From: a virus
Virus record (IMG/VR): IMGVR_UViG_3300008997_001278
Span: 1 to 49,723 of that record
Length of the DNA: 49,723 nucleotides
Reading direction: 5' to 3' (one strand)
Of the stretch, positions 1 through 49,723 are shown piece after piece. Every line of letters starts with the position of its first letter. The first letter of the stretch is position 1. Under the pieces are notes generated by a model. It made no database searches. It had not been told where the DNA came from and worked only from the letters and a program-made list of their open reading frames with translations. The position numbers and the translations under genes are program-made.

Positions 1-2
1 AG

Positions 3-161
3 CCAGCAGTATCCCTAGCAACGACTGGAACAACAACCACAGAAACCACCACTGGCACAACCACTGGCACGACTGACGGGGCGATTGTGGGTGCGGTTGA
101 CGCGATTAATGACATCGCCACCGGCACAACCGACAACACTACGGACAATAACGGTCAGTAG
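3..161 (+). CDS. C-terminal end of a Thr/Gly-rich protein (partial)
   Basis: The gene is open at the left edge; the frame that starts at base 3 runs without a stop to TAG at 159-161. The visible 52 residues are low-complexity and Thr-rich with Thr-Thr-Gly-Thr repeats, followed by a mixed segment (GAIVGAVDAINDIATG) and an Asn/Thr tail. Such tails occur on phage surface or fibre-like proteins and on secreted linkers, but nothing here fixes the function. No start or upstream context is visible. Confidence is for this being a real coding end, not for a product. Confidence 0.6.
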   Translation, partial: PAVSLATTGTTTTETTTGTTTGTTDGAIVGAVDAINDIATGTTDNTTDNNGQ

Positions 162-399
162 AGAAGCGAAAGAAAAAATGTAGAGTGGCTGAGTGTTGCA
201 AGGTAGGAGTCGGGTTCAATGCCTATACTGAACTCTGAGCGGTTGAAGAATGATCTTTAACGCGAAACCTTTAACCCTTCAAGGTCAAGTGTATAGCACA
301 AAACACACGGGAATTGAAATTAGGCTAGCGAGATGCAGACGCGGCGAAAACAGCGAGCACGACACTTGGCCACTTTACATTTGCTTTACAATTAACTTC
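162..399. other. Gene-free stretch before the first promoter
   Basis: About 240 bases between the partial gene and the first promoter. A 60-codon frame from 250 to 432 runs straight through the promoter at 400-428 and lacks a good ribosome-binding site, so I do not call it. The segment around 175-240 has tRNA-like words (GAGTGGCTGAGTG, GGTTCAATGCC) but no pairing acceptor stem. I see nothing else. Confidence 0.4.
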
Positions 400-428
400 T
401 TGACATGTCATGCGCGGTGTGCTAAATT
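400..428 (+). promoter_or_regulatory. Sigma70-type promoter for the 452 gene
   Basis: TTGACA at 400-405 and TAAATT at 423-428 with a 17-base spacer. The ATG of the next gene lies 24 bases after the -10, behind a GAGAG ribosome-binding site. It lacks the tandem upstream elements of the nine promoters seen from 3.1 to 11.5 kb. Confidence 0.6.
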
Positions 429-451
429 GTAAAGAGATAAGAGAGAAAAAC

Positions 452-625
452 ATGACATACACAGTAATCTTCGCAGACCGCAAAAATAATCTAAAAACCG
501 AAGTCTTCTTCGGAGCAGCATGCCACAAGAGGGCATACACAGAGGCCAAGCAAGAGTTTGGGACAGTGGTTGCCCTTATCACGGGCAATCAGTTGGTCTA
601 CACCAGCGCGCCCAGTCGCGCGTAA
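452..625 (+). CDS. Small hypothetical protein (57 aa)
   Basis: Begins MTYTVIFADRKNN. I chose ATG 452 over the in-frame ATG at 410 because 410 lies inside the promoter spacer and 452 is preceded by AAGAGAGAAAAAC. The product is a small soluble alpha/beta-type protein with one Cys and no motif I recognise. It is followed after 9 bases by tRNA-Asn and probably shares its transcript. Confidence 0.65.
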   Translation: MTYTVIFADRKNNLKTEVFFGAACHKRAYTEAKQEFGTVVALITGNQLVYTSAPSRA

Positions 626-634
626 TTAATAACG

Positions 635-709
635 TGCCCTTAGCTCAGTTGGTAGAGCAATCGACTGTTAATCGATGGGTCGCAAGTTCAAGTCTTGCAG
701 GGGCAGCCA
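635..709 (+). tRNA. tRNA-Asn (anticodon GTT)
   Basis: The acceptor stem TGCCCTT pairs fully with AGGGGCA. The D-stem is GCTC/GAGC, the anticodon stem ATCGA/TCGAT with loop CTGTTAA (anticodon GTT), and the T-arm GCAAG-TTCAAGT-CTTGC. The discriminator is G and CCA is encoded. One oddity is that only a single base (A) separates the acceptor and D stems instead of the usual two. Confidence 0.93.
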
Positions 710-767
710 TTTTTGTAGGATATGCCGCCCTACAGATACAAACAGAATCATTCAGATTCAAAATAAT

Positions 768-800
768 TAATCATCATTGTCATTAGGCGCACAATGATTA
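768..800 (+). promoter_or_regulatory. Inverted repeat upstream of the 823/866 genes
   Basis: TAATCATCATTGT (768-780) is the near-complement of ACAATGATTA (791-800). Together they could form a 10-bp hairpin with a 2-base bulge and a 10-base loop. It sits 20 bases before a strong ribosome-binding site. There is no T-run after it, so it is more likely an operator or mRNA structure than a terminator. Confidence 0.35.
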
Positions 801-822
801 GCGTTATAACAAGGAGTTTAAG

Positions 823-873
823 ATGCTACATAAAATGAGATGTACACGATTTTTTTCATTAAAATATGGTTAA
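823..873 (+). CDS. 16-codon leader ORF overlapping the 866 gene
   Basis: ATG 823 is preceded by AAGGAG at an ideal distance and opens a 16-codon frame (MLHKMRCTRFFSLKYG) that ends at TAA 871-873. That stop is 5 bases past the ATG of the zinc-finger gene, which itself has no good ribosome-binding site. The layout suggests translational coupling. A run of seven T (849-857 area) could alternatively mark a frameshift joining the two frames. The peptide need not be functional. Confidence 0.4.
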   Translation: MLHKMRCTRFFSLKYG

Positions 874-1186
874 AAAAAGTAAAACATGCAGAAATGCAAA
901 ACATGAATTTAAGAGTGAGTACGATAGCAGAGAAGAAGCACAACGATCAGCAGATTACGTCATGAAGAAGTTCGGTGGATTCGCTGAACCAGTGAAATGC
1001 TGGAATTGCAGAAAATGGCACTTAGGAATTGATTCCTGCGAGTGTTCCTATTGCACACCCAGATACGGACTCGGAACAAAGACACTATTTACTTCGTATG
1101 CCGCGGCCAAGTTCATGGCTAGTAAATTTGACCAGTCAGTTTATGAATGCCCGCATGATTTTGGTTATCACTTAACATCACATTAA
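866..1186 (+). CDS. Cys/His-rich zinc-finger-like protein
   Basis: 106 residues. A basic N-terminus (MVKKSKTCRNAKHEFKS) is followed by CWNCRKWH around residues 45-52, then CECSYC, then a C-terminal CPHDFGYHLTSH. The paired CxxC and Cys/His clusters suggest a small zinc-binding domain of the kind common in phage early proteins; the target is unknown. Its own ribosome-binding site is poor, so translation probably depends on the overlapping leader frame at 823-873. Confidence 0.7.
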   Translation: MVKKSKTCRNAKHEFKSEYDSREEAQRSADYVMKKFGGFAEPVKCWNCRKWHLGIDSCECSYCTPRYGLGTKTLFTSYAAAKFMASKFDQSVYECPHDFGYHLTSH

Positions 1187-1270
1187 CATATAGGGCATAC
1201 CACTTGCATGGAGACAAGCACAGGACATAAATAGCAGTAGCTAGACGCTGAACACTAACCCCCTCAAACT

Positions 1271-1346
1271 GCGCCCGTAGCTCAGGGGTTAGAGCGTTGT
1301 TCTTATAAAGCAGATGTCATGGGTTCAAATCCCATCGGGCGCACCA
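1271..1346 (+). tRNA. tRNA-Ile (anticodon TAT)
   Basis: The acceptor GCGCCCG/CGGGCGC, D-stem GCTC/GAGC and T-arm ATGGG-TTCAAAT-CCCAT pair normally. The anticodon loop CTTATAA gives anticodon TAT at the standard position, reading the rare codon ATA. The discriminator is A and CCA is encoded. A tRNA for ATA would help a phage whose codon use differs from its host. Confidence 0.93.
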
Positions 1347-1373
1347 CTTCACCACCAACAAAGAGAGAGAAAC

Positions 1374-1601
1374 ATGTCGCACCATTATGCAGAATTTCGG
1401 GAATCAGTCTGGTCAGCCATGACGGGAAAAGAGGAGGATTATACTATTTTGGAGTTTAATCATAACACGAAGGAATATAAAACGCTGACCACCATCTCGG
1501 CGGTTAGCCCTGATGTAGCTAAACTGAAATACATCAAAGAAAGCAAATGGAGTTCTTCACCAGAGACATGCTTGTTTGTTAAAACACCGATCTGTAGATA
1601 A
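1374..1601 (+). CDS. Small hypothetical protein (75 aa)
   Basis: Begins MSHHYAEFRESVWSAMTGKEEDY. ATG 1374 follows AAGAGAGAGAAAC; the in-frame ATG at 1314 lies inside tRNA-Ile and is excluded. The protein is small and charged with an alpha/beta look, with no recognised family. It starts 27 bases after the tRNA. Confidence 0.6.
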   Translation: MSHHYAEFRESVWSAMTGKEEDYTILEFNHNTKEYKTLTTISAVSPDVAKLKYIKESKWSSSPETCLFVKTPICR

Positions 1602-1613
1602 AAGGGAAAAAGA

Positions 1614-1802
1614 ATGGAAAAAGAAATAGGAACAGTTGTATGGAAATCATACCTTACTTATCTTTTGTTCGGCACTGTGCGCGAGGTTAAGATTGAAGAC
1701 GGTTGGCGTTTGCTTCGGATCGAATGGGATCTGCCGCATGCTGCCTTTAAAGTTGATGAATGGCAACGTGCTGGAAATGTAGGGGTACGGCAAAGAGCAT
1801 GA
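1614..1802 (+). CDS. Small beta-rich protein (62 aa)
   Basis: Begins MEKEIGTVVWKSYLTYLLFGTV. ATG 1614 follows AAAAGGGAAAAAGA. Alternating hydrophobic strands (IGTVV, FGTVREV, WRLLRIEW) suggest a small beta-barrel, possibly a diverged relative of the VGDLV family that follows. It ends on a TGA that overlaps the next ATG (ATGA). Confidence 0.55.
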   Translation: MEKEIGTVVWKSYLTYLLFGTVREVKIEDGWRLLRIEWDLPHAAFKVDEWQRAGNVGVRQRA

Positions 1803-2023
1803 ATAAGATGAATGTAGGAGATGTGGTAAGGCTTAACGACAAGTTCGGACACATTAAAAATAAGAATAATTTGAACAACGGGGACGTTGGATTTATTATA
1901 GCAAACGAAGTTAAGACAGAAGTAAATCCTTTCGGATCATGCATAAAAGTTCTCTTTACAGATGGAACACTTATAACTGCCCACTGGGATAACTTTGAAC
2001 TTTATAAGAGATGTGCAACATGA
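1799..2023 (+). CDS. VGDLV-family small barrel protein (variant MNVGDVV)
   Basis: 74 residues starting MNKMNVGDVVRLNDKFG. Either ATG 1799 (ATGA overlap with the previous gene) or ATG 1808 may be used; the family start would be at 1808. Family features are the VGDVV strand, a central GDVGFIIANEV strand and a terminal VLFTDG...DNFELY strand. I infer a KOW/SH3-like fold; the role is unknown. This is the first member of the expanded family in the window. Confidence 0.7.
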   Translation: MNKMNVGDVVRLNDKFGHIKNKNNLNNGDVGFIIANEVKTEVNPFGSCIKVLFTDGTLITAHWDNFELYKRCAT

Positions 2024-2205
2024 CAGACTATGAAGCGATTGGGATGGCAGAGGGATTTGTGGAGTGCCCAGATGAAAAAACTTACTTTGAGGCTTGGCAA
2101 CACTTAATCAATACAGGACAATGCTGGACTCTTCAGGGATGGTTTGGACGCAGAGCGACAGAGTTAATCGAAGAGGGCGTTTGTCACCTTCCAACAGATA
2201 GTTAA
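2020..2205 (+). CDS. Conserved small phage-type protein (61 aa)
   Basis: Begins MTDYEAIGMAEGFVEC and ends with a helix (RATELIEEGVCHLP). ATG 2020 overlaps the previous stop as ATGA and has AAGAG at a workable distance; an in-frame ATG at 2011 is too close to that site. The pattern (AEGF, YFEAWQHLINTG, LQGWFGRRA) is one I associate with small hypothetical phage proteins of unknown role. Confidence 0.65.
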   Translation: MTDYEAIGMAEGFVECPDEKTYFEAWQHLINTGQCWTLQGWFGRRATELIEEGVCHLPTDS

Positions 2206-2210
2206 CGAAG

Positions 2211-2300
2211 GTGGAAGGTAGGGATCTAAGTGCTACAATTGTATTTGGGTTGGCCGTGATCTTTGCCATAATGTTACTGTCATCATTTTTTTGGAGATAA
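2211..2300 (+). CDS. 29-residue single-pass membrane peptide
   Basis: GTG 2211 to TAA 2298-2300 encodes VEGRDLS followed by a hydrophobic stretch (ATIVFGLAVIFAIMLLSSFF) and a final WR. It fills the gap between the 2020 and 2305 genes exactly, and its stop is 4 bases before the next ATG. The ribosome-binding site is weak (GAAG). The membrane span is clear; that it is made is not. Confidence 0.4.
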   Translation: MEGRDLSATIVFGLAVIFAIMLLSSFFWR

Positions 2301-2304
2301 CACA

Positions 2305-2526
2305 ATGAGAGCGATTAAAGTTGGCGATCTGGTTACATGGCGACATCCACGCGAGAGAGGCAGGAGCGAGCCCAAAGGGTGTGGTCTTGTTATCATGGCT
2401 GAGATGATGGGGGCACCCGACTACAAAAGGCCATGGCTTGTGGTAAAATGGTCTAATGGAAAAACACAATCTATGCCAAAGTGGTTATTAGCTTCCAGAG
2501 TGGAGGTGATCAGTGAAAGTAGGTGA
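2305..2526 (+). CDS. VGDLV-family small barrel protein
   Basis: 73 residues starting MRAIKVGDLVTWRHP, with GLVIMAEM and PWLVVKWSNGK strands, ending RVEVISESR. The last six codons overlap the start of the next family member, so VISESR is encoded by the next gene's ribosome-binding site and start region. The ribosome-binding site is TTGGAGATAACACA. The fold is inferred as KOW/SH3-like; the function is unknown. Confidence 0.75.
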   Translation: MRAIKVGDLVTWRHPRERGRSEPKGCGLVIMAEMMGAPDYKRPWLVVKWSNGKTQSMPKWLLASRVEVISESR

Positions 2527-2809
2527 TTTAGTAACACTCTCCTCAAGGGCACAAAGCCTATACTCCATGGCTCCTTGGTCGCCGTACAAAAGGCAAAAAC
2601 AAGGCAAACATCCTGCGGTTATTGGGCTTGTTGTTGAAGTAAAAGAGAGTGATAATTTCTGGGATAAAGGCAGAGAACTTTTTTATGTAAAGTGGGTCAA
2701 TCACGATGGCCCTCCAAGCCGAGAAGGAAGAGCGGGAAAAAACAGGAAACCAAAAGATAAATGTTTTTGGCGCACTGATTTAAAGTTTGTGTACAAAAAA
2801 ACCTCATGA
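2513..2809 (+). CDS. VGDLV-family small barrel protein (long form)
   Basis: 98 residues from GTG 2513: MKVGDLVTLSSRAQS, then an insert rich in Tyr/Pro/Lys, then IGLVVEVKES, ELFYVKWVN and a terminal DLKFVYKK. GTG is supported by the perfect extended Shine-Dalgarno GGAGGTGATC just upstream. It overlaps the previous gene by 14 nt and the next by 4 (ATGA). It resembles the 8405 member closely (same long insert, same ending), suggesting duplication. Confidence 0.78.
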   Translation: MKVGDLVTLSSRAQSLYSMAPWSPYKRQKQGKHPAVIGLVVEVKESDNFWDKGRELFYVKWVNHDGPPSREGRAGKNRKPKDKCFWRTDLKFVYKKTS

Positions 2810-3108
2810 GCAGCTTTTATTTATTTATTTTAGTTGCGCTCGCGCTGCTTTTATGTTATTCTAATTATAGACGCTCACAACAAATAAAAAAAAGGAAAGA
2901 AATAATGAAAATCGGACAAGTAAAAACATGGCTAGACCAAGGGCCAGTAATCTTGTTAGGACAATGCAAGATTCCAGATCCTGTATGGATTGGAGATAAG
3001 GAGGTTTATATGAACGACCCACATGCATGGCCATCTGAAATCGGCTGGACTGTGAAGCTCCTTGAAACTAATGAGATTCTAGACGTTCACGAAGAAACAC
3101 TTTCTTGA
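2806..3108 (+). CDS. Membrane-anchored VGDLV-like protein
   Basis: 100 residues. The N-terminus is a membrane span (FYLFILVALALLLCY) followed by a basic linker. Residue 34 is then a second possible start (MKIGQVKTW) with the family-like pattern GPVILLGQ and WTVKLLETNE. ATG 2806 overlaps the previous stop (ATGA). An internal ATG at 2905 has its own AAAGGAAAGAAATA site, so both a tethered and a soluble form could be made. The stop codon lies inside the TTGACA of the next promoter. Confidence 0.6.
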   Translation: MSSFYLFILVALALLLCYSNYRRSQQIKKRKEIMKIGQVKTWLDQGPVILLGQCKIPDPVWIGDKEVYMNDPHAWPSEIGWTVKLLETNEILDVHEETLS

Positions 3109-3149
3109 CAACTTTCTTGTAGACACTCCTGTAAACCCTGTGGTATAAT
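3105..3149 (+). promoter_or_regulatory. Tandem-element early promoter, copy A
   Basis: TTGACA 3105-3110, the degenerate TGTAGACA element at 3118, and the extended -10 TGTGGTATAAT with TATAAT at 3144-3149. It has the same spacings as the other eight copies but lacks the outermost TTGACA. It drives the 3177 gene. Confidence 0.8.
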
Positions 3150-3176
3150 ACAAACACTAATCAGAGAAGGCTAAAA

Positions 3177-3443
3177 ATGAATTGGAAATACGGATTAATT
3201 CTAGTGGAGGTAAGCGAGGACGGCGAGCAGTTGTGTGAACTGGTGGAGTTGTACAAGCTCGACGACAGTGATACATACGGGGCTTTTTGCCCCGCACGGA
3301 TCATGTCGCCAGAAGAATTGAGCCGCGCCAACAAAGATGTCGAGCGCGATGGTGTTAACAAATACTTTTATGATCACGGCACCTTCACCCGCCAGCCGCG
3401 CGAACTTCCGCAATACGAGTGGGATTGGCGACCCAAGGGATAA
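3177..3443 (+). CDS. Hypothetical early protein (88 aa)
   Basis: Begins MNWKYGLILVEVSEDGEQ and is Asp/Glu-rich, ending EYEWDWRP-like (PQYEWDWRPKG). ATG 3177 follows AGAGAAGGCTAAAA, 28 bases after the promoter -10. The pattern KYGLILVEV...CELVELYKL is familiar to me from hypothetical phage proteins, with no assigned function. It is promoter-proximal, hence probably made very early. Confidence 0.7.
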   Translation: MNWKYGLILVEVSEDGEQLCELVELYKLDDSDTYGAFCPARIMSPEELSRANKDVERDGVNKYFYDHGTFTRQPRELPQYEWDWRPKG

Positions 3444-3446
3444 ATA

Positions 3447-3521
3447 ATGTTAAGAGAGTTCGAGCAAACAAAGAAAGCTATCGAAGATTCAGGGTGGAGC
3501 CGCCTGTTCGTTAGCTACTGA
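3447..3521 (+). CDS. 24-residue microprotein
   Basis: MLREFEQTKKAIEDSGW followed by SRLFVSY. ATG 3447 follows AAGGGATAAATA, a reasonable ribosome-binding site, immediately after the 3177 gene. The peptide is an amphipathic helix. From its stop to the next promoter (3522-3619) I see no further gene. Confidence 0.4.
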   Translation: MLREFEQTKKAIEDSGWSRLFVSY

Positions 3522-3619
3522 GAATAAATGCGATAACGAATGTGGTCTATAACCCGTAGCTGATCACTACACTGGGATAGTCCACTTCCAAGCTCCGATT
3601 TATTCGTACCTCGTTCTCT

Positions 3620-3675
3620 CTGACATTCTCTTGACAATTTAGTTATAGACAACCCCACTGCACATGTGGTATAAT
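3620..3675 (+). promoter_or_regulatory. Tandem-element early promoter, copy B
   Basis: CTGACA 3620, TTGACA 3631, TATAGACAACCCC from 3644, TATAAT 3670-3675 within TGTGGTATAATG. Spacings are 11, 13 and 26. It drives the 3705 gene. Confidence 0.88.
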
Positions 3676-3704
3676 GTGTGAACATTCAAACAAAGGAACA
3701 AAGA

Positions 3705-3950
3705 ATGATTAAAGAGTGTAAACACTGTGGCGATGTATTTCGCTTAGATGCGATTGCTAAGAAGAGTGCCGGCGGCAAGATTAACGAGTGTGCTGATTGC
3801 GTGGTCGAACTAAAGACCGAGACAGCAGTCAAGTACACAGGATTAGAACTAGAGGATACTGGTTCTTTTATGATTAATAGGCATGCAACGGTTGAAGATC
3901 GAGAAAAGTATATGCATGAGCTTAAAAATGGTGTAGACCTTTCAAAATGA
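3705..3950 (+). CDS. Zinc-ribbon protein (81 aa)
   Basis: Starts MIKECKHCGDVFRLD; a second pair, CADC, follows about 20 residues later, making a classic CxxC...CxxC zinc ribbon. The C-terminal part is charged and helical. ATG 3705 (AAAGGAACAAAGA upstream) is preferred over the in-frame ATG at 3678, which is too close to the -10 to be transcribed usefully. It may bind nucleic acid or a host protein. The next gene overlaps as ATGA. Confidence 0.72.
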   Translation: MIKECKHCGDVFRLDAIAKKSAGGKINECADCVVELKTETAVKYTGLELEDTGSFMINRHATVEDREKYMHELKNGVDLSK

Positions 3951-4189
3951 TTACTGTGTTTATTATATTGGTTTCGTTCTCTTTCGGGTTTGCAGCAGGA
4001 TCATGGTTTAAAGCTACGATTTATGACAATCAGCCGTGGGAAGTCTTTCGTTGGGACTCTGGGGCACTGGGCTATCGCCGTGTCCCTATGGGCGCAATGT
4101 TAGGGCGCAATGACAACGTGCTGATGGGCTTGCGCCTGAACTCCGAACAGTTTCCAGCGGAAGGTATTCGAGTTGAAGGAGGGAAATAA
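3947..4189 (+). CDS. Small membrane-anchored protein (80 aa)
   Basis: Begins MITVFIILVSFSFGFAAGSW, an N-terminal membrane span or uncleaved signal, followed by a soluble part with YDNQPWEVFRWDSG and two Met/Leu-rich strands. It overlaps the previous gene by 4 nt (ATGA). No family recognised. Confidence 0.65.
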   Translation: MITVFIILVSFSFGFAAGSWFKATIYDNQPWEVFRWDSGALGYRRVPMGAMLGRNDNVLMGLRLNSEQFPAEGIRVEGGK

Positions 4190-4191
4190 AC

Positions 4192-4284
4192 ATGACGAAA
4201 ATCGAGCTTATAGTTCTATTATCGGCTGGCGTGCTAATTGGTGCACCGCTGTCGGTAATTTTTAAACCCTTGACATTCACTTAA
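4192..4284 (+). CDS. 30-residue membrane peptide
   Basis: MTKIELIVLLSAGVLIG and then APLSVIFKPLTFT. ATG 4192 follows the strong site GAAGGAGGGAAATAAAC. Almost the whole chain is hydrophobic, giving one membrane span. Its last residues and stop are encoded by the outer TTGACA element of the next promoter, so the two overlap by 15 bases. Possibly a toxin, a holin-like peptide or a membrane adaptor; unproven. Confidence 0.55.
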   Translation: MTKIELIVLLSAGVLIGAPLSVIFKPLTFT

Positions 4285-4325
4285 CAACTTTCCTATAGAC
4301 AACCCCGATTAATCTGTGGTATAAT
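4270..4325 (+). promoter_or_regulatory. Tandem-element early promoter, copy C
   Basis: TTGACA 4270, TTAACA 4281, TATAGACAACCCC from 4294, TATAAT 4320-4325 (TGTGGTATAATG). The variable block between the elements is GATTAATC, shared with copy E. It drives the 4358 gene. Confidence 0.9.
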
Positions 4326-4357
4326 GTAGGCACAAATTAAAGAAGGAGTGAGAAGAA

Positions 4358-4975
4358 ATGCCAAACTGGTGCGACAACACATTAAACATTACAGGAACCT
4401 CGGAGAGTATCAAACAGATCGTCCAAGCCCTGCGCGCAAATAACTTCAACTGGAATGAAACATTTGTTCCATACGTAGATAGGAGTAGCTGGGGAACCAA
4501 ATGGGAAGTGGATAACGGAACTCTTGAAGCCCTGATAGAACAGGACTATACCGAGGGAGATGACTTTTTAAATGTTTGGTTTGATACTGCTTGGGGCCCG
4601 AATCTCCCTGTGAGCGAAGCCATAGCTAGTAAGCATGGTGTGGAGATCACACATAAATACGAAGAGGGCGGAAACGCATTAATGGGGATAGCCCACATCG
4701 ACAGTTCTGGCGATTGTTATGATGAAGAGTTTGATACTTCTGACATCAAGCAAGTTGTAGAATTTCACGAGGGTATGATCCCAAGCCAGTATTTGGCCCT
4801 CACGAAGCCCGACGGAGCGAAAATTGCAGTAGGTGATCTCCTTTACCGCGATGATACTCCTTTTGGAGTCTTGTTAAGTGAGAGATCGCTTCTGCCTGTT
4901 GGCGCGCAAGTGCCCATCACGGTGGGAGAAATTGATGGAGTTATTTATTTTGATGAATACGGGTGTGATTTATAA
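4358..4975 (+). CDS. Api92/YubB-like (DUF1281) protein
   Basis: 205 residues starting MPNWCDNTLNITG, the hallmark of the Api92/DUF1281 ferredoxin-like family found in phages and plasmids, with the characteristic WFDTAWGPNLPV segment around residues 74-85. Biochemical function is unknown in the family. The last ~55 residues (after about residue 150) contain KIAVGDLLYRDDTPFGVLLS, which resembles the VGDLV barrel and may be an appended copy. Ribosome-binding site is GAAGGAGTGAGAAGAA. The stop overlaps the next ATG by one base (TAATG). Confidence 0.82.
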   Translation: MPNWCDNTLNITGTSESIKQIVQALRANNFNWNETFVPYVDRSSWGTKWEVDNGTLEALIEQDYTEGDDFLNVWFDTAWGPNLPVSEAIASKHGVEITHKYEEGGNALMGIAHIDSSGDCYDEEFDTSDIKQVVEFHEGMIPSQYLALTKPDGAKIAVGDLLYRDDTPFGVLLSERSLLPVGAQVPITVGEIDGVIYFDEYGCDL

Positions 4976-5133
4976 TGAAAGTCGGTGATTTAGTTAAATG
5001 TGTTTCTGCTGACGGTGTTATTGGCTTGGTGGTTCGTATTAAACCCAACGCACATGGTACACCCATTTATGAGGTCTTAATCGGCTCAAACTGTTACCCC
5101 TTCCGCTCTAATATGCTGTGGAAGGTGGTGTAA
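4975..5133 (+). CDS. VGDLV-family small barrel protein (52 aa)
   Basis: MKVGDLVKCVSADGVIGLVV, then YEVLIGSNCYPF and a final MLWKVV. It starts on the ATG that shares one base with the previous stop. This is the minimal form of the family: VGDLV strand, GLVV strand, a strand with the xVLIG pattern, and a terminal strand. Fold inferred; function unknown. Confidence 0.72.
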   Translation: MKVGDLVKCVSADGVIGLVVRIKPNAHGTPIYEVLIGSNCYPFRSNMLWKVV

Positions 5134-5142
5134 AGTGAACAG

Positions 5143-5385
5143 TTGAGTGAAGAGTTACTATCACAAATTAGATGGTTGGAGGATAAAATAAAGTCGCTCC
5201 AAGATCACATCTGCGAGATAGAATTTGAAAATCATCAACTTAAATTATCAATCGGCGGCGCTATCAAAACTCTCGAAAAACAGAACGAAGAGACAAAGAA
5301 AATAATTTGGGGCGCAACAGGGGGAACGATTACAGACTCCAAGAACTTCACCCCCTTGTCCGAGAAGAACAAGACAGGCGACTAA
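5143..5385 (+). CDS. Coiled-coil protein (80 aa)
   Basis: MSEELLSQIRWLEDKIKSL then heptad-like repeats of Leu/Ile to about residue 50, and a polar tail. The TTG at 5143 is the only sensible in-frame start after the previous stop and is unusual; the ribosome-binding site is unclear. Probably oligomerises through the coiled coil. Ends 8 bases before the next promoter. Confidence 0.55.
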   Translation: MSEELLSQIRWLEDKIKSLQDHICEIEFENHQLKLSIGGAIKTLEKQNEETKKIIWGATGGTITDSKNFTPLSEKNKTGD

Positions 5386-5392
5386 TTTTCTC

Positions 5393-5448
5393 TTGACATT
5401 CACTTGACAACTTTCCTATAGACAGCCCCCATAATTCTATGGTATAAT
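5393..5448 (+). promoter_or_regulatory. Tandem-element early promoter, copy D
   Basis: TTGACA 5393, TTGACA 5404, TATAGACAGCCCC from 5417, TATAAT 5443-5448. It has TATGG instead of TGTGG before the -10. It drives the 5480 gene. Confidence 0.88.
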
Positions 5449-5479
5449 GTAGGCACATTCAAACAAGGGAGAGTAATTT

Positions 5480-5851
5480 ATGGGATACCGTTCAGAAGTA
5501 GTTTTAGTCGTTGGCAAGGAGATCATACCACAGTTTATGGTCACTATGGCAAAGTCGCTAGCGGCGCGCGCCATGTGTTTTGACGACGCCGATCGCGTAA
5601 AAGATTACGAGGAAGAGGGCACTATTCTCTTCCGTTGGGATAGCATTAAATGGTACGACTCCTTCGAGGAGGTGCAAGCCATCGAGGACTTTCTGGATTG
5701 GTGCGAGTGCGAAGAACTTGAGCTTGATGATGGAGTCCATTCGGCTATGGATTTCGTCCGCTTTGTTCGCATCGGCGAAGATACGGACGATGTAGTTGAG
5801 CGCGGAATGGGATTCTGGAGCGTTGGCGTACGAAGGGCGATCTCATGGTAA
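5480..5851 (+). CDS. Conserved phage protein of the MGYRSEV type (123 aa)
   Basis: Begins MGYRSEVVLVVGKE, a start I associate with a widespread small phage family of unknown function. Asp/Glu-rich middle (DWCECEELELDDG) and a final beta part (VRFVRIGEDTDD, GFWSVGVRRAI). Ribosome-binding site is AAGGGAGAGTAATTT. Its stop shares one base with the next ATG. Confidence 0.72.
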   Translation: MGYRSEVVLVVGKEIIPQFMVTMAKSLAARAMCFDDADRVKDYEEEGTILFRWDSIKWYDSFEEVQAIEDFLDWCECEELELDDGVHSAMDFVRFVRIGEDTDDVVERGMGFWSVGVRRAISW

Positions 5852-6021
5852 TGAAAGTCGGTGATCTGGTAAACAACCTTAACTCGGAGTGTGGACTGTT
5901 GGGGATTATTGTGGGCTGGCATGTCTCCACCCATGGGCGCTTTCCTCTTGTACACTGGAATGACGGGCGCACAAGTTGGATTGTGGCGCATCGTGTGGAG
6001 GTGATAAGTGCGAGTAGGTGA
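5851..6021 (+). CDS. VGDLV-family small barrel protein (56 aa)
   Basis: MKVGDLVNNLNSECGLLGII, then VHWNDGRTSWIV and HRVEVISASR. The C-terminus is encoded by the junction cassette that carries the GGAGGTGATAA ribosome-binding site and GTG start of the next member (overlap 14 nt). First of three stacked members here (5851, 6008, 6186). Confidence 0.74.
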   Translation: MKVGDLVNNLNSECGLLGIIVGWHVSTHGRFPLVHWNDGRTSWIVAHRVEVISASR

Positions 6022-6199
6022 TTTAGTAAAAGTCAAGGTGAAATACAACCGCGCCAAGATTGGCTTGGTAGTGGAAGTAGCGACTTACAACGGCAGCGGT
6101 GCCGTCTATGGATACATGGTCAAGCCTGTTGACGGAAGTCGCCCCATTATCATTATCGCGGAACCTCAAGACATGGAGATAGTAAGTGCAAGTCGGTGA
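6008..6199 (+). CDS. VGDLV-family small barrel protein (63 aa)
   Basis: GTG start: MRVGDLVKVKVKYNRAKIG, LVVEVATYNGSG, then a strand and the ending MEIVSASR. It overlaps the preceding member by 14 nt and the following one by 14 nt. The junction to 6186 is a diverged copy of the cassette (GGAGATAGTAAGTG). Confidence 0.74.
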   Translation: MRVGDLVKVKVKYNRAKIGLVVEVATYNGSGAVYGYMVKPVDGSRPIIIIAEPQDMEIVSASR

Positions 6200-6374
6200 T
6201 TTGGTTCAAAGAGGAGATGTTGTCGGACTGGTTGCGGAAGTCATGATTGCCAATGAAATCCAATGGATTAAGATTATCGCCAACAATGGAAAATACGTTG
6301 GCGGCAATAATAGGTATTTTTCTCAAATAGGCTGGAAGGTAATAAACCCAGCCACAACAAAGGTAGAACAATGA
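6186..6374 (+). CDS. VGDLV-family small barrel protein (62 aa)
   Basis: GTG start: MQVGDLVQRGDVVGLVAEV, IQWIKIIANNGKYVGG, IGWKVINPATTK. It is the last of a three-gene stack and lacks the VISxSR ending because the gene after it is not a family member. It overlaps the next gene by 4 nt (ATGA), which supports the idea that the ending is dictated by the next gene's start. Confidence 0.74.
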   Translation: MQVGDLVQRGDVVGLVAEVMIANEIQWIKIIANNGKYVGGNNRYFSQIGWKVINPATTKVEQ

Positions 6375-6706
6375 GAGTTTGGGTTATGAGCGGGATTCAC
6401 GAGGGTGACATGTGGGCATCCACCCACTTAACAGAGAAAGGCGCTGTACTGGCGGCCATTGCCGATGTGCTGGAGTATTTGAACGTGAGCGATGCGGAGG
6501 GTGCCCTAGACGCTAGGAACCACTACGGGCGCTATAGCAACGAGGCAAATGGTGATCACACGGAGGCTATGCCATGGGATCCCAGCGAGCTAAGGAAGCT
6601 GAAATCGCCTGCTTTGTGGAGAATCTTTGCACAATGGTCAGAGCTTACGTGGGATAACTGCGTGGGCTATAGCGTTGAGGTCATGAAAACGACGATTGAA
6701 GCGTGA
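6371..6706 (+). CDS. Conserved phage-type hypothetical protein (111 aa)
   Basis: Begins MRVWVMSGIHEGDMWASTHL with TEKGAVLAAIADVLEYLNV next. The pattern 'WASTHLTEKGA' recurs in small proteins of many phages; no function is known to me. ATGA overlap with the previous gene, and it ends just before promoter E. Confidence 0.7.
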   Translation: MRVWVMSGIHEGDMWASTHLTEKGAVLAAIADVLEYLNVSDAEGALDARNHYGRYSNEANGDHTEAMPWDPSELRKLKSPALWRIFAQWSELTWDNCVGYSVEVMKTTIEA

Positions 6707-6716
6707 TAATCGTCCC

Positions 6717-6772
6717 TTGACACTCTCTTTACAACTTAACTATAGACAACCCCGATTAATCTGTGGTATAAT
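6717..6772 (+). promoter_or_regulatory. Tandem-element early promoter, copy E
   Basis: TTGACA 6717, TTTACA 6728, TATAGACAACCCC from 6741, TATAAT 6767-6772 (TGTGGTATAATG). It drives the 6802 gene. Confidence 0.9.
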
Positions 6773-6801
6773 GCTAGCACATTCGGAACAGGAGTAATAG
6801 A

Positions 6802-7305
6802 ATGAAAGTACGGAACGCCCTCAAGAAAGTCAAGTCCCATTTCAAAAAACAAGGTATTGACATCGTTATCAATCATCCAGAACAACACGGTTCTTACAAG
6901 TGGTCATTCGAGCATGATGGCTACGTCGGCTCGTTCTCTGTGAACGGCATGCATGGCTGGGATCCTGACGCCCTCGATGGCGAAGCTACCCTGTTTCACG
7001 TTCGCCGCGAGAACGACCACAGCGACCTGTACACAGACTACCACGCTGGCTCATTCCGCGATAACATCACACAGGTATGTGAGAGCCTTCTGTCATCGCC
7101 TCCAAAGTATCCCGTTGGATCGCTGGTGCGAGGCAGACAGAACAAGCGCGCAAAGCGTTTCAACTTCAACGGTAAGGTGGGGCTCGTAACCTCTGCGGCT
7201 GATGGCTATTGCGAAATTCAATGGGTCGGCGACACACCTAAAGTCAACGCCTACTATTATGCCGTGCAACGGTACTCTTTCCGTGACCTTGAGGTGGCAT
7301 CATGA
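6802..7305 (+). CDS. Two-domain protein: unknown N-domain plus VGDLV-like barrel
   Basis: 167 residues. Residues 1-97 (MKVRNALKKVKSHFKKQG..., FSVNGMHGW, HVRRENDHSDLYTDYHAG) form a conserved-looking phage domain. From about residue 105 the sequence KYPVGSLVRG...GKVGLVTS...CEIQWVGD...YSFRDLEV matches the VGDLV family pattern. This is direct evidence that the barrel is a portable domain. Ribosome-binding site ACAGGAGTAATAG. Overlaps the next gene by 4 nt. Confidence 0.75.
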   Translation: MKVRNALKKVKSHFKKQGIDIVINHPEQHGSYKWSFEHDGYVGSFSVNGMHGWDPDALDGEATLFHVRRENDHSDLYTDYHAGSFRDNITQVCESLLSSPPKYPVGSLVRGRQNKRAKRFNFNGKVGLVTSAADGYCEIQWVGDTPKVNAYYYAVQRYSFRDLEVAS

Positions 7306-7514
7306 AAGTAGGTGATTTGGTACAGTTTACCTCCAGCGTTGGCGATTCTGACCAAAAGAAAGTTGGTCTTGTCTTTATGATTGATGAAACCATCGATCAC
7401 GCAGACCCAGATGTTAAGTGGTGCGGCGTACGCTGGAATGATAGTCGATTATCGCCATTAGGATACACTGTAACAGCTAGCCGTTATTTGGAGGTGATTA
7501 GTGAAAGTCGGTGA
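7302..7514 (+). CDS. VGDLV-family small barrel protein (70 aa)
   Basis: MKVGDLVQFTSSVGDSDQKK, VGLVFMIDET, CGVRWNDSR, ending YLEVISESR. Start ATG 7302 lies in a variant junction (GAGGTGGCATCATGAAAGT). Its own end is a cassette junction: the 14-nt overlap with the 7501 member carries GGAGGTGATTA. Confidence 0.76.
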   Translation: MKVGDLVQFTSSVGDSDQKKVGLVFMIDETIDHADPDVKWCGVRWNDSRLSPLGYTVTASRYLEVISESR

Positions 7515-7710
7515 TTTGGTTAAATGGCGCGGTTCTGTCGCAGTCGTTGTTAGGGAGAACCGCCACTATGTCAGGGATGGCTTCGTCGTCGATGAAGACA
7601 GCCTCACCGACGGCGCGCCGCTATTGCTGCGACATTTTAGCTGGGACATCCTTAGCGGGGATCGTGTGGTTCGTATCCTGCGTAAACTCCCAGTGGCTAA
7701 TCCCTCTTGA
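7501..7710 (+). CDS. VGDLV-family small barrel protein (69 aa)
   Basis: GTG start: MKVGDLVKWRGSVAVVVREN, then FVVDEDS, a Leu-rich strand and DRVVRILRKLP. Extended Shine-Dalgarno GGAGGTGATTA lies upstream. The stop codon is inside the outer TTGACA of promoter F. Confidence 0.74.
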   Translation: MKVGDLVKWRGSVAVVVRENRHYVRDGFVVDEDSLTDGAPLLLRHFSWDILSGDRVVRILRKLPVANPS

Positions 7711-7762
7711 CACTCACTTGACAACTTAACTATAGACAACCCGAATCAAACTGTGGTATAAT
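7707..7762 (+). promoter_or_regulatory. Tandem-element early promoter, copy F
   Basis: TTGACA 7707, TTGACA 7718, TATAGACAACCC from 7731, TATAAT 7757-7762 (TGTGGTATAATG). It drives the 7794 gene. Confidence 0.9.
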
Positions 7763-7793
7763 GTGCTCACTAGTTAGAGAAGGAGACAACAGC

Positions 7794-8024
7794 ATGACAT
7801 TGACACCCTCGCGCAAAGCATCGAGTCGCACGAAGAACCGCATACGGGAACATGGGCCACACTTTGAAGTGGTTCGTGTTGACAACGCCATGTGTCTTCA
7901 CGGGCGACAGGCGGCGTTTGTAGAGGCTCCCGATGGCTGGAGGGGCTGGTTGCCTCTTGATGAGCTACAAGAGACTGTAAGGGTAACAGAGCGCACCCTG
8001 ACTAACGATCCGATTGATTGGTAA
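7794..8024 (+). CDS. Hypothetical early protein (76 aa)
   Basis: Begins MTLTPSRKASSRTKNRIREH, basic at the N-terminus, with a later beta part (FEVVRVDNAMC, AFVEAPDGWRGWLPLDEL). ATG 7794 follows AGAAGGAGACAACAGC; the in-frame ATG at 7761 is on the -10 box and is excluded. The C-terminal half looks like a small barrel (strand-Gly-Trp-strand). No known family. Confidence 0.68.
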   Translation: MTLTPSRKASSRTKNRIREHGPHFEVVRVDNAMCLHGRQAAFVEAPDGWRGWLPLDELQETVRVTERTLTNDPIDW

Positions 8025-8033
8025 GGAGAGAAA

Positions 8034-8237
8034 ATGCAAGTAGGTGATCTGGTTAGATTTTATGAAAGCACCCACCCTGAATACAACGGGATTGTTATCT
8101 GGAGAGGTAGAATGGGCTCCCCAATAGAGACTGTGAAGATCCTCATGTTTGACGGATCCACCCAACTCAGATCACCGAGCAGCATTGTGGAGATCCTATC
8201 ACCAGCGCACAAAGAGGTGATACATGAAAGCCGGTGA
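8034..8237 (+). CDS. VGDLV-family small barrel protein (67 aa)
   Basis: MQVGDLVRFYESTHPEYNG, IVIWRGRMG, TVKILMFDGSTQLR, ending KEVIHESR. Normal ribosome-binding site AAGGAGAGAAA. Its 3' end is a cassette junction in which the next start is ATG rather than GTG (GAGGTGATACATGAAAG), so the ending reads VIHESR. Confidence 0.75.
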   Translation: MQVGDLVRFYESTHPEYNGIVIWRGRMGSPIETVKILMFDGSTQLRSPSSIVEILSPAHKEVIHESR

Positions 8238-8418
8238 TTTGGTAAAATGGAGAAGCAAGACAAACCCAAACTATTACGGGGAATACCGCGAGGCTGTTGG
8301 GGTTATTGTGAAAGTGTATCACATGGCTGATAAAACTATCGTCACTGACATCTTGATGGATGGTAAAATAACCCGCTGGAGCAAAGCAAACTTTGAGGTG
8401 ATCAGTGAAAGTCGGTGA
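8224..8418 (+). CDS. VGDLV-family small barrel protein (64 aa)
   Basis: MKAGDLVKWRSKTNPNYYG, AVGVIVKVYHMADK, DILMDGKITRW, ending FEVISESR. Middle gene of the stack 8034-8224-8405, with 14-nt overlaps on both sides. The GDGK-like turn before the last strand is typical of the family. Confidence 0.76.
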   Translation: MKAGDLVKWRSKTNPNYYGEYREAVGVIVKVYHMADKTIVTDILMDGKITRWSKANFEVISESR

Positions 8419-8707
8419 TTTGGTCGCGCTCTCGTCTTATGCGGAGGGATTGATAGACCTTAAAGTGTATAGCTCCTTCTGGCGCGCCGAATACTTCAAC
8501 AAGAAGCCACTGATGGGTATCATTGTGGAAGAGGTAAACTGGATCTGGATTGCCAAGCCATCACAGCAGCCCTTCCGTGTTCGCTGGCTCAATGAGCCTG
8601 ACCCAAGGCTGATCCCCAATGGGCGCGGAGGGAGACACAGAGAGAACTACTTCACGCGCAAGGATCTGAAGCTAGTGAGAGCCCCCAAGAAGAAAAAGAC
8701 CCCTTGA
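8405..8707 (+). CDS. VGDLV-family small barrel protein (long form)
   Basis: 100 residues from GTG 8405: MKVGDLVALSSYAEGLID, then a 30-residue insert, MGIIVEEVNWIW, FRVRWLNEPDP, and NYFTRKDLKLVRAP plus a Lys/Pro tail. It shares the LSS start, the insert and the FTRxDLKxV end with the 2513 member. The stop is inside the TTGACA of promoter G. Confidence 0.76.
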   Translation: MKVGDLVALSSYAEGLIDLKVYSSFWRAEYFNKKPLMGIIVEEVNWIWIAKPSQQPFRVRWLNEPDPRLIPNGRGGRHRENYFTRKDLKLVRAPKKKKTP

Positions 8708-8759
8708 CATTCACTTGACAACTTAGCTATAGACAACCCTACTTATTTTGTGGTATAAT
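8704..8759 (+). promoter_or_regulatory. Tandem-element early promoter, copy G
   Basis: TTGACA 8704, TTGACA 8715, TATAGACAACCC from 8728, TATAAT 8754-8759 (TGTGGTATAATA). It drives the AAA+ ATPase gene. The transcript start region contains CGTATTCA, shared with copies H and I. Confidence 0.9.
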
Positions 8760-8808
8760 ACTCTCGTATTCACAAAGAACCACACACCCAATCCAAGGAT
8801 AACATCAC

Positions 8809-9894
8809 ATGTCAGTCGATTTTAAAACATTCCTCTCCATTGCTCCTCACATTCTCGACCAGAAACTCCCCGTGTTAGTTCGCGGGCGTCACGGTGTCGG
8901 TAAATCTGAGGTGGTCTATCAGATTGCCGCAACGCGCAATCTTCCTATCGTTGAACGCCGCGCCTCACAAATGACCGAGGGCGATCTTCTCGGCTTGCCA
9001 GATACGTGCGATACCGCTATCAGTGGTCGTAAGGCTACCACGTGGAACGCTCCAGATTGGCTTGTAACCGCTTGCGAGCAACCTGTTCTCCTGTTCCTCG
9101 ATGAAGTAGACCGCGCGACCTTAGAAGTCCGTCAAGGGCTCTTCGAGCTTACTGACAGCCGCAAGATCAACGGGTGGAAACTTCACCCTGAGACTCTCAT
9201 TGTTGCAGCCGTTAACGGTGGCGAGCACGGCGCGCAATACCAAGTTGGCGAGATGGATCCCGCCGAGCTTGACCGCTGGACTGTGTTTGATGTCGAGCCT
9301 TCTGTTGAAGACTGGCTTGGTTGGGCGAAGGATAACGTCGATGAGGTTCTCTGGGACTTCATTAACCACAACCGCGTCCACTTGGAGCATGCTGGTGAGT
9401 TCGAGCCTAACAAGGTTTACCCTTCACGCCGTAGCTGGAAGCGTTTCAATGACGTTGCAGTCCCTACGGGAGCCTTCACACAAGATGGTCAGAATGGTGA
9501 GCTTCTCTATAACCTCGCGACTGCGTTTGTTGGCTTCGAGGGCGCTGTAGCTCTCAAGGACTTCGTTGAACGCTACGAGTGGCAGGTGTCGGTTGAGGAT
9601 CTCCTTGACGATGGTGACTTTGCGCGCACTGAAAACTGGGGTATTAACGACCACTGCGCTATGATCGAGAAGATTGAGGCATGCGGACGCTTGTCTGAAG
9701 AGCTTACAGAGACTCAGGTTAGGAACGTAGCCACTTATTTCTGTAGCTTGCCATCTGAGGCGGCTATGAAGCTCTGGGCTGTGCTTGGAGAGGCTGACTG
9801 CATCGAGAACGTCATCGCGATTCACAAGGCAGAGTCAGCCAGTGGTCGCTCTGTGAGTGATGCGCTTGTCGAGATCCTTGAGGGGCAAGGATAA
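8809..9894 (+). CDS. MoxR-type AAA+ ATPase
   Basis: 361 residues. Walker A is GRHGVGKSE (about residues 26-34) and Walker B is LLFLDEVDRA (about 94-103). A sensor region follows (LIVAAVNGG) with the GEMDPAELDRW arginine-finger area. Length and order fit MoxR-family ATPases, which act with VWA-domain partners to remodel or activate protein complexes. The HExxH/VWA gene at 10193 is the obvious partner. Start ATG 8809 has AAGGATAACATCAC upstream. Targets are unknown. Confidence 0.88.
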   Translation: MSVDFKTFLSIAPHILDQKLPVLVRGRHGVGKSEVVYQIAATRNLPIVERRASQMTEGDLLGLPDTCDTAISGRKATTWNAPDWLVTACEQPVLLFLDEVDRATLEVRQGLFELTDSRKINGWKLHPETLIVAAVNGGEHGAQYQVGEMDPAELDRWTVFDVEPSVEDWLGWAKDNVDEVLWDFINHNRVHLEHAGEFEPNKVYPSRRSWKRFNDVAVPTGAFTQDGQNGELLYNLATAFVGFEGAVALKDFVERYEWQVSVEDLLDDGDFARTENWGINDHCAMIEKIEACGRLSEELTETQVRNVATYFCSLPSEAAMKLWAVLGEADCIENVIAIHKAESASGRSVSDALVEILEGQG

Positions 9895-9898
9895 GCCC

Positions 9899-10108
9899 GT
9901 GAGAGATCTAAGGGCTGGCGACCTCCTGATCAGGCATGGCGATAATCGCCCTGTGCTGGTCGCCGAGGTTCTGGTGAGCCGCAGACCCAAGTACGGCAAT
10001 ACGGTCGAATACAGGAAGGTCTACAGGCTCCTAGACGGTGCCAGCGATACCTCACGGTGGATCAAAGATACTGAGATCGCCGTAAAGTACAGACTCCCCA
10101 CTCCTTGA
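9899..10108 (+). CDS. VGDLV-family small barrel protein (variant RAGDLL)
   Basis: 69 residues from GTG 9899: MRDLRAGDLLIRHGDNRP, VLVAEVLVSRRPKYG, KVYRLLDGASDTSRW, ending AVKYRLPTP. Ribosome-binding site CAAGGATAAGCCC overlaps the end of the ATPase gene. An in-frame ATG at 9857 lies inside the ATPase gene and has no site. Stop lies in the TTGACA of promoter H. It sits between the ATPase and its presumed VWA partner. Confidence 0.7.
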   Translation: MRDLRAGDLLIRHGDNRPVLVAEVLVSRRPKYGNTVEYRKVYRLLDGASDTSRWIKDTEIAVKYRLPTP

Positions 10109-10160
10109 CATTCACTTGACAACTTAACTATAGACAACCACACGATTTGTGTGGTATAAT
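10105..10160 (+). promoter_or_regulatory. Tandem-element early promoter, copy H
   Basis: TTGACA 10105, TTGACA 10116, TATAGACAACCA from 10129, TATAAT 10155-10160 (TGTGGTATAATA). It drives the HExxH/VWA gene. Confidence 0.9.
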
Positions 10161-10192
10161 ACCTTCGTATTCAGCACTTAGGAGCCCTCAAC

Positions 10193-11434
10193 ATGACCGA
10201 CTCACCCAAAAAGACATATGACCTTAACGCCGACGTAGCGCGTCTTCTTATGCGTGAGCCGTTCTTCGCCTCTCTTTCGAGGAGGATCGACAAGACACGA
10301 ACGACCACGATCCCAACGGCAGGTGTGAGGATCAATAAGGAGCGCGCACAATTCGAGCTTCTCTATAACCCTGAGTTTATGGGTGCGTTGAAAGACGAGC
10401 ACAAGCTGGGTGTCCTTAAGCACGAGTTCTATCACATTATCTTCGAGCATGTAACTGGTCGTGCGCCGTCTGGTGGGATGAAGAAGATCGACAACATCGC
10501 GATGGATCTCGCGATCAACGGTCTACCAGACATGCGTAACATTCTACCACGTGAAGGCGATGAAGGCCCACTTGTAGATGGTCAGCCTATGCTAGCATGC
10601 ATCCCTGAGATGAAACCATTCGAGGATCTCCCTTGCGAGAAGTCATACGAGTGGTATCTTGCAGCGTTGAGAGATAGACAACCAGAGGAAGAAGAGGGTG
10701 AAGGCGGCGAAGGCGGTGAAGGCGGCGACGGACTGCCTCGCGAGTTTGATGATCACAGTGCCTTCGGCGAGGGTGATGGATCTGACGCAAGTAATGAGAT
10801 CGCCAAGGAGCGTCTCAAGAAAGCCGTTAAAGAAGCGGCTGAAGAAGCGATGAAGGCAAACAACTGGGGCACAGTATCGGCTGGAACGCGCCAAGACATC
10901 ATTGAGCGCATCACTCCAAAGGTTGACTGGAAGAAGGTGCTTCGCTACTTCGTGAAGACCACGCAACGCTCCGACAAGACCTCTACCCCTCGGAAGCTCA
11001 ACAGACGTTTCCCTCGCGTCCACAGTGGCAAGAGAGTTCGTCGTCATGCCCGCATCGCGATTAGCATCGACCAATCTGGCTCTGTTGATGACAAGATGCT
11101 CGCCGCGTTCTTCTCGGAACTTAACAAGCTGGCGAAGATCGCAGAGTTCACTGTCGTGCCTTTTGATACGCGAGTTGCCGAGGACAAGGTATATGTTTGG
11201 AAGAAGGGCAGAGCCCACAAGACCGAACGTGTCCTAACAGGTGGAACGTGCTTTGACGCACCGACCAAGTATGTCAATGAACAGAACTTCGACGGTCACA
11301 TCATCCTGACCGACTTGATGGCTCCTAAGCCCATCAGAAGCAACTGTCAGCGCATGTGGATGACCACTAAGCACTACGCAGCTAACCCATACTTCCAGAC
11401 CAATGAGCGAGTAATCGCCATTGACTGCGACTAG
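10193..11434 (+). CDS. HExxH + VWA-like protein (DUF2201 type), MoxR partner
   Basis: 413 residues. The N-terminal domain has LKHEFYHIIFEHV with HExxH at residues 77-81, followed by the DLAINGLP segment typical of the DUF2201 N-terminal putative metallopeptidase domain. A Glu/Gly-rich linker lies around 165-180. The C-terminal VWA-like domain has the metal-site motif IDQSGS near residues 292-298 and a later GGTCFD loop. Proteins of this kind are encoded beside MoxR ATPases. Whether the HExxH is catalytic is not known. Ribosome-binding site TTAGGAGCCCTCAAC. Confidence 0.85.
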   Translation: MTDSPKKTYDLNADVARLLMREPFFASLSRRIDKTRTTTIPTAGVRINKERAQFELLYNPEFMGALKDEHKLGVLKHEFYHIIFEHVTGRAPSGGMKKIDNIAMDLAINGLPDMRNILPREGDEGPLVDGQPMLACIPEMKPFEDLPCEKSYEWYLAALRDRQPEEEEGEGGEGGEGGDGLPREFDDHSAFGEGDGSDASNEIAKERLKKAVKEAAEEAMKANNWGTVSAGTRQDIIERITPKVDWKKVLRYFVKTTQRSDKTSTPRKLNRRFPRVHSGKRVRRHARIAISIDQSGSVDDKMLAAFFSELNKLAKIAEFTVVPFDTRVAEDKVYVWKKGRAHKTERVLTGGTCFDAPTKYVNEQNFDGHIILTDLMAPKPIRSNCQRMWMTTKHYAANPYFQTNERVIAIDCD

Positions 11435-11452
11435 CCCCACAGGAGCATCACA

Positions 11453-11485
11453 ATGCCCCAACCTATGAAGTTAACAGTCACTTGA
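11453..11485 (+). CDS. 10-codon micro-ORF in a promoter leader
   Basis: ATG 11453 to TGA 11483 encodes MPQPMKLTVT, behind a good site (ACAGGAGCATCACA). It ends inside the second TTGACA of promoter I. It is probably a remnant of a gene cut short by the promoter, or a coupling ORF. Listed because the site is strong. Confidence 0.2.
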   Translation: MPQPMKLTVT

Positions 11486-11526
11486 CAACTTAACTATAGA
11501 CAGTCGTGCTGATCTTGTGGTATAAT
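11471..11526 (+). promoter_or_regulatory. Tandem-element early promoter, copy I
   Basis: TTAACA 11471, TTGACA 11482, TATAGACAGTC from 11495, TATAAT 11521-11526 (TTGTGGTATAATA). It drives the 11559 gene and, by position, the run of genes to 14.6 kb. Confidence 0.88.
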
Positions 11527-11558
11527 ACCCTTGTATTCAGCAATAAGGAACCCGATAC

Positions 11559-12449
11559 ATGACACAACGAATCTCTTGGAAAGCCCGCTTCTCTTCTCTT
11601 CTCGCAGGGGAAGGCTTAAGCTCTTACGACCGCAACGTGATCGAAGACATGAAACGCGGCTATGATCGCCGTGGATCTGGCTACATGAGCCCAGCCCGCA
11701 AACGCTATTTCCTTGGCATCGAAGAGCGCGCCGCAGCAACGACCCTCGCGATGGAGCAGAGAGCAGCACAGGGCAAGTCTGACCTCGCAATCCGCCTTGA
11801 GAACGTGCAGGGCTACATCACCGACGATTCCTCATGGGCCGCTGGGTTCGTTGAGAGCCTGATTGAACAGGAGCGCCAACGTGGAAGCCTGTCATCCAAG
11901 CAGATGACAACACTGTCCAAGATCGAGAGCGAGAACAACGCAGACACCGTTAAAGCGGAACGCGATTGGTTCGCCCGTTTCGCTACAAGCCAAGAGCTAC
12001 AGCTTCAGTGGCACCGCGCGATGGTCTATTACAGAGCAAACAGCCCCTACCATGCTGGACATGTCCAGAACTGGTTTAACTTTGGAGAGCTACCTGCTGG
12101 TCGCGTAGGCACAGAGATTGCGCCGATTGACGCGCCATCACACAAGGCGTTCAATAAGGTCATCGCCAACAACTACATTCAGAAGGTGCTGGCTGGCTAT
12201 ACAGCGCCCCCTGCGTTCGAGGCTGGGGCGATGGTAGCATTGCGCGCATCGGCTAACTTCACTGCTCAGAACAAGACAGCAGGTCGCCCTTGCATCGTCA
12301 TGACTAACGAGCTTGACATCATCACAGCGAGCAAGGGCAACCGTCGCTATCGCTTGTTGCCTGTTGGCTCAACGCAGACCTTCGAGATCCAAGAGAAGCA
12401 CATTAAAAACTTCAAGCTACCTAAGAACAAGAGAAAGAAGAGGGCATAA
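11559..12449 (+). CDS. Hypothetical protein next to the MoxR/VWA pair (296 aa)
   Basis: Begins MTQRISWKARFSSLLAGEGLS. The first ~200 residues are mostly helical (repeated RAAA, QERQRGSLSSKQMTTLSKIE, WFARFATSQELQLQWHRAM). From about residue 215 the pattern AGAMVALRAS...PCIVMTNE...YRLLPVGSTQTFEIQEKHIKNF is beta-rich and resembles the small barrel family, followed by a very basic Lys/Arg tail. It carries the same promoter as the ATPase and VWA genes, suggesting a three-gene module. No known family. Confidence 0.72.
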   Translation: MTQRISWKARFSSLLAGEGLSSYDRNVIEDMKRGYDRRGSGYMSPARKRYFLGIEERAAATTLAMEQRAAQGKSDLAIRLENVQGYITDDSSWAAGFVESLIEQERQRGSLSSKQMTTLSKIESENNADTVKAERDWFARFATSQELQLQWHRAMVYYRANSPYHAGHVQNWFNFGELPAGRVGTEIAPIDAPSHKAFNKVIANNYIQKVLAGYTAPPAFEAGAMVALRASANFTAQNKTAGRPCIVMTNELDIITASKGNRRYRLLPVGSTQTFEIQEKHIKNFKLPKNKRKKRA

Positions 12450-12450
12450 A

Positions 12451-12729
12451 ATGGGTGAGTTGGTCGATATGGTAGAGATTAGGCGACAGATTGCTGAAGT
12501 TAAGAGAGCAAAGCGCCTGTCCGAGATCGAAGCCGAAAAGAAAGAGCTTAAGATCAATCTACAGGCGATCTATGGTCGCCTCTCTCAGCTTGAACACTCC
12601 GAGGGGTGGCTGCGTAGAGCTTCAGAAGCAGAACAGTCAGACACCGAGGAGGATGAAGAGATTAATCATCGACAAAGCTGGTGGTCACGACTGTTGAAGT
12701 GGCTCGGAGTCCGCGATGGGCAGCTATAA
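12451..12729 (+). CDS. Coiled-coil protein with amphipathic C-terminus (92 aa)
   Basis: Begins MGELVDMVEIRRQIAEVK with a Lys/Glu coiled coil to about residue 55, an acidic patch and a Trp-rich end (WWSRLLKWLGV) that could bind membrane. ATG 12451 follows AGAGGGCATAAA; the longer frame from 12313 lies inside the preceding gene and is not used. It overlaps the next start by 14 nt. Confidence 0.62.
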   Translation: MGELVDMVEIRRQIAEVKRAKRLSEIEAEKKELKINLQAIYGRLSQLEHSEGWLRRASEAEQSDTEEDEEINHRQSWWSRLLKWLGVRDGQL

Positions 12730-12940
12730 CCTGCGCGCTGGTATGCTGGTGAGGATCAAGGAAGGAACCCACGACGCAGCACTCCCAGAGAGCCGCGTGG
12801 GGCTGCTTATGGCTCGGCATGAGGACTTGGCTCACTACACCGACCGCGCACCAATAGAGACGAATGTGTGGCGGGTGCAGTTTGTCAACGGTAAAACCTT
12901 GATGTTCCACGCCATGTACATCGAAGTGATCAATTCTTGA
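12716..12940 (+). CDS. VGDLV-family small barrel protein (variant RAGMLV)
   Basis: 74 residues: MGSYNLRAGMLVRIKEG, VGLLMARHED, WRVQFVNGKTLMF, ending YIEVINS. The nucleotide end GAAGTGATCA is a decayed copy of the junction cassette, although no family gene now follows. That suggests a lost or displaced downstream copy. Confidence 0.68.
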   Translation: MGSYNLRAGMLVRIKEGTHDAALPESRVGLLMARHEDLAHYTDRAPIETNVWRVQFVNGKTLMFHAMYIEVINS

Positions 12941-12975
12941 GAACAGAGTAATTAATAATAGAGGAGAAGAATAAA

Positions 12976-13185
12976 ATGGAAGAAGAAGAAAGAATGACAA
13001 CATTTGAATCAGTTAGGGTAACCATGAACAATATGGCATCAGCCATTACAGTGCAATCAAAGCTGCTGGAGATCCTGAGTGGTGTTGCGGTACCGCACCC
13101 ACTGTATGGTACATCATTAAGCTCCGAAGAGCTTCTTGCGTTGTTCGCCGATTCACACACCGAGAACGAAATGGGAGAGGCTTAA
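12976..13185 (+). CDS. Small hypothetical protein (69 aa)
   Basis: MEEEERMTTFESVRVTMNNM, helical and acidic, ending ADSHTENEMGEA. Strong site AGAGGAGAAGAATAAA before ATG 12976. No recognised family. Confidence 0.62.
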   Translation: MEEEERMTTFESVRVTMNNMASAITVQSKLLEILSGVAVPHPLYGTSLSSEELLALFADSHTENEMGEA

Positions 13186-13189
13186 AAGT

Positions 13190-13522
13190 ATGAAGCCGAC
13201 CGTGGTATCTGTCAACCCTGCGCTCTTTACCTCACCGAGTGGTCAACGCTATGCCGTTGCTGGCTCTGTGTGGGTTCCTGTCCCTGTTGATACAACACGG
13301 GATAACATGGGGCGCTTCGTATCGTGGGAGCCACCAGAAGCCAACCCAGCGCCAACGACAAGCTCCCGCGAATGGTCGGTGAAGGGAAGCAAAGGCAACA
13401 CCTATTGTGTTGTTGAACGCGGCGGCTCATGGGGTTGTTCGTGTGTGGGGTACGGCTACCGCCGCAAGTGCCGGCACATCGACGAGACAAAGAAGAGGAT
13501 TACAGCAGAAGAGGGGAAGTAA
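13190..13522 (+). CDS. SWIM-type zinc-finger protein (110 aa)
   Basis: Begins MKPTVVSVNPALFTSPSG. The C-terminal half has YCVVERGGSWGCSCVGYG followed by RRKCRHI, i.e. C-x-C-x8-C-x-H, the SWIM zinc-finger signature. Such domains bind DNA or protein and are frequent in small phage proteins. ATG 13190 follows GAGAGGCTTAAAAGT; an earlier in-frame start at 13136 overlaps the previous gene with no site. Confidence 0.78.
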   Translation: MKPTVVSVNPALFTSPSGQRYAVAGSVWVPVPVDTTRDNMGRFVSWEPPEANPAPTTSSREWSVKGSKGNTYCVVERGGSWGCSCVGYGYRRKCRHIDETKKRITAEEGK

Positions 13523-13529
13523 GACAAAA

Positions 13530-14027
13530 ATGCTTGACCCAAAATTTTTACTGCTTAACACATTAATGGCTACCACATGGTGGCTTTGGACGAGATCAGG
13601 AATGAAGAAGATACAGAAAAGATGGGACGACCAACGCACAGAACTTGAAACAAAGTTCGGAAAGCGTTGCAAACGTGTCGAATGTGCCGATGGCTTTAGC
13701 ATGAGCGTGCAAGCAGGGACAGCCAACTACAGCACACCACGGTCAGCACTCGGCCCATATACAGCGGTAGAGGTAGGTTTTCCATCGAGAGCAGACTATT
13801 TGCTAGAGCCTTATTTTGATGGCGACAGCAATACCGAGGACATGACAAAAGGCGTATACGCATGGGTTCCTGTTCAGGTCGTCACCAACGTGCTAGCGAA
13901 GCACGGAGGCATGATAAGTGGAGAAGTGCCAGACGGTGTTATCCCACTAACCGCCAAACGAGAGCAAGATAACTTGTTCGAGCGTGTTCTATCGTTGGGC
14001 CAAGAGCAAGAGAACAAAGATACATAA
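13530..14027 (+). CDS. Membrane-anchored hypothetical protein (165 aa)
   Basis: Begins MLDPKFLLLNTLMATTWWLW, a likely membrane anchor, then a basic linker and a soluble part with KRVECADGFSMSVQAG and a region about tyrosines and prolines (YSTPRSALGPYTAVEVGFPS). ATG 13530 is chosen because the longer frame from 13407 runs inside the SWIM gene. Ribosome-binding site GAGGGGAAG is somewhat distant. No recognised family. Confidence 0.62.
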   Translation: MLDPKFLLLNTLMATTWWLWTRSGMKKIQKRWDDQRTELETKFGKRCKRVECADGFSMSVQAGTANYSTPRSALGPYTAVEVGFPSRADYLLEPYFDGDSNTEDMTKGVYAWVPVQVVTNVLAKHGGMISGEVPDGVIPLTAKREQDNLFERVLSLGQEQENKDT

Positions 14028-14048
14028 AAACACAAAGGAAGGCCAAAC

Positions 14049-14252
14049 ATGATAAGGTTAATCGACATCGACAGGGTAAGAGAAGAGATTGGAGACAAGA
14101 AAGCTCAGAGACTTGGATTCTTAAGAGAGTACACAACGGCGATGGTAAACATGGCACGTTGCAATACCGTAGAGGGCAGCGAAGAGCTAACACAGTGCTT
14201 GATTGAAGCCAACGAGATACTAGCGGAAGCAGGGTTGGTATCCAACCGATGA
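14049..14252 (+). CDS. Small helical protein (67 aa)
   Basis: MIRLIDIDRVREEIGDKKAQ, helical throughout, ending LAEAGLVSNR. Strong site AAAGGAAGGCCAAAC. Overlaps the next gene by 4 nt (ATGA). No recognised family. Confidence 0.62.
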   Translation: MIRLIDIDRVREEIGDKKAQRLGFLREYTTAMVNMARCNTVEGSEELTQCLIEANEILAEAGLVSNR

Positions 14253-14623
14253 AACATTGGAAACCATGGTTCTTTGAGAACAGCAGATTCCCCACAGTCC
14301 TATCGAAGATTGCGCCCATTAACATATGGGCTATTAGTATTGGGCCGTTTGTATGGTGCAAGGGAACACTAAGCGAGACAGACAAGATACACGAGACAAT
14401 ACACTATCAGCAGCAGCTAGAACTATTGTTTGTTGGGCAGTGGTTGTTATACCTTCTGTTCTACGTTGTAGGCTTCGTGAAGCATAGGAACGGCATGCTG
14501 GCATACCTGCACAACCGTTTTGAAGTAGAAGCCTATAACAACGAGAGCAACAAAGATTATTTAATAACAAGACGGAGGTGGAGTTGGATCAATGAGCGAG
14601 AGTTAAACAAAAAAGATTATTAA
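14249..14623 (+). CDS. HExxH putative membrane metallopeptidase (124 aa)
   Basis: Contains KIHETIHYQQQLELLFVG with HExxH near residues 48-52, followed by a membrane span (QWLLYLLFYVVGFV) and an RFEVEAYNNE segment whose Glu could be a third zinc ligand. The order 'HExIHxxQQxE + span + EVEAY' is a pattern I know from small putative zinc peptidases. The N-terminus has a second hydrophobic stretch. Catalysis is unproven. Last gene before the repeat-rich region. Confidence 0.7.
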   Translation: MKHWKPWFFENSRFPTVLSKIAPINIWAISIGPFVWCKGTLSETDKIHETIHYQQQLELLFVGQWLLYLLFYVVGFVKHRNGMLAYLHNRFEVEAYNNESNKDYLITRRRWSWINERELNKKDY

Positions 14624-14657
14624 AAAGATTATATTAGAAGAAAGGTATTACAGAAAG

Positions 14658-14705
14658 ATGTTAATGTTATTGGGTATTGTTATATTCCTTATTGCATGTA
14701 AATGA
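14658..14705 (+). CDS. 15-codon lipoprotein-like leader ORF
   Basis: ATG 14658 to TGA 14703 encodes MLMLLGIVIFLIACK, a hydrophobic stretch ending in a lipobox-like LIAC. AAAGG lies 12 bases upstream. If processed it would leave only a lipid-modified dipeptide, a configuration reminiscent of tiny lysis lipoproteins. It may simply be chance. Confidence 0.25.
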   Translation: MLMLLGIVIFLIACK

Positions 14706-15343
14706 ATATGTTTATTGTATTGGCTGTATTAGATTAGTATTAAATGTTTGAAGCAAGTATGTAGATGGCACTGTCCCCAAAAGTGGGGTGAAGTGGTAGA
14801 AAGTGGGAAGCGGTGGATAATACATTAAGCCTTTACGCTGGTATTATTAAAAAAGGCTTTTAATGTGTTGGGAAATGTGATGGTATGCGGTGGAAGGATC
14901 TAGCCCCCACACGCGAGTATTTTTGTATCCGTGTATAAATGTATACGCTAGCGCATTAAATGTATCACCAGCACACACCATCGCACAATAAACGTATTGA
15001 TGTATCATTCCCCGCACTGCCCGTGCATTGCTCACAGCATTGCCAGCGCATGCACACCGAAACTGCCTGTATTGTGGCTGAATCCCACTGCATCGGCGAT
15101 TAAATGTGTTAATGCTGGTGAATATAATAATATATTTGTATTCTCGCCCGAAAAGCCTTAAAATAAAAGCTTAATGATTGCGCATACTTAGTTAACCTTT
15201 CCCTTATAGGGACTAAACTTATTTAAATGTATTATCGCCGTATCAAAAGCTATCCACCCACAACCGCCAACAATAACCGTATCAAAATGTATTCGGCGAG
15301 AGCAATAAATAAAATAACAAACCAATCCAACAGGAGAACAAAC
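14706..15343. repeat. Non-coding region with dispersed AAATGTAT-like repeats
   Basis: About 640 bases without a convincing gene. The word AAATGTAT or a close variant recurs (near 14936, 14957, 14998, 15103, 15225, 15285), often next to GTATC or TTAATG. An inverted pair, CATTAAGCCTTT (14823-14834) and AAAGGCTTTTAATG (about 14852-14866), could form a 10-12 bp stem. CCCCAAAAGTGGGG near 14775 is another short hairpin. The repeats resemble iterons or regulator sites, so the region is a candidate origin or control region; this is inference. Confidence 0.5.
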
Positions 15344-15502
15344 ATGCGACAGAGAATAAAAAGATTAATACATAAACCTATAGACCAATCAACTACAGCC
15401 ATGGCCACAGTAATCATATTCGGTATGGTATACATTGCATGCATCCCTTACCTGCTAGGGAAACGCGCAGCACCACCAGCGCATGACCCAATAGACTTTT
15501 AA
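15344..15502 (+). CDS. 52-residue single-pass membrane protein
   Basis: MRQRIKRLIHKPIDQS, a strongly basic N-terminus, then one membrane span (MATVIIFGMVYIACIPYLL) and a polar Pro/Ala tail. ATG 15344 follows AACAGGAGAACAAAC; the longer frame from 15227 passes through the repeat region and is not credible. The positive-inside rule predicts the N-terminus in the cytoplasm. Isolated inside the non-coding region. Confidence 0.6.
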   Translation: MRQRIKRLIHKPIDQSTTAMATVIIFGMVYIACIPYLLGKRAAPPAHDPIDF

Positions 15503-15616
15503 TGCGCGAGACTTATAATAAATATATTAATGTAAAACCTTTTATGCTTGAGACTTATAACATTAATAAACCTTTAATGCATAAACAAAAAGCTTTTAAT
15601 GCTTGATGCATAAAAC
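15496..15616 (+). repeat. Four degenerate tandem repeats of CTTTTAATGC
   Basis: Copies start at 15496 (CTTTTAATGCGCGAGACTTA), 15538 (CCTTTTATGCTTGAGACTTA), 15571 (CCTTTAATGCATAAAC) and 15592 (GCTTTTAATGCTTGATGC). The first two share GAGACTTATAA downstream and the last two share GCATAAA. Related words occur at 14855 and 15168. Likely binding sites for one protein, or replication iterons. Confidence 0.5.
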
Positions 15617-15774
15617 ATCTAATAGGGGGACCCCCCTCCTACCCCCCTTCCGGAATAAAGGTATCATATGTATTATATGTGTCAAGCGGCGGTTAGGTCC
15701 GTTCGAGAACACACCAAAAAAATCAGAGATTTAAAAAACCCGCCAAAAAATCCCCCAAAGAAAAAACACCAGCT
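15617..15774. other. Gene-free stretch with G/C homopolymer runs
   Basis: Holds GGGGGACCCCCC at about 15625 followed by a second C6 run, then an A/T-rich part with TATCATATG and TATTATATGTG around 15662-15678 and several A-runs. The G5/C6 inverted runs could pair. No gene or clear promoter is visible. Confidence 0.35.
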
Positions 15775-16074
15775 ATGCCCTACCTACTACAGGGGAGGTG
15801 CCAATGCATGGGCAAGCAGAGACGCGTACGCCTTGTAAAGACTGTTAACGGCGGTGTATATGTCTGTCCATGGTGCAGAGCTAACGTTGAGTGGTTCTGC
15901 CGGGGGACGAAAGGATGGGCTAGATGCGCGAACAACATTAGTGCCACGCGCATATATGTGGCAGGACAGAAGATACACATTTGCGAATGGGAAGGGCACG
16001 TGCGGCGCCGGAGAGATGGGGTAGCGGAGTTGTTCTATACAGAAGATTGTGTTGACACCACCGCGGTTCCGTGA
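15775..16074 (+). CDS. Cys-rich putative zinc-binding protein (99 aa)
   Basis: Begins MPYLLQGRCQCMGKQRRVRL with CQC, then YVCPWCRANVEWFC, a later WARCANN and HICEWEGHVRRRR. The CxC and CxxC pairs plus basic residues suggest a zinc ribbon that may bind nucleic acid. The ribosome-binding site is weak. The frame's end carries the TTGACA of the next promoter. Confidence 0.58.
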   Translation: MPYLLQGRCQCMGKQRRVRLVKTVNGGVYVCPWCRANVEWFCRGTKGWARCANNISATRIYVAGQKIHICEWEGHVRRRRDGVAELFYTEDCVDTTAVP

Positions 16075-16080
16075 TATTAT
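16052..16080 (+). promoter_or_regulatory. Sigma70-type promoter abutting the 16081 ATG
   Basis: TTGACA 16052-16057, 17-base spacer, TATTAT 16075-16080. The expected start of transcription is near 16087, which is itself an ATG (third codon of the next frame). This predicts a leaderless or near-leaderless message. Confidence 0.6.
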
Positions 16081-16284
16081 ATGGATATGTTAGATAGTAG
16101 TGCCACACACAAGCATATGCGCGGGGATCTGGTCAAGTGGTACTCATATTATGATGATCAGATTATTAGCGACGCCGGCTACGGTATCGTTTTAGCCATC
16201 GATGTCAACTACTATAAGATTTACATGTTCAGGGACCAAGTGTTTAGGTGGTTTGCCGGCAGTGATGTCGAGCCGGTAGCTTAA
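16081..16284 (+). CDS. VGDLV-family small barrel protein (variant MRGDLV)
   Basis: Longest frame starts at ATG 16081, but this is directly against the -10 box, so the real start is probably ATG 16087 (leaderless) or ATG 16117, which gives the family start MRGDLVKWYSYY. Then GYGIVLAIDVN, YKIYMFRDQVF and DVEPVA. Function unknown. No Shine-Dalgarno is visible for any of the three starts. Confidence 0.6.
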   Translation: MDMLDSSATHKHMRGDLVKWYSYYDDQIISDAGYGIVLAIDVNYYKIYMFRDQVFRWFAGSDVEPVA

Positions 16285-16338
16285 TGGCGCCTAGGCAAAT
16301 AAAAGTTCCAGTTCCCCACAGTTAAACTATTTACTTAC

Positions 16339-16626
16339 ATGAACAATGCTGACGACAAAAGCTTTCCCCTACGCAATATCCAATATCTTATTCGTGAAGC
16401 GCTGACAAAGACAGACAAAGACGAAATCAAGCGTATTGCTAAGAAAGAGGTAGAGCGCGAGCTTAAAGCGAAGCTAACGGCTGCTGTCGAAGATGAAGTT
16501 AAAAAAGCCTTAACCGATAAGGCAACGAAACAAGAAATCGCTGAGATATCTAAGTCGATCATTAAGAAGCTTTATAAGGATCTGTCGATGCACCATCCTT
16601 ATATTATTGATCGCATTAAGGTTTAG
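16339..16626 (+). CDS. Charged helical protein (95 aa)
   Basis: MNNADDKSFPLRNIQYLIRE then long Lys/Glu helices (IKRIAKKEVERELKAKL, VEDEVKKALTDK). No recognised family; such proteins can be scaffold- or chaperone-like. The start has no ribosome-binding site and is preceded by CTATTTAC 4 bases upstream, a relative of the motif described at 16669. Confidence 0.55.
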   Translation: MNNADDKSFPLRNIQYLIREALTKTDKDEIKRIAKKEVERELKAKLTAAVEDEVKKALTDKATKQEIAEISKSIIKKLYKDLSMHHPYIIDRIKV

Positions 16627-16668
16627 CAACAAGATTTAACATATTAATAATATTACCGGTTTTTTGAA

Positions 16669-16686
16669 ATAAATAGGACTATTTAT
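16669..16686 (+). promoter_or_regulatory. CTATTTAT motif with its inverted copy
   Basis: ATAAATAG-GA-CTATTTAT, a perfect 8-bp inverted repeat. The CTATTTAT half recurs upstream of other genes at 25690, 26518, 27033 and 38443 (and as CTATTTAC at 16327). It may be a late-promoter -10 element or an operator. The reverse complement ATAAATAG resembles the T4 late promoter TATAAATA, but would point left. Confidence 0.4.
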
Positions 16687-16734
16687 CACTCAATAAAGCA
16701 TTAAAAAACTTTAAGTTTAAGGACTTATTCTCTC

Positions 16735-17022
16735 ATGAAAAACTTTTATATACTTGGTGGCGCTGTGGTGGTTGGGCTTGTTGCTGTTGGACTCAATAGA
16801 GCAATCGTTGACTATGATGGTATCCCGGATATAACACTTGCCCCACAAAGAACTATTGCTCTCGCTAGCGATCAACTGACTGAGTTGGTTTACTTGCCCG
16901 ACAATACATGCCGGTTTACCGGAGACTTTGATGCAGATATCGATGACTACCGTGCAATCGTAAAATCATGTCTTGAACTTCGCCACCGCGAAATGAGAAT
17001 CGAACCGATTTATATGCACTAA
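16735..17022 (+). CDS. Small membrane or secreted protein (95 aa)
   Basis: Begins MKNFYILGGAVVVGLVAVGL, one N-terminal span, then a soluble part with two Cys (DNTCRF, VKSCLELRHREM) that could form a disulfide in the periplasm. Site TAAGGACTTATTCTCTC. No recognised family. Confidence 0.58.
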   Translation: MKNFYILGGAVVVGLVAVGLNRAIVDYDGIPDITLAPQRTIALASDQLTELVYLPDNTCRFTGDFDADIDDYRAIVKSCLELRHREMRIEPIYMH

Positions 17023-17039
17023 ATCATCGACACTGTGCT

Positions 17040-17282
17040 ATGGAAGTTGTGAGTCTCCGAGTCGGCGACATCATCGTCGACCAAATCACTGGAAATATCG
17101 GATTGTTAATGGAGCGCGTGTTGCTTACTAACGGCGGAGCTGACGATGTGCTGGCGCTGTGGGCATGGGAAGTGTATTGGATAGGTGCTGGTATTCATCC
17201 CGGAAGTCGACTAACCACGTGGACTGAATTTGGGTTGCTTAGCATTATAAAAACTGGGACTTATCGCCACCATGGAAGCTAG
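17040..17282 (+). CDS. VGDLV-family small barrel protein (variant RVGDII)
   Basis: MEVVSLRVGDIIVDQITGNI, then GLLMERVLL, WEVYWIGAG and LLSIIKTGTY. Same strand order as the family with a diverged core. No clear ribosome-binding site. The following paralogue at 17272 overlaps its end. Confidence 0.6.
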   Translation: MEVVSLRVGDIIVDQITGNIGLLMERVLLTNGGADDVLALWAWEVYWIGAGIHPGSRLTTWTEFGLLSIIKTGTYRHHGS

Positions 17283-17583
17283 TTATGGTATGTCTGATAA
17301 AAGTAAGTTGCAAACTCAACTCGAACGCGTTATACTATGTGTAGGTGATATTATTGTCGACACGATAAGTGGCGGCGGTGGAACCTTAATTGCGCGTAGG
17401 AGACATATTGACATTGAAGAGGATGATGTTTACCTCTGGGAAATCAAGTGGTTTAACATTGCTTCTCAAGAACATGTCCCCTCTCCCATAAGAGAAGAAT
17501 CGGAACTTAAGCTTTCAATTGTAGCTGGAACCTATATATTACACTCTGTGAATGGAAAAACCTTTGAGCGCTTACACATTTAG
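17272..17583 (+). CDS. VGDLV-family small barrel protein (variant CVGDII)
   Basis: The frame starts at ATG 17272; ATG 17290 (MSDKSKLQTQ) has GGAAG at 10 bases and is about as likely. Core: CVGDIIVDTISGGGGTLIA, YLWEIKWFNIAS, ELKLSIVAGTY. It resembles the 17040 gene (VGDIIVD, similar IxAGTY/IKTGTY end), so the two are neighbouring duplicates. Confidence 0.6.
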   Translation: MEASYGMSDKSKLQTQLERVILCVGDIIVDTISGGGGTLIARRRHIDIEEDDVYLWEIKWFNIASQEHVPSPIREESELKLSIVAGTYILHSVNGKTFERLHI

Positions 17584-17598
17584 TTTAGGAAAAATTTA

Positions 17599-17865
17599 GT
17601 GGAAAAATTTGATCGATTGGCGGGCGAAAAAGGGCTGATTTTGAGAAGGGACATGTCCGACACTGTTGTCTCTCTTGCCGCCGCGGGCGGTGTTGCTTTG
17701 GAGGGTGCCAATGCGTGCGGGGGCTTGGTGTTTGCCGCGCTTTCTCACTGGAAGTGGCAGTGGGCTGTTCTCGACTCTCAAACTCTGAGCTACCTGCATG
17801 GAATCTCGCCGCGGTTTGATACCGCCGAGGAGGCAGAAAAGTGGATAGAGCGCGCTTCGAGATGA
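17599..17865 (+). CDS. Hypothetical protein (88 aa)
   Basis: From GTG 17599: MEKFDRLAGEKGLILRRDMS, an Ala/Gly-rich stretch (VVSLAAAGGVALEGANACGG) and a C-terminal helix (TAEEAEKWIER). AGGAAAAATTTA upstream is a fair site. The middle is hydrophobic enough to be buried or membrane-associated. No recognised family. Confidence 0.5.
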   Translation: MEKFDRLAGEKGLILRRDMSDTVVSLAAAGGVALEGANACGGLVFAALSHWKWQWAVLDSQTLSYLHGISPRFDTAEEAEKWIERASR

Positions 17866-18083
17866 AAGACGTTGAGTGGTTAATCTCTATCGGTGATTTA
17901 ATAAAAGTCATAACGTATTCTGTTGATGACTATGGCAAAGTCTCCTATGGGATCGTCGTTGCAAAAACGGACGAAGATCAAATGTTTCTTTTTCCCTCTG
18001 TTGATGTGTATATGTTTGGATCGAAAAAGATAACAACATATGCGGCTGGGCGTGTGGAAGTGATCTCGGGGAAATATCTCTAA
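17862..18083 (+). CDS. VGDLV-family small barrel protein (variant SIGDLI)
   Basis: ATG 17862 overlaps the previous stop (ATGA): MKDVEWLISIGDLIKVITYS, YGIVVAKTDEDQ, MFLFPSVDVYMFG and GRVEVISGKYL. The ending VEVIS is again encoded by GGAAGTGATCTC, a decayed junction cassette, here with no overlapping gene after it. Confidence 0.65.
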   Translation: MKDVEWLISIGDLIKVITYSVDDYGKVSYGIVVAKTDEDQMFLFPSVDVYMFGSKKITTYAAGRVEVISGKYL

Positions 18084-18150
18084 GATTTATTTCAGCAGCC
18101 GGCACTTTGACTACTTACTACAGAACTTGTTTAACTATTAGGGGTGTTGT

Positions 18151-18885
18151 ATGAAGTATTTATTTTTTGTGTTAAGTTTGCTCGGGGTTGTTTTCACCTC
18201 CACAAGTGTTGAGGCGTCAGGAACAAATATAGGCGCTGAAGTCCACCGCACCATCGAAATAAGTTCGCAGTTTAGTGAAGTCGAAACAAAAGTTCGAAAC
18301 GCAGCAGTAAGGGTTATAACTGCTGAAGGCGGTCACGGATCTGGGTCGTTGATCCAATACAAAGATATGCAGCTTATTGTTACAGCACAGCATGTTGCCT
18401 CTGATTTGGTTGGAACGGTATATCGAGTCATTCGTGGCACAGAATTAAGAACCGCGGTTTTGGTATATTCAAACGAGGCGCGCGATCATGCAATTCTCTG
18501 GGTTGATTCTCCTTATGAAGACGGCGCTATTCGATGGGACCCCCGACGCGAAATCGCGCCAGTAGGACAAAGGATAACATATTCTGGTTATCCGGGTGCA
18601 CACAATTTAATGACTTTTAGGGGACGAGTTGCCGGGTATGAAACAATGAGCGATGGCTCTACGAATATCTTACTACACACTTATGGTTATTTTGGATGTT
18701 CAGGCTCTTTAGTTTATGATGGGTCCGGCGAAATAGTAGGAGTCTTGTGGGGCATTGATGTGGGTCGAGGAGGAGTACCGGTAGAAAGCATGGTCTGGGT
18801 ATCTCCGATACAAAACCTTAATATAACCTATGCACTGCGGTCTATCTGCAGGACGCTAGGTGATGGTCCTCGGGCATGCCGATAG
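18151..18885 (+). CDS. Secreted trypsin/V8-like serine protease
   Basis: 244 residues. An N-terminal signal peptide (MKYLFFVLSLLGVVFTSTSV) ends near VEASG. The catalytic triad is visible: His81 in LIVTAQHVASD, Asp112 in ARDHAILW and Ser184 in FGCSGSLVYDG. Predicted to act in the periplasm or outside, or on the virion surface if packaged. Possible roles are cleavage of host envelope proteins or processing of phage proteins. Site TTAGGGGTGTTGT. Overlaps the Nudix gene by 10 nt. Confidence 0.83.
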   Translation: MKYLFFVLSLLGVVFTSTSVEASGTNIGAEVHRTIEISSQFSEVETKVRNAAVRVITAEGGHGSGSLIQYKDMQLIVTAQHVASDLVGTVYRVIRGTELRTAVLVYSNEARDHAILWVDSPYEDGAIRWDPRREIAPVGQRITYSGYPGAHNLMTFRGRVAGYETMSDGSTNILLHTYGYFGCSGSLVYDGSGEIVGVLWGIDVGRGGVPVESMVWVSPIQNLNITYALRSICRTLGDGPRACR

Positions 18886-19346
18886 AAGCGCCATCATGGC
18901 GCCGGTTCTTAAACGAAAGCAAAAATGAAGAATATGCTGCTGGAATTGTTGTGTGTCTTGACGAAAACGCGCGGTTTCTCGTTATACGACGAGGACCTAA
19001 CGATGATCGAGAAGGGCAATGGACAATCCCAGGCGGACATATAGACGACGAGGACGCGTCAATCGAGTCTGGTGCGCAGAGAGAGCTTAAGGAAGAGACT
19101 AATTTACATGTAGAACTTAGTGATATGCGGTATATTGGCATGCCAAAGCCAAAAAAGTATTATTATCTGGCTTTCTCTTGGCAAGGTGAGGTGAAAATTG
19201 ACATACCTAACCCCAAAACTGGTGTCATTGAACATGACGATTATAAGTGGGCAACCATTAAAGAGATAAAAGGATTGGATAATACCGAAATACCAATCTA
19301 TTTATTGGAAGAAGCATTAGAATATTATAAGGAACACAAAAAATGA
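18876..19346 (+). CDS. Nudix hydrolase with head-targeting-like N-terminus
   Basis: 156 residues. Nudix box: GGHIDDEDASIESGAQ followed by RELKEET (R69, E70, E73, E74). Nudix enzymes hydrolyse nucleoside diphosphate derivatives (dNTPs, NAD, ADP-ribose or capped RNA). Before the fold lies MPIEAPSWRRFLNES, matching the W-R-x-F-L-N-E motif found at the start of five or more genes downstream. By analogy with T4 internal proteins this could be a packaging signal cleaved after Glu14. If so, the enzyme is ejected with the DNA. Confidence 0.82.
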   Translation: MPIEAPSWRRFLNESKNEEYAAGIVVCLDENARFLVIRRGPNDDREGQWTIPGGHIDDEDASIESGAQRELKEETNLHVELSDMRYIGMPKPKKYYYLAFSWQGEVKIDIPNPKTGVIEHDDYKWATIKEIKGLDNTEIPIYLLEEALEYYKEHKK

Positions 19347-19600
19347 GATTTTTATTGGCGGCTGCAGTCTTTTTTAGTGGATTTGCATATGCAGACCCCC
19401 CTGAAACATCTGAAGATGTTGAAATACGCTATCGCGCGCGAACTGAAATTGACTTTGAGGGTGTGGATGTCGCGGGAACATTAGTTCGTCCCCAAGGATC
19501 CTTAATTCTTGATAGAAAAAAGGGTGCATTCAATCCATTGATTAGATTAAGGGAAGAATTTAACGACGAAATTTCGGATTCAACCGGATTAATTAGATAA
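19343..19600 (+). CDS. Small secreted protein (85 aa)
   Basis: Signal peptide MRFLLAAAVFFSGFAYADPP with a likely cut after AYA. The mature part is charged, with DFEGVDVAGTLVRPQGSLIL and RKKGAFNPLIRLREEF. Mature length about 65 residues. The PQGSLILDRKK/FNPLI pattern reminded me of short secreted proteins of deltaproteobacteria, but I cannot confirm that. It starts on an ATGA overlap with the Nudix gene. Confidence 0.62.
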   Translation: MRFLLAAAVFFSGFAYADPPETSEDVEIRYRARTEIDFEGVDVAGTLVRPQGSLILDRKKGAFNPLIRLREEFNDEISDSTGLIR

Positions 19601-19612
19601 GGTAGGAAACCT

Positions 19613-22450
19613 GTGGCACTTAAAGTTAGAATTGGCAAAAAACGCTCCAAATTATGCATTGCTGAGTCGAAAAAACGTGTAATTGTTGAAAATACGCTTA
19701 TACAAGAGCTTGAAGAGGATGAATTAGAACACATTCGTGGCATTCTTGACAAGATGGAAGACGATCCAGACTCGGTTGCCTTCCGAGAGTTGTTTGATGA
19801 TAAATTTCGTCGGATAATTGACTTTCCAACAACAGATAGCGCCACCGAGACCGGTCGATTTGTCTCTTTGTGGGATCAAATGGGTTATGACGTCAATTGG
19901 AACAAGGGTATCATCTCTGCAGAGAGAGAGCTAAAGTCAGGGACACCCGAACAAGAGCTTTTAGCAACAATGGGGTTTGGGGAAGCTCCAATAAAGAAAA
20001 AACGCAAAATTCAGATGAAAATCGGCAAATTCTTCGGTAAATTGGCAGATTTGACTGCTAAAAAGAAAGTTTTGACCGATAAAGTGCTTGATTTTGCTAA
20101 AAATAACAGAGATAAGCTCCCTACGAAGTTTGGAGCGAGATTCCCTAGGTCTGCTCGTGACATCACAGGTGAGATGTTAGAGACAGCGCTTACGCCGGAA
20201 GAAATAAAGAGATTTAATCAAATTGATAATCAACTCGACATGTATGGTGTTGACAAGATTAAATTACCAAACTTTCGTGCTACAGAGGCTGAATTTAAGG
20301 ATTTACAAGCTTATTGGCAAAAAAATGCCGATTATTTGAAAAAGAACATTGAGAAACTTAGGGATTCTGACACTTACTCAATTATCCTCACAAGACACCC
20401 AATTGATGTTTTACGTATGGCAGACTTTCAGGAGTTTGCTTCATGTCATAGTCCACCCTCGCAGGGATACGGCGATGGTGAGTACTATAAGTGTGCGGTC
20501 GCCGAAGCACACGGTGAAGGTGCTGTTGCTTATGTTGTAAATACTGACGAACTTTTGGCTATGACTGATTCCGGTACAATTGATGAAGCAGAAGAAAAGA
20601 TAAATACAGTTGAAGAGATTTTCGATGATAAAGTGAGAGATGTTGAAGGACTACCTTATAGTTACTCACCTACCGGCAGACCCCTAGGCGGAACAATCAT
20701 GCCTGTGTCGCGGTTGCGGTTGCGATTGGCAAAAGTAATGAGGGAAATGGGACAAGATCAATTCTTGAAAAAGAAACTTAAAGATATGTCTCCAGAGGAA
20801 GTCGAGGCGTTTAAATCGGGAGACTATAAAAACCTCCCAGCGAATTCAAAAATGAGCACAGAGATAGCTGTACCAGAGACGCGAGTTTATGGTGAGAAGC
20901 TTCCCGGCATTGGAGATCGACTATTACGCTGGGCGCAAGAACAACAAGCTGACATTATCGAAAATCTACCAAGAGCCGAAGATGGCAAGATTGATTTAAA
21001 TCAAATTACCTTCTTTGGCGGGCACTATTCAGATAGTGGAGGCTTGAAGGGACTAGATCAAAGATTCCGCGACCTCATAGGATTGACGTCAAACGAGACA
21101 TACGGCAAAAGCCGCCAAGATAGATCTGTGGAAGATAGTTTAGACGATGATTTGTTGTATAGTTCAAGAGAGAGGGTCCTTCATAACGAATGTGAAGAAA
21201 TTGCAGACGAGTTCAACAATCTCATGAAGTATTTTACAGTTGGATTTGAGGTAATGGATGATGGGGGTGGAGATTTTTATATAAAAGTCGATGCTGCTCT
21301 AGAGTTAAGTTTTGATGATTTTGAAAGACTACCAAATGTACACCAAGCTTTCGACATCGCACAAGAAGCCATAGGACAAATGAATGATTATCCTTATTCG
21401 AGAGATGGGGTGATAAGAGATGTCTTCAATGATTACCCTAGGATCGTTAACAAACCGGGGAGTACGGGTATTCCGACGCGCTATCGGAAAATCGCTGGTG
21501 GTTCCGGAAAGACTTATAAGAATGAACCCAAAATAACTTTCTTCATAGATGTTGAGCCAGAGGGGATAGATGACCTGGAAGTGGGGTATGTGTTTGGTCC
21601 CGACGGGTTTGCATCCTTTTGTGCAGAAATCAATAAGTTTGACGACATGGAAAATGATCACGACGCATTTTCCAAGCTCTTCGAAAAGTTATTTAAGACC
21701 GAAGGTTTTATGTCCGGAGGGGCTTTTATACAGTGGGCTAATGAGCTTTCCGTAGATTCAAATCTGTATTATGAGTGGGGTTATGACGTAGGAGACTCTT
21801 ACGACGGCGATCATTTCGAAAGTATAGACATTTATACAACTGACACGTATCTAGACCTCTCCGAGTATGTTGATAAAGAGAAGTTTGCAGTTAAATGGGA
21901 TACCAGCGGTACTCCCATAAAAGCTTTTGTGAACAACTATCCCGTGGCGTATGTCTATCGTGCAGATGATGGCAGTTTTGAAGTAACAGAATCAGAGAAC
22001 ATGAATGGTTATTATGAGTCTTTTGAAACAGTTAAGGCATCTATTGAAGCAGGACAAGCAAATAATGAGTATGCTTACGACATGATCAAAAAAGTGCTTG
22101 GAAGTAGAGAGTTCTCTCTCGCGCTTAAACAAAAGTTAGTGGGACCACATTTAGATGAGTCCGGGTATTGGCCTCCCAACTGGAGTGTGAAGTATCGAGT
22201 GATGCCTTCTGATGATGGTGAAATAGAAATCCTTATCCGCATGGAGGCAGATTCTGATGCCCCTGACGGCGCCATACGTTCTATGAGAGAAACTGTCGAA
22301 GAGTGGGAAGATCAAGACGAGTTGAGAGCAGCTGTTAAAAGTGTGGTCGATGCGTCGATGAGAAAAGTAAGTCAAAATAAACAATCTAAAGATCCTCTTT
22401 CGGAAAGTAAGAGGATAGTAAATACATGGAAGGAGTTCTTAAGAACATGA
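19613..22450 (+). CDS. Large probable virion-associated protein (945 aa)
   Basis: GTG start with AGGAAACCT upstream. The N-terminus is basic, then helical and acidic. Around residues 260-310 lies a conserved-looking block (RHPIDVLRMADF, ASCHSPPSQG, YYKCAVAEAHGEGAVAYVV) with Cys and His residues that might form a catalytic or metal site. The C-terminal half is Asp/Glu/Tyr-rich with repeated alpha/beta segments. I associate this layout with large uncharacterised proteins of marine phages. It ends in RIVNTWKEFLRT, whose codons include the next gene's ribosome-binding site. Confidence 0.65.
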   Translation: MALKVRIGKKRSKLCIAESKKRVIVENTLIQELEEDELEHIRGILDKMEDDPDSVAFRELFDDKFRRIIDFPTTDSATETGRFVSLWDQMGYDVNWNKGIISAERELKSGTPEQELLATMGFGEAPIKKKRKIQMKIGKFFGKLADLTAKKKVLTDKVLDFAKNNRDKLPTKFGARFPRSARDITGEMLETALTPEEIKRFNQIDNQLDMYGVDKIKLPNFRATEAEFKDLQAYWQKNADYLKKNIEKLRDSDTYSIILTRHPIDVLRMADFQEFASCHSPPSQGYGDGEYYKCAVAEAHGEGAVAYVVNTDELLAMTDSGTIDEAEEKINTVEEIFDDKVRDVEGLPYSYSPTGRPLGGTIMPVSRLRLRLAKVMREMGQDQFLKKKLKDMSPEEVEAFKSGDYKNLPANSKMSTEIAVPETRVYGEKLPGIGDRLLRWAQEQQADIIENLPRAEDGKIDLNQITFFGGHYSDSGGLKGLDQRFRDLIGLTSNETYGKSRQDRSVEDSLDDDLLYSSRERVLHNECEEIADEFNNLMKYFTVGFEVMDDGGGDFYIKVDAALELSFDDFERLPNVHQAFDIAQEAIGQMNDYPYSRDGVIRDVFNDYPRIVNKPGSTGIPTRYRKIAGGSGKTYKNEPKITFFIDVEPEGIDDLEVGYVFGPDGFASFCAEINKFDDMENDHDAFSKLFEKLFKTEGFMSGGAFIQWANELSVDSNLYYEWGYDVGDSYDGDHFESIDIYTTDTYLDLSEYVDKEKFAVKWDTSGTPIKAFVNNYPVAYVYRADDGSFEVTESENMNGYYESFETVKASIEAGQANNEYAYDMIKKVLGSREFSLALKQKLVGPHLDESGYWPPNWSVKYRVMPSDDGEIEILIRMEADSDAPDGAIRSMRETVEEWEDQDELRAAVKSVVDASMRKVSQNKQSKDPLSESKRIVNTWKEFLRT

Positions 22451-22866
22451 AACTAATAATAGAAAACTGGCAAAAATTTATGGCTGAGGCTTATATGAGA
22501 GATTTATCTCCCGAAGAAGAAGAAAAGGCGACAAAGCTTATCGCACAGATCGGAAAAGAGTATGTCGGATATCCTGAAGAAGTACAAACGATCCTTCACC
22601 TATTGGACAATTTTTTAAGTTTAGATAGCAACGCTATGCACGATGTAGTAATAAAAGTTAATAAAGAATTAAAAGATTGGCATGCCGCTTGTTATTGGAA
22701 TGATGACTGCGAATGGAACACCCAAGGAGAGCATTCCAACAAATACAGTCGAGGGCGCCCAACAAAACCGTTATTGACACAAACCGTTGACGCAGCTTTA
22801 AGGTCCCTTGCGATGGTGGCCACCGATGCGAAGGGCGGCACTATGCACAAGGCGCTTAAACGTTGA
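22447..22866 (+). CDS. Head-targeting-motif protein, unknown (139 aa)
   Basis: Starts MKLIIENWQKFMAEA, the shared N-terminal motif with a predicted cut after Glu14. The rest is helical with EEEEKATKLIAQIGKEY, a Trp/Cys patch (ACYWNDDCEW) and a C-terminal Ala-rich helix. ATG 22447 overlaps the previous stop and has AAGGAGTTCTTAAGAAC upstream; the in-frame ATG at 22426 lacks a site. No fold recognised. Confidence 0.7.
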   Translation: MKLIIENWQKFMAEAYMRDLSPEEEEKATKLIAQIGKEYVGYPEEVQTILHLLDNFLSLDSNAMHDVVIKVNKELKDWHAACYWNDDCEWNTQGEHSNKYSRGRPTKPLLTQTVDAALRSLAMVATDAKGGTMHKALKR

Positions 22867-23045
22867 AAGCTTTATTTAAAAAACTTTATCGCGATCTTTG
22901 TTTAGTTGCAATCGGAATGAACATCAGTTTTGTTGCTATTGCTGTAATTACAAAGGAACCAAACTTAGTTTTATTAGGATCTGTCTCGGCAATTCTTTGC
23001 GGTGTTGGAGCATGGCATAACTTTCCAAAGGAAAAAGAAGAATGA
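22863..23045 (+). CDS. Two-span small membrane protein (60 aa)
   Basis: TTG start at 22863 overlapping the previous stop (TTGA), with AAGGCG upstream. Sequence: MKALFKKLYRDLCLVAIGM, first span to about residue 29, then a short Lys/Glu loop and a second span (LVLLGSVSAILCGVGAW), and a basic/acidic tail. Shape resembles small holin- or antiholin-like proteins, but many other roles are possible. Overlaps the next gene by 4 nt. Confidence 0.58.
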   Translation: MKALFKKLYRDLCLVAIGMNISFVAIAVITKEPNLVLLGSVSAILCGVGAWHNFPKEKEE

Positions 23046-23497
23046 AATTATTAATGGAAAATTGGCGTACGTACGTGAATGAAGAAACACTCAAGTCCGA
23101 AATGCTTGAATTGCTTACGAACAATGGAATAGTGCTCTCTGAAGAACAATTAAATGAGATTAAATGGAAAGATCTGCTGAGTAAGTATGGGACTAAAGCT
23201 GCTGTATTGGCAGCCCTAGCCTTACCCGGCGCGCCCGCCCAAGCCGGCATAGGCGATTGGTTTGGAGGAGGAGGCGCAGAATCTAGCCAAGAACAAGCAG
23301 CGCCAGAAGAAGGCCCATCTGAGGATGGAAACTCTTTCACTGCTAAATTTGAGGTAGCGGGTGATATACAACTGTCTATGCAAGCAGCAGATTCATTAGC
23401 TTTAGAGGGAGCCGCTGATAACGGTTTGCAAGGAGCAGAGGTTACTTCCAGAATGCAGTCTGGCGGCTTCATTTATTCAACGGCGTCAGTAAACTAA
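23042..23497 (+). CDS. Head-targeting-motif protein with hydrophobic segment (151 aa)
   Basis: Starts MKLLMENWRTYVNEE (shared motif, predicted cut after Glu14). Next come a second helix with LSEEQLNEIKWKDLL, a hydrophobic Ala/Leu/Pro segment (KAAVLAALALPGAPAQAG), a Gly/Glu/Ser linker and a C-terminal domain with AKFEVAGDIQLSMQAA and a Gly-rich end. The hydrophobic segment looks like a signal or membrane insertion sequence buried inside the chain. Function unknown. Confidence 0.68.
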   Translation: MKLLMENWRTYVNEETLKSEMLELLTNNGIVLSEEQLNEIKWKDLLSKYGTKAAVLAALALPGAPAQAGIGDWFGGGGAESSQEQAAPEEGPSEDGNSFTAKFEVAGDIQLSMQAADSLALEGAADNGLQGAEVTSRMQSGGFIYSTASVN

Positions 23498-23499
23498 AT

Positions 23500-24609
23500 A
23501 TGAAACTCCTGTTTGAAAGCTGGCGAAGGTTCTATTCAGACAGACCTCGATTTGTTCTGTCCGAAGAACGCGAGGAGTTTCCCACTATGACCCCCATAGA
23601 GGGTCCGGGTAGGCAAACCCCTAGGGCAGTCGAAGAACAGTGGTTAAAAGACGCTACAGAGGGCTTAAAACCGTATGGATACTACCCCATCAAGAAGCTT
23701 GGTGAGGGACAGTACGGGAAAGTCTATCTTTCGAAGGATTTTAAGACAGAAACACCGGTTGCTGTCAAGATTGTCTCGAAAATGAGTGATAAATGGGGAC
23801 GCGAACGCGATAACTACGCATTTGCTATGGAAAATGCTAGTTCTATGGACCCTAAATTTGCTGGCTATCTACCTGTAGTTTATGACATTAAGGAAGATGA
23901 ATACGCTGTATACATTATAATGGAGCTTTTGGAGCCGGCACCAAAGGAAGTAATCAACCAACTTCTTGCAAGAGATAACTCTTATGACACAGATCCCGAC
24001 AAAGAAAAGAGGATTTTTGCCTCTGAAGCCGCAATTAATGACTTAATTGATATGGCGTTGAACAAAATGCCCGAATCGCCTAGATTAACGATGTCCCAGA
24101 TTGGATTTAAACAAGAACACATTGATGGAATCCGGCGTATAGCTCTCAATAGGTTTCTGAAAGGAGCAGTTCTTACTTCGGAAGAGAAAGAGAAACTAGA
24201 TTTTATTGATTTTGCCAAGATGGGAGATCCACAGTCCGAGCGCATGCGACTCCATCGGTTGTTGGGCGCAGAGATTTATCACATGACTGCACAGGTCTCA
24301 CCGTACCCAGTAGAAATGATGGCGAGGTCAATAATAGAGATGTTAGAAGATTCAATCCACCAAGCAATCTATAAACAGATTGTTCCTATTCACCAGGCCA
24401 CCAGCGTTCACGATACCACCACTTCTGGTGCTAGTGCTGGGATGTTAAGCGCTTTCCCAGAGGCAGAGGGAATTATGTCCGCTATGAAATACTTTGATAA
24501 GAGGCACCATTTTGAACCGAAAGACGTACATTTTAAAAATGTTATGATGAGACCAAAGGACGGCCATCTAGTTATTGTAGATCTCGGATTGTTTGTGATA
24601 AAGAGGTAA
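23500..24609 (+). CDS. Protein-kinase-like protein with head-targeting-like N-terminus
   Basis: 369 residues starting MKLLFESWRRFYSDR. Kinase features: Gly-rich loop GEGQYGKVY (68-76), Lys90 in VAVKIV, hinge-like IIMELLEPA (139-147), catalytic loop KDVHFKN with Asp342 and Asn347, and DLG at 361-363. About 190 residues, mostly helical, separate hinge and catalytic loop, and the protein stops six residues after DLG, so the usual activation segment and C-lobe helices are missing from their normal place. Likely a phosphotransferase of unusual layout. If packaged, it could phosphorylate host proteins on entry. Confidence 0.75.
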   Translation: MKLLFESWRRFYSDRPRFVLSEEREEFPTMTPIEGPGRQTPRAVEEQWLKDATEGLKPYGYYPIKKLGEGQYGKVYLSKDFKTETPVAVKIVSKMSDKWGRERDNYAFAMENASSMDPKFAGYLPVVYDIKEDEYAVYIIMELLEPAPKEVINQLLARDNSYDTDPDKEKRIFASEAAINDLIDMALNKMPESPRLTMSQIGFKQEHIDGIRRIALNRFLKGAVLTSEEKEKLDFIDFAKMGDPQSERMRLHRLLGAEIYHMTAQVSPYPVEMMARSIIEMLEDSIHQAIYKQIVPIHQATSVHDTTTSGASAGMLSAFPEAEGIMSAMKYFDKRHHFEPKDVHFKNVMMRPKDGHLVIVDLGLFVIKR

Positions 24610-24631
24610 ATGAATGAAACTCCTACTTGAA
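24598..24631 (+). repeat. 34-bp direct repeat, copy 1 (start cassette)
   Basis: Identical over 34 bases to 24980-25013. It covers the last codons of one gene (Ile-Lys-Arg-stop), the AGAGGTAAATGA ribosome-binding region and the first six codons (MKLLLE) of the next. It shows that the targeting N-terminus and its translation signals have been copied as a unit. Confidence 0.85.
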
Positions 24632-24991
24632 CAATGGCGAGAGTATTTGAAAGAGCAAGAGACGATTGCTGTGGGGCAATGCTATCCGTTCGCTGTTGAA
24701 ATGTCAAACAATTCATCAAAGTCTGAATTTGCTGACTTGTCCAAGTTCAAGGTTGTGCATGGTAGAGTCACTGATAAGTTCAGTGGCGAGAGCGTCCTTC
24801 ATGCTTGGGTGGAGAAAGGAGACATAGTGTTTGATTCTCAGACGAGCCGCACAAAGCCCAATGGCATTCCCAAGGCAGATTACTATGATATATATCAGCC
24901 AGAGCCACACGAAGAATACACCGCAGAAGAAACGATACTCAAGTGTATGAAGACGGGGCACAAAGGTCCGTGGAATCGCATAAAGAGGTAA
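24614..24991 (+). CDS. Papain-fold-like protein with head-targeting-like N-terminus (125 aa)
   Basis: Starts MKLLLEQWREYLKEQ. The core has GQCYPFAVEM (Cys23), VLHAWVEKGD (His63) and IVFDSQTS (Asp74), followed by ADYYDIYQP. The Cys-His-Asp order and spacing fit a small papain/transglutaminase-type fold known from phage hypothetical proteins. It could be a protease, amidase or deamidase. It ends in IKR encoded by the second copy of the 34-bp repeat. Confidence 0.65.
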   Translation: MKLLLEQWREYLKEQETIAVGQCYPFAVEMSNNSSKSEFADLSKFKVVHGRVTDKFSGESVLHAWVEKGDIVFDSQTSRTKPNGIPKADYYDIYQPEPHEEYTAEETILKCMKTGHKGPWNRIKR

Positions 24992-25013
24992 ATGAATGAA
25001 ACTCCTACTTGAA
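24980..25013 (+). repeat. 34-bp direct repeat, copy 2 (start cassette)
   Basis: Identical to 24598-24631, spanning the end of the papain-like gene and the start of the HAD gene. Identity stops at the seventh codon, after which both genes still encode a Trp-Arg pair. Confidence 0.85.
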
Positions 25014-25565
25014 AATTGGCGACAGTTCTTAAATGAGTCAAAGCTCCGTGTCTTTGATTTTGACGATACGATAGCAAAATCCGATTCGAACATCCACATC
25101 ACAACCGACACTGGTGACAGGATCACAATGACACCAGCCGAATACGCAACGCACGATTTTAACCCAGACTATGATTATGACTTTTCAGAGTTTGATGAAG
25201 TGATTAACCCAAGAGAAATTAAACAAATTACCAACATTGTTCGCAATGCAATCAATGCCGGCACAGAGGGGCGCGAGATTGCTATCTTGACGGCGAGGGC
25301 GGCAGGCGCAGAAGGCGCGATTCGAGATTATCTTGAGAGCATCGGGCTTGATACCTCGAAAATTACATTCGGGCTTTTAGGAGACTCAGACCCTGACGCT
25401 AAGGCAGCATGGATAGTTGACCGAATAGAGCAGGGAGTTACAGATGTATTGTTTTTCGATGATTCGGGGAAGAACGTGGAAGCTATCAACTCTTTATCCG
25501 CTCAATACCCAGAAATTAAGATCAGAGCAAGAAGGGTAAAATATGCCGAAGACGTGGCACAGTAA
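24996..25565 (+). CDS. HAD-type phosphatase with head-targeting-like N-terminus
   Basis: 189 residues starting MKLLLENWRQFLNES. HAD motif 1 is VFDFDDTIA (Asp21 nucleophile, Asp23). The motif 2 region is AILTARAAG, and the motif 4 region is DVLFFDDSGKN. A small HAD without a large cap, fitting 5'-nucleotidase or polynucleotide 3'-phosphatase types. The motif-1 aspartate comes only six residues after the predicted cut site, consistent with a removable leader. Last gene of the targeting-motif run before the 25.6 kb gap. Confidence 0.78.
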   Translation: MKLLLENWRQFLNESKLRVFDFDDTIAKSDSNIHITTDTGDRITMTPAEYATHDFNPDYDYDFSEFDEVINPREIKQITNIVRNAINAGTEGREIAILTARAAGAEGAIRDYLESIGLDTSKITFGLLGDSDPDAKAAWIVDRIEQGVTDVLFFDDSGKNVEAINSLSAQYPEIKIRARRVKYAEDVAQ

Positions 25566-25689
25566 GTCTGTGACAAAAAACTTAGCGAAATAAACAATAC
25601 ATTTTTTAGCTAATATTCAAGAAACCGGCGAAAACCGAGACCAGTTAACATTTGGAATAAATGACTTATAGCAAATGACTTGCTAACCA

Positions 25690-25697
25690 CTATTTAT
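25690..25697 (+). promoter_or_regulatory. CTATTTAT motif upstream of the 25732 gene
   Basis: Lies in a 166-base gene-free gap. If it is a late-type -10 element, transcription would start near 25703 and give a ~29-base leader carrying the GGGAGG ribosome-binding site of the next gene. The rest of the gap holds nothing I recognise. Confidence 0.35.
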
Positions 25698-25731
25698 CAT
25701 TGTATGCCATGGCGCGGGAGGCTGTTTTATT

Positions 25732-26052
25732 ATGCAAGATGATAATGGGTGGGATCAATACTCAAAACTAGTTTTAAAACAACTAGAGACTCTTTCTCTT
25801 ACTATCGAGGATTTGAGATCAGAACTTCAAGACATAAAAGAGAAATTGGCTGAACTGCGTGTGCGAGAAGAGAGAATTGAAGATATACGTACGTGGAAAA
25901 ACAAAGTAGACGAAGTTGTTTCACCCACTCAGCTGAGCATGTATATCAAAGAGATAGAAGAGCTTAAAATATTTAAAACCAAGGCAATTGCTGTATTTGC
26001 TACTGTTCAATTTATAATGGCTATAGCAATTGCTTGGCCAAAACTATTCTAA
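25732..26052 (+). CDS. Coiled-coil protein with C-terminal membrane span (XhlA-like)
   Basis: 106 residues: MQDDNGWDQYSKLVLKQLE, long heptad coiled coil to about residue 80, then one C-terminal span (AVFATVQFIMAIAIAW). This layout matches XhlA/hemolysin-type phage proteins often encoded near lysis genes. A role in lysis or membrane tethering is possible. Strong GGGAGG site. Start of a new transcription unit. Confidence 0.62.
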   Translation: MQDDNGWDQYSKLVLKQLETLSLTIEDLRSELQDIKEKLAELRVREERIEDIRTWKNKVDEVVSPTQLSMYIKEIEELKIFKTKAIAVFATVQFIMAIAIAWPKLF

Positions 26053-26053
26053 A

Positions 26054-26344
26054 ATGGCGTGGGATAATGTTGACGCCAAGAAGTTTAAAGTCTTAGTTAA
26101 ACAAATCTCTGGCACTATAAAGGACGCCGACGGTGCACTGACACCCTTTCACATAATTAAGGGAACTGGTGAGATTTGGTGTTTTCAACCATCTACGAAA
26201 CAAGTTGTGAAGCTATTTCGAGGCAAAGATATCTATATTCTAGATTTTGGAACAGAAGAAGATGAACAATGTCTGGCCATGTCTTCAGATGGTATTGTTT
26301 TTGTGATCGATAAAGACGAGATAGAAGAAATAGGCTTTAATTAA
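26054..26344 (+). CDS. Hypothetical protein (96 aa)
   Basis: MAWDNVDAKKFKVLVKQISG, beta-rich after residue 40 (EIWCFQPSTKQVVKLF, DIYILDFG, GIVFVIDKDEIEEIGF). ATG 26054 lies two bases after the previous stop; the earlier in-frame ATG 26030 overlaps it. No good ribosome-binding site, so probably coupled. Stop shares a base with the next ATG (TAATG). Confidence 0.58.
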   Translation: MAWDNVDAKKFKVLVKQISGTIKDADGALTPFHIIKGTGEIWCFQPSTKQVVKLFRGKDIYILDFGTEEDEQCLAMSSDGIVFVIDKDEIEEIGFN

Positions 26345-26487
26345 TGTTGTTTACGTTTAATAACGCACCTTGGAAATATCTACTTGTGTGTTGTGGTTCT
26401 TGGGGATTATACGCCCTTTGTGGTTTTGAATTCACAGTTATCACCCTTTTATCCCTTAGTATAGTCAATGTGAATCCAAAAAGATGA
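26344..26487 (+). CDS. 47-residue two-span membrane protein
   Basis: MLFTFNNAPWKYLLVCCGSW, first span to about residue 26, second span (VITLLSLSIVNV) and a basic end NPKR. It starts on the base shared with the previous stop, so translation is coupled. Next to the coiled-coil/membrane gene, it may belong to the same membrane (perhaps lysis) module. Confidence 0.52.
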   Translation: MLFTFNNAPWKYLLVCCGSWGLYALCGFEFTVITLLSLSIVNVNPKR

Positions 26488-26523
26488 ACTTTTTTATTTC
26501 CAATAGAAAATTGTGCGCTATTT

Positions 26524-26742
26524 ATGACACATATGAGACTTGATAAAAGAAAGACAAAAACTCTAATTCCAAATGAGCCGGCAATGCGTGGAAAGACGCT
26601 TTATATACTGTACAAGTATGATCTTGAGAGTGAGGAGTTAGCTTCCGATGGCCCATTTTTAAGCAAAGACGAAGCTTATGAAAAAATGAATTCTTTTCTG
26701 CAGCAAAAGGTTTGTTCATGGGTTGTCGTCTATAATGGATGA
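26524..26742 (+). CDS. Small hypothetical protein (72 aa)
   Basis: Frame starts MTHMRLDKRKTKTLIP, but ATG 26524 lies inside the CTATTTAT motif. If that motif is a promoter element, ATG 26533 (fourth codon) is the more likely start, near-leaderless. Core: KTLYILYKYDLES, FLSKDEAYEKMNSFL, SWVVVYNG, a small alpha/beta protein. No recognised family. Confidence 0.55.
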   Translation: MTHMRLDKRKTKTLIPNEPAMRGKTLYILYKYDLESEELASDGPFLSKDEAYEKMNSFLQQKVCSWVVVYNG

Positions 26743-27025
26743 GAAACCGGTTTTTGGAGAGTTATCTGCCGAAAATTTAGAAGTTGGCGATATTGTAGAA
26801 TGGAAAAAATGGTGCTATAAGGTGCGTGAATGGCAGCCTCACTATGGAGTGATTACTAGCATCAAAAATGAGATAAAAGGTAATCGAATGGTGTCGATTT
26901 CAAATGTGATGCCCCTTTCTAATAGTAATCAGGTTGAGGTGGAGTTCTTTACCCCTAGCTTAAAATTAGTGTCAAAAGTGCAGAGGTCTGATCAAATAAA
27001 CCCAAAGTTTGTGGAAAAGGGGTGA
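26735..27025 (+). CDS. VGDLV-family protein (variant EVGDIV)
   Basis: 96 residues: MDEKPVFGELSAENLEVGDI with VEWKKWCYKV next, YGVITSIKNEIKG, MVSISNVMPL and VEVEFFTPSLKLVSK. ATG 26735 overlaps the previous gene by 8 nt; no clear site. Same strand order as the small barrels but with a longer N-terminus. Followed by a gap holding CTATTTAT (27033) and TATAAT (27061). Confidence 0.58.
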   Translation: MDEKPVFGELSAENLEVGDIVEWKKWCYKVREWQPHYGVITSIKNEIKGNRMVSISNVMPLSNSNQVEVEFFTPSLKLVSKVQRSDQINPKFVEKG

Positions 27026-27087
27026 GTTGTAACTATTTATACTAGTAGTTTACAATACTCTATAATCTTGACTTGGTTTGTTTCTAA

Positions 27088-27996
27088 ATGATCGATATTA
27101 TCAACCCTATGATTAAAAGATTTCTTCCTTATGCACAAGAGAAGATGGGTTTTAATGAACCTCCAAAATTATTCCTCAAAGGTTCTGCGGAGAACGCAGA
27201 AGATCCTTTAGGAAAGACAGCTTTTTATGATCCCGCGGCAAAAGCAATCACAGTTTTCATAACAGGGCGCCATCCAAAAGATATCATGCGCTCTATTTCT
27301 CACGAATTAGTACATCATGCACAAAATTGTCGTGGGGAGTTCGACTGCCCCGGGGAAATGGGAGCAGGATACGCTCAAACCAATGATCATTTGCGAAATA
27401 TGGAGCGAGAAGCCTACGAAAAAGGAAACATGTGCTTCCGAGATTGGGAAGATAGCATAAAGAGTACTATTTATTTTGAACATCTACAAAAAGGAGACAG
27501 TAGAATAATGTCTACAAAACAATGGAAGAACGGAGAACTCAAGGGTCTCCTTTCAGAAGCCTGGGGTCTAAAAATGGATCTTAGCAAATTAAACGAAAAT
27601 CAGGATTTTGCAGCTGCGCATCGCACGGCTGGAGTATCATTAGAGGAATCAGAAGAACTTGAAGAAGGTGATACTGGTGCTTCTAAAGGCGATAAGGGTA
27701 AGGATAAAGATGACCCAGAAGCCAAAGATTACACCGACGGCGGTGACCGCAAAGGTGATGAGTCCAAGACCCACCCGGGTGAAAAGGATTATACCACCAA
27801 GAAGGGCGACAAAACAAAGAAAGGCGAAAAGGCTTTCGAAGATCCCAGCAAAGGCGAGAAAATCACGACTAGTGATAGCGACAAGCGCGGATCTAAGAAG
27901 GGCGATGAAGCTTATAAAAACGAGGGCGTCGAAGCACGATTGCAAGAGATTGTAAAGCACGCTGTTAAACAACTTAAGGAGAAGAAAAATGGGTAA
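27088..27996 (+). CDS. HExxH metallopeptidase-like protein with charged tail
   Basis: 302 residues. The N-terminal ~150 residues hold SISHELVHHAQNCRGEF (HExxH near residues 72-76) and a downstream NMEREAYEKGN whose Glu may complete the zinc site. From about residue 185 the chain is low-complexity Lys/Asp/Gly (repeated KGDKGK-like and EKDYT units), then ends in a helix (RLQEIVKHAVKQLKE). The pattern is familiar from putative zinc peptidases of marine T4-like phages. No ribosome-binding site is evident before ATG 27088. Confidence 0.72.
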   Translation: MIDIINPMIKRFLPYAQEKMGFNEPPKLFLKGSAENAEDPLGKTAFYDPAAKAITVFITGRHPKDIMRSISHELVHHAQNCRGEFDCPGEMGAGYAQTNDHLRNMEREAYEKGNMCFRDWEDSIKSTIYFEHLQKGDSRIMSTKQWKNGELKGLLSEAWGLKMDLSKLNENQDFAAAHRTAGVSLEESEELEEGDTGASKGDKGKDKDDPEAKDYTDGGDRKGDESKTHPGEKDYTTKKGDKTKKGEKAFEDPSKGEKITTSDSDKRGSKKGDEAYKNEGVEARLQEIVKHAVKQLKEKKNG

Positions 27997-28186
27997 AAAA
28001 TGGAAAAGATTGCTTATTGCAAGAAGAAATGCAGCTAAAGCAGTTGTGGAAACTGTACAAGAAGAACAACCTGTCGCCAAACCAGAAAAGGCGGTTGTAC
28101 CGGCTGCTGATGAAGCGGTGGAGAAGAGACAATCTATCAAAAAAGCACCAAAAGTAAAAAAAGCCTTTAAACCCAAAAAGAAGTAA
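27989..28186 (+). CDS. Lys/Ala-rich basic protein (65 aa)
   Basis: MGKKWKRLLIARRNAAKAVV, then a Pro/Val/Glu linker and a histone-H1-like Lys tail (KKAPKVKKAFKPKKK). Likely binds nucleic acid or polyanions. Overlaps the previous gene by 8 nt with AAGGAGAAGAAAA as the site. Could be a DNA-condensing internal head protein; unproven. Confidence 0.62.
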   Translation: MGKKWKRLLIARRNAAKAVVETVQEEQPVAKPEKAVVPAADEAVEKRQSIKKAPKVKKAFKPKKK

Positions 28187-28193
28187 ATAAACG

Positions 28194-28448
28194 ATGTCGC
28201 TAGATAAAAATTGGAGTGACTTTATTTTAGGAGAAGGTGTAGATAGGAATATCTTTACTTATCTTCACGGGTTGCAGGAAATAATCACAGCAATTAAGCC
28301 TCGTTCTATAACAGAGGAACACCGCTTAACTTTAGCTAAACAACATATTAAAGAAGTTCGTCGTTCTGCTCGTAAGATGCAAAACGAAATGAAGTTGTTG
28401 GAAGAGAGGCTGAATATCTTAGAAGAAAGTTTAAACGAGGGAAAATAA
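28194..28448 (+). CDS. Helical protein with targeting-like N-terminus (84 aa)
   Basis: Starts MSLDKNWSDFILGEG, a looser version of the W-x-x-F-I-x-E motif with a possible cut after Glu14. The remainder is helical (LAKQHIKEVRRSARKM, MKLLEERLNILEESL) and probably a coiled coil. Adjacent to the 28449 gene with no gap. Confidence 0.6.
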   Translation: MSLDKNWSDFILGEGVDRNIFTYLHGLQEIITAIKPRSITEEHRLTLAKQHIKEVRRSARKMQNEMKLLEERLNILEESLNEGK

Positions 28449-30794
28449 ATGCCCACACTTTTAAAAGAAGGCAGTGCCAACACACACCTTACTCACCTCG
28501 AAGAGTTAGTTCTCACGCAAGGTCCAGCCGGCTATAAAATGGCCCGGGCATTTCTGTTAGAACTTCTTGAAACCCTAAAGGGGAATTCTAAATCGCATGT
28601 GCAAACATCTGTTAAATGGGATGGAGCGCCGGCGATGTTTGTTGGTATCAACCCCGAGAATGGTAAGTTTTTTGTAGGAACTAAATCAATCTTTAATAAG
28701 GTTCCTAAAATTAACTACACTGAAGAGGATATTGTCAGAAACCACGGGCATGCACCCGGGCTTGTTGATAAATTATCGAAAGCATTAAAATATCTCCCTT
28801 CCCTTGGGATCAAAAATATTCTGCAGGGTGATTTCATGTTCGATGATGAAATGCTCGATGTTGTTCAAATAGATGGAGAACCACACTACCGCTTTAAGCC
28901 AAACACGATAGTTTATGCGGTACCGGTTGATTCAGACTTAGGTAGAGAGATTGGACAATCGAAATTTGGTATTGTATTTCACACTACATATGATAGCCTA
29001 GATAGCGGCGCTAGCTTTGGTGCGGATGTGAGCCAACTTAATAGAGTACCGGGGATTTGGTTCGATGATGCTTTCTTTACAGATGACACCGGTACAGTAA
29101 CTCTTACTGCTGGTGAAGAGAAGAGAATTCTTTCTTTAGTTAAAGAGGCTGACGCGGTTAATGAAAGTATAGACTATAATAATTTGCCCTCTGCGCTACT
29201 GAATATCTATATTAACAGCGAAATTAAAGGCGGACAGTTTTTGGAGGATCCAGAACGTTCTTTTGATGGCTTTAAGAACTGGTATTTCGAGCGTTCTGAA
29301 AAGAAAATCAGTAAGCTAAAAAGCGAGAAAGGCCGCGCTAAAGCCGAAACAAAAGCTCTGCAAGATATTCAACTGCTCGATAGCAAAAAAGAAGATATTC
29401 TTAATCTCTTTCAGGTATCTCGCCTATTGTTTGAAGCCAAAAACATTTTTATTGAGAAATACAACAATGCTGTGTATAATACAAAGCACTTTGTAGATGA
29501 TGGCTCTGGAGATCTGGTTGCGACGAATCCAGAGGGATATGTAGCAGTAGATCATGCGGGTAATGGAGTGAAATTTGTAGATCGTCTGGAATTTAGCCGC
29601 GCTAACTTTATGGTAGATAAAACTGCCAAATTTACTGGTGAATCCGTTGATCGCCGAAACTTTACTGTTCAAATCTCAAAAAATAAACAAATAACGAAAA
29701 CTATAGCCGAGTGGTTGACAGAAATTAAGGCCGCAGGGCACAAACACCAGAAACTCCCACAAATGGTTTATAAGGACGTCTTGGCAGGTACCCCTATCGT
29801 AGACATTGTTGTTCAAGAGAACGCCGAGAGAACCATCTACAACGCCGTTATGGACTATGCCAATAGTCTAAAGGAACAGTTCGAAGAAGGACCTCCAGAA
29901 GACGAATGGTATAGTGATGAATATGAGACGCTAGGGGATCGCAAGTTTGCAGATACTCCGGGTCAGACCATCGCTCTTGTCCCAGGTGCATTTAAGCCAC
30001 CACACAGAGGGCATGCCGATATGGTACGTCGTTACGCTACCGGCGACGGTGTACCAAAAGCAGACAGAACAATTATTTTGATTTCCAATCCCAAGGGCGC
30101 GCTACGCACGCTGCCGCATGATGGTTCAGAAGTTAGTGCAGAACATTCCCGACGAATTTGGGAAACAGTCTTCTCTGATGTTACAAACCTGCCGGGTGTT
30201 GAAATACAAGTTGCAGACTCAGAGATGAGATCACCAGTAAGCATCGCTTATGAATATATTAGTGAAACATCTCCGCTAGATATCAAGGCGGGAGACGATA
30301 TTATTTTGGGGGCTAGCAGAAAAGATCGTGATTTCATGCGATGGAAAGGCGCCTCTGAATATAAAAAGAAGAAGAGAGGGGTTAATGTCTTAGCTGGTGA
30401 GGAATACGCTGTAGTGCCTTCTGAGCGCTCTGATAACAAACCTTTTAGCGCCGGCGATTCGAGACAGTTGGTCAGCAATTTAGTAACCAACCCAGAAGAT
30501 GTGGAATCATTGCGGCAGCTAACTGAGTATATTCCACAAGATAAGATCGATGAGTTATTCAATATCTTAGGACAACCATCTCCAGTTTCTACAATGGAAC
30601 AAGATCCTGTGAATGAAACGTCACTTGGGGGTGGCGGACCCGGTGGGGCGCCGGGGAATGTGACCGGTTACTCAGGCCCTTTGCAATCTGGGTCGGGTAA
30701 ACCCAAGAAAAAACCCAGAAAGAAAAAGAATGAAAATTTAGTTATCGTGAACGAAGTTATGAAACTAATTATGGAAAGAGGCATACAAAGATGA
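28449..30794 (+). CDS. Ligase-like nucleotidyltransferase fused to NMNAT/cytidylyltransferase-type domain
   Basis: 781 residues. N-terminal core: K56-W-D-G59 (KxDG, the covalent-nucleotidyl-transfer motif of ligases and capping enzymes), LQGDFMFDDEM near 125-135 (motif III-like), EGYV at 362-365 (motif IV) and VKFVDR at 374-379 (motif V). C-terminal domain from about residue 500: LVPGAFKPPHRGH (HxGH nucleotide-binding motif), LGASRKDRDF and FSAGDSRQL (equivalent to ISxTxxR). Gly/Pro/Lys-rich linker and C-terminal helix follow. Suggests nucleic-acid end joining or modification coupled to NAD-type chemistry. ATG 28449 follows GAGGGAAAATAA. Confidence 0.72.
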   Translation: MPTLLKEGSANTHLTHLEELVLTQGPAGYKMARAFLLELLETLKGNSKSHVQTSVKWDGAPAMFVGINPENGKFFVGTKSIFNKVPKINYTEEDIVRNHGHAPGLVDKLSKALKYLPSLGIKNILQGDFMFDDEMLDVVQIDGEPHYRFKPNTIVYAVPVDSDLGREIGQSKFGIVFHTTYDSLDSGASFGADVSQLNRVPGIWFDDAFFTDDTGTVTLTAGEEKRILSLVKEADAVNESIDYNNLPSALLNIYINSEIKGGQFLEDPERSFDGFKNWYFERSEKKISKLKSEKGRAKAETKALQDIQLLDSKKEDILNLFQVSRLLFEAKNIFIEKYNNAVYNTKHFVDDGSGDLVATNPEGYVAVDHAGNGVKFVDRLEFSRANFMVDKTAKFTGESVDRRNFTVQISKNKQITKTIAEWLTEIKAAGHKHQKLPQMVYKDVLAGTPIVDIVVQENAERTIYNAVMDYANSLKEQFEEGPPEDEWYSDEYETLGDRKFADTPGQTIALVPGAFKPPHRGHADMVRRYATGDGVPKADRTIILISNPKGALRTLPHDGSEVSAEHSRRIWETVFSDVTNLPGVEIQVADSEMRSPVSIAYEYISETSPLDIKAGDDIILGASRKDRDFMRWKGASEYKKKKRGVNVLAGEEYAVVPSERSDNKPFSAGDSRQLVSNLVTNPEDVESLRQLTEYIPQDKIDELFNILGQPSPVSTMEQDPVNETSLGGGGPGGAPGNVTGYSGPLQSGSGKPKKKPRKKKNENLVIVNEVMKLIMERGIQR

Positions 30795-31591
30795 TCCCCA
30801 AGCAAGAGCAAAGACTCAGAGAAAATATTAGACAGTTGATTGAAGTTGTTAAACAGAGAAGAGAATCTGCTGCAGCTAAGATCATAGAAGAAGAAGCTAG
30901 ATTACGTGGCATAGTAAGAGATCTTTTAAATATAGAGCTTTCTAACCTGTCTGAAGGTGTTACACCCGATAACGATCCCACACCTAATAAATCTACCGGC
31001 ATCAATGTGCTGGAGGATCTCCTCAAAAAGATTATTCCCGTTCTGCAGACTGACTTCAAGCTCCTGACAACTGATGGTTCCCAAAGACAATCGTTTAGAG
31101 CCCACATTATTAATGCGGTCATTGGCGCTCTTACGCCCGCAGAAGTAAATAACGAGGCTGGTGATGATATTGAAGCACTTGCCGAGATTGTTGATGTCGA
31201 TCTCGGAGGACCCGCCGATGCAGACAAGTTTATCGATATCCGCACAGACGCAGAGAAGTCTGCAGATGAAGAAGAGCCCGAAGAGTCTGATCCTAGAGAT
31301 GAATTTGGAATGGACGGCGCAGATGAGACCGGTCGAAACGTTGCTTTCAATGCGTTCAAAAAGATTCAAACCTCAATTATTGATTCTTATGAGCTGCTGT
31401 CTAACAATGAAGACCAAGAGTTATTCTACGATTATCTTATAGCCAATCTAAAATTGTATTTTGATAAGTTCGAAGATGAGCTATCCCCAGAGGTTGAAGA
31501 ACCCACAAACCAAGCTTACCAAGACGCTGTAGATGTTGGCGAAGAAGATGCCATGGCTGCCGGCGAAGAGGAAATGGGACTTGAGTTTTAG
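30791..31591 (+). CDS. Acidic hypothetical protein, possibly structural (266 aa)
   Basis: MIPKQEQRLRENIRQLIEVV, a long N-terminal helix, a central domain (VLEDLLKKIIPVLQ, FRAHIINAVIGALTP) and a very acidic second half (DEEEPEESDPRDEF; EEDAMAAGEEEMGLEF at the end). The acidic, helical make-up resembles scaffold-type or neck-associated proteins but I cannot assign it. Overlaps the previous stop (ATGA). Confidence 0.62.
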   Translation: MIPKQEQRLRENIRQLIEVVKQRRESAAAKIIEEEARLRGIVRDLLNIELSNLSEGVTPDNDPTPNKSTGINVLEDLLKKIIPVLQTDFKLLTTDGSQRQSFRAHIINAVIGALTPAEVNNEAGDDIEALAEIVDVDLGGPADADKFIDIRTDAEKSADEEEPEESDPRDEFGMDGADETGRNVAFNAFKKIQTSIIDSYELLSNNEDQELFYDYLIANLKLYFDKFEDELSPEVEEPTNQAYQDAVDVGEEDAMAAGEEEMGLEF

Positions 31592-31598
31592 GTGATTT

Positions 31599-31967
31599 GT
31601 GAGAAAAAGTTCAAAAAAGAATTTGACAACTCAGAATAAGAGTGTTATTTTTAAATTGAAAGCAAAAAACCTTATTAATGATAGTTTATTAGTTAGTATT
31701 AATAATTTAACATTAGAAGACTTAATCTCAATTAAATTAGAACTCTCAGCTAACCATATTAATAATAGACCATATGGATTTAGTTTGTGGTCTAAGGCTT
31801 CATACATAATGAAAGACTCTTTAATAAGGTTTGCACTTTCAACAACTAACTCGAAGAAAAGCGCAGCCAGGTTCCTAGGCATTACAGATAGTGAATTATA
31901 TCAAGCTATCAAAAGGTATGAAGTGGCTGAACTATTAAAGGATAATGATAATGTGGAAGCTTTATAA
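31599..31967 (+). CDS. Fis-type helix-turn-helix protein (122 aa)
   Basis: GTG start after TAGGTGATTT. Begins MRKSSKKNLTTQNKSVIFKL. The C-terminal part, SKKSAARFLGITDSELYQAI then KRY, matches a Fis-type HTH (A-A-x-x-L-G-I-x-x-x-x-L). Probably a DNA-binding regulator, for example of late genes. Lys/Asn-rich and more A/T-rich than its neighbours. Confidence 0.68.
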   Translation: MRKSSKKNLTTQNKSVIFKLKAKNLINDSLLVSINNLTLEDLISIKLELSANHINNRPYGFSLWSKASYIMKDSLIRFALSTTNSKKSAARFLGITDSELYQAIKRYEVAELLKDNDNVEAL

Positions 31968-32172
31968 ATACAACGGACGCTATATTATGGGAGATTTAAT
32001 CAGCTCTCATAAAACTGAATCTGCTGCCATGAAAAAAGCTAAGAAAGAACTCACATTTAAACATACCGAAAAAGAAAAGAAATCAACCGGACTTTATATC
32101 TGGCTAGATGATCAAAATCATGCACCAGTTGGTGTTATATTTCAAAAGAAGAAAGATAAAAAGGGGGTGTAA
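31951..32172 (+). CDS. Small basic protein overlapping the tmRNA 5' end (73 aa)
   Basis: MWKLYKYNGRYIMGDLISSH, then a Lys-rich helix (AAMKKAKKELTFKHTEKE) and GLYIWLDDQNHAPVGVIF with a Lys tail. ATG 31951 is 9 bases after AAAGG; ATG 31945 is too close to it. It overlaps the previous gene by 17 nt. Its last three codons and stop lie within the first 10 bases of the tmRNA. No family recognised. Confidence 0.6.
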   Translation: MWKLYKYNGRYIMGDLISSHKTESAAMKKAKKELTFKHTEKEKKSTGLYIWLDDQNHAPVGVIFQKKKDKKGV

Positions 32173-32506
32173 GGGTTTCGACAGGGTAAAAAAGAAGAAT
32201 AGTGCAAGTAGTCAAACGTACCAGCAGACTTTAAATGCAGATACAAAACAATAATTGCTAATAATAATAACAATTTCGAATCTGTCCGCTTAGCGGCTTA
32301 ATCGGGAGGTTGCTTAGGACCTTCTTTTCAATCTAAGCAAACAACAGACAAGTTGTAAAAATCAAAACCATCTAATGCAACAGGACGGTAAGCAATAGAT
32401 TATAACCGTATAGCTTTTCAGTTTGTGACTAAAACTGAATAAACTTGTGAATGACTTGAATTGTGATTTATCTTGGACGCCAGTTCGACTCTGGCCACCT
32501 CTACCA
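32163..32506 (+). ncRNA. ssrA: tmRNA (SsrA)
   Basis: The 5' end GGGGGTGTAAGGGTTTCGAC and the 3' end GGACGCCAGTTCGACTCTGG followed by CCACCTCTACCA are hallmark tmRNA ends. The acceptor pairs GGGGGTG with CACCTCT (two G-U), the T-arm is GCCAG-TTCGACT-CTGGC, and CCA is encoded. A frame in the middle ends CGCTTAGCGGCTTAA (Arg-Leu-Ala-Ala-stop), as expected for a degradation tag. My best tag is ANNNNNFESVRLAA, resuming at GCT near 32260; the resume codon is not certain. About 344 nt. It would rescue stalled ribosomes and tag proteins for ClpXP-type proteolysis. Confidence 0.9.
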
Positions 32507-32555
32507 CTTACATAACAACAAAGCAGATTTATAACTCTGCAAAAACGAGAAAATA

Positions 32556-34454
32556 ATGACAAAAACACTTATAATCGCAGCACTGTTAACTTTGACAGGC
32601 TGTTTTAACTCTGACAATACCGATACCGTCCTCCCCGATGATCCTATTGAAACACAACCTATAGGAAGAATTGGCGGATTTGTTGAGGACCTTTCGGGGC
32701 AACCTCTATCGAATGTTTTGGTGTCCACCGAAACCGAAGTAGCTTACACCGCCGATGACGGCTCATATACGCTTGAAAATGTATCACCTGGCACTGACAT
32801 CGTTATCAAGTTCACCAGGGCAGGCTATGCTTCAAACTATGAGGTTGTTGAACTGATTAGTTGGGAAACGGTAACTTCTAATACGTCTCTCATGAGCATT
32901 GGTGGCGTAGCAACTTTTAATAGTGCGGAAGCTTCACAAGTTACTCTTGATGATGTTACAGTAGACTTTCAGGCAAACAGCTTTATCGATGGAGATTCTG
33001 GAGCCCCTTATACTGGTAATGTGATGGTAGAGATTACTCATGTCGACCCCACTACTGATGAACTTGATGCTGCACCCCGAGATCTTTCTGCGATTGGCTC
33101 TGATGGCTCCTCACAGCTTGTATCTTATGGTATGGTTGATATAACTCTTTATGGTGTTGATGGAGAAATCTTAACAGTTAATCCAGACATGCCAGCAAAC
33201 ATTAAAATCCCAATTACTAATGGTAACCTAAATGAAGATTACCAGCTTTCCGTAGGTGACACCCAATCAACGTGGTCATTCAGTCCTGAGCGAGGTATTT
33301 GGGTTGAAGAATCTGTAGGAACTATCACTGGTGATGAAAACGGTCTTTTCTTTACCTTTGAAGCGCCTCATTTCTCATGGTGGAACTGCGATCAAGGATT
33401 TGTACCTTCATGTGCATCAGGACGCGTCATTGATTTTGTCGGTTTCCCAGTTAGAAGCGCCGAGGTTACCTGCGCCGGCGGACAAACAACGTCTACAGTC
33501 ACCACTGATGAGGACGGCTATTACGTTTGTTCTGTGATGGTCGGTGACTATGTTAGCTTTACTGGCAGCACTTTTGTAGGCGGCCGCGACTGGCACAAGA
33601 CGAAGGGAGCAATCTTTATGGACAGCGAGGGCTCCTCTGCAGCAGATTGTGAACCCATCCCAGATATCCAAATTGATGTTTGTCGTATTGCCGGCGCCGT
33701 TAATGTGGAGAATTACGAGGCTAGTCTTAATGAAGACAGTTCAGAGACAGTAGCAGCTGATGGCTTGTCCGCAGTCTTTTGGGAACCACCCGGAGACATC
33801 TCATATTGTAATAATCCGCTTGATTCATTGCAAGTTGGCGAATGCTGGTCAGGTACTAATGATGAAATAATCTCTAACTATCCCGAAAGCTCATGGCCTG
33901 GAATTCCAGCCTCTGCTCGCTCTGCAGGACTTTGGTTTGAAGTTTCTAATGCGCACGGATCTTATCGTATGGAAAGAACTCTTCAGGGAGTACTCCCCTT
34001 CTATGCATGGCAAACTCATAGCGATGAAAATGGAGATATTGTTACGGATAGACCCGAGTTTAACCAAGGAGACCTTCTTGCTGTCTCTGCAGCCGGTGAT
34101 TCCGGGGCTTATTTTGGTCCCTGGGCTGTCGCTGACATCGCAGAGATACCTAGCCAAGTATTCTTCTCTAGCAACAGTCTGACGGCAACTGGTGGCAATC
34201 TATTAGTAGACTATGCCAATGCTAGCGGAGACGATGTTTTCTTCGCCGCCGCAGCAGGTGATGAACAAGTACTTTGTAGATTTGAAGACGTTGGCGCATT
34301 TAGTGTGCCGGCGTACGCATTGTCAAGCTTGCCTGCAGGCTTCGGTGGAGCATCTGTCTTTAATCTGTCGCTGGAGCTAGCACCCGGACCAGATGGGCTG
34401 CCTATCTATACACAAATATACTCTGGACAATCTGTATCTCTCTCAATTGAATAA
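32556..34454 (+). CDS. Large lipoprotein with carboxypeptidase-regulatory-like repeats (632 aa)
   Basis: Lipoprotein signal MTKTLIIAALLTLTGCFNSD with lipobox LTGC (Cys16). Residues ~35-110 form a CarboxypepD_reg-like beta-sandwich (GFVEDLSGQPLSNVLVST, YTADDGSYTLENV); a second such unit is at ~290-345 (GRVIDFVGFPVRSAEV, TTDEDGYYVCSV). The rest is beta-rich with paired Cys. Predicted to sit lipid-anchored on the outer membrane. Unusual for a phage; may be a lysogeny/entry-exclusion type 'moron' acquired from a host. The tmRNA lies just upstream. Confidence 0.78.
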   Translation: MTKTLIIAALLTLTGCFNSDNTDTVLPDDPIETQPIGRIGGFVEDLSGQPLSNVLVSTETEVAYTADDGSYTLENVSPGTDIVIKFTRAGYASNYEVVELISWETVTSNTSLMSIGGVATFNSAEASQVTLDDVTVDFQANSFIDGDSGAPYTGNVMVEITHVDPTTDELDAAPRDLSAIGSDGSSQLVSYGMVDITLYGVDGEILTVNPDMPANIKIPITNGNLNEDYQLSVGDTQSTWSFSPERGIWVEESVGTITGDENGLFFTFEAPHFSWWNCDQGFVPSCASGRVIDFVGFPVRSAEVTCAGGQTTSTVTTDEDGYYVCSVMVGDYVSFTGSTFVGGRDWHKTKGAIFMDSEGSSAADCEPIPDIQIDVCRIAGAVNVENYEASLNEDSSETVAADGLSAVFWEPPGDISYCNNPLDSLQVGECWSGTNDEIISNYPESSWPGIPASARSAGLWFEVSNAHGSYRMERTLQGVLPFYAWQTHSDENGDIVTDRPEFNQGDLLAVSAAGDSGAYFGPWAVADIAEIPSQVFFSSNSLTATGGNLLVDYANASGDDVFFAAAAGDEQVLCRFEDVGAFSVPAYALSSLPAGFGGASVFNLSLELAPGPDGLPIYTQIYSGQSVSLSIE

Positions 34455-34467
34455 ATATTAAAAAATA

Positions 34468-34495
34468 TTGCGCTTGCTTCGTGGAGTGGTATAAC
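34468..34495 (+). promoter_or_regulatory. Promoter for the phosphoesterase gene
   Basis: TTGCGC 34468-34473, 16-base spacer, TATAAC 34490-34495 with an extended TGG before it (GTGGTATAAC). 18 bases upstream of ATG 34514. Confidence 0.5.
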
Positions 34496-34513
34496 TACTA
34501 TAGGAAGTAAAAA

Positions 34514-35182
34514 ATGAAAAGACTAATAATATCAGACATTCATATTGGAAGTAGATATTACAAAGCGGATCAAGTGAAAGCTTTATTGCAGACGATCAAG
34601 TATGATCAGTTAATCCTAAATGGAGACATACTCGATCTTATAAAAGTGCCCATCTTTACGGATCGGGCACTTTGTCTTTTAAAGGCGATAGATCCCTCGA
34701 AAGAAATAATATATGTTGTAGGTAACCATGATATATCATTTAAGGGGTTCGTAGGAAATTCTATTGGTCCCGTTAAGTTTGTGAACTCATACGAGTTTGA
34801 AGAAAAAGGTAGAACATTTAGAGTAGAACATGGTGACGCTTACGATAAGGGCTGGATTAAAGATAGCTTCTGGATAAAGCTTTTGTCCCTCGTTCAGAAC
34901 TCTATAGAGAATTACTTTAATATTGATTTAACATCTTGGTACGTTTCGCGTAAAATAAAAAAGCGCAAACTAAAAAGAATTTGGGATTTACTAGATGCAA
35001 ATAGCGACGTTGATGTTATAATATTAGGACACACACATATCCCAGAGGCAGTTATATGGGTTAATGAAAGGGAAGAGATAAAAACCTATATTAATTGCGG
35101 AGATTGGGTATCACATACTTCATATGTGTTAATCGACGATGGGGTTGCTCGCTTAAAAGAATGGAAACCATCAAGAAGCTAA
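34514..35182 (+). CDS. Calcineurin-like metallophosphoesterase (LpxH-like)
   Basis: 222 residues with all family motifs: ISDIHIG (Asp8, His10), NGDILDL, VVGNHDISF, VEHGDAYDKG and LGHTHIPEA. The helical insert and length fit the UDP-2,3-diacylglucosamine hydrolase/YfcE-like branch. It may act on lipid A precursors, nucleotides or nucleic acid; the substrate cannot be read from sequence. Site TATAGGAAGTAAAAA. The next gene overlaps by 22 nt. Confidence 0.82.
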   Translation: MKRLIISDIHIGSRYYKADQVKALLQTIKYDQLILNGDILDLIKVPIFTDRALCLLKAIDPSKEIIYVVGNHDISFKGFVGNSIGPVKFVNSYEFEEKGRTFRVEHGDAYDKGWIKDSFWIKLLSLVQNSIENYFNIDLTSWYVSRKIKKRKLKRIWDLLDANSDVDVIILGHTHIPEAVIWVNEREEIKTYINCGDWVSHTSYVLIDDGVARLKEWKPSRS

Positions 35183-35406
35183 AGAAAGATATATCAGTCG
35201 GCGATTTGGTGCGCTTGCGTACCCGAAAGAAGACAGCTAGGAAATCTATAGCAATTGTATTAGAGCTTATAGATCCAGATGATTTTAAACGTAAAGAAGA
35301 AAATACAATTTGGTTAAACTATGCATATAAGGTCCATTCCAAGGGAAAGATCTTATATATTTCCTCTGGACAAATTGAATGTGTCCTAAGTAGTGGCGCC
35401 CCATGA
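35161..35406 (+). CDS. VGDLV-family protein (variant SVGDLV)
   Basis: 81 residues from ATG 35161: METIKKLKKDISVGDLVRL, KSIAIVLELIDPDD, IWLNYAYKVHSKGKIL, QIECVLSSGAP. It lies within the end of the phosphoesterase gene and has AAAAGA upstream. The basic N-terminus is an addition to the family core. Confidence 0.62.
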   Translation: METIKKLKKDISVGDLVRLRTRKKTARKSIAIVLELIDPDDFKRKEENTIWLNYAYKVHSKGKILYISSGQIECVLSSGAP

Positions 35407-35609
35407 AGGTTTATGATTATAAAATCGATGATTGGGTGATTTACAGACCACAGGGAAATACTTATGAACATATACCAGAAAATAGGTGTGTTATTTTAGA
35501 GGTCTTATATGATGATCCGTTTTATGATTACAAAATTTTTATCGACGTACGTGGGATTATTAGAAATGTCCGGGAAAGCGACTTGTTTCCTTACGAACAA
35601 ACTAAATAA
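35403..35609 (+). CDS. VGDLV-like small barrel protein (variant KIDDWV)
   Basis: 68 residues: MKVYDYKIDDWVIYRPQGN, CVILEVLYDD, YKIFIDVRGIIRNV, ESDLFPYEQ. Same strand plan as the family with a weak start motif. Overlaps the 35161 gene by 4 nt, as other paired members do. Confidence 0.58.
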   Translation: MKVYDYKIDDWVIYRPQGNTYEHIPENRCVILEVLYDDPFYDYKIFIDVRGIIRNVRESDLFPYEQTK

Positions 35610-35676
35610 TATAGAAGAGCCCCCTTTTAGGTGCCCCTGCTGCGGGTACACGCCGTGCGACTGTGATGACCATTAA
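35566..35676 (+). CDS. Cys-rich 36-residue protein in overlapping frame
   Basis: MSGKATCFLTNKLNNIEEPP followed by a zinc-ribbon-like FRCPCCGYTPCDCDDH. It starts inside the 35403 gene and ends 8 bases into the 35666 gene, thereby covering an otherwise empty gap. CPCC...CDC plus Asp/His at the end looks like a compact metal site. No good ribosome-binding site, so expression is doubtful. Confidence 0.35.
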   Translation: MSGKATCFLTNKLNNIEEPPFRCPCCGYTPCDCDDH

Positions 35677-36580
35677 AGAAAACAAAATACTGAAAACACT
35701 AACATCATTTTTAATGATGTGTATGGTTTTCCTATCGTGTTCTCCAGATTATGGTGTAAAGTATGATCTCATAGAAGAGATACAACCAACCACAGTGGTG
35801 ATAGATTCTTTTCTGCAGCGCTCTCCCCCAGAGCATCTAGACGTTTTAATAATACTTGATACATCCGGTTCGATGAATGATAACTATGATAGTGTTAGTG
35901 CGGGCGTAGAACTTTTAAGAGCAGACATTGAAAAGCTCACCTCCGATTATAAAATTGGATATATCAACACCAGTCTTCGCGAACCTTATTTTAATGGACC
36001 TTACGATCAAAATAGTTCTGTTCTTGACATGCTTATGGCACCGTATACTTTGGGAAATGATAGTACAGAAGAAGCATTCGCAGCCATGTACGAGTTTACA
36101 ACACAGACCCCTGAAGGTACCGATTTCTTCCGCGATGGTGCTGACAAATTATTTATTTTTGTTTCCGATGAAGATGAGCAGAGTGCAATACCGACAAACA
36201 TATTCCATGACTGGTTAATGTCAGAGTTTTCTGAAGTACAGCAAGACGCTGTTACCATTGTTCTCACTGAGGACTCTATGTGTGATAGTGCCTACACTGC
36301 TATGATAGGTACAAAATATATAGAACTTTCAACTCGATTTTATAAAGAAGCGGTTGACCTCTGCAGCGATTGGAGCCTATGGCTAGCCGACAGCACTTTT
36401 CTTGTTGGAATAGTGGATGAAATACCACTAACGAGAATACCGGTTATAGAAAGTCTTGTAGTTTATTTAAATGGCACAGAGATTACAGAGTGGAACTATG
36501 ATGCCGCAGCAAATATGATTCTACTAGACTTTGAGCCATCCCCCGGCGATTTAATCGAAGTGGGTTATGTTATTCTATAA
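35666..36580 (+). CDS. Lipoprotein with von Willebrand factor A domain (304 aa)
   Basis: MTIKENKILKTLTSFLMMCM, a hydrophobic stretch and lipobox-like FLSCS (Cys near 25). The VWA domain has the MIDAS motif LIILDTSGSMND and a later FIFVSDEDEQS. The last ~50 residues are a beta domain (LVVYLNGTEITEW, FEPSPGDLIEVGYVIL). A surface-exposed, metal-dependent adhesion or complex-forming lipoprotein is likely. The style is common in deltaproteobacteria. Start ATG 35666 or the GTG just before it; the site is weak. Confidence 0.75.
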   Translation: MTIKENKILKTLTSFLMMCMVFLSCSPDYGVKYDLIEEIQPTTVVIDSFLQRSPPEHLDVLIILDTSGSMNDNYDSVSAGVELLRADIEKLTSDYKIGYINTSLREPYFNGPYDQNSSVLDMLMAPYTLGNDSTEEAFAAMYEFTTQTPEGTDFFRDGADKLFIFVSDEDEQSAIPTNIFHDWLMSEFSEVQQDAVTIVLTEDSMCDSAYTAMIGTKYIELSTRFYKEAVDLCSDWSLWLADSTFLVGIVDEIPLTRIPVIESLVVYLNGTEITEWNYDAAANMILLDFEPSPGDLIEVGYVIL

Positions 36581-36636
36581 AGCGCTCGCTTTGAAACAAT
36601 TTAAATTACTACTAATTATATTTTAAGGAGTATAAA

Positions 36637-37131
36637 ATGGCAATCCATAGGGATATGATTGACAAGAAAAAAGAAGAAAAACCTACTGTAATGGTTTCTG
36701 GTGGTTTTGATCCGGTTCACGCTGGGCACATAAAATTAATTAGAGCCGCGGCAGAGCATGGTAAAGTAATTGTGATCGCCAATTCTGACGAATGGTTATT
36801 TCGCAAAAAGGGTTTTGTGTTTATGGACTTTGAGGCCCGGGCCCTGATATTAAACGCTATCAAAGGTGTTATACTGGTTGATTCTGTAAATGATAGCGAT
36901 GGCACTGTTTGCGAAGCAATCCGTCGACATAAACCAACATTTTTCGCTAATGGTGGAGACCGCGGCCGCGACAACACGCCCGAGCAGCATGTGTGCGAGG
37001 AACTCGGAGTTAAACTTTTGTGGAGCATCGGCGGTGACAAAAAATTAGCAAGTTCATCAGACTTGGTAGAAAATGTCCGACAATTTGAAACACCACCCCA
37101 CAGATATACCTCCAAGGTGTCAGAAAAATAA
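36637..37131 (+). CDS. Cytidylyltransferase-like nucleotidyltransferase (HldE-C/TagD-like)
   Basis: 164 residues. VSGGFDPVHAGHIKLI carries the HxGH nucleotide-binding motif; then VIVIANSDEWLFRKKG, FMDFEARALILNAIKGV and an extended C-terminus with NGGDRGRDNTPEQHVCEELG. Fits enzymes that activate sugar or alcohol phosphates with CTP or ATP (glycerol-3-phosphate or heptose-1-phosphate type). Probably serves glycan synthesis together with the 41.7-49.7 kb genes. Strong site TTAAGGAGTATAAA. Confidence 0.82.
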   Translation: MAIHRDMIDKKKEEKPTVMVSGGFDPVHAGHIKLIRAAAEHGKVIVIANSDEWLFRKKGFVFMDFEARALILNAIKGVILVDSVNDSDGTVCEAIRRHKPTFFANGGDRGRDNTPEQHVCEELGVKLLWSIGGDKKLASSSDLVENVRQFETPPHRYTSKVSEK

Positions 37132-37163
37132 AAGAAAACGTCAACTGGAGCCCTAACTATAGT

Positions 37164-37682
37164 ATGGGACACTCTACTTTGACTCTGAAACTCGATGCGT
37201 CATACCGTCCGATAGGGGTGATTGATGCGGTTGAGGCTTTTGTTTTGTGTCTTGTCGGCAAAGCCACTCCCGTTGAAAATTACGGGAAAAAGATAAACAC
37301 CGTAAATAAGAGTTTTACACTACCAGCTGTCATCGTCTTACACAGAGTTATAAAATTTAGGTTATATAACTTAACACCAAATCGAAGAAACATTTTATTG
37401 AGAGACAATAACCAGTGTCAATATTGTCGACAAATGTTTCCTCCTCTTGAACTAACACTAGATCACATAGTGCCGAAGTCTCTCGGAGGAACCAATACGT
37501 GGCTAAACTTGGTAGCGGCATGTAAATCATGCAACCAGAAGAAAGGAAATAAACTTTTAAGAGACACGGCAATGACCTTATTACGAAAGCCATACTCACC
37601 AAAATACAGCATTTTTACGTCTATGTTAAATGATAAACAAGTATCAGATTTGTGGTCTGATTATTTGTGGGAAAAAAGTTGA
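37164..37682 (+). CDS. HNH endonuclease
   Basis: 172 residues. The HNH core is NNQCQYCRQMF, LTLDHIVPKSLGG, NLVAACKSCNQKKGNK: two CxxC zinc pairs framing D-H...N. The N-terminal LDASYRPIGVIDAVEAF extension is typical of a free-standing bacterial/phage HNH family. It may nick or cut DNA in packaging, homing or host-genome degradation. Weak GGAG site before ATG 37164. The frame end overlaps the next promoter. Confidence 0.82.
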   Translation: MGHSTLTLKLDASYRPIGVIDAVEAFVLCLVGKATPVENYGKKINTVNKSFTLPAVIVLHRVIKFRLYNLTPNRRNILLRDNNQCQYCRQMFPPLELTLDHIVPKSLGGTNTWLNLVAACKSCNQKKGNKLLRDTAMTLLRKPYSPKYSIFTSMLNDKQVSDLWSDYLWEKS

Positions 37683-37707
37683 CACAACAGTTCTCCCATG
37701 TTAAAAT
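37679..37707 (+). promoter_or_regulatory. Sigma70-type promoter for the 37735 gene
   Basis: TTGACA 37679-37684 overlapping the HNH stop, 17-base spacer, TAAAAT 37702-37707. A second -10-like TATACT lies at 37713. ATG 37735 follows AAAGGAGAACAA. Confidence 0.55.
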
Positions 37708-37734
37708 AACATTATACTTTATAAAGGAGAACAA

Positions 37735-38223
37735 ATGAGTATAATCAACAAAATCAAAAACCTAAACCTTTCAAACGACACTCAAGTTACGTTGAGCTAT
37801 GAAGAAGCATGCGATGTATTTGTACATAATGAAACAGCAATCGATACGGCACTGTCCGATACTGATGTGATTTCAACGCTAGCAGAACTAATCACAGAGC
37901 ACCCGAAACTGAATGTGTTCACTATCTACGGATCAGATACCGACGGAATTCTAAACCACTTGCGTACCGAGGGCTTTCTCGATGATTATCAGCGCGGCGA
38001 TTTTGAATTCACGGATTATGTAACTGAAGTATTAACTGAGAACTTCTATGATCAAGATTTTGTAGATTCTTCTGTTCGTGCATACGATTATAAGCGCGGA
38101 GAATGCACTTTATCAACGCAAGTATTGACAACCGTCGGCGAAATACTGTCAGAAGAGTATATTTCTTTGTCCCCTTGGACTGTCAGCGTACCCACGGAAA
38201 ATGGTACCCTGACATTTAACTAG
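37735..38223 (+). CDS. Hypothetical acidic protein (162 aa)
   Basis: MSIINKIKNLNLSNDTQVTL, acidic and Thr-rich, with segments YGSDTDGILNHLRTEGFL and ENFYDQDFVDSSVRAYD. No signal peptide, span or motif I recognise. It has its own promoter and a strong ribosome-binding site, and is followed directly by a structured RNA region and tRNA-Thr. Confidence 0.68.
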   Translation: MSIINKIKNLNLSNDTQVTLSYEEACDVFVHNETAIDTALSDTDVISTLAELITEHPKLNVFTIYGSDTDGILNHLRTEGFLDDYQRGDFEFTDYVTEVLTENFYDQDFVDSSVRAYDYKRGECTLSTQVLTTVGEILSEEYISLSPWTVSVPTENGTLTFN

Positions 38224-38326
38224 CCACCGCGTCCGCTGCACCGTCGGGTAAATAATAACGGTGCGTGGCTGCCGAACGTCACGCAGGCAGGGGTTTGTGG
38301 TTTCCTGAGACGTCGAAAACCACTTT
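38223..38326 (+). ncRNA. Structured RNA candidate before tRNA-Thr
   Basis: Three consecutive pairing elements in ~100 bases. GCCAC (38223) pairs with GTGGC (38265-38269) and encloses GCACCGT (38238-38244)/ACGGTGC (38258-38264), leaving a 10-base 5' bulge. CTGCC/GGCAG lies around 38269-38290. GTGGTTT/AAACCAC lies around 38297-38323. It ends directly at tRNA-Thr. GC-rich compared with surrounding genes. Could be a small RNA, a processing signal, or a tail of the 37735 message; there is no T-run for a terminator. Confidence 0.4.
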
Positions 38327-38327
38327 A

Positions 38328-38402
38328 GCCCCTATAGTTTATCTGGTAAAACAGCGGATTTGTAACCCGCAGTGCTTTGTTCAAGTCAAGGTGGGGGCAC
38401 CA
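38328..38402 (+). tRNA. tRNA-Thr (anticodon TGT)
   Basis: Acceptor GCCCCTA/TGGGGGC, D-stem GTTT/AAAC, anticodon loop TTTGTAA (anticodon TGT, reads ACA), T-arm CTTTG-TTCAAGT-CAAGG, discriminator A, CCA encoded. The anticodon stem GCGGA/CCCGC has an A-C mismatch at its loop-closing pair. Confidence 0.92.
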
Positions 38403-38442
38403 TTATGGTGTGATATAAAAGAAGATTTGTTTGAGTAAGAGA

Positions 38443-38450
38443 CTATTTAT
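38443..38450 (+). promoter_or_regulatory. CTATTTAT motif upstream of PIN-PhoH
   Basis: Sits 28 bases before ATG 38478 in the sequence GACTATTTATCG, sharing the ACTATTTATC context with the copies at 16679 and 25690. Candidate late-promoter element. The gene's ribosome-binding site (TAGGA) follows. Confidence 0.35.
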
Positions 38451-38477
38451 CGATAGTACCCTTGAATGTAGGATTAC

Positions 38478-39833
38478 ATGAGCAAAAAGAAGAATTATGT
38501 ATTAGACACCAGCGTCTATTTAACGGACGCAGAAGCAATATACAAGTTTAGCAATCATGATATTTTTATACCCCTTAAGGTATTAGAAGAAATTGATAAG
38601 CATAAAAAGCGACAAGATTCTGTCGGAGTCAATGCGCGCCGTATAATCCGTATCCTCGACGAAATCCGGACCCGCGGGAATCTTAACACAGGTGTGAGGA
38701 TTGAAAAGGGGAAAGGGTTAGTAACAGTGATGTCTTATTCCTGTGTAACTTCTTCTATCTCCTTTCCCCCGGATCTAGATCTTCGAGTGCCCGATCATGT
38801 TATAATCGCCACAGCACAAGCGATCATAACCAAAGAACACCTTAAAGAATCAAAGCGAACACCCAGAGAGACGATTTTAGTCTCTCGTGATATCAACATG
38901 AGGGTTATTTGTGATTCGATTGGAATAAAGTCAGAAGATTATAATACAGATAAAGCGTTGGAAAGCTCGGCAGAGTTATATCAGGGGTTCGCAGAACATC
39001 TTGTCGATGATGCTGTGATCGATCGATTCTACAATGACGAAGATGTATTTATTTCTGATAGTGAAATGGAAACCGAGTGGTATCCAAACCAATATGTTAT
39101 GATGGTTTCTAACGCTAATCCTAAAAAGACAGCCTTGGCGCGTTTTAGAGATATTCACAGCCCCCTTCGGAAAGTTATTCACGCAGCAATACCAGACTGG
39201 AAAATCAAGTCTCGCAACAAAGAACAAGCTTTCGCCATCGATCTTTTATTAAATCCGGACGTAAAGGTCGTCTCTCTTGTCGGAATGGCTGGGAGTGGTA
39301 AGACCCTTCTTGCCATAGCAGCCGGACTACAACAGACCATAGGGCTCCGGGAAAACCCATATACACGTATGATTGTCTCGCGCCCTGTCCAACCGCTGGG
39401 AAAGGACATAGGATTCCTTCCGGGCACAGTGGATGAGAAAATGCTTCCATGGCTTATGCCGATTCAAGATAATCTTAAGTTCTTGATGGGAGATAAAGCG
39501 TCGGTTGAGATGTATATGGAGAAAGGCAAGATTGAAATCGAAGCTCTTACATATATTCGTGGTCGCTCGATTGCAAATGCGTTCATGATTATTGACGAAG
39601 CTCAAAACCTTACCATGCACGAGATTAAAACAATTATCACACGCGTCGGAGACGGAACCAAGGTGATACTCACAGGTGATATTGAACAGATTGACAATAT
39701 TTATGTCAATGAAACATCAAATGGGCTCGCTCATGCAGTGGAAAAGTTTAAAGAGTTTCCAATTGCAGGGCATGTTACATTTAAAAAGGGTGAAAGAAGC
39801 GAAGTTGCGACGATGGCAGCTAAGGTTTTATAG
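38478..39833 (+). CDS. phoH: PIN-PhoH protein (PhoH2 type)
   Basis: 451 residues. The N-terminal PIN domain (YVLDTSVYLTDAEAIY; later conserved Asp at LRVPDHVIIATAQ and LVSRDINMRV) suggests an RNase. The C-terminal PhoH-type ATPase has Walker A VGMAGSGKT (about 268-276), Walker B FMIIDEAQN (about 365-373) and TGDIEQID. PhoH2 proteins are RNA helicase-nucleases in bacteria, and phoH genes are widespread in marine phages. ATG 38478 follows TGTAGGATTAC. Confidence 0.9.
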   Translation: MSKKKNYVLDTSVYLTDAEAIYKFSNHDIFIPLKVLEEIDKHKKRQDSVGVNARRIIRILDEIRTRGNLNTGVRIEKGKGLVTVMSYSCVTSSISFPPDLDLRVPDHVIIATAQAIITKEHLKESKRTPRETILVSRDINMRVICDSIGIKSEDYNTDKALESSAELYQGFAEHLVDDAVIDRFYNDEDVFISDSEMETEWYPNQYVMMVSNANPKKTALARFRDIHSPLRKVIHAAIPDWKIKSRNKEQAFAIDLLLNPDVKVVSLVGMAGSGKTLLAIAAGLQQTIGLRENPYTRMIVSRPVQPLGKDIGFLPGTVDEKMLPWLMPIQDNLKFLMGDKASVEMYMEKGKIEIEALTYIRGRSIANAFMIIDEAQNLTMHEIKTIITRVGDGTKVILTGDIEQIDNIYVNETSNGLAHAVEKFKEFPIAGHVTFKKGERSEVATMAAKVL

Positions 39834-39871
39834 ATAATTCACCCACCGATTAATATATTTAATAAATATAC

Positions 39872-39899
39872 TTGCAAATAAGATTTAATGTGTTATACT
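39872..39899 (+). promoter_or_regulatory. Sigma70-type promoter for the 39919 gene
   Basis: TTGCAA 39872-39877, 16-base spacer, TATACT 39894-39899. ATG 39919 follows ATAGGAGCAAATAAC. The gap also holds AATAAATA at about 39861, a T4-late-like word. Confidence 0.5.
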
Positions 39900-39918
39900 A
39901 TTAATAGGAGCAAATAAC

Positions 39919-40221
39919 ATGACAACCAAAGAAACAAATGTGATTACTGAAGAAGAAGTACACACCAACCCTATGCTAGCGACAACTCCGGACAATAATT
40001 CGGAACTAAAACAATATCTCATTAATTATACCGGTGCTAAACTACAACCGGACAATGAGAAGGTAACGGCCCATATGATTATTGAGACTGTGGCTGCTGA
40101 CTTTCCGGAATTAGTTTATGTTATCGCAGAGGAGAACTTTCTAAGAGGATATCAATTAGGACTAAATGATGCAGGAACACTTAAGACAGAAACAGATGAA
40201 ACTGAACCAGCCGGGACATGA
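39919..40221 (+). CDS. Hypothetical protein (100 aa)
   Basis: Acidic N-terminus (MTTKETNVITEEEVHTN) then a helical domain: HMIIETVAADFPELVYVIAE and ENFLRGYQLGLNDA. The AEENFLRGYQxGL pattern is one I know from small hypothetical marine phage proteins. Its 3' end overlaps the next gene by up to 56 nt. Confidence 0.68.
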   Translation: MTTKETNVITEEEVHTNPMLATTPDNNSELKQYLINYTGAKLQPDNEKVTAHMIIETVAADFPELVYVIAEENFLRGYQLGLNDAGTLKTETDETEPAGT

Positions 40222-40867
40222 TTTTTATACCAGCCGCGGCACCCATGTTTATTTTAAAAATCAGCTAAAAAATCCAAACATCAGCCCTGAAGCAGTTGTT
40301 GCTTCAGTTGAAGAAAAGATCCCCGATCACCTATTGTCAGAAATGGAGATGATCATAATCGGGCATTTTAAAGAATTTGAAGAAAGGTACATTAGTGCCT
40401 TTTATAAAGACGGCATCTTACACATATCAAACGTTCAGGAAAGTGAAGAAGATCTGATAGACGATATAGTACATGAGATCGCACACTCGATTGAAGCACC
40501 GTACGGTTACGAGATATATGCAGACCAAAGAATAAAATCTGAGTTCTTGCAAAAAAGAGGCTCACTCTATAATAAATTAAACGCTCTTGGTTATAAGGCT
40601 CCCAAAAGCTGGTTTACCAATACAGAGTATGATGAAGATTTCGATAACTTCTTGTTTCAAACAGTGGGAAGAGATAAGCTGAGGATGATATGCACTGGGC
40701 TATTTATAAATGCTTATGCAGCAACCTCACTAAGAGAATACTTTGCAACGGGGTTTACCGATTTTTATCTTTACGCGAATAAAACACTGCTTAAAACGAT
40801 ATCTCCGCTGCTAGCGCAAAAACTTTTTTTCCTTCACGACATAAAAAACCTTGACGAAAGCATCTGA
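40166..40867 (+). CDS. HExxH putative zinc metalloprotease (233 aa)
   Basis: DDIVHEIAHSIEAPYG carries HExxH about residue 104; a downstream YFATGFTDFYLY may bring a further ligand. ATG 40166 opens the frame inside the previous gene; ATG 40196 (11th codon) is an alternative start with less overlap and neither has a strong site. No signal peptide, so cytoplasmic or packaged. Similar proteins occur in T4-like marine phages. Its 3' end contains the next promoter. Confidence 0.7.
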   Translation: MMQEHLRQKQMKLNQPGHDFYTSRGTHVYFKNQLKNPNISPEAVVASVEEKIPDHLLSEMEMIIIGHFKEFEERYISAFYKDGILHISNVQESEEDLIDDIVHEIAHSIEAPYGYEIYADQRIKSEFLQKRGSLYNKLNALGYKAPKSWFTNTEYDEDFDNFLFQTVGRDKLRMICTGLFINAYAATSLREYFATGFTDFYLYANKTLLKTISPLLAQKLFFLHDIKNLDESI

Positions 40868-40879
40868 TGTGGTTATAAT
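40851..40879 (+). promoter_or_regulatory. Strong sigma70-type promoter for the nuclease/glycan operon
   Basis: TTGACG 40851-40856, 17-base spacer, TATAAT 40874-40879, with GTGG before the -10 as in the early promoters. 22 bases before the GTG start at 40901. No further promoter of this quality is seen in the downstream operon. Confidence 0.68.
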
Positions 40880-40900
40880 AATAAGAAACATGGAGTTTGT

Positions 40901-41674
40901 GTGCCGCACATAAGTTATAGTGAGCTAAAAGATTGGGCGTTTTGCGCCTTTTACCATAAATTAACAAGAGTAGATAAGATAGATGGCTTCAAGGGTAATG
41001 CTTACACTGCTTTCGGCTCTGCTATTCATGATGTATGTGAAAAGAAGCTTCTAAAAGAGAGTTTTAATGAAGAAGAACACTTTATTAAGGCATTCGAGGA
41101 AAACCTTGCTAACTTACCAGGTGATGTTGATGTAGATCCTAAGATGACTTCAGATATGCATGTACAAGGCAAGGCAATTTTGCCTGAGATTGAGGATGCT
41201 CTGAGCGAATACTTTGGTGAATACGAAGTGTTAGCAACAGAGCTTCCACTTTATGAACCTATAAAGGACGAAAAAGAACATAACTTTAAGGGATATATCG
41301 ATGCAATCGTTGCAACGCCCGATGGAAAGGTTCACATTTTTGATTGGAAGACTTGTTCTTGGGGGTGGAACCAACGGCGCAAAAGTGAAAAGATGACAAC
41401 TTATCAGCTAACCCTTTACAAGCACTTCTTCGCACAAAAGACAGACACAGATCCAAAATATATTGAAACACACTTTGCTCTACTCAAAAGAACAGCTAAA
41501 AACAATAGAGTTGAATTCTTTCGAGTAACAAGTGGCCCAAAGAAAACTGAAAACGCTTTAAAGGTTTTAAGAACCGCGCTTTGGAACATCAAGAAAGGAC
41601 GAACTATCAAGAATAAGGCGTCCTGTACATCCGGCTTCGGATGCAAATTTTATAACACAGAACACTGTAAGTGA
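40901..41674 (+). CDS. PD-(D/E)XK nuclease, RecB/Cas4-type
   Basis: 257 residues from GTG 40901 (ATGGAGTTTGT upstream). ISYSELKDWAFCAFYHKL with one Cys, AFGSAIHDVCEKKL, core KGYIDAIVATPDGKVHIFDW-K with Asp...D-W-K, and a C-terminal Cys group (ASCTSGFGCKFYNTEHC). Four Cys around a RecB-type core match the iron-sulfur nucleases of the Cas4/AddB group. Likely a 5'-3' exonuclease for replication or recombination. Confidence 0.82.
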   Translation: MPHISYSELKDWAFCAFYHKLTRVDKIDGFKGNAYTAFGSAIHDVCEKKLLKESFNEEEHFIKAFEENLANLPGDVDVDPKMTSDMHVQGKAILPEIEDALSEYFGEYEVLATELPLYEPIKDEKEHNFKGYIDAIVATPDGKVHIFDWKTCSWGWNQRRKSEKMTTYQLTLYKHFFAQKTDTDPKYIETHFALLKRTAKNNRVEFFRVTSGPKKTENALKVLRTALWNIKKGRTIKNKASCTSGFGCKFYNTEHCK

Positions 41675-41684
41675 GGATAATTTA

Positions 41685-42968
41685 ATGAAGAAAAAGAAAG
41701 TTTTGGTGCTCTCCGATCACCCGCTTTCGCCATCCGGGGTTGGAACCCAAACCCGGTATATGATCGAGGCGCTCCTTAAAACAGGGCGCTATCAATTTGT
41801 TTGTTTAGGCGGAGCAGTAAAACACAGAGAATACCAGATGCAGAAGGTTGATCCCTATGGGGAAGACTGGCGAATATTCCCTGTCGATGGATACGGAAAC
41901 CCGGAAATCATACGTTCAATACTCCAGAAAGAAAGACCGGATGTATTATGGTTTATGACAGATCCTCGTTTTTATACGTGGCTATGGGAAATCGAGAATG
42001 AAGTGAGGATCAATGTCCCAATGGTTTATTATCATGTGTGGGATAACAACCCGGCGCCGTTCTACAATGCAAATTACTACAAATCTAATGATAAGGTAGT
42101 TTGTATATCAAAGGTTACAAAAGGCATTCTAGATACAGTTGCCCCAGACGTAGACAGCGAGTATCTTCCACATGCGGTAGACTCCGAGTCTTTCTATAAG
42201 TTCAAGACAGAAGAAGATCTCGCAAGAACCGCTGTTATTCGTGACCGCGTCGTAGGCGCCTCAACACAGTTCGCAAACCCGGAGAAGAAAATCTTTTTCT
42301 GGAATAATAGAAATGCACGCAGAAAACAGTCTGGAACACTTATTTGGTGGTTTAAAGAGTTCTTAGATGAAGTAGGTCATGACAAAGCGACTCTGCTTAT
42401 GCATACTGATGCGCGAGACCCTCACGGACAAGACTTACCTCATATTTTGAACCACCTTAATATAACAGACGGACAGGTTTTGCTTTCAACTGATAAGGTT
42501 TCTCCACAAGACCTCGCAGCAATGTACAACGCTGCGCATTTTACCATTAATATCTCGGATGCGGAAGGATTTGGACTAGGAACGTTAGAATCTTTAGCAT
42601 GCGGAACTCCTATTATTGTTAATATGACAGGTGGCTTACAAGAACAGGTTACCGATGGAAAGAACTGGTTTGGCTACGGCTTAGAACCTTCTTCAAAGGC
42701 GATTATTGGTTCTCTGCAAGTGCCATACATCTACGAGGATCGTATCACCCAGAAAGATTTTACAAGTGCTCTCAAAAAGGCGCTGAATATTTCACCAAAG
42801 ACTTACAAGAAGATGTCGATACAAGGTAGAGAACATGTTCGTGCAAACTATAACTTTGACGATTATGAGAAAAACTGGGTTAAGATTATGGATGATGTTG
42901 TTGAAACATACGGATCATGGAATGAGAGAAAACAATATAAACGCTGGCATTTGCTGGAGGTAGCATAA
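41685..42968 (+). CDS. Glycosyltransferase family 4
   Basis: 427 residues. MKKKKVLVLSDHPLSPSGVG (N-domain, GVGTQTR loop) and the C-domain signature SDAEGFGLGTLESLACGTP (E-x7-E). GT-B fold retaining enzyme using a nucleotide-sugar. First gene of the glycan operon. Likely decorates host or phage glycans. The stop shares a base with the next ATG. Confidence 0.87.
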   Translation: MKKKKVLVLSDHPLSPSGVGTQTRYMIEALLKTGRYQFVCLGGAVKHREYQMQKVDPYGEDWRIFPVDGYGNPEIIRSILQKERPDVLWFMTDPRFYTWLWEIENEVRINVPMVYYHVWDNNPAPFYNANYYKSNDKVVCISKVTKGILDTVAPDVDSEYLPHAVDSESFYKFKTEEDLARTAVIRDRVVGASTQFANPEKKIFFWNNRNARRKQSGTLIWWFKEFLDEVGHDKATLLMHTDARDPHGQDLPHILNHLNITDGQVLLSTDKVSPQDLAAMYNAAHFTINISDAEGFGLGTLESLACGTPIIVNMTGGLQEQVTDGKNWFGYGLEPSSKAIIGSLQVPYIYEDRITQKDFTSALKKALNISPKTYKKMSIQGREHVRANYNFDDYEKNWVKIMDDVVETYGSWNERKQYKRWHLLEVA

Positions 42969-44230
42969 TGAAAAAGAAAGTATTCTTTAGAGGACCCCTT
43001 CTAACAAGATCGGGATACGGAGAGCAGGCTAGGTTCGCCATGCGGGCATTAGCTTCCCGACCAGATCTTTTCGATATTTATATTCAGCCTTTAGAGTGGG
43101 GAAAAACCTCGTGGACCAATGAGGATACCCCTGAGAGAGCTTGGATTGATAGAACTATAGAAAAGACCCTGCAATACATCCAACAAAACGGACAGTTTGA
43201 TATATCGTTCCAAGTTACAATTCCAAATGAATGGGACAAACCAGCGCCGATTAATATTGGATACACAGCCGGGATTGAAACTACGAAAACATCACACCAA
43301 TGGATTCAAAAGGGTAATGAGATGGACGGTATTATTGTAGTTTCCAACCACGCCAAAAATACTTTTTTAGCTACGGACTACCAACTCGTCAATCAACAAA
43401 CAAACCAAACAATGATTCTCAAGTTAGATACCCCAATCGAAGCAGTCAACTATCCAGCAAAGAAGTTTGATACTCTTCCGGATGTTGACTTGGATTTAGA
43501 ATATGAACACAATTTTCTCGTCGCTGCACAACTGGGTCCACGCAAAAACTTGCAAAATACTATTAAATGGTTTGTTGAGGAATTCCGAGAAGAAGAAGTA
43601 GGACTTGTTGTAAAGTGCTACGCTGCGAAGAACTGCCTATTAGATCGCGAGATGACAATGCAGAATCTTAGACAGTTAATCTCCTCATTGGGACAAAAGA
43701 AGTGTAAAGTGTATCTTCTGCATGGCGACATGACAGACGAAGAAATGCACTCCCTCCAAACACATCCTAAGATTTCCGCATTCTTATCCCTAGCTCATGG
43801 CGAGGGCTTTGGTTTGCCGATTTTTGAAGCAGCCTATTCTGGCAACCCTGTCATTGCAACTGGCTGGTCCGGTCAACTGGACTTTCTTGTTGATGAAGAG
43901 GGCAAGTCAAACTTTTACAATGTAAATTTCGATCTTAACCAAGTACAACCAGCAGTTGTTTGGGATGGTGTCTTGATTGCTGACTCAATGTGGGCTTACC
44001 CTCGTGAACAATCTGCAAAGAAGTGTATGCGCGACTGTTATAACGATATTGTAAATCAAACAGAAGGAAGCGTTGCAACATCTGCCCGCACCTTTGCTGA
44101 ATCCGTGCAGGAGAGATTTTCGCAAGAAAAACAATATAAAGCTATGGTCGACGCCGTTCTCAAATTCTCTGGAAATCCAGAAGAAGAACAATGGAGAGAT
44201 GTGTTGGACCAAGTGGTAGAGTATGATTAG
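42968..44230 (+). CDS. Glycosyltransferase, GT-B/GT4-like
   Basis: 420 residues. MKKKVFFRGPLLTRSGYGEQ (N-domain Gly loop) and C-domain SLAHGEGFGLPIFEAAYSGN with the E-x7-E pattern. Starts like its upstream neighbour (M-K-K-K), suggesting an old duplication, though the bodies differ. Start overlaps the previous stop by 1 nt; the end overlaps the next gene by 8 nt. Confidence 0.85.
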   Translation: MKKKVFFRGPLLTRSGYGEQARFAMRALASRPDLFDIYIQPLEWGKTSWTNEDTPERAWIDRTIEKTLQYIQQNGQFDISFQVTIPNEWDKPAPINIGYTAGIETTKTSHQWIQKGNEMDGIIVVSNHAKNTFLATDYQLVNQQTNQTMILKLDTPIEAVNYPAKKFDTLPDVDLDLEYEHNFLVAAQLGPRKNLQNTIKWFVEEFREEEVGLVVKCYAAKNCLLDREMTMQNLRQLISSLGQKKCKVYLLHGDMTDEEMHSLQTHPKISAFLSLAHGEGFGLPIFEAAYSGNPVIATGWSGQLDFLVDEEGKSNFYNVNFDLNQVQPAVVWDGVLIADSMWAYPREQSAKKCMRDCYNDIVNQTEGSVATSARTFAESVQERFSQEKQYKAMVDAVLKFSGNPEEEQWRDVLDQVVEYD

Positions 44231-45890
44231 CAAAGAAGTAATCTTTATATCCGACTTCTTTATCAATGAGGTAATGGGTGGCGCAGAGTTTTGTAATGAT
44301 GCTCTGATGAAACTTTTAAGTCCGGATGTAAAGATTGCTAGTTTAAAGTCTGACCGTGCAACTGTTCAACTTGTTGAGAATAATCTTGATAAGTTCTTCA
44401 TTGTCGCGAACTTCTTTCAACTTGCTGAAAACGTAAAAGTAGCTTTAGCAAAAACGACGTACGTCATATTAGAGCACGATCACAAATATGTCCGCTCCAA
44501 TAATCCTTCCTTATATAAAGATTTCCTTGCACCCGAAAGACAAATACAAAACAAGGCATTTTATAAGAACGCGTTAGCAGTGCTGTGTCAATCTAAAAAA
44601 CACGCCGGCGTCGTTCAACGGAACCTCCTAATAAACAACATTGTAAATTTAGGCGGCAACATATGGAATGAGGAGCAACTCGCCACCTTAGAAAGCAATC
44701 TGCATGCTGAGAAAGTAATTAAGTATGGAATTCTTCAGTCTAATAATCGCAATAAAGGCATGCCAGCAGCGATCGCCTATTGTCAGAGAAATGGGATAGA
44801 CTTTAAGTTAATCGAACCCAAGCCATTTCCCGAGTTTATTAGAGACATTTCCCAAGTAGAAACATTAGTATTCTTTCCTCAATGGTTAGAAACATATAGT
44901 CGTTTTGCTATCGAGTCAAGGATCCTTGGCTGCAAACTTATAACAAACAGCTTGATAGGCGCCACCAGCGAAGACTACTTTAAGCTAAAAGGTAAAGAGC
45001 TTTTAGATTTTATAAGACAAAACAACCAGAATCTTCGTCAACGCTGGATTAAACTAATCGACAAGAGTGAGATAAAATACTTCCCGCCCTTAGATTTGCC
45101 AAAGATTACAGTATTTTGCCCTCTATATGCCGGCGAACAATATATCGAAGGCTTTCTGAAGTCTATGCAAGAGCAGACAATCTTTAACCAGTGCGAACTG
45201 ATCATTATTGATGCCAACTCTCCCGAAAATGAGAGCCAGCACATCGAAGAGTTTATGAAAGAGCATGAAAATGTAATTTACAAGCGATTAGATTATAGGG
45301 CGTCAGTAATGGAAACTGAAAATATGGCAATCCATATGGCAACGGGCGAGTTCTTTGCTCAAGCATGCGTTGATGATAGACATCATAGAGAATATCTTGA
45401 GATTATGGCAAAACATCTCCACTATCACGAGGACATAGATCTTGTTTATACAGATTGCCTCCAGACTAAAAAGCCAAATGAGACTGTGGAGACAAACTCT
45501 TCGTCTGGAAACTATTACGAGCATTCGCGAAATGAGTTTTCTCCAGAGAACATGATCAAATGTCTGCCGGGCCCAATGCCTATGTGGAAGCTGAGTGTAC
45601 ACGAAAAATGTGGATATTTTGATGAAGGTTTATCGTATGCAGGAGATTGGGACATTTTTCTAAGAATGGTCGCAGCAGGTTCTAAATTTAAGAAAATTGA
45701 TATTCCGCTGGGGCTATATTACTTTAATTCTGAGGGGTTATCAACCTCAACAGAAAACCAAATCCCTAGGGGAAAAGAAGAAGCAGAAGTCTTCTTTAAA
45801 CATAAAAATGTATTCGGTGAAGCGAACTACAATAAATATAAAAATTACTTCTCACAATTTATAAGGAATGAAAATGAGTCAACAACGTAA
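44223..45890 (+). CDS. Two-domain glycosyltransferase (GT4-like + GT2)
   Basis: 555 residues. N-terminal ~280 residues look GT-B-like (VIFISDFFINEVMGGAEFCN, VILEHDHKYV, LVFFPQWLETYSRFAIESR). From about residue 290 a GT2 domain starts, KITVFCPLYAGEQYIEGFL, with IIIDANSPE, a metal-binding CVDDRHHREY and late GDWDIFLRMV. A bifunctional enzyme adding two sugars is plausible. Site AGTGGTAGAGT. Confidence 0.8.
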   Translation: MISKEVIFISDFFINEVMGGAEFCNDALMKLLSPDVKIASLKSDRATVQLVENNLDKFFIVANFFQLAENVKVALAKTTYVILEHDHKYVRSNNPSLYKDFLAPERQIQNKAFYKNALAVLCQSKKHAGVVQRNLLINNIVNLGGNIWNEEQLATLESNLHAEKVIKYGILQSNNRNKGMPAAIAYCQRNGIDFKLIEPKPFPEFIRDISQVETLVFFPQWLETYSRFAIESRILGCKLITNSLIGATSEDYFKLKGKELLDFIRQNNQNLRQRWIKLIDKSEIKYFPPLDLPKITVFCPLYAGEQYIEGFLKSMQEQTIFNQCELIIIDANSPENESQHIEEFMKEHENVIYKRLDYRASVMETENMAIHMATGEFFAQACVDDRHHREYLEIMAKHLHYHEDIDLVYTDCLQTKKPNETVETNSSSGNYYEHSRNEFSPENMIKCLPGPMPMWKLSVHEKCGYFDEGLSYAGDWDIFLRMVAAGSKFKKIDIPLGLYYFNSEGLSTSTENQIPRGKEEAEVFFKHKNVFGEANYNKYKNYFSQFIRNENESTT

Positions 45891-46287
45891 ATACCTCCCT
45901 ACACTTTCTGAGCTATGCGATAGGTTGTCTATTGCTCAACTCAAAGAAGTGTTCATCCCCGAACACAAAGTAGAATATGCCCAAGAGATATCAGACATTT
46001 GTCATGATATACAGCTTATTCTAAATGAAAGCCCCTCCAGTGTGAACGCAGAAACAATCAGGGCGATTGTCGTTCTTTCACAGATGAACCTGCACATTTG
46101 GCACAACGAATCTCAAGTTCGTGCTGGTACTGGTGACGGCGACTTAGCACTTACTCATGGGCTTAACGGTTTAAGGAATGTGGCAAAGAACAAGATTCAA
46201 GAGATTAATGGCGGAAGAAAAGATTATAAGATTGATTGTCTAGCGGCAGATTTTAAAGATTGGGAAATCAGCTGGGATAATGACTGA
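45874..46287 (+). CDS. Small helical protein of glycan clusters (DUF6165-like)
   Basis: 137 residues from ATG 45874, which is 6 bases after AAGGA; ATG 45868 is too close to that site. Sequence MSQQRKYLPTLSELCDRLSI, QLKEVFIPEHKVEYAQ, VVLSQMNLHIWHNESQVR. It resembles small proteins of the DUF6165 kind found beside glycosyltransferases. Function unknown. Overlaps the flanking genes by 17 and 8 nt. Confidence 0.65.
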   Translation: MSQQRKYLPTLSELCDRLSIAQLKEVFIPEHKVEYAQEISDICHDIQLILNESPSSVNAETIRAIVVLSQMNLHIWHNESQVRAGTGDGDLALTHGLNGLRNVAKNKIQEINGGRKDYKIDCLAADFKDWEISWDND

Positions 46288-47371
46288 GGTTTATGATTTT
46301 GATGTTGTCATTATTGGAGCCGGACTTGTAGGATTAGCTGTAGCTAGAGAATTATCCTCGGTATATGATAATATTATATTAGTTGAAAAAGAGTCAAGTT
46401 TCGGGCAGCACGTTTCGAGTCATAATAGCGAAGTTATCCACTCCGGCATATATTATCCCAAGGACGCCCTTAAAACTAAGCTATGTGTTGAGGGCAATAA
46501 ATTGCTTTATAAATTTGCACAAAAATATGATATACCGCATAAGAAATGTGGAAAATTGATTGTGGCTACCTGCGCAGAAGAAGAACCTATTCTTGATCAA
46601 CTTTATGAGCAGGGGAAGAAAAACGCGGTAGTAGGTATGTCAATGATTGGCAAATCAGAGATCGCCAAAATAGAGCCAGCCGTTAAAGCAACAAAGGCAC
46701 TCCACGTAGAATCTACAGGAATAATAGACAGCCATTCAGTTATGCAGCTGCTTGAGGCGTCAGTCTTAAATGCGGGGGTGATCACTCTGTATAATACTGA
46801 AATAACATCGATTGATAAAAAAAATAACATTTATAAGTTGACAACTGATACAAATAATGATATTATACAAACAAGAATAGTAATTAACGCTGCAGGGCTC
46901 TGGAGCGACACTATTGCGGCAATGGTGGGAATAAATGATTATAAGATCCATTGGTGTAAAGGCGAGTATTATAAAACCAACAAACATAGGAATATGAAAA
47001 AGCTGATTTATCCGGTACCGGATCCTCAAGGCAAGTATTTGGGAATTCATACGGTACTAGATTTAAATGGCGGACTTCTTTTCGGACCAAATGCATATTA
47101 TGTAGACAATCTCTCTTATGATATGAAAGAGAATAACAAGTCCCAGTTTTATGAGGCGATTAATCGATATTTAGATATTGGTTGGTGCGAGATAGAACCA
47201 GCGTTAACTGGCATAAGACCAAAACTTCAAGCTCCCGGCGAGAAATTTAGAGATTTTGTAATAGAAAATAACCAAAAACATGAGAATTTTATCAACATAG
47301 TAGGAATAGAATCACCGGGCTTGACAGCCTGTCTTGCTATTGCTAAACATACAAGGGGAATTATTAGATGA
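46280..47371 (+). CDS. FAD-dependent oxidase, L-2-hydroxyglutarate oxidase (LhgO)-like
   Basis: 363 residues. FAD-binding Rossmann motif VVIIGAGLVGLAVARELS at residues ~9-26, family block HVSSHNSEVIHSGIYYPKD, VINAAGLWSD, and C-terminal GIESPGLTACLAIA. The length and motifs match the LhgO/D-amino-acid-oxidase branch. In a glycan operon it more likely oxidises a sugar or hydroxy-acid substituent than 2-hydroxyglutarate; this is inference. No strong site; coupled by the 8-nt overlap. Confidence 0.83.
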   Translation: MTEVYDFDVVIIGAGLVGLAVARELSSVYDNIILVEKESSFGQHVSSHNSEVIHSGIYYPKDALKTKLCVEGNKLLYKFAQKYDIPHKKCGKLIVATCAEEEPILDQLYEQGKKNAVVGMSMIGKSEIAKIEPAVKATKALHVESTGIIDSHSVMQLLEASVLNAGVITLYNTEITSIDKKNNIYKLTTDTNNDIIQTRIVINAAGLWSDTIAAMVGINDYKIHWCKGEYYKTNKHRNMKKLIYPVPDPQGKYLGIHTVLDLNGGLLFGPNAYYVDNLSYDMKENNKSQFYEAINRYLDIGWCEIEPALTGIRPKLQAPGEKFRDFVIENNQKHENFINIVGIESPGLTACLAIAKHTRGIIR

Positions 47372-48306
47372 AAAAAGAACACGTATTAGTCACAGGAGGC
47401 GCCGGTTATATAGGCTCTGAACTGATCGATTACTTACTCCACGCAGGATATACTGTAACAGCGCTCGATAACTTAATGTATGATCCGACATCGTTGCTGC
47501 GCTATACCAACAATCCAGATTTTGGCTTCATCAAGGGGGACGTTAGAAACGTTCTATTGATGGAACGCCTTATGGCAGAAGCAGACATTATTATACCTTT
47601 GGCGGCATTGGTTGGCTTTCCTTTGTGCGATGAGGACCCCCGCGGTGCCCAAGAGATTAACCATGACGTTAATACTTGGATAGCAAAAAACAAAAAGCCA
47701 AATCAAAAGGTTATCTACCCCTGCACTAACTCTGGCTATGGTGTCAGTGTTGACGGCTCTGTCTGTACAGAAGAATCACCCCTTAATCCTATTTCGCTCT
47801 ACGGACGCACCAAAGTGGCGGCAGAGAAAGAATATCAAGATGTTGATAACTGTATAACGTTTAGATTGGCTACTGTTTTCGGCCCGGGCTCTCGCATGCG
47901 TACTGACCTCCTTGTAAACAACTTTGTTCTTAAGACATTGCGTGAGAGAGTTCTGGTGTTATATGAGTGTGAGTTCATGCGCAACTATGTGCATCTTCAT
48001 GATGTTTGCCGCGGCTTTATGTTTATGCTCCGTAACTGGGAAGATTGTAAAAATGAAACATATAATCTTGGAAATGACGAACTGAATATGAACAAGCTCC
48101 AGTTAGCCGAAAAGATTCAAGAGCATCTTCCTCTGGAGATTATCCGCGCGGAGATTAACAGTGATCCTGATACCCGCGACTACATTGTTAGTAGCGATAA
48201 GATTTATAATAAAGGCTACAAGTGTAAATATGATCTCGATGATGGAATCAGACAACTCATAACTGCATATGCTATCATAGAAAGCCCCTGGTACGCAAAC
48301 TATTAA
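47368..48306 (+). CDS. NAD-dependent sugar epimerase/dehydratase
   Basis: 312 residues. SDR extended fold: VTGGAGYIGSELIDYLL (NAD loop), DVRN, LAALVGFPLC, catalytic YGRTKVAAEKEY (Tyr-x3-Lys) and FRLATVFGPGSRMR. Makes or interconverts nucleotide-sugars for the neighbouring glycosyltransferases. ATGA overlap with the oxidase gene. Confidence 0.87.
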   Translation: MKKEHVLVTGGAGYIGSELIDYLLHAGYTVTALDNLMYDPTSLLRYTNNPDFGFIKGDVRNVLLMERLMAEADIIIPLAALVGFPLCDEDPRGAQEINHDVNTWIAKNKKPNQKVIYPCTNSGYGVSVDGSVCTEESPLNPISLYGRTKVAAEKEYQDVDNCITFRLATVFGPGSRMRTDLLVNNFVLKTLRERVLVLYECEFMRNYVHLHDVCRGFMFMLRNWEDCKNETYNLGNDELNMNKLQLAEKIQEHLPLEIIRAEINSDPDTRDYIVSSDKIYNKGYKCKYDLDDGIRQLITAYAIIESPWYANY

Positions 48307-48307
48307 T

Positions 48308-49723
48308 ATGAAACAGATAGATGTATTATTCGTCCATCCCAACGGCGCCCAGATAATTTATCAAGAGTTGAGTAAAAACTATTCAGCGATTGAGCCGCCT
48401 ATATGGGCAGCGCTGCTGGCAAAAAATGCCCTCACAAAGGGGTTTACTACAAATATTCTTGACTGTGAAGCAGAAAGAATAGACGCATCAGAATCAGCAA
48501 AACGAGTAAAAGAGCAGAATCCTCGTTTGGTGGCGATAGTGGTATACGGACAACAGCCCTCGGCATCAACTCAAAATATGATTGGTGCTCGAATGTTGAT
48601 AGAACAACTGAACGTGATTGCTCCAGAGCTTAAGACGATTCTCATCGGATTACACCCCTCAGCCGTTGCTCGACACACACTGGAAACCGAAGGCTCTGAT
48701 TTTGTTTGCCAAGGTGAAGGTCCTTACACTATTCAAAAGCTCTTAGAAATCGATATGGACGATCCCGACGCTCTAAGCACCGTCCCCGGGCTTTGGTATC
48801 GAGTTGATGGCAAGACCCTTTGCACACGCCCTGCGCCGATTATACCGCAAGAGAAGCTCTCTACGGAGCTACCCGGGATGGCATGGGACTTGCTTCCGAT
48901 GGATAAGTACCGCACATCTAACTGGCATGCAATGACAAATGGAGACGACCGTCAGCCGTTCGCTTCTTTATATACAAGCCTAGGCTGTCCGTTCCGCTGT
49001 AGTTTTTGTTGTATTAACGCGCCATTCGGCAACAATAACTTGGAAAATTGGGACTACGGGCGTAATAAGTTTAGATATTGGGAGCCAGAATTTATGATTG
49101 AAGAGTTTGAGACTCTCCATAAAATGGGAATCCGGAATATTAAACTAGCTGATGAAATGTTTGTCTTAAATCAAGACCATTTCATGAAGCTATGCAACTT
49201 GATTATTGAGAGAGGCTACGACTTTAACTTTTGGGCGTATGCTCGCGTAGATACCGTTAAAGAAGAATATCTTGAAACATTAAAGAAAGCCGGCGTTAAC
49301 TGGCTAGCCTTGGGAATTGAGTCGGGAAACACCGCAGTTCGAAAAGATGTAACCAAGGGTAAGTTCACAGATGTGAAGATCCAAGATCTAGTAAAGAAGA
49401 TCCAAGATGCTGGCATTGACGTCATCGGTAACTATATCTTTGGGCTCCCCGAGGATACTATCGAGACCATGCAAGATACACTGGATATGGCAATGGAACT
49501 CAACTGTGAGTTTGCAAACTTCTATTCAACCATGGCTTACCCCGGATCACAACTATATCTTGATGCGTTGAGAGAGGGTTGGGAACTGCCTGAAACATAC
49601 GTGGGATTTTCACAACATTCATATGAGACACACCCGCTGTCAACAAAATACATATCTGCAGCCGAAGTGTTGGGTTTCAGAGACGAAGCGTTTACAAGAT
49701 ACTACACCAGCGATAGATATTTG
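48308..49723 (+). CDS. B12-binding radical SAM protein (partial, runs off the window)
   Basis: 472 residues visible with no stop. N-terminal cobalamin-binding-like domain (MKQIDVLFVHPNGAQIIYQE, LIGLHPSAVA, VCQGEGPYTIQKLLE). The radical SAM domain has LGCPFRCSFCC (C-x3-C-x2-C near residue 226), KLADEMFVLN, LALGIESGN and VIGNYIFGLPED. Enzymes of this class do radical methylations or rearrangements, often in antibiotic or glycan pathways. Two bases after the epimerase stop; no strong site. The C-terminus is missing. Confidence 0.83.
   Translation, partial: MKQIDVLFVHPNGAQIIYQELSKNYSAIEPPIWAALLAKNALTKGFTTNILDCEAERIDASESAKRVKEQNPRLVAIVVYGQQPSASTQNMIGARMLIEQLNVIAPELKTILIGLHPSAVARHTLETEGSDFVCQGEGPYTIQKLLEIDMDDPDALSTVPGLWYRVDGKTLCTRPAPIIPQEKLSTELPGMAWDLLPMDKYRTSNWHAMTNGDDRQPFASLYTSLGCPFRCSFCCINAPFGNNNLENWDYGRNKFRYWEPEFMIEEFETLHKMGIRNIKLADEMFVLNQDHFMKLCNLIIERGYDFNFWAYARVDTVKEEYLETLKKAGVNWLALGIESGNTAVRKDVTKGKFTDVKIQDLVKKIQDAGIDVIGNYIFGLPEDTIETMQDTLDMAMELNCEFANFYSTMAYPGSQLYLDALREGWELPETYVGFSQHSYETHPLSTKYISAAEVLGFRDEAFTRYYTSDRYL

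Follow-up and report, generated by a model that had tools for sequence, protein, structure and literature searches.

Proteins that enter the cell together with phage DNA are hard to read from a genome. In the stretch of DNA analysed here, a 49.7-kb piece of the record of a marine phage (hereafter referred to as the window), seven genes in the span 18876 to 28448 encode proteins that carry a similar short leader on unrelated folds. The initial annotation compared this leader with the capsid-targeting sequence (CTS) of the internal head proteins of phage T4 and proposed that the enzymes bearing it are packed into the head, trimmed by the prohead protease and ejected into the host, where they act before any phage gene is expressed. 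The question raised by this locus is, thus, whether the leader is such a capsid address and how widely it is used.

The tag in the window

The core of the 14-residue leader is W-x-x-[FY]-[LIVM]-x-E, common to the seven window proteins, with FYSD as the variant of the kinase. All seven leaders are present where they had been reported, namely in the genes starting at 18876 (SWRRFLNE), 22447 (NWQKFMAE), 23042 (NWRTYVNE), 23500 (SWRRFYSD), 24614 (QWREYLKE), 24996 (NWRQFLNE) and 28194 (NWSDFILGE) (Table 1). The last residue of the motif is residue 14 in all seven (Glu; Asp in the kinase), the 22447 gene being counted from its 22447 start, and the leaders end there with LNE (Nudix), MAE (22447), VNE (23042), YSD (kinase), LKE (24614), LNE (HAD) and LGE (28194). 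Phe or Tyr occupies position W+3 in 7/7 leaders. A strict L-x-E cut site is found in four of the seven and M/V-x-E in two, while the kinase has none. An eighth tag, overlooked in the initial annotation, belongs to the 945-aa protein (19613-22450), which ends ...LSE-SKRIVNTWKEFLRT; the tag is N-terminal in the seven leader proteins and C-terminal in this one. The papain-like identity earlier given to the 24614..24991 protein found no Pfam match to back it.

Table 1. Tagged proteins of the window, with coordinates of genes and tags
Protein	Gene	Strand	Tag	Tag coordinates	Remarks
Nudix hydrolase	18876..19346	+	MPIEAPSWRRFLNE	18876-18917	Pfam NUDIX E 1.5e-17; predicted cut after E14 (L-N-E)
945-aa protein (C-terminal tag)	19613..22450	+	SKRIVNTWKEFLRT	22406-22447	Predicted cut after E931 (L-S-E, 22397-22405)
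139-aa protein	22447..22866	+	MKLIIENWQKFMAE	22447-22488	P3 Met; one close homologue, L007
151-aa protein	23042..23497	+	MKLLMENWRTYVNE	23042-23083	P3 Val; L098 homologue leader MKLLMENWRQYLTE
Protein kinase	23500..24609	+	MKLLFESWRRFYSD	23500-23541	Pfam Pkinase E 1e-9
125-aa protein	24614..24991	+	MKLLLEQWREYLKE	24614-24655	Predicted cut L-K-E14; L112 homologue tagged MKLLLENWRGYIKE
HAD-type phosphatase	24996..25565	+	MKLLLENWRQFLNE	24996-25037	PHROG polynucleotide kinase/phosphatase E 1.6e-9; predicted cut L-N-E14
84-aa protein, adjoins DUF6267 gene	28194..28448	+	MSLDKNWSDFILGE	28194-28235	Predicted cut L-G-E14

The leader is retained in homologues of several of these proteins. It persists in homologues of the HAD phosphatase even at 25% identity, and the kinase homologues in G017 and L011 start with MKLLFENWRRFLAE and MKLLLENWRKFVNE, respectively. 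Homologues of the 28194 protein carry FLNE, FLLNE, FILGE or YLINE, [LI]-x-E being retained across a slip of one residue.

Three neighbouring genes of the window were also noted. The 244-aa protein at 18151-18885, directly upstream of the Nudix gene, begins in the manner of a signal peptide and contains GHGSGS/CSGS motifs reminiscent of a trypsin-type protease, and a similar gene lies upstream of the Nudix gene in G001. The DUF6267 protein (28449-30794) starts with MPTLLKEGSANTHL, which holds an L-x-E site and no Trp leader; its homologues in other phages have a T4-type leader ahead of the same domain. The DUF6647-like protein (27088-27996), with a HELVHH motif, is without a leader, and a weak L426 homologue of it has the T4-type leader MKTFQEFLNEA at its start.

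Distribution of the leader among related phages

A DNA pattern of the leader, together with relatives of the HAD protein, led to more than 100 viral contigs. These related marine phages yielded 235 leader proteins in 102 clusters, between which no similarity is detectable past the leader. A leader profile partly trained on these same phages was built without the start codon, so that restriction to the N-terminus is not built in; it gave 73 N-terminal and no internal matches in the 1,834 ORFs of the window and eight near-complete relatives. In random viral contigs (1,335 ORFs) the same profile matched twice at the N-terminus and four times internally; at that threshold it matched nothing in T4 or in stretches of the head cluster from two cultured far-T4 phages. 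Up to 17 profile matches occur per genome and more than 100 families are marked across the clade, features which, together with the C-terminal form, set the marine tag apart from the T4 CTS.

Examined position by position over the 102 clusters, the leader is conserved from its Met through the Glu at W+6, after which conservation drops at once. Most leader positions were fixed by the search pattern, Trp being present in all clusters by search design, whereas the last three, including W+6, were not fixed by the DNA pattern; Glu is nevertheless found at W+6 in 87/102 unrelated clusters. Tyr or Phe occupies W+3 in 98 of the 102, and aliphatic-x-Glu stands at +4/+6 in 87. The shared leader is real and chance is excluded as its explanation.

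By their capsid protein, the leader phages lie close to Rhodothermus phage RM378, Flavobacterium phage immuto and Microcystis phage Mel-JY01. We take them to be members of the far-T4 branch, an assignment that follows a paper on that branch (PMC4360716) and not a tree. Comparison of the leader with cultured phages by tblastn gave no match, the leader DNA pattern has single matches among cultured phages in HTVC008M and Mel-JY01 only, and no account of such leaders in far-T4 phages was found in the open literature.

At the DNA level, the first nine codons of the leader are biased relative to the rest of the genes (Leu CTC makes up 41% at codon 3 as against 8%), as though copied as DNA, and the leader DNA thus seems to be exchanged as a unit. 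Such a pattern would also be expected if the leader were a recombination seam or a translation-start module that spreads genes, with a peptide that has no function of its own. This explanation is most improbable in view of the synonymous codon variation among leaders inside one genome, the Nudix homologues, which retain only W, [FY], [LI] and E while the remaining leader positions vary amid changing DNA, the presence of the tag at C-termini as well, and the region upstream of the tagged genes, where nothing except the ribosome-binding site is conserved. Recombination probably spreads the tag, without accounting for the register of the cut site or the C-terminal form. A common upstream regulatory motif of the tagged genes was ruled out, as only the ribosome-binding site was found.

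Correspondence with the T4 capsid-targeting sequence and the C-terminal form

Entry of T4 IPIII into the head requires only its first 10 residues, MKTYQEFIAE (PMC9026906). Mutagenesis of this CTS has assigned residues 4 and 7 to targeting and residues 8 and 10 to processing by gp21, which cleaves after L/I-x-E, and Asp at residue 10 allows targeting and blocks cutting (PMC9026906). The leader columns W0, [FY]+3, [LIVM]+4 and E+6 align with residues 4, 7, 8 and 10, and the L156 Nudix leader, MNKWNKFLTE, is identical to the T4 sequence in length and register. Where Glu stands at +7 and not at +6, position +5 is aliphatic in five of the eight clusters, against 6/87 (p=4e-4), or in 18/22 against 8/198 when all sequences are counted. 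The aliphatic residue slips together with the Glu and the gp21 motif L/I-x-E is thereby preserved, a retention of register that is expected of a protease site and for which a docking helix would have no reason.

Like the CTS of T4 IPI, IPII and IPIII, the marine tag is a short N-terminal leader on unrelated mature proteins, with an aromatic residue, Phe/Tyr three positions on and then aliphatic-x-Glu; a gp21-family protease occurs in the large leader-bearing records, and some homologous cargo carries a T4-type leader elsewhere. The two differ in length (10 residues in T4 and usually 14 in the marine leader, with MKLL[LMF]EN in front, which is within the 10-19 residues of propeptides of this type) and in the aromatic residue, which is Tyr in T4 and Trp in the marine phages. 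The propeptides of SPN3US/phiKZ-type ejection proteins are likewise N-terminal, cut after Glu by the prohead protease and borne by head proteins that are ejected (PMC5694885), but they are mostly longer than 100 residues, use the motif A-x-E and have no uniform short tag.

The seven core columns of the marine profile, when run on T4, rank IPII and IPIII 3rd-4th of 473 ORFs, a ranking that counts once since the two have one common leader. IPI (98th) and Alt (301st) rank low, so that the scan reaches only the MKTYQEFIAE type. T4 gp61.1 (18966-19130, minus strand, locus L389; gene assigned by position), a 54-aa hypothetical protein that apparently starts MKTFKEFIKED, ranks above IPII and IPIII and is a candidate for an overlooked internal head protein. 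In gp23, the major capsid protein, of seven relatives, a conserved LLRE boundary stands just ahead of the mature domain. The gp23 propeptide of G001, G003, G017, G018, G020, G021 and G024 contains a conserved LLxKWExTGLLEG, whose likeness to the leader could reflect a shared scaffold contact.

The initial annotation had proposed a search for a gp21-type protease and further leader-bearing genes. The window, a 49.7-kb fragment, has no gp21 gene, but every one of the ten records of 150 kb or more that bear the leader encodes the S77 prohead protease gp21, which is weak evidence because large random viral contigs often have it too (2/3 of those of at least 150 kb); its co-occurrence was for this reason dropped as decisive proof. 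In five records (L026, L187, L189, L190 and L194) tagged genes adjoin gp21 within the head cluster, which is stronger evidence than co-occurrence. Further tagged genes were found both in the window, in the form of the 945-aa protein, and in the clusters of the relatives.

The family of the 945-aa protein consists mostly of proteins of 780-1,150 aa. Among its 30 complete members, the tag is at the C-terminus only in 21, at the N-terminus only in four, at both ends in two and at neither in three, although one of these three does show a leader at its N-terminus if a GTG start is allowed. The occurrence of the tag at one end or the other gives a Fisher p of 0.016, or 0.003 with the GTG-start member moved. 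The C-terminal tag is almost always without its own Glu, and [LIVMT]-x-E is found at W-6 or W-8, between cargo and tag, in 11/13 C-tagged proteins of at least 300 aa, which largely belong to one family and are not independent. One clade of C-tagged proteins has Thr at P3, the upstream site being usually [LIT]-x-E. The same layout of cut motif followed by tag recurs in two other C-tagged proteins, IRE-SKVIMENWKKFIS (G021) and IPE-GIKNKWKKLIK (L184). In an AF2 model of the 945-aa protein, the tag lies in a C-terminal helix of its own (929-944), and the predicted cut site falls in the linker of low confidence that precedes this helix. Searches with the protein revealed neither a Pfam match nor a solved relative or a cultured homologue, and fold matches to the model (mean pLDDT 70) reached E 0.14 at best. 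In T4, gp21 trims both ends of Alt (PMC9026906), which provides a precedent for C-terminal processing and a cleavable C-terminal form. Alt differs in its poor leader-profile score (rank 301) and in that no common C-terminal tag has been described; no report of a targeting tag at its C-terminus was found.

Other terminal motifs were observed in addition. The 945-aa family and the T4-type tagged proteins of other phages have in common a recurrent motif like CWKGYEKKGMKKMFGKMYPNCVK (G001 72972-75521 (-), L494 and others). The HNH endonuclease of the window (37164-37682) ends LWSDYLWEKS, and proteins of L034 and L140 end WKNYLW and one L173 protein WKNYLWDFS; the LWSDYLW/WKNYLW endings are possibly a second C-terminal signal without a cut site.

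The leader is amphipathic and might suit many partners, and its tie to the virion comes from sequence comparison, so that it may be asked whether the tag is a docking helix for another site (the membrane, the host RNA polymerase or another phage complex) unrelated to the head. This is very unlikely, as it would account neither for the [LI]-x-E register and the agreement with T4 at four CTS positions nor for the cut motif that separates cargo from C-terminal tag and the tagged genes beside gp21. The tag system is, with high probability, a CTS of the T4 type, serving head targeting and cleavage by the prohead protease. The head packing and trimming proposed in the initial annotation are well supported by comparison, through the agreement in residues with the T4 CTS, the [LI]-x-E register, the gp21-flanking genes, the IPII/IPIII ranks and the common cargo; trimming of the kinase is not expected, since it has Asp in place of Glu, which in T4 blocks cutting. 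The kinase is predicted to be packaged uncut, its targeting residues being retained.

Cargo and the proposed role of the tag

Pfam domains recognised in the cargo include protein kinase, Nudix, zeta-toxin-like kinases, RNase T-type exonuclease, GNAT, nucleotidyltransferase, HAD, DUF192 and a papain-like toxin-type domain. The majority of cargo clusters are without a Pfam match, and no cluster matched a Pfam family of phage structural proteins. The T4-type pattern MKT[YF]x[EK]F[LIVMF]xE was found in 126 proteins in 60 clusters, 16 of which resemble W-type tagged proteins, the HAD family among them (194 residues, E 2.5e-18); several of these cross-type matches are short or partial, so that the HAD family is firm and the others are leads. 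As judged by such similarity, both leader types mark some common cargo. The T4-type leaders of these IMG/VR pattern matches (L399-L518) are borne by proteins that include DUF6267 and apparent ART, HAD and nucleotidyltransferase proteins.

According to the proposed mechanism, a short helix with Trp and, three residues on, Phe/Tyr would dock unrelated cargo onto the scaffold core of the prohead. After closure of the shell, a gp21-type protease would cut after [LI]-x-E and free the cargo inside the head, from which it would be ejected along with the DNA to act on the host. A C-terminal tag would work too, with the cut site upstream, between cargo and tag.

Alternatively, the tag could load the prohead with cargo that has its task in assembly, in DNA packaging or in the virion itself and is not ejected to act on the host. 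Tagged genes flank gp21 within the head cluster, most cargo clusters are without a recognised domain and it is unsettled whether T4 IPIII serves assembly or host take-over (PMC9026906), all of which would agree with such a role. The recognised domains are, however, mostly enzymes (kinase, zeta-toxin-like, exonuclease, GNAT, nucleotidyltransferase), and the cargo differ from phage to phage, unlike assembly factors; such a role is thus considered unlikely. The cargo domains fit enzymes sent into the host and, by analogy with T4, ejection of most of these enzymes is likely, in which case they may act on the host before phage gene expression.

Taken as a whole, it appears fairly probable that marine far-T4 phages employ one cleavable capsid tag, at either end of the protein, to fill the head with a large and exchangeable set of enzymes, and that the tag can serve to list injected effectors from sequence. 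The scale and the C-terminal form with its predicted cleavage are new. Should the tag be a capsid address, more than 100 unrelated families would be marked by it in one uncultured clade, in addition to about 60 T4-type clusters, and most of the tagged families are without a recognised function. It would then provide a direct listing of candidates for action on the host ahead of phage gene expression, those of counter-defence included, and a ready-made address for loading phage heads, either N-terminal (MKLLLENWRKYLNE) or C-terminal (LNEYLVKTWKRFLSN).
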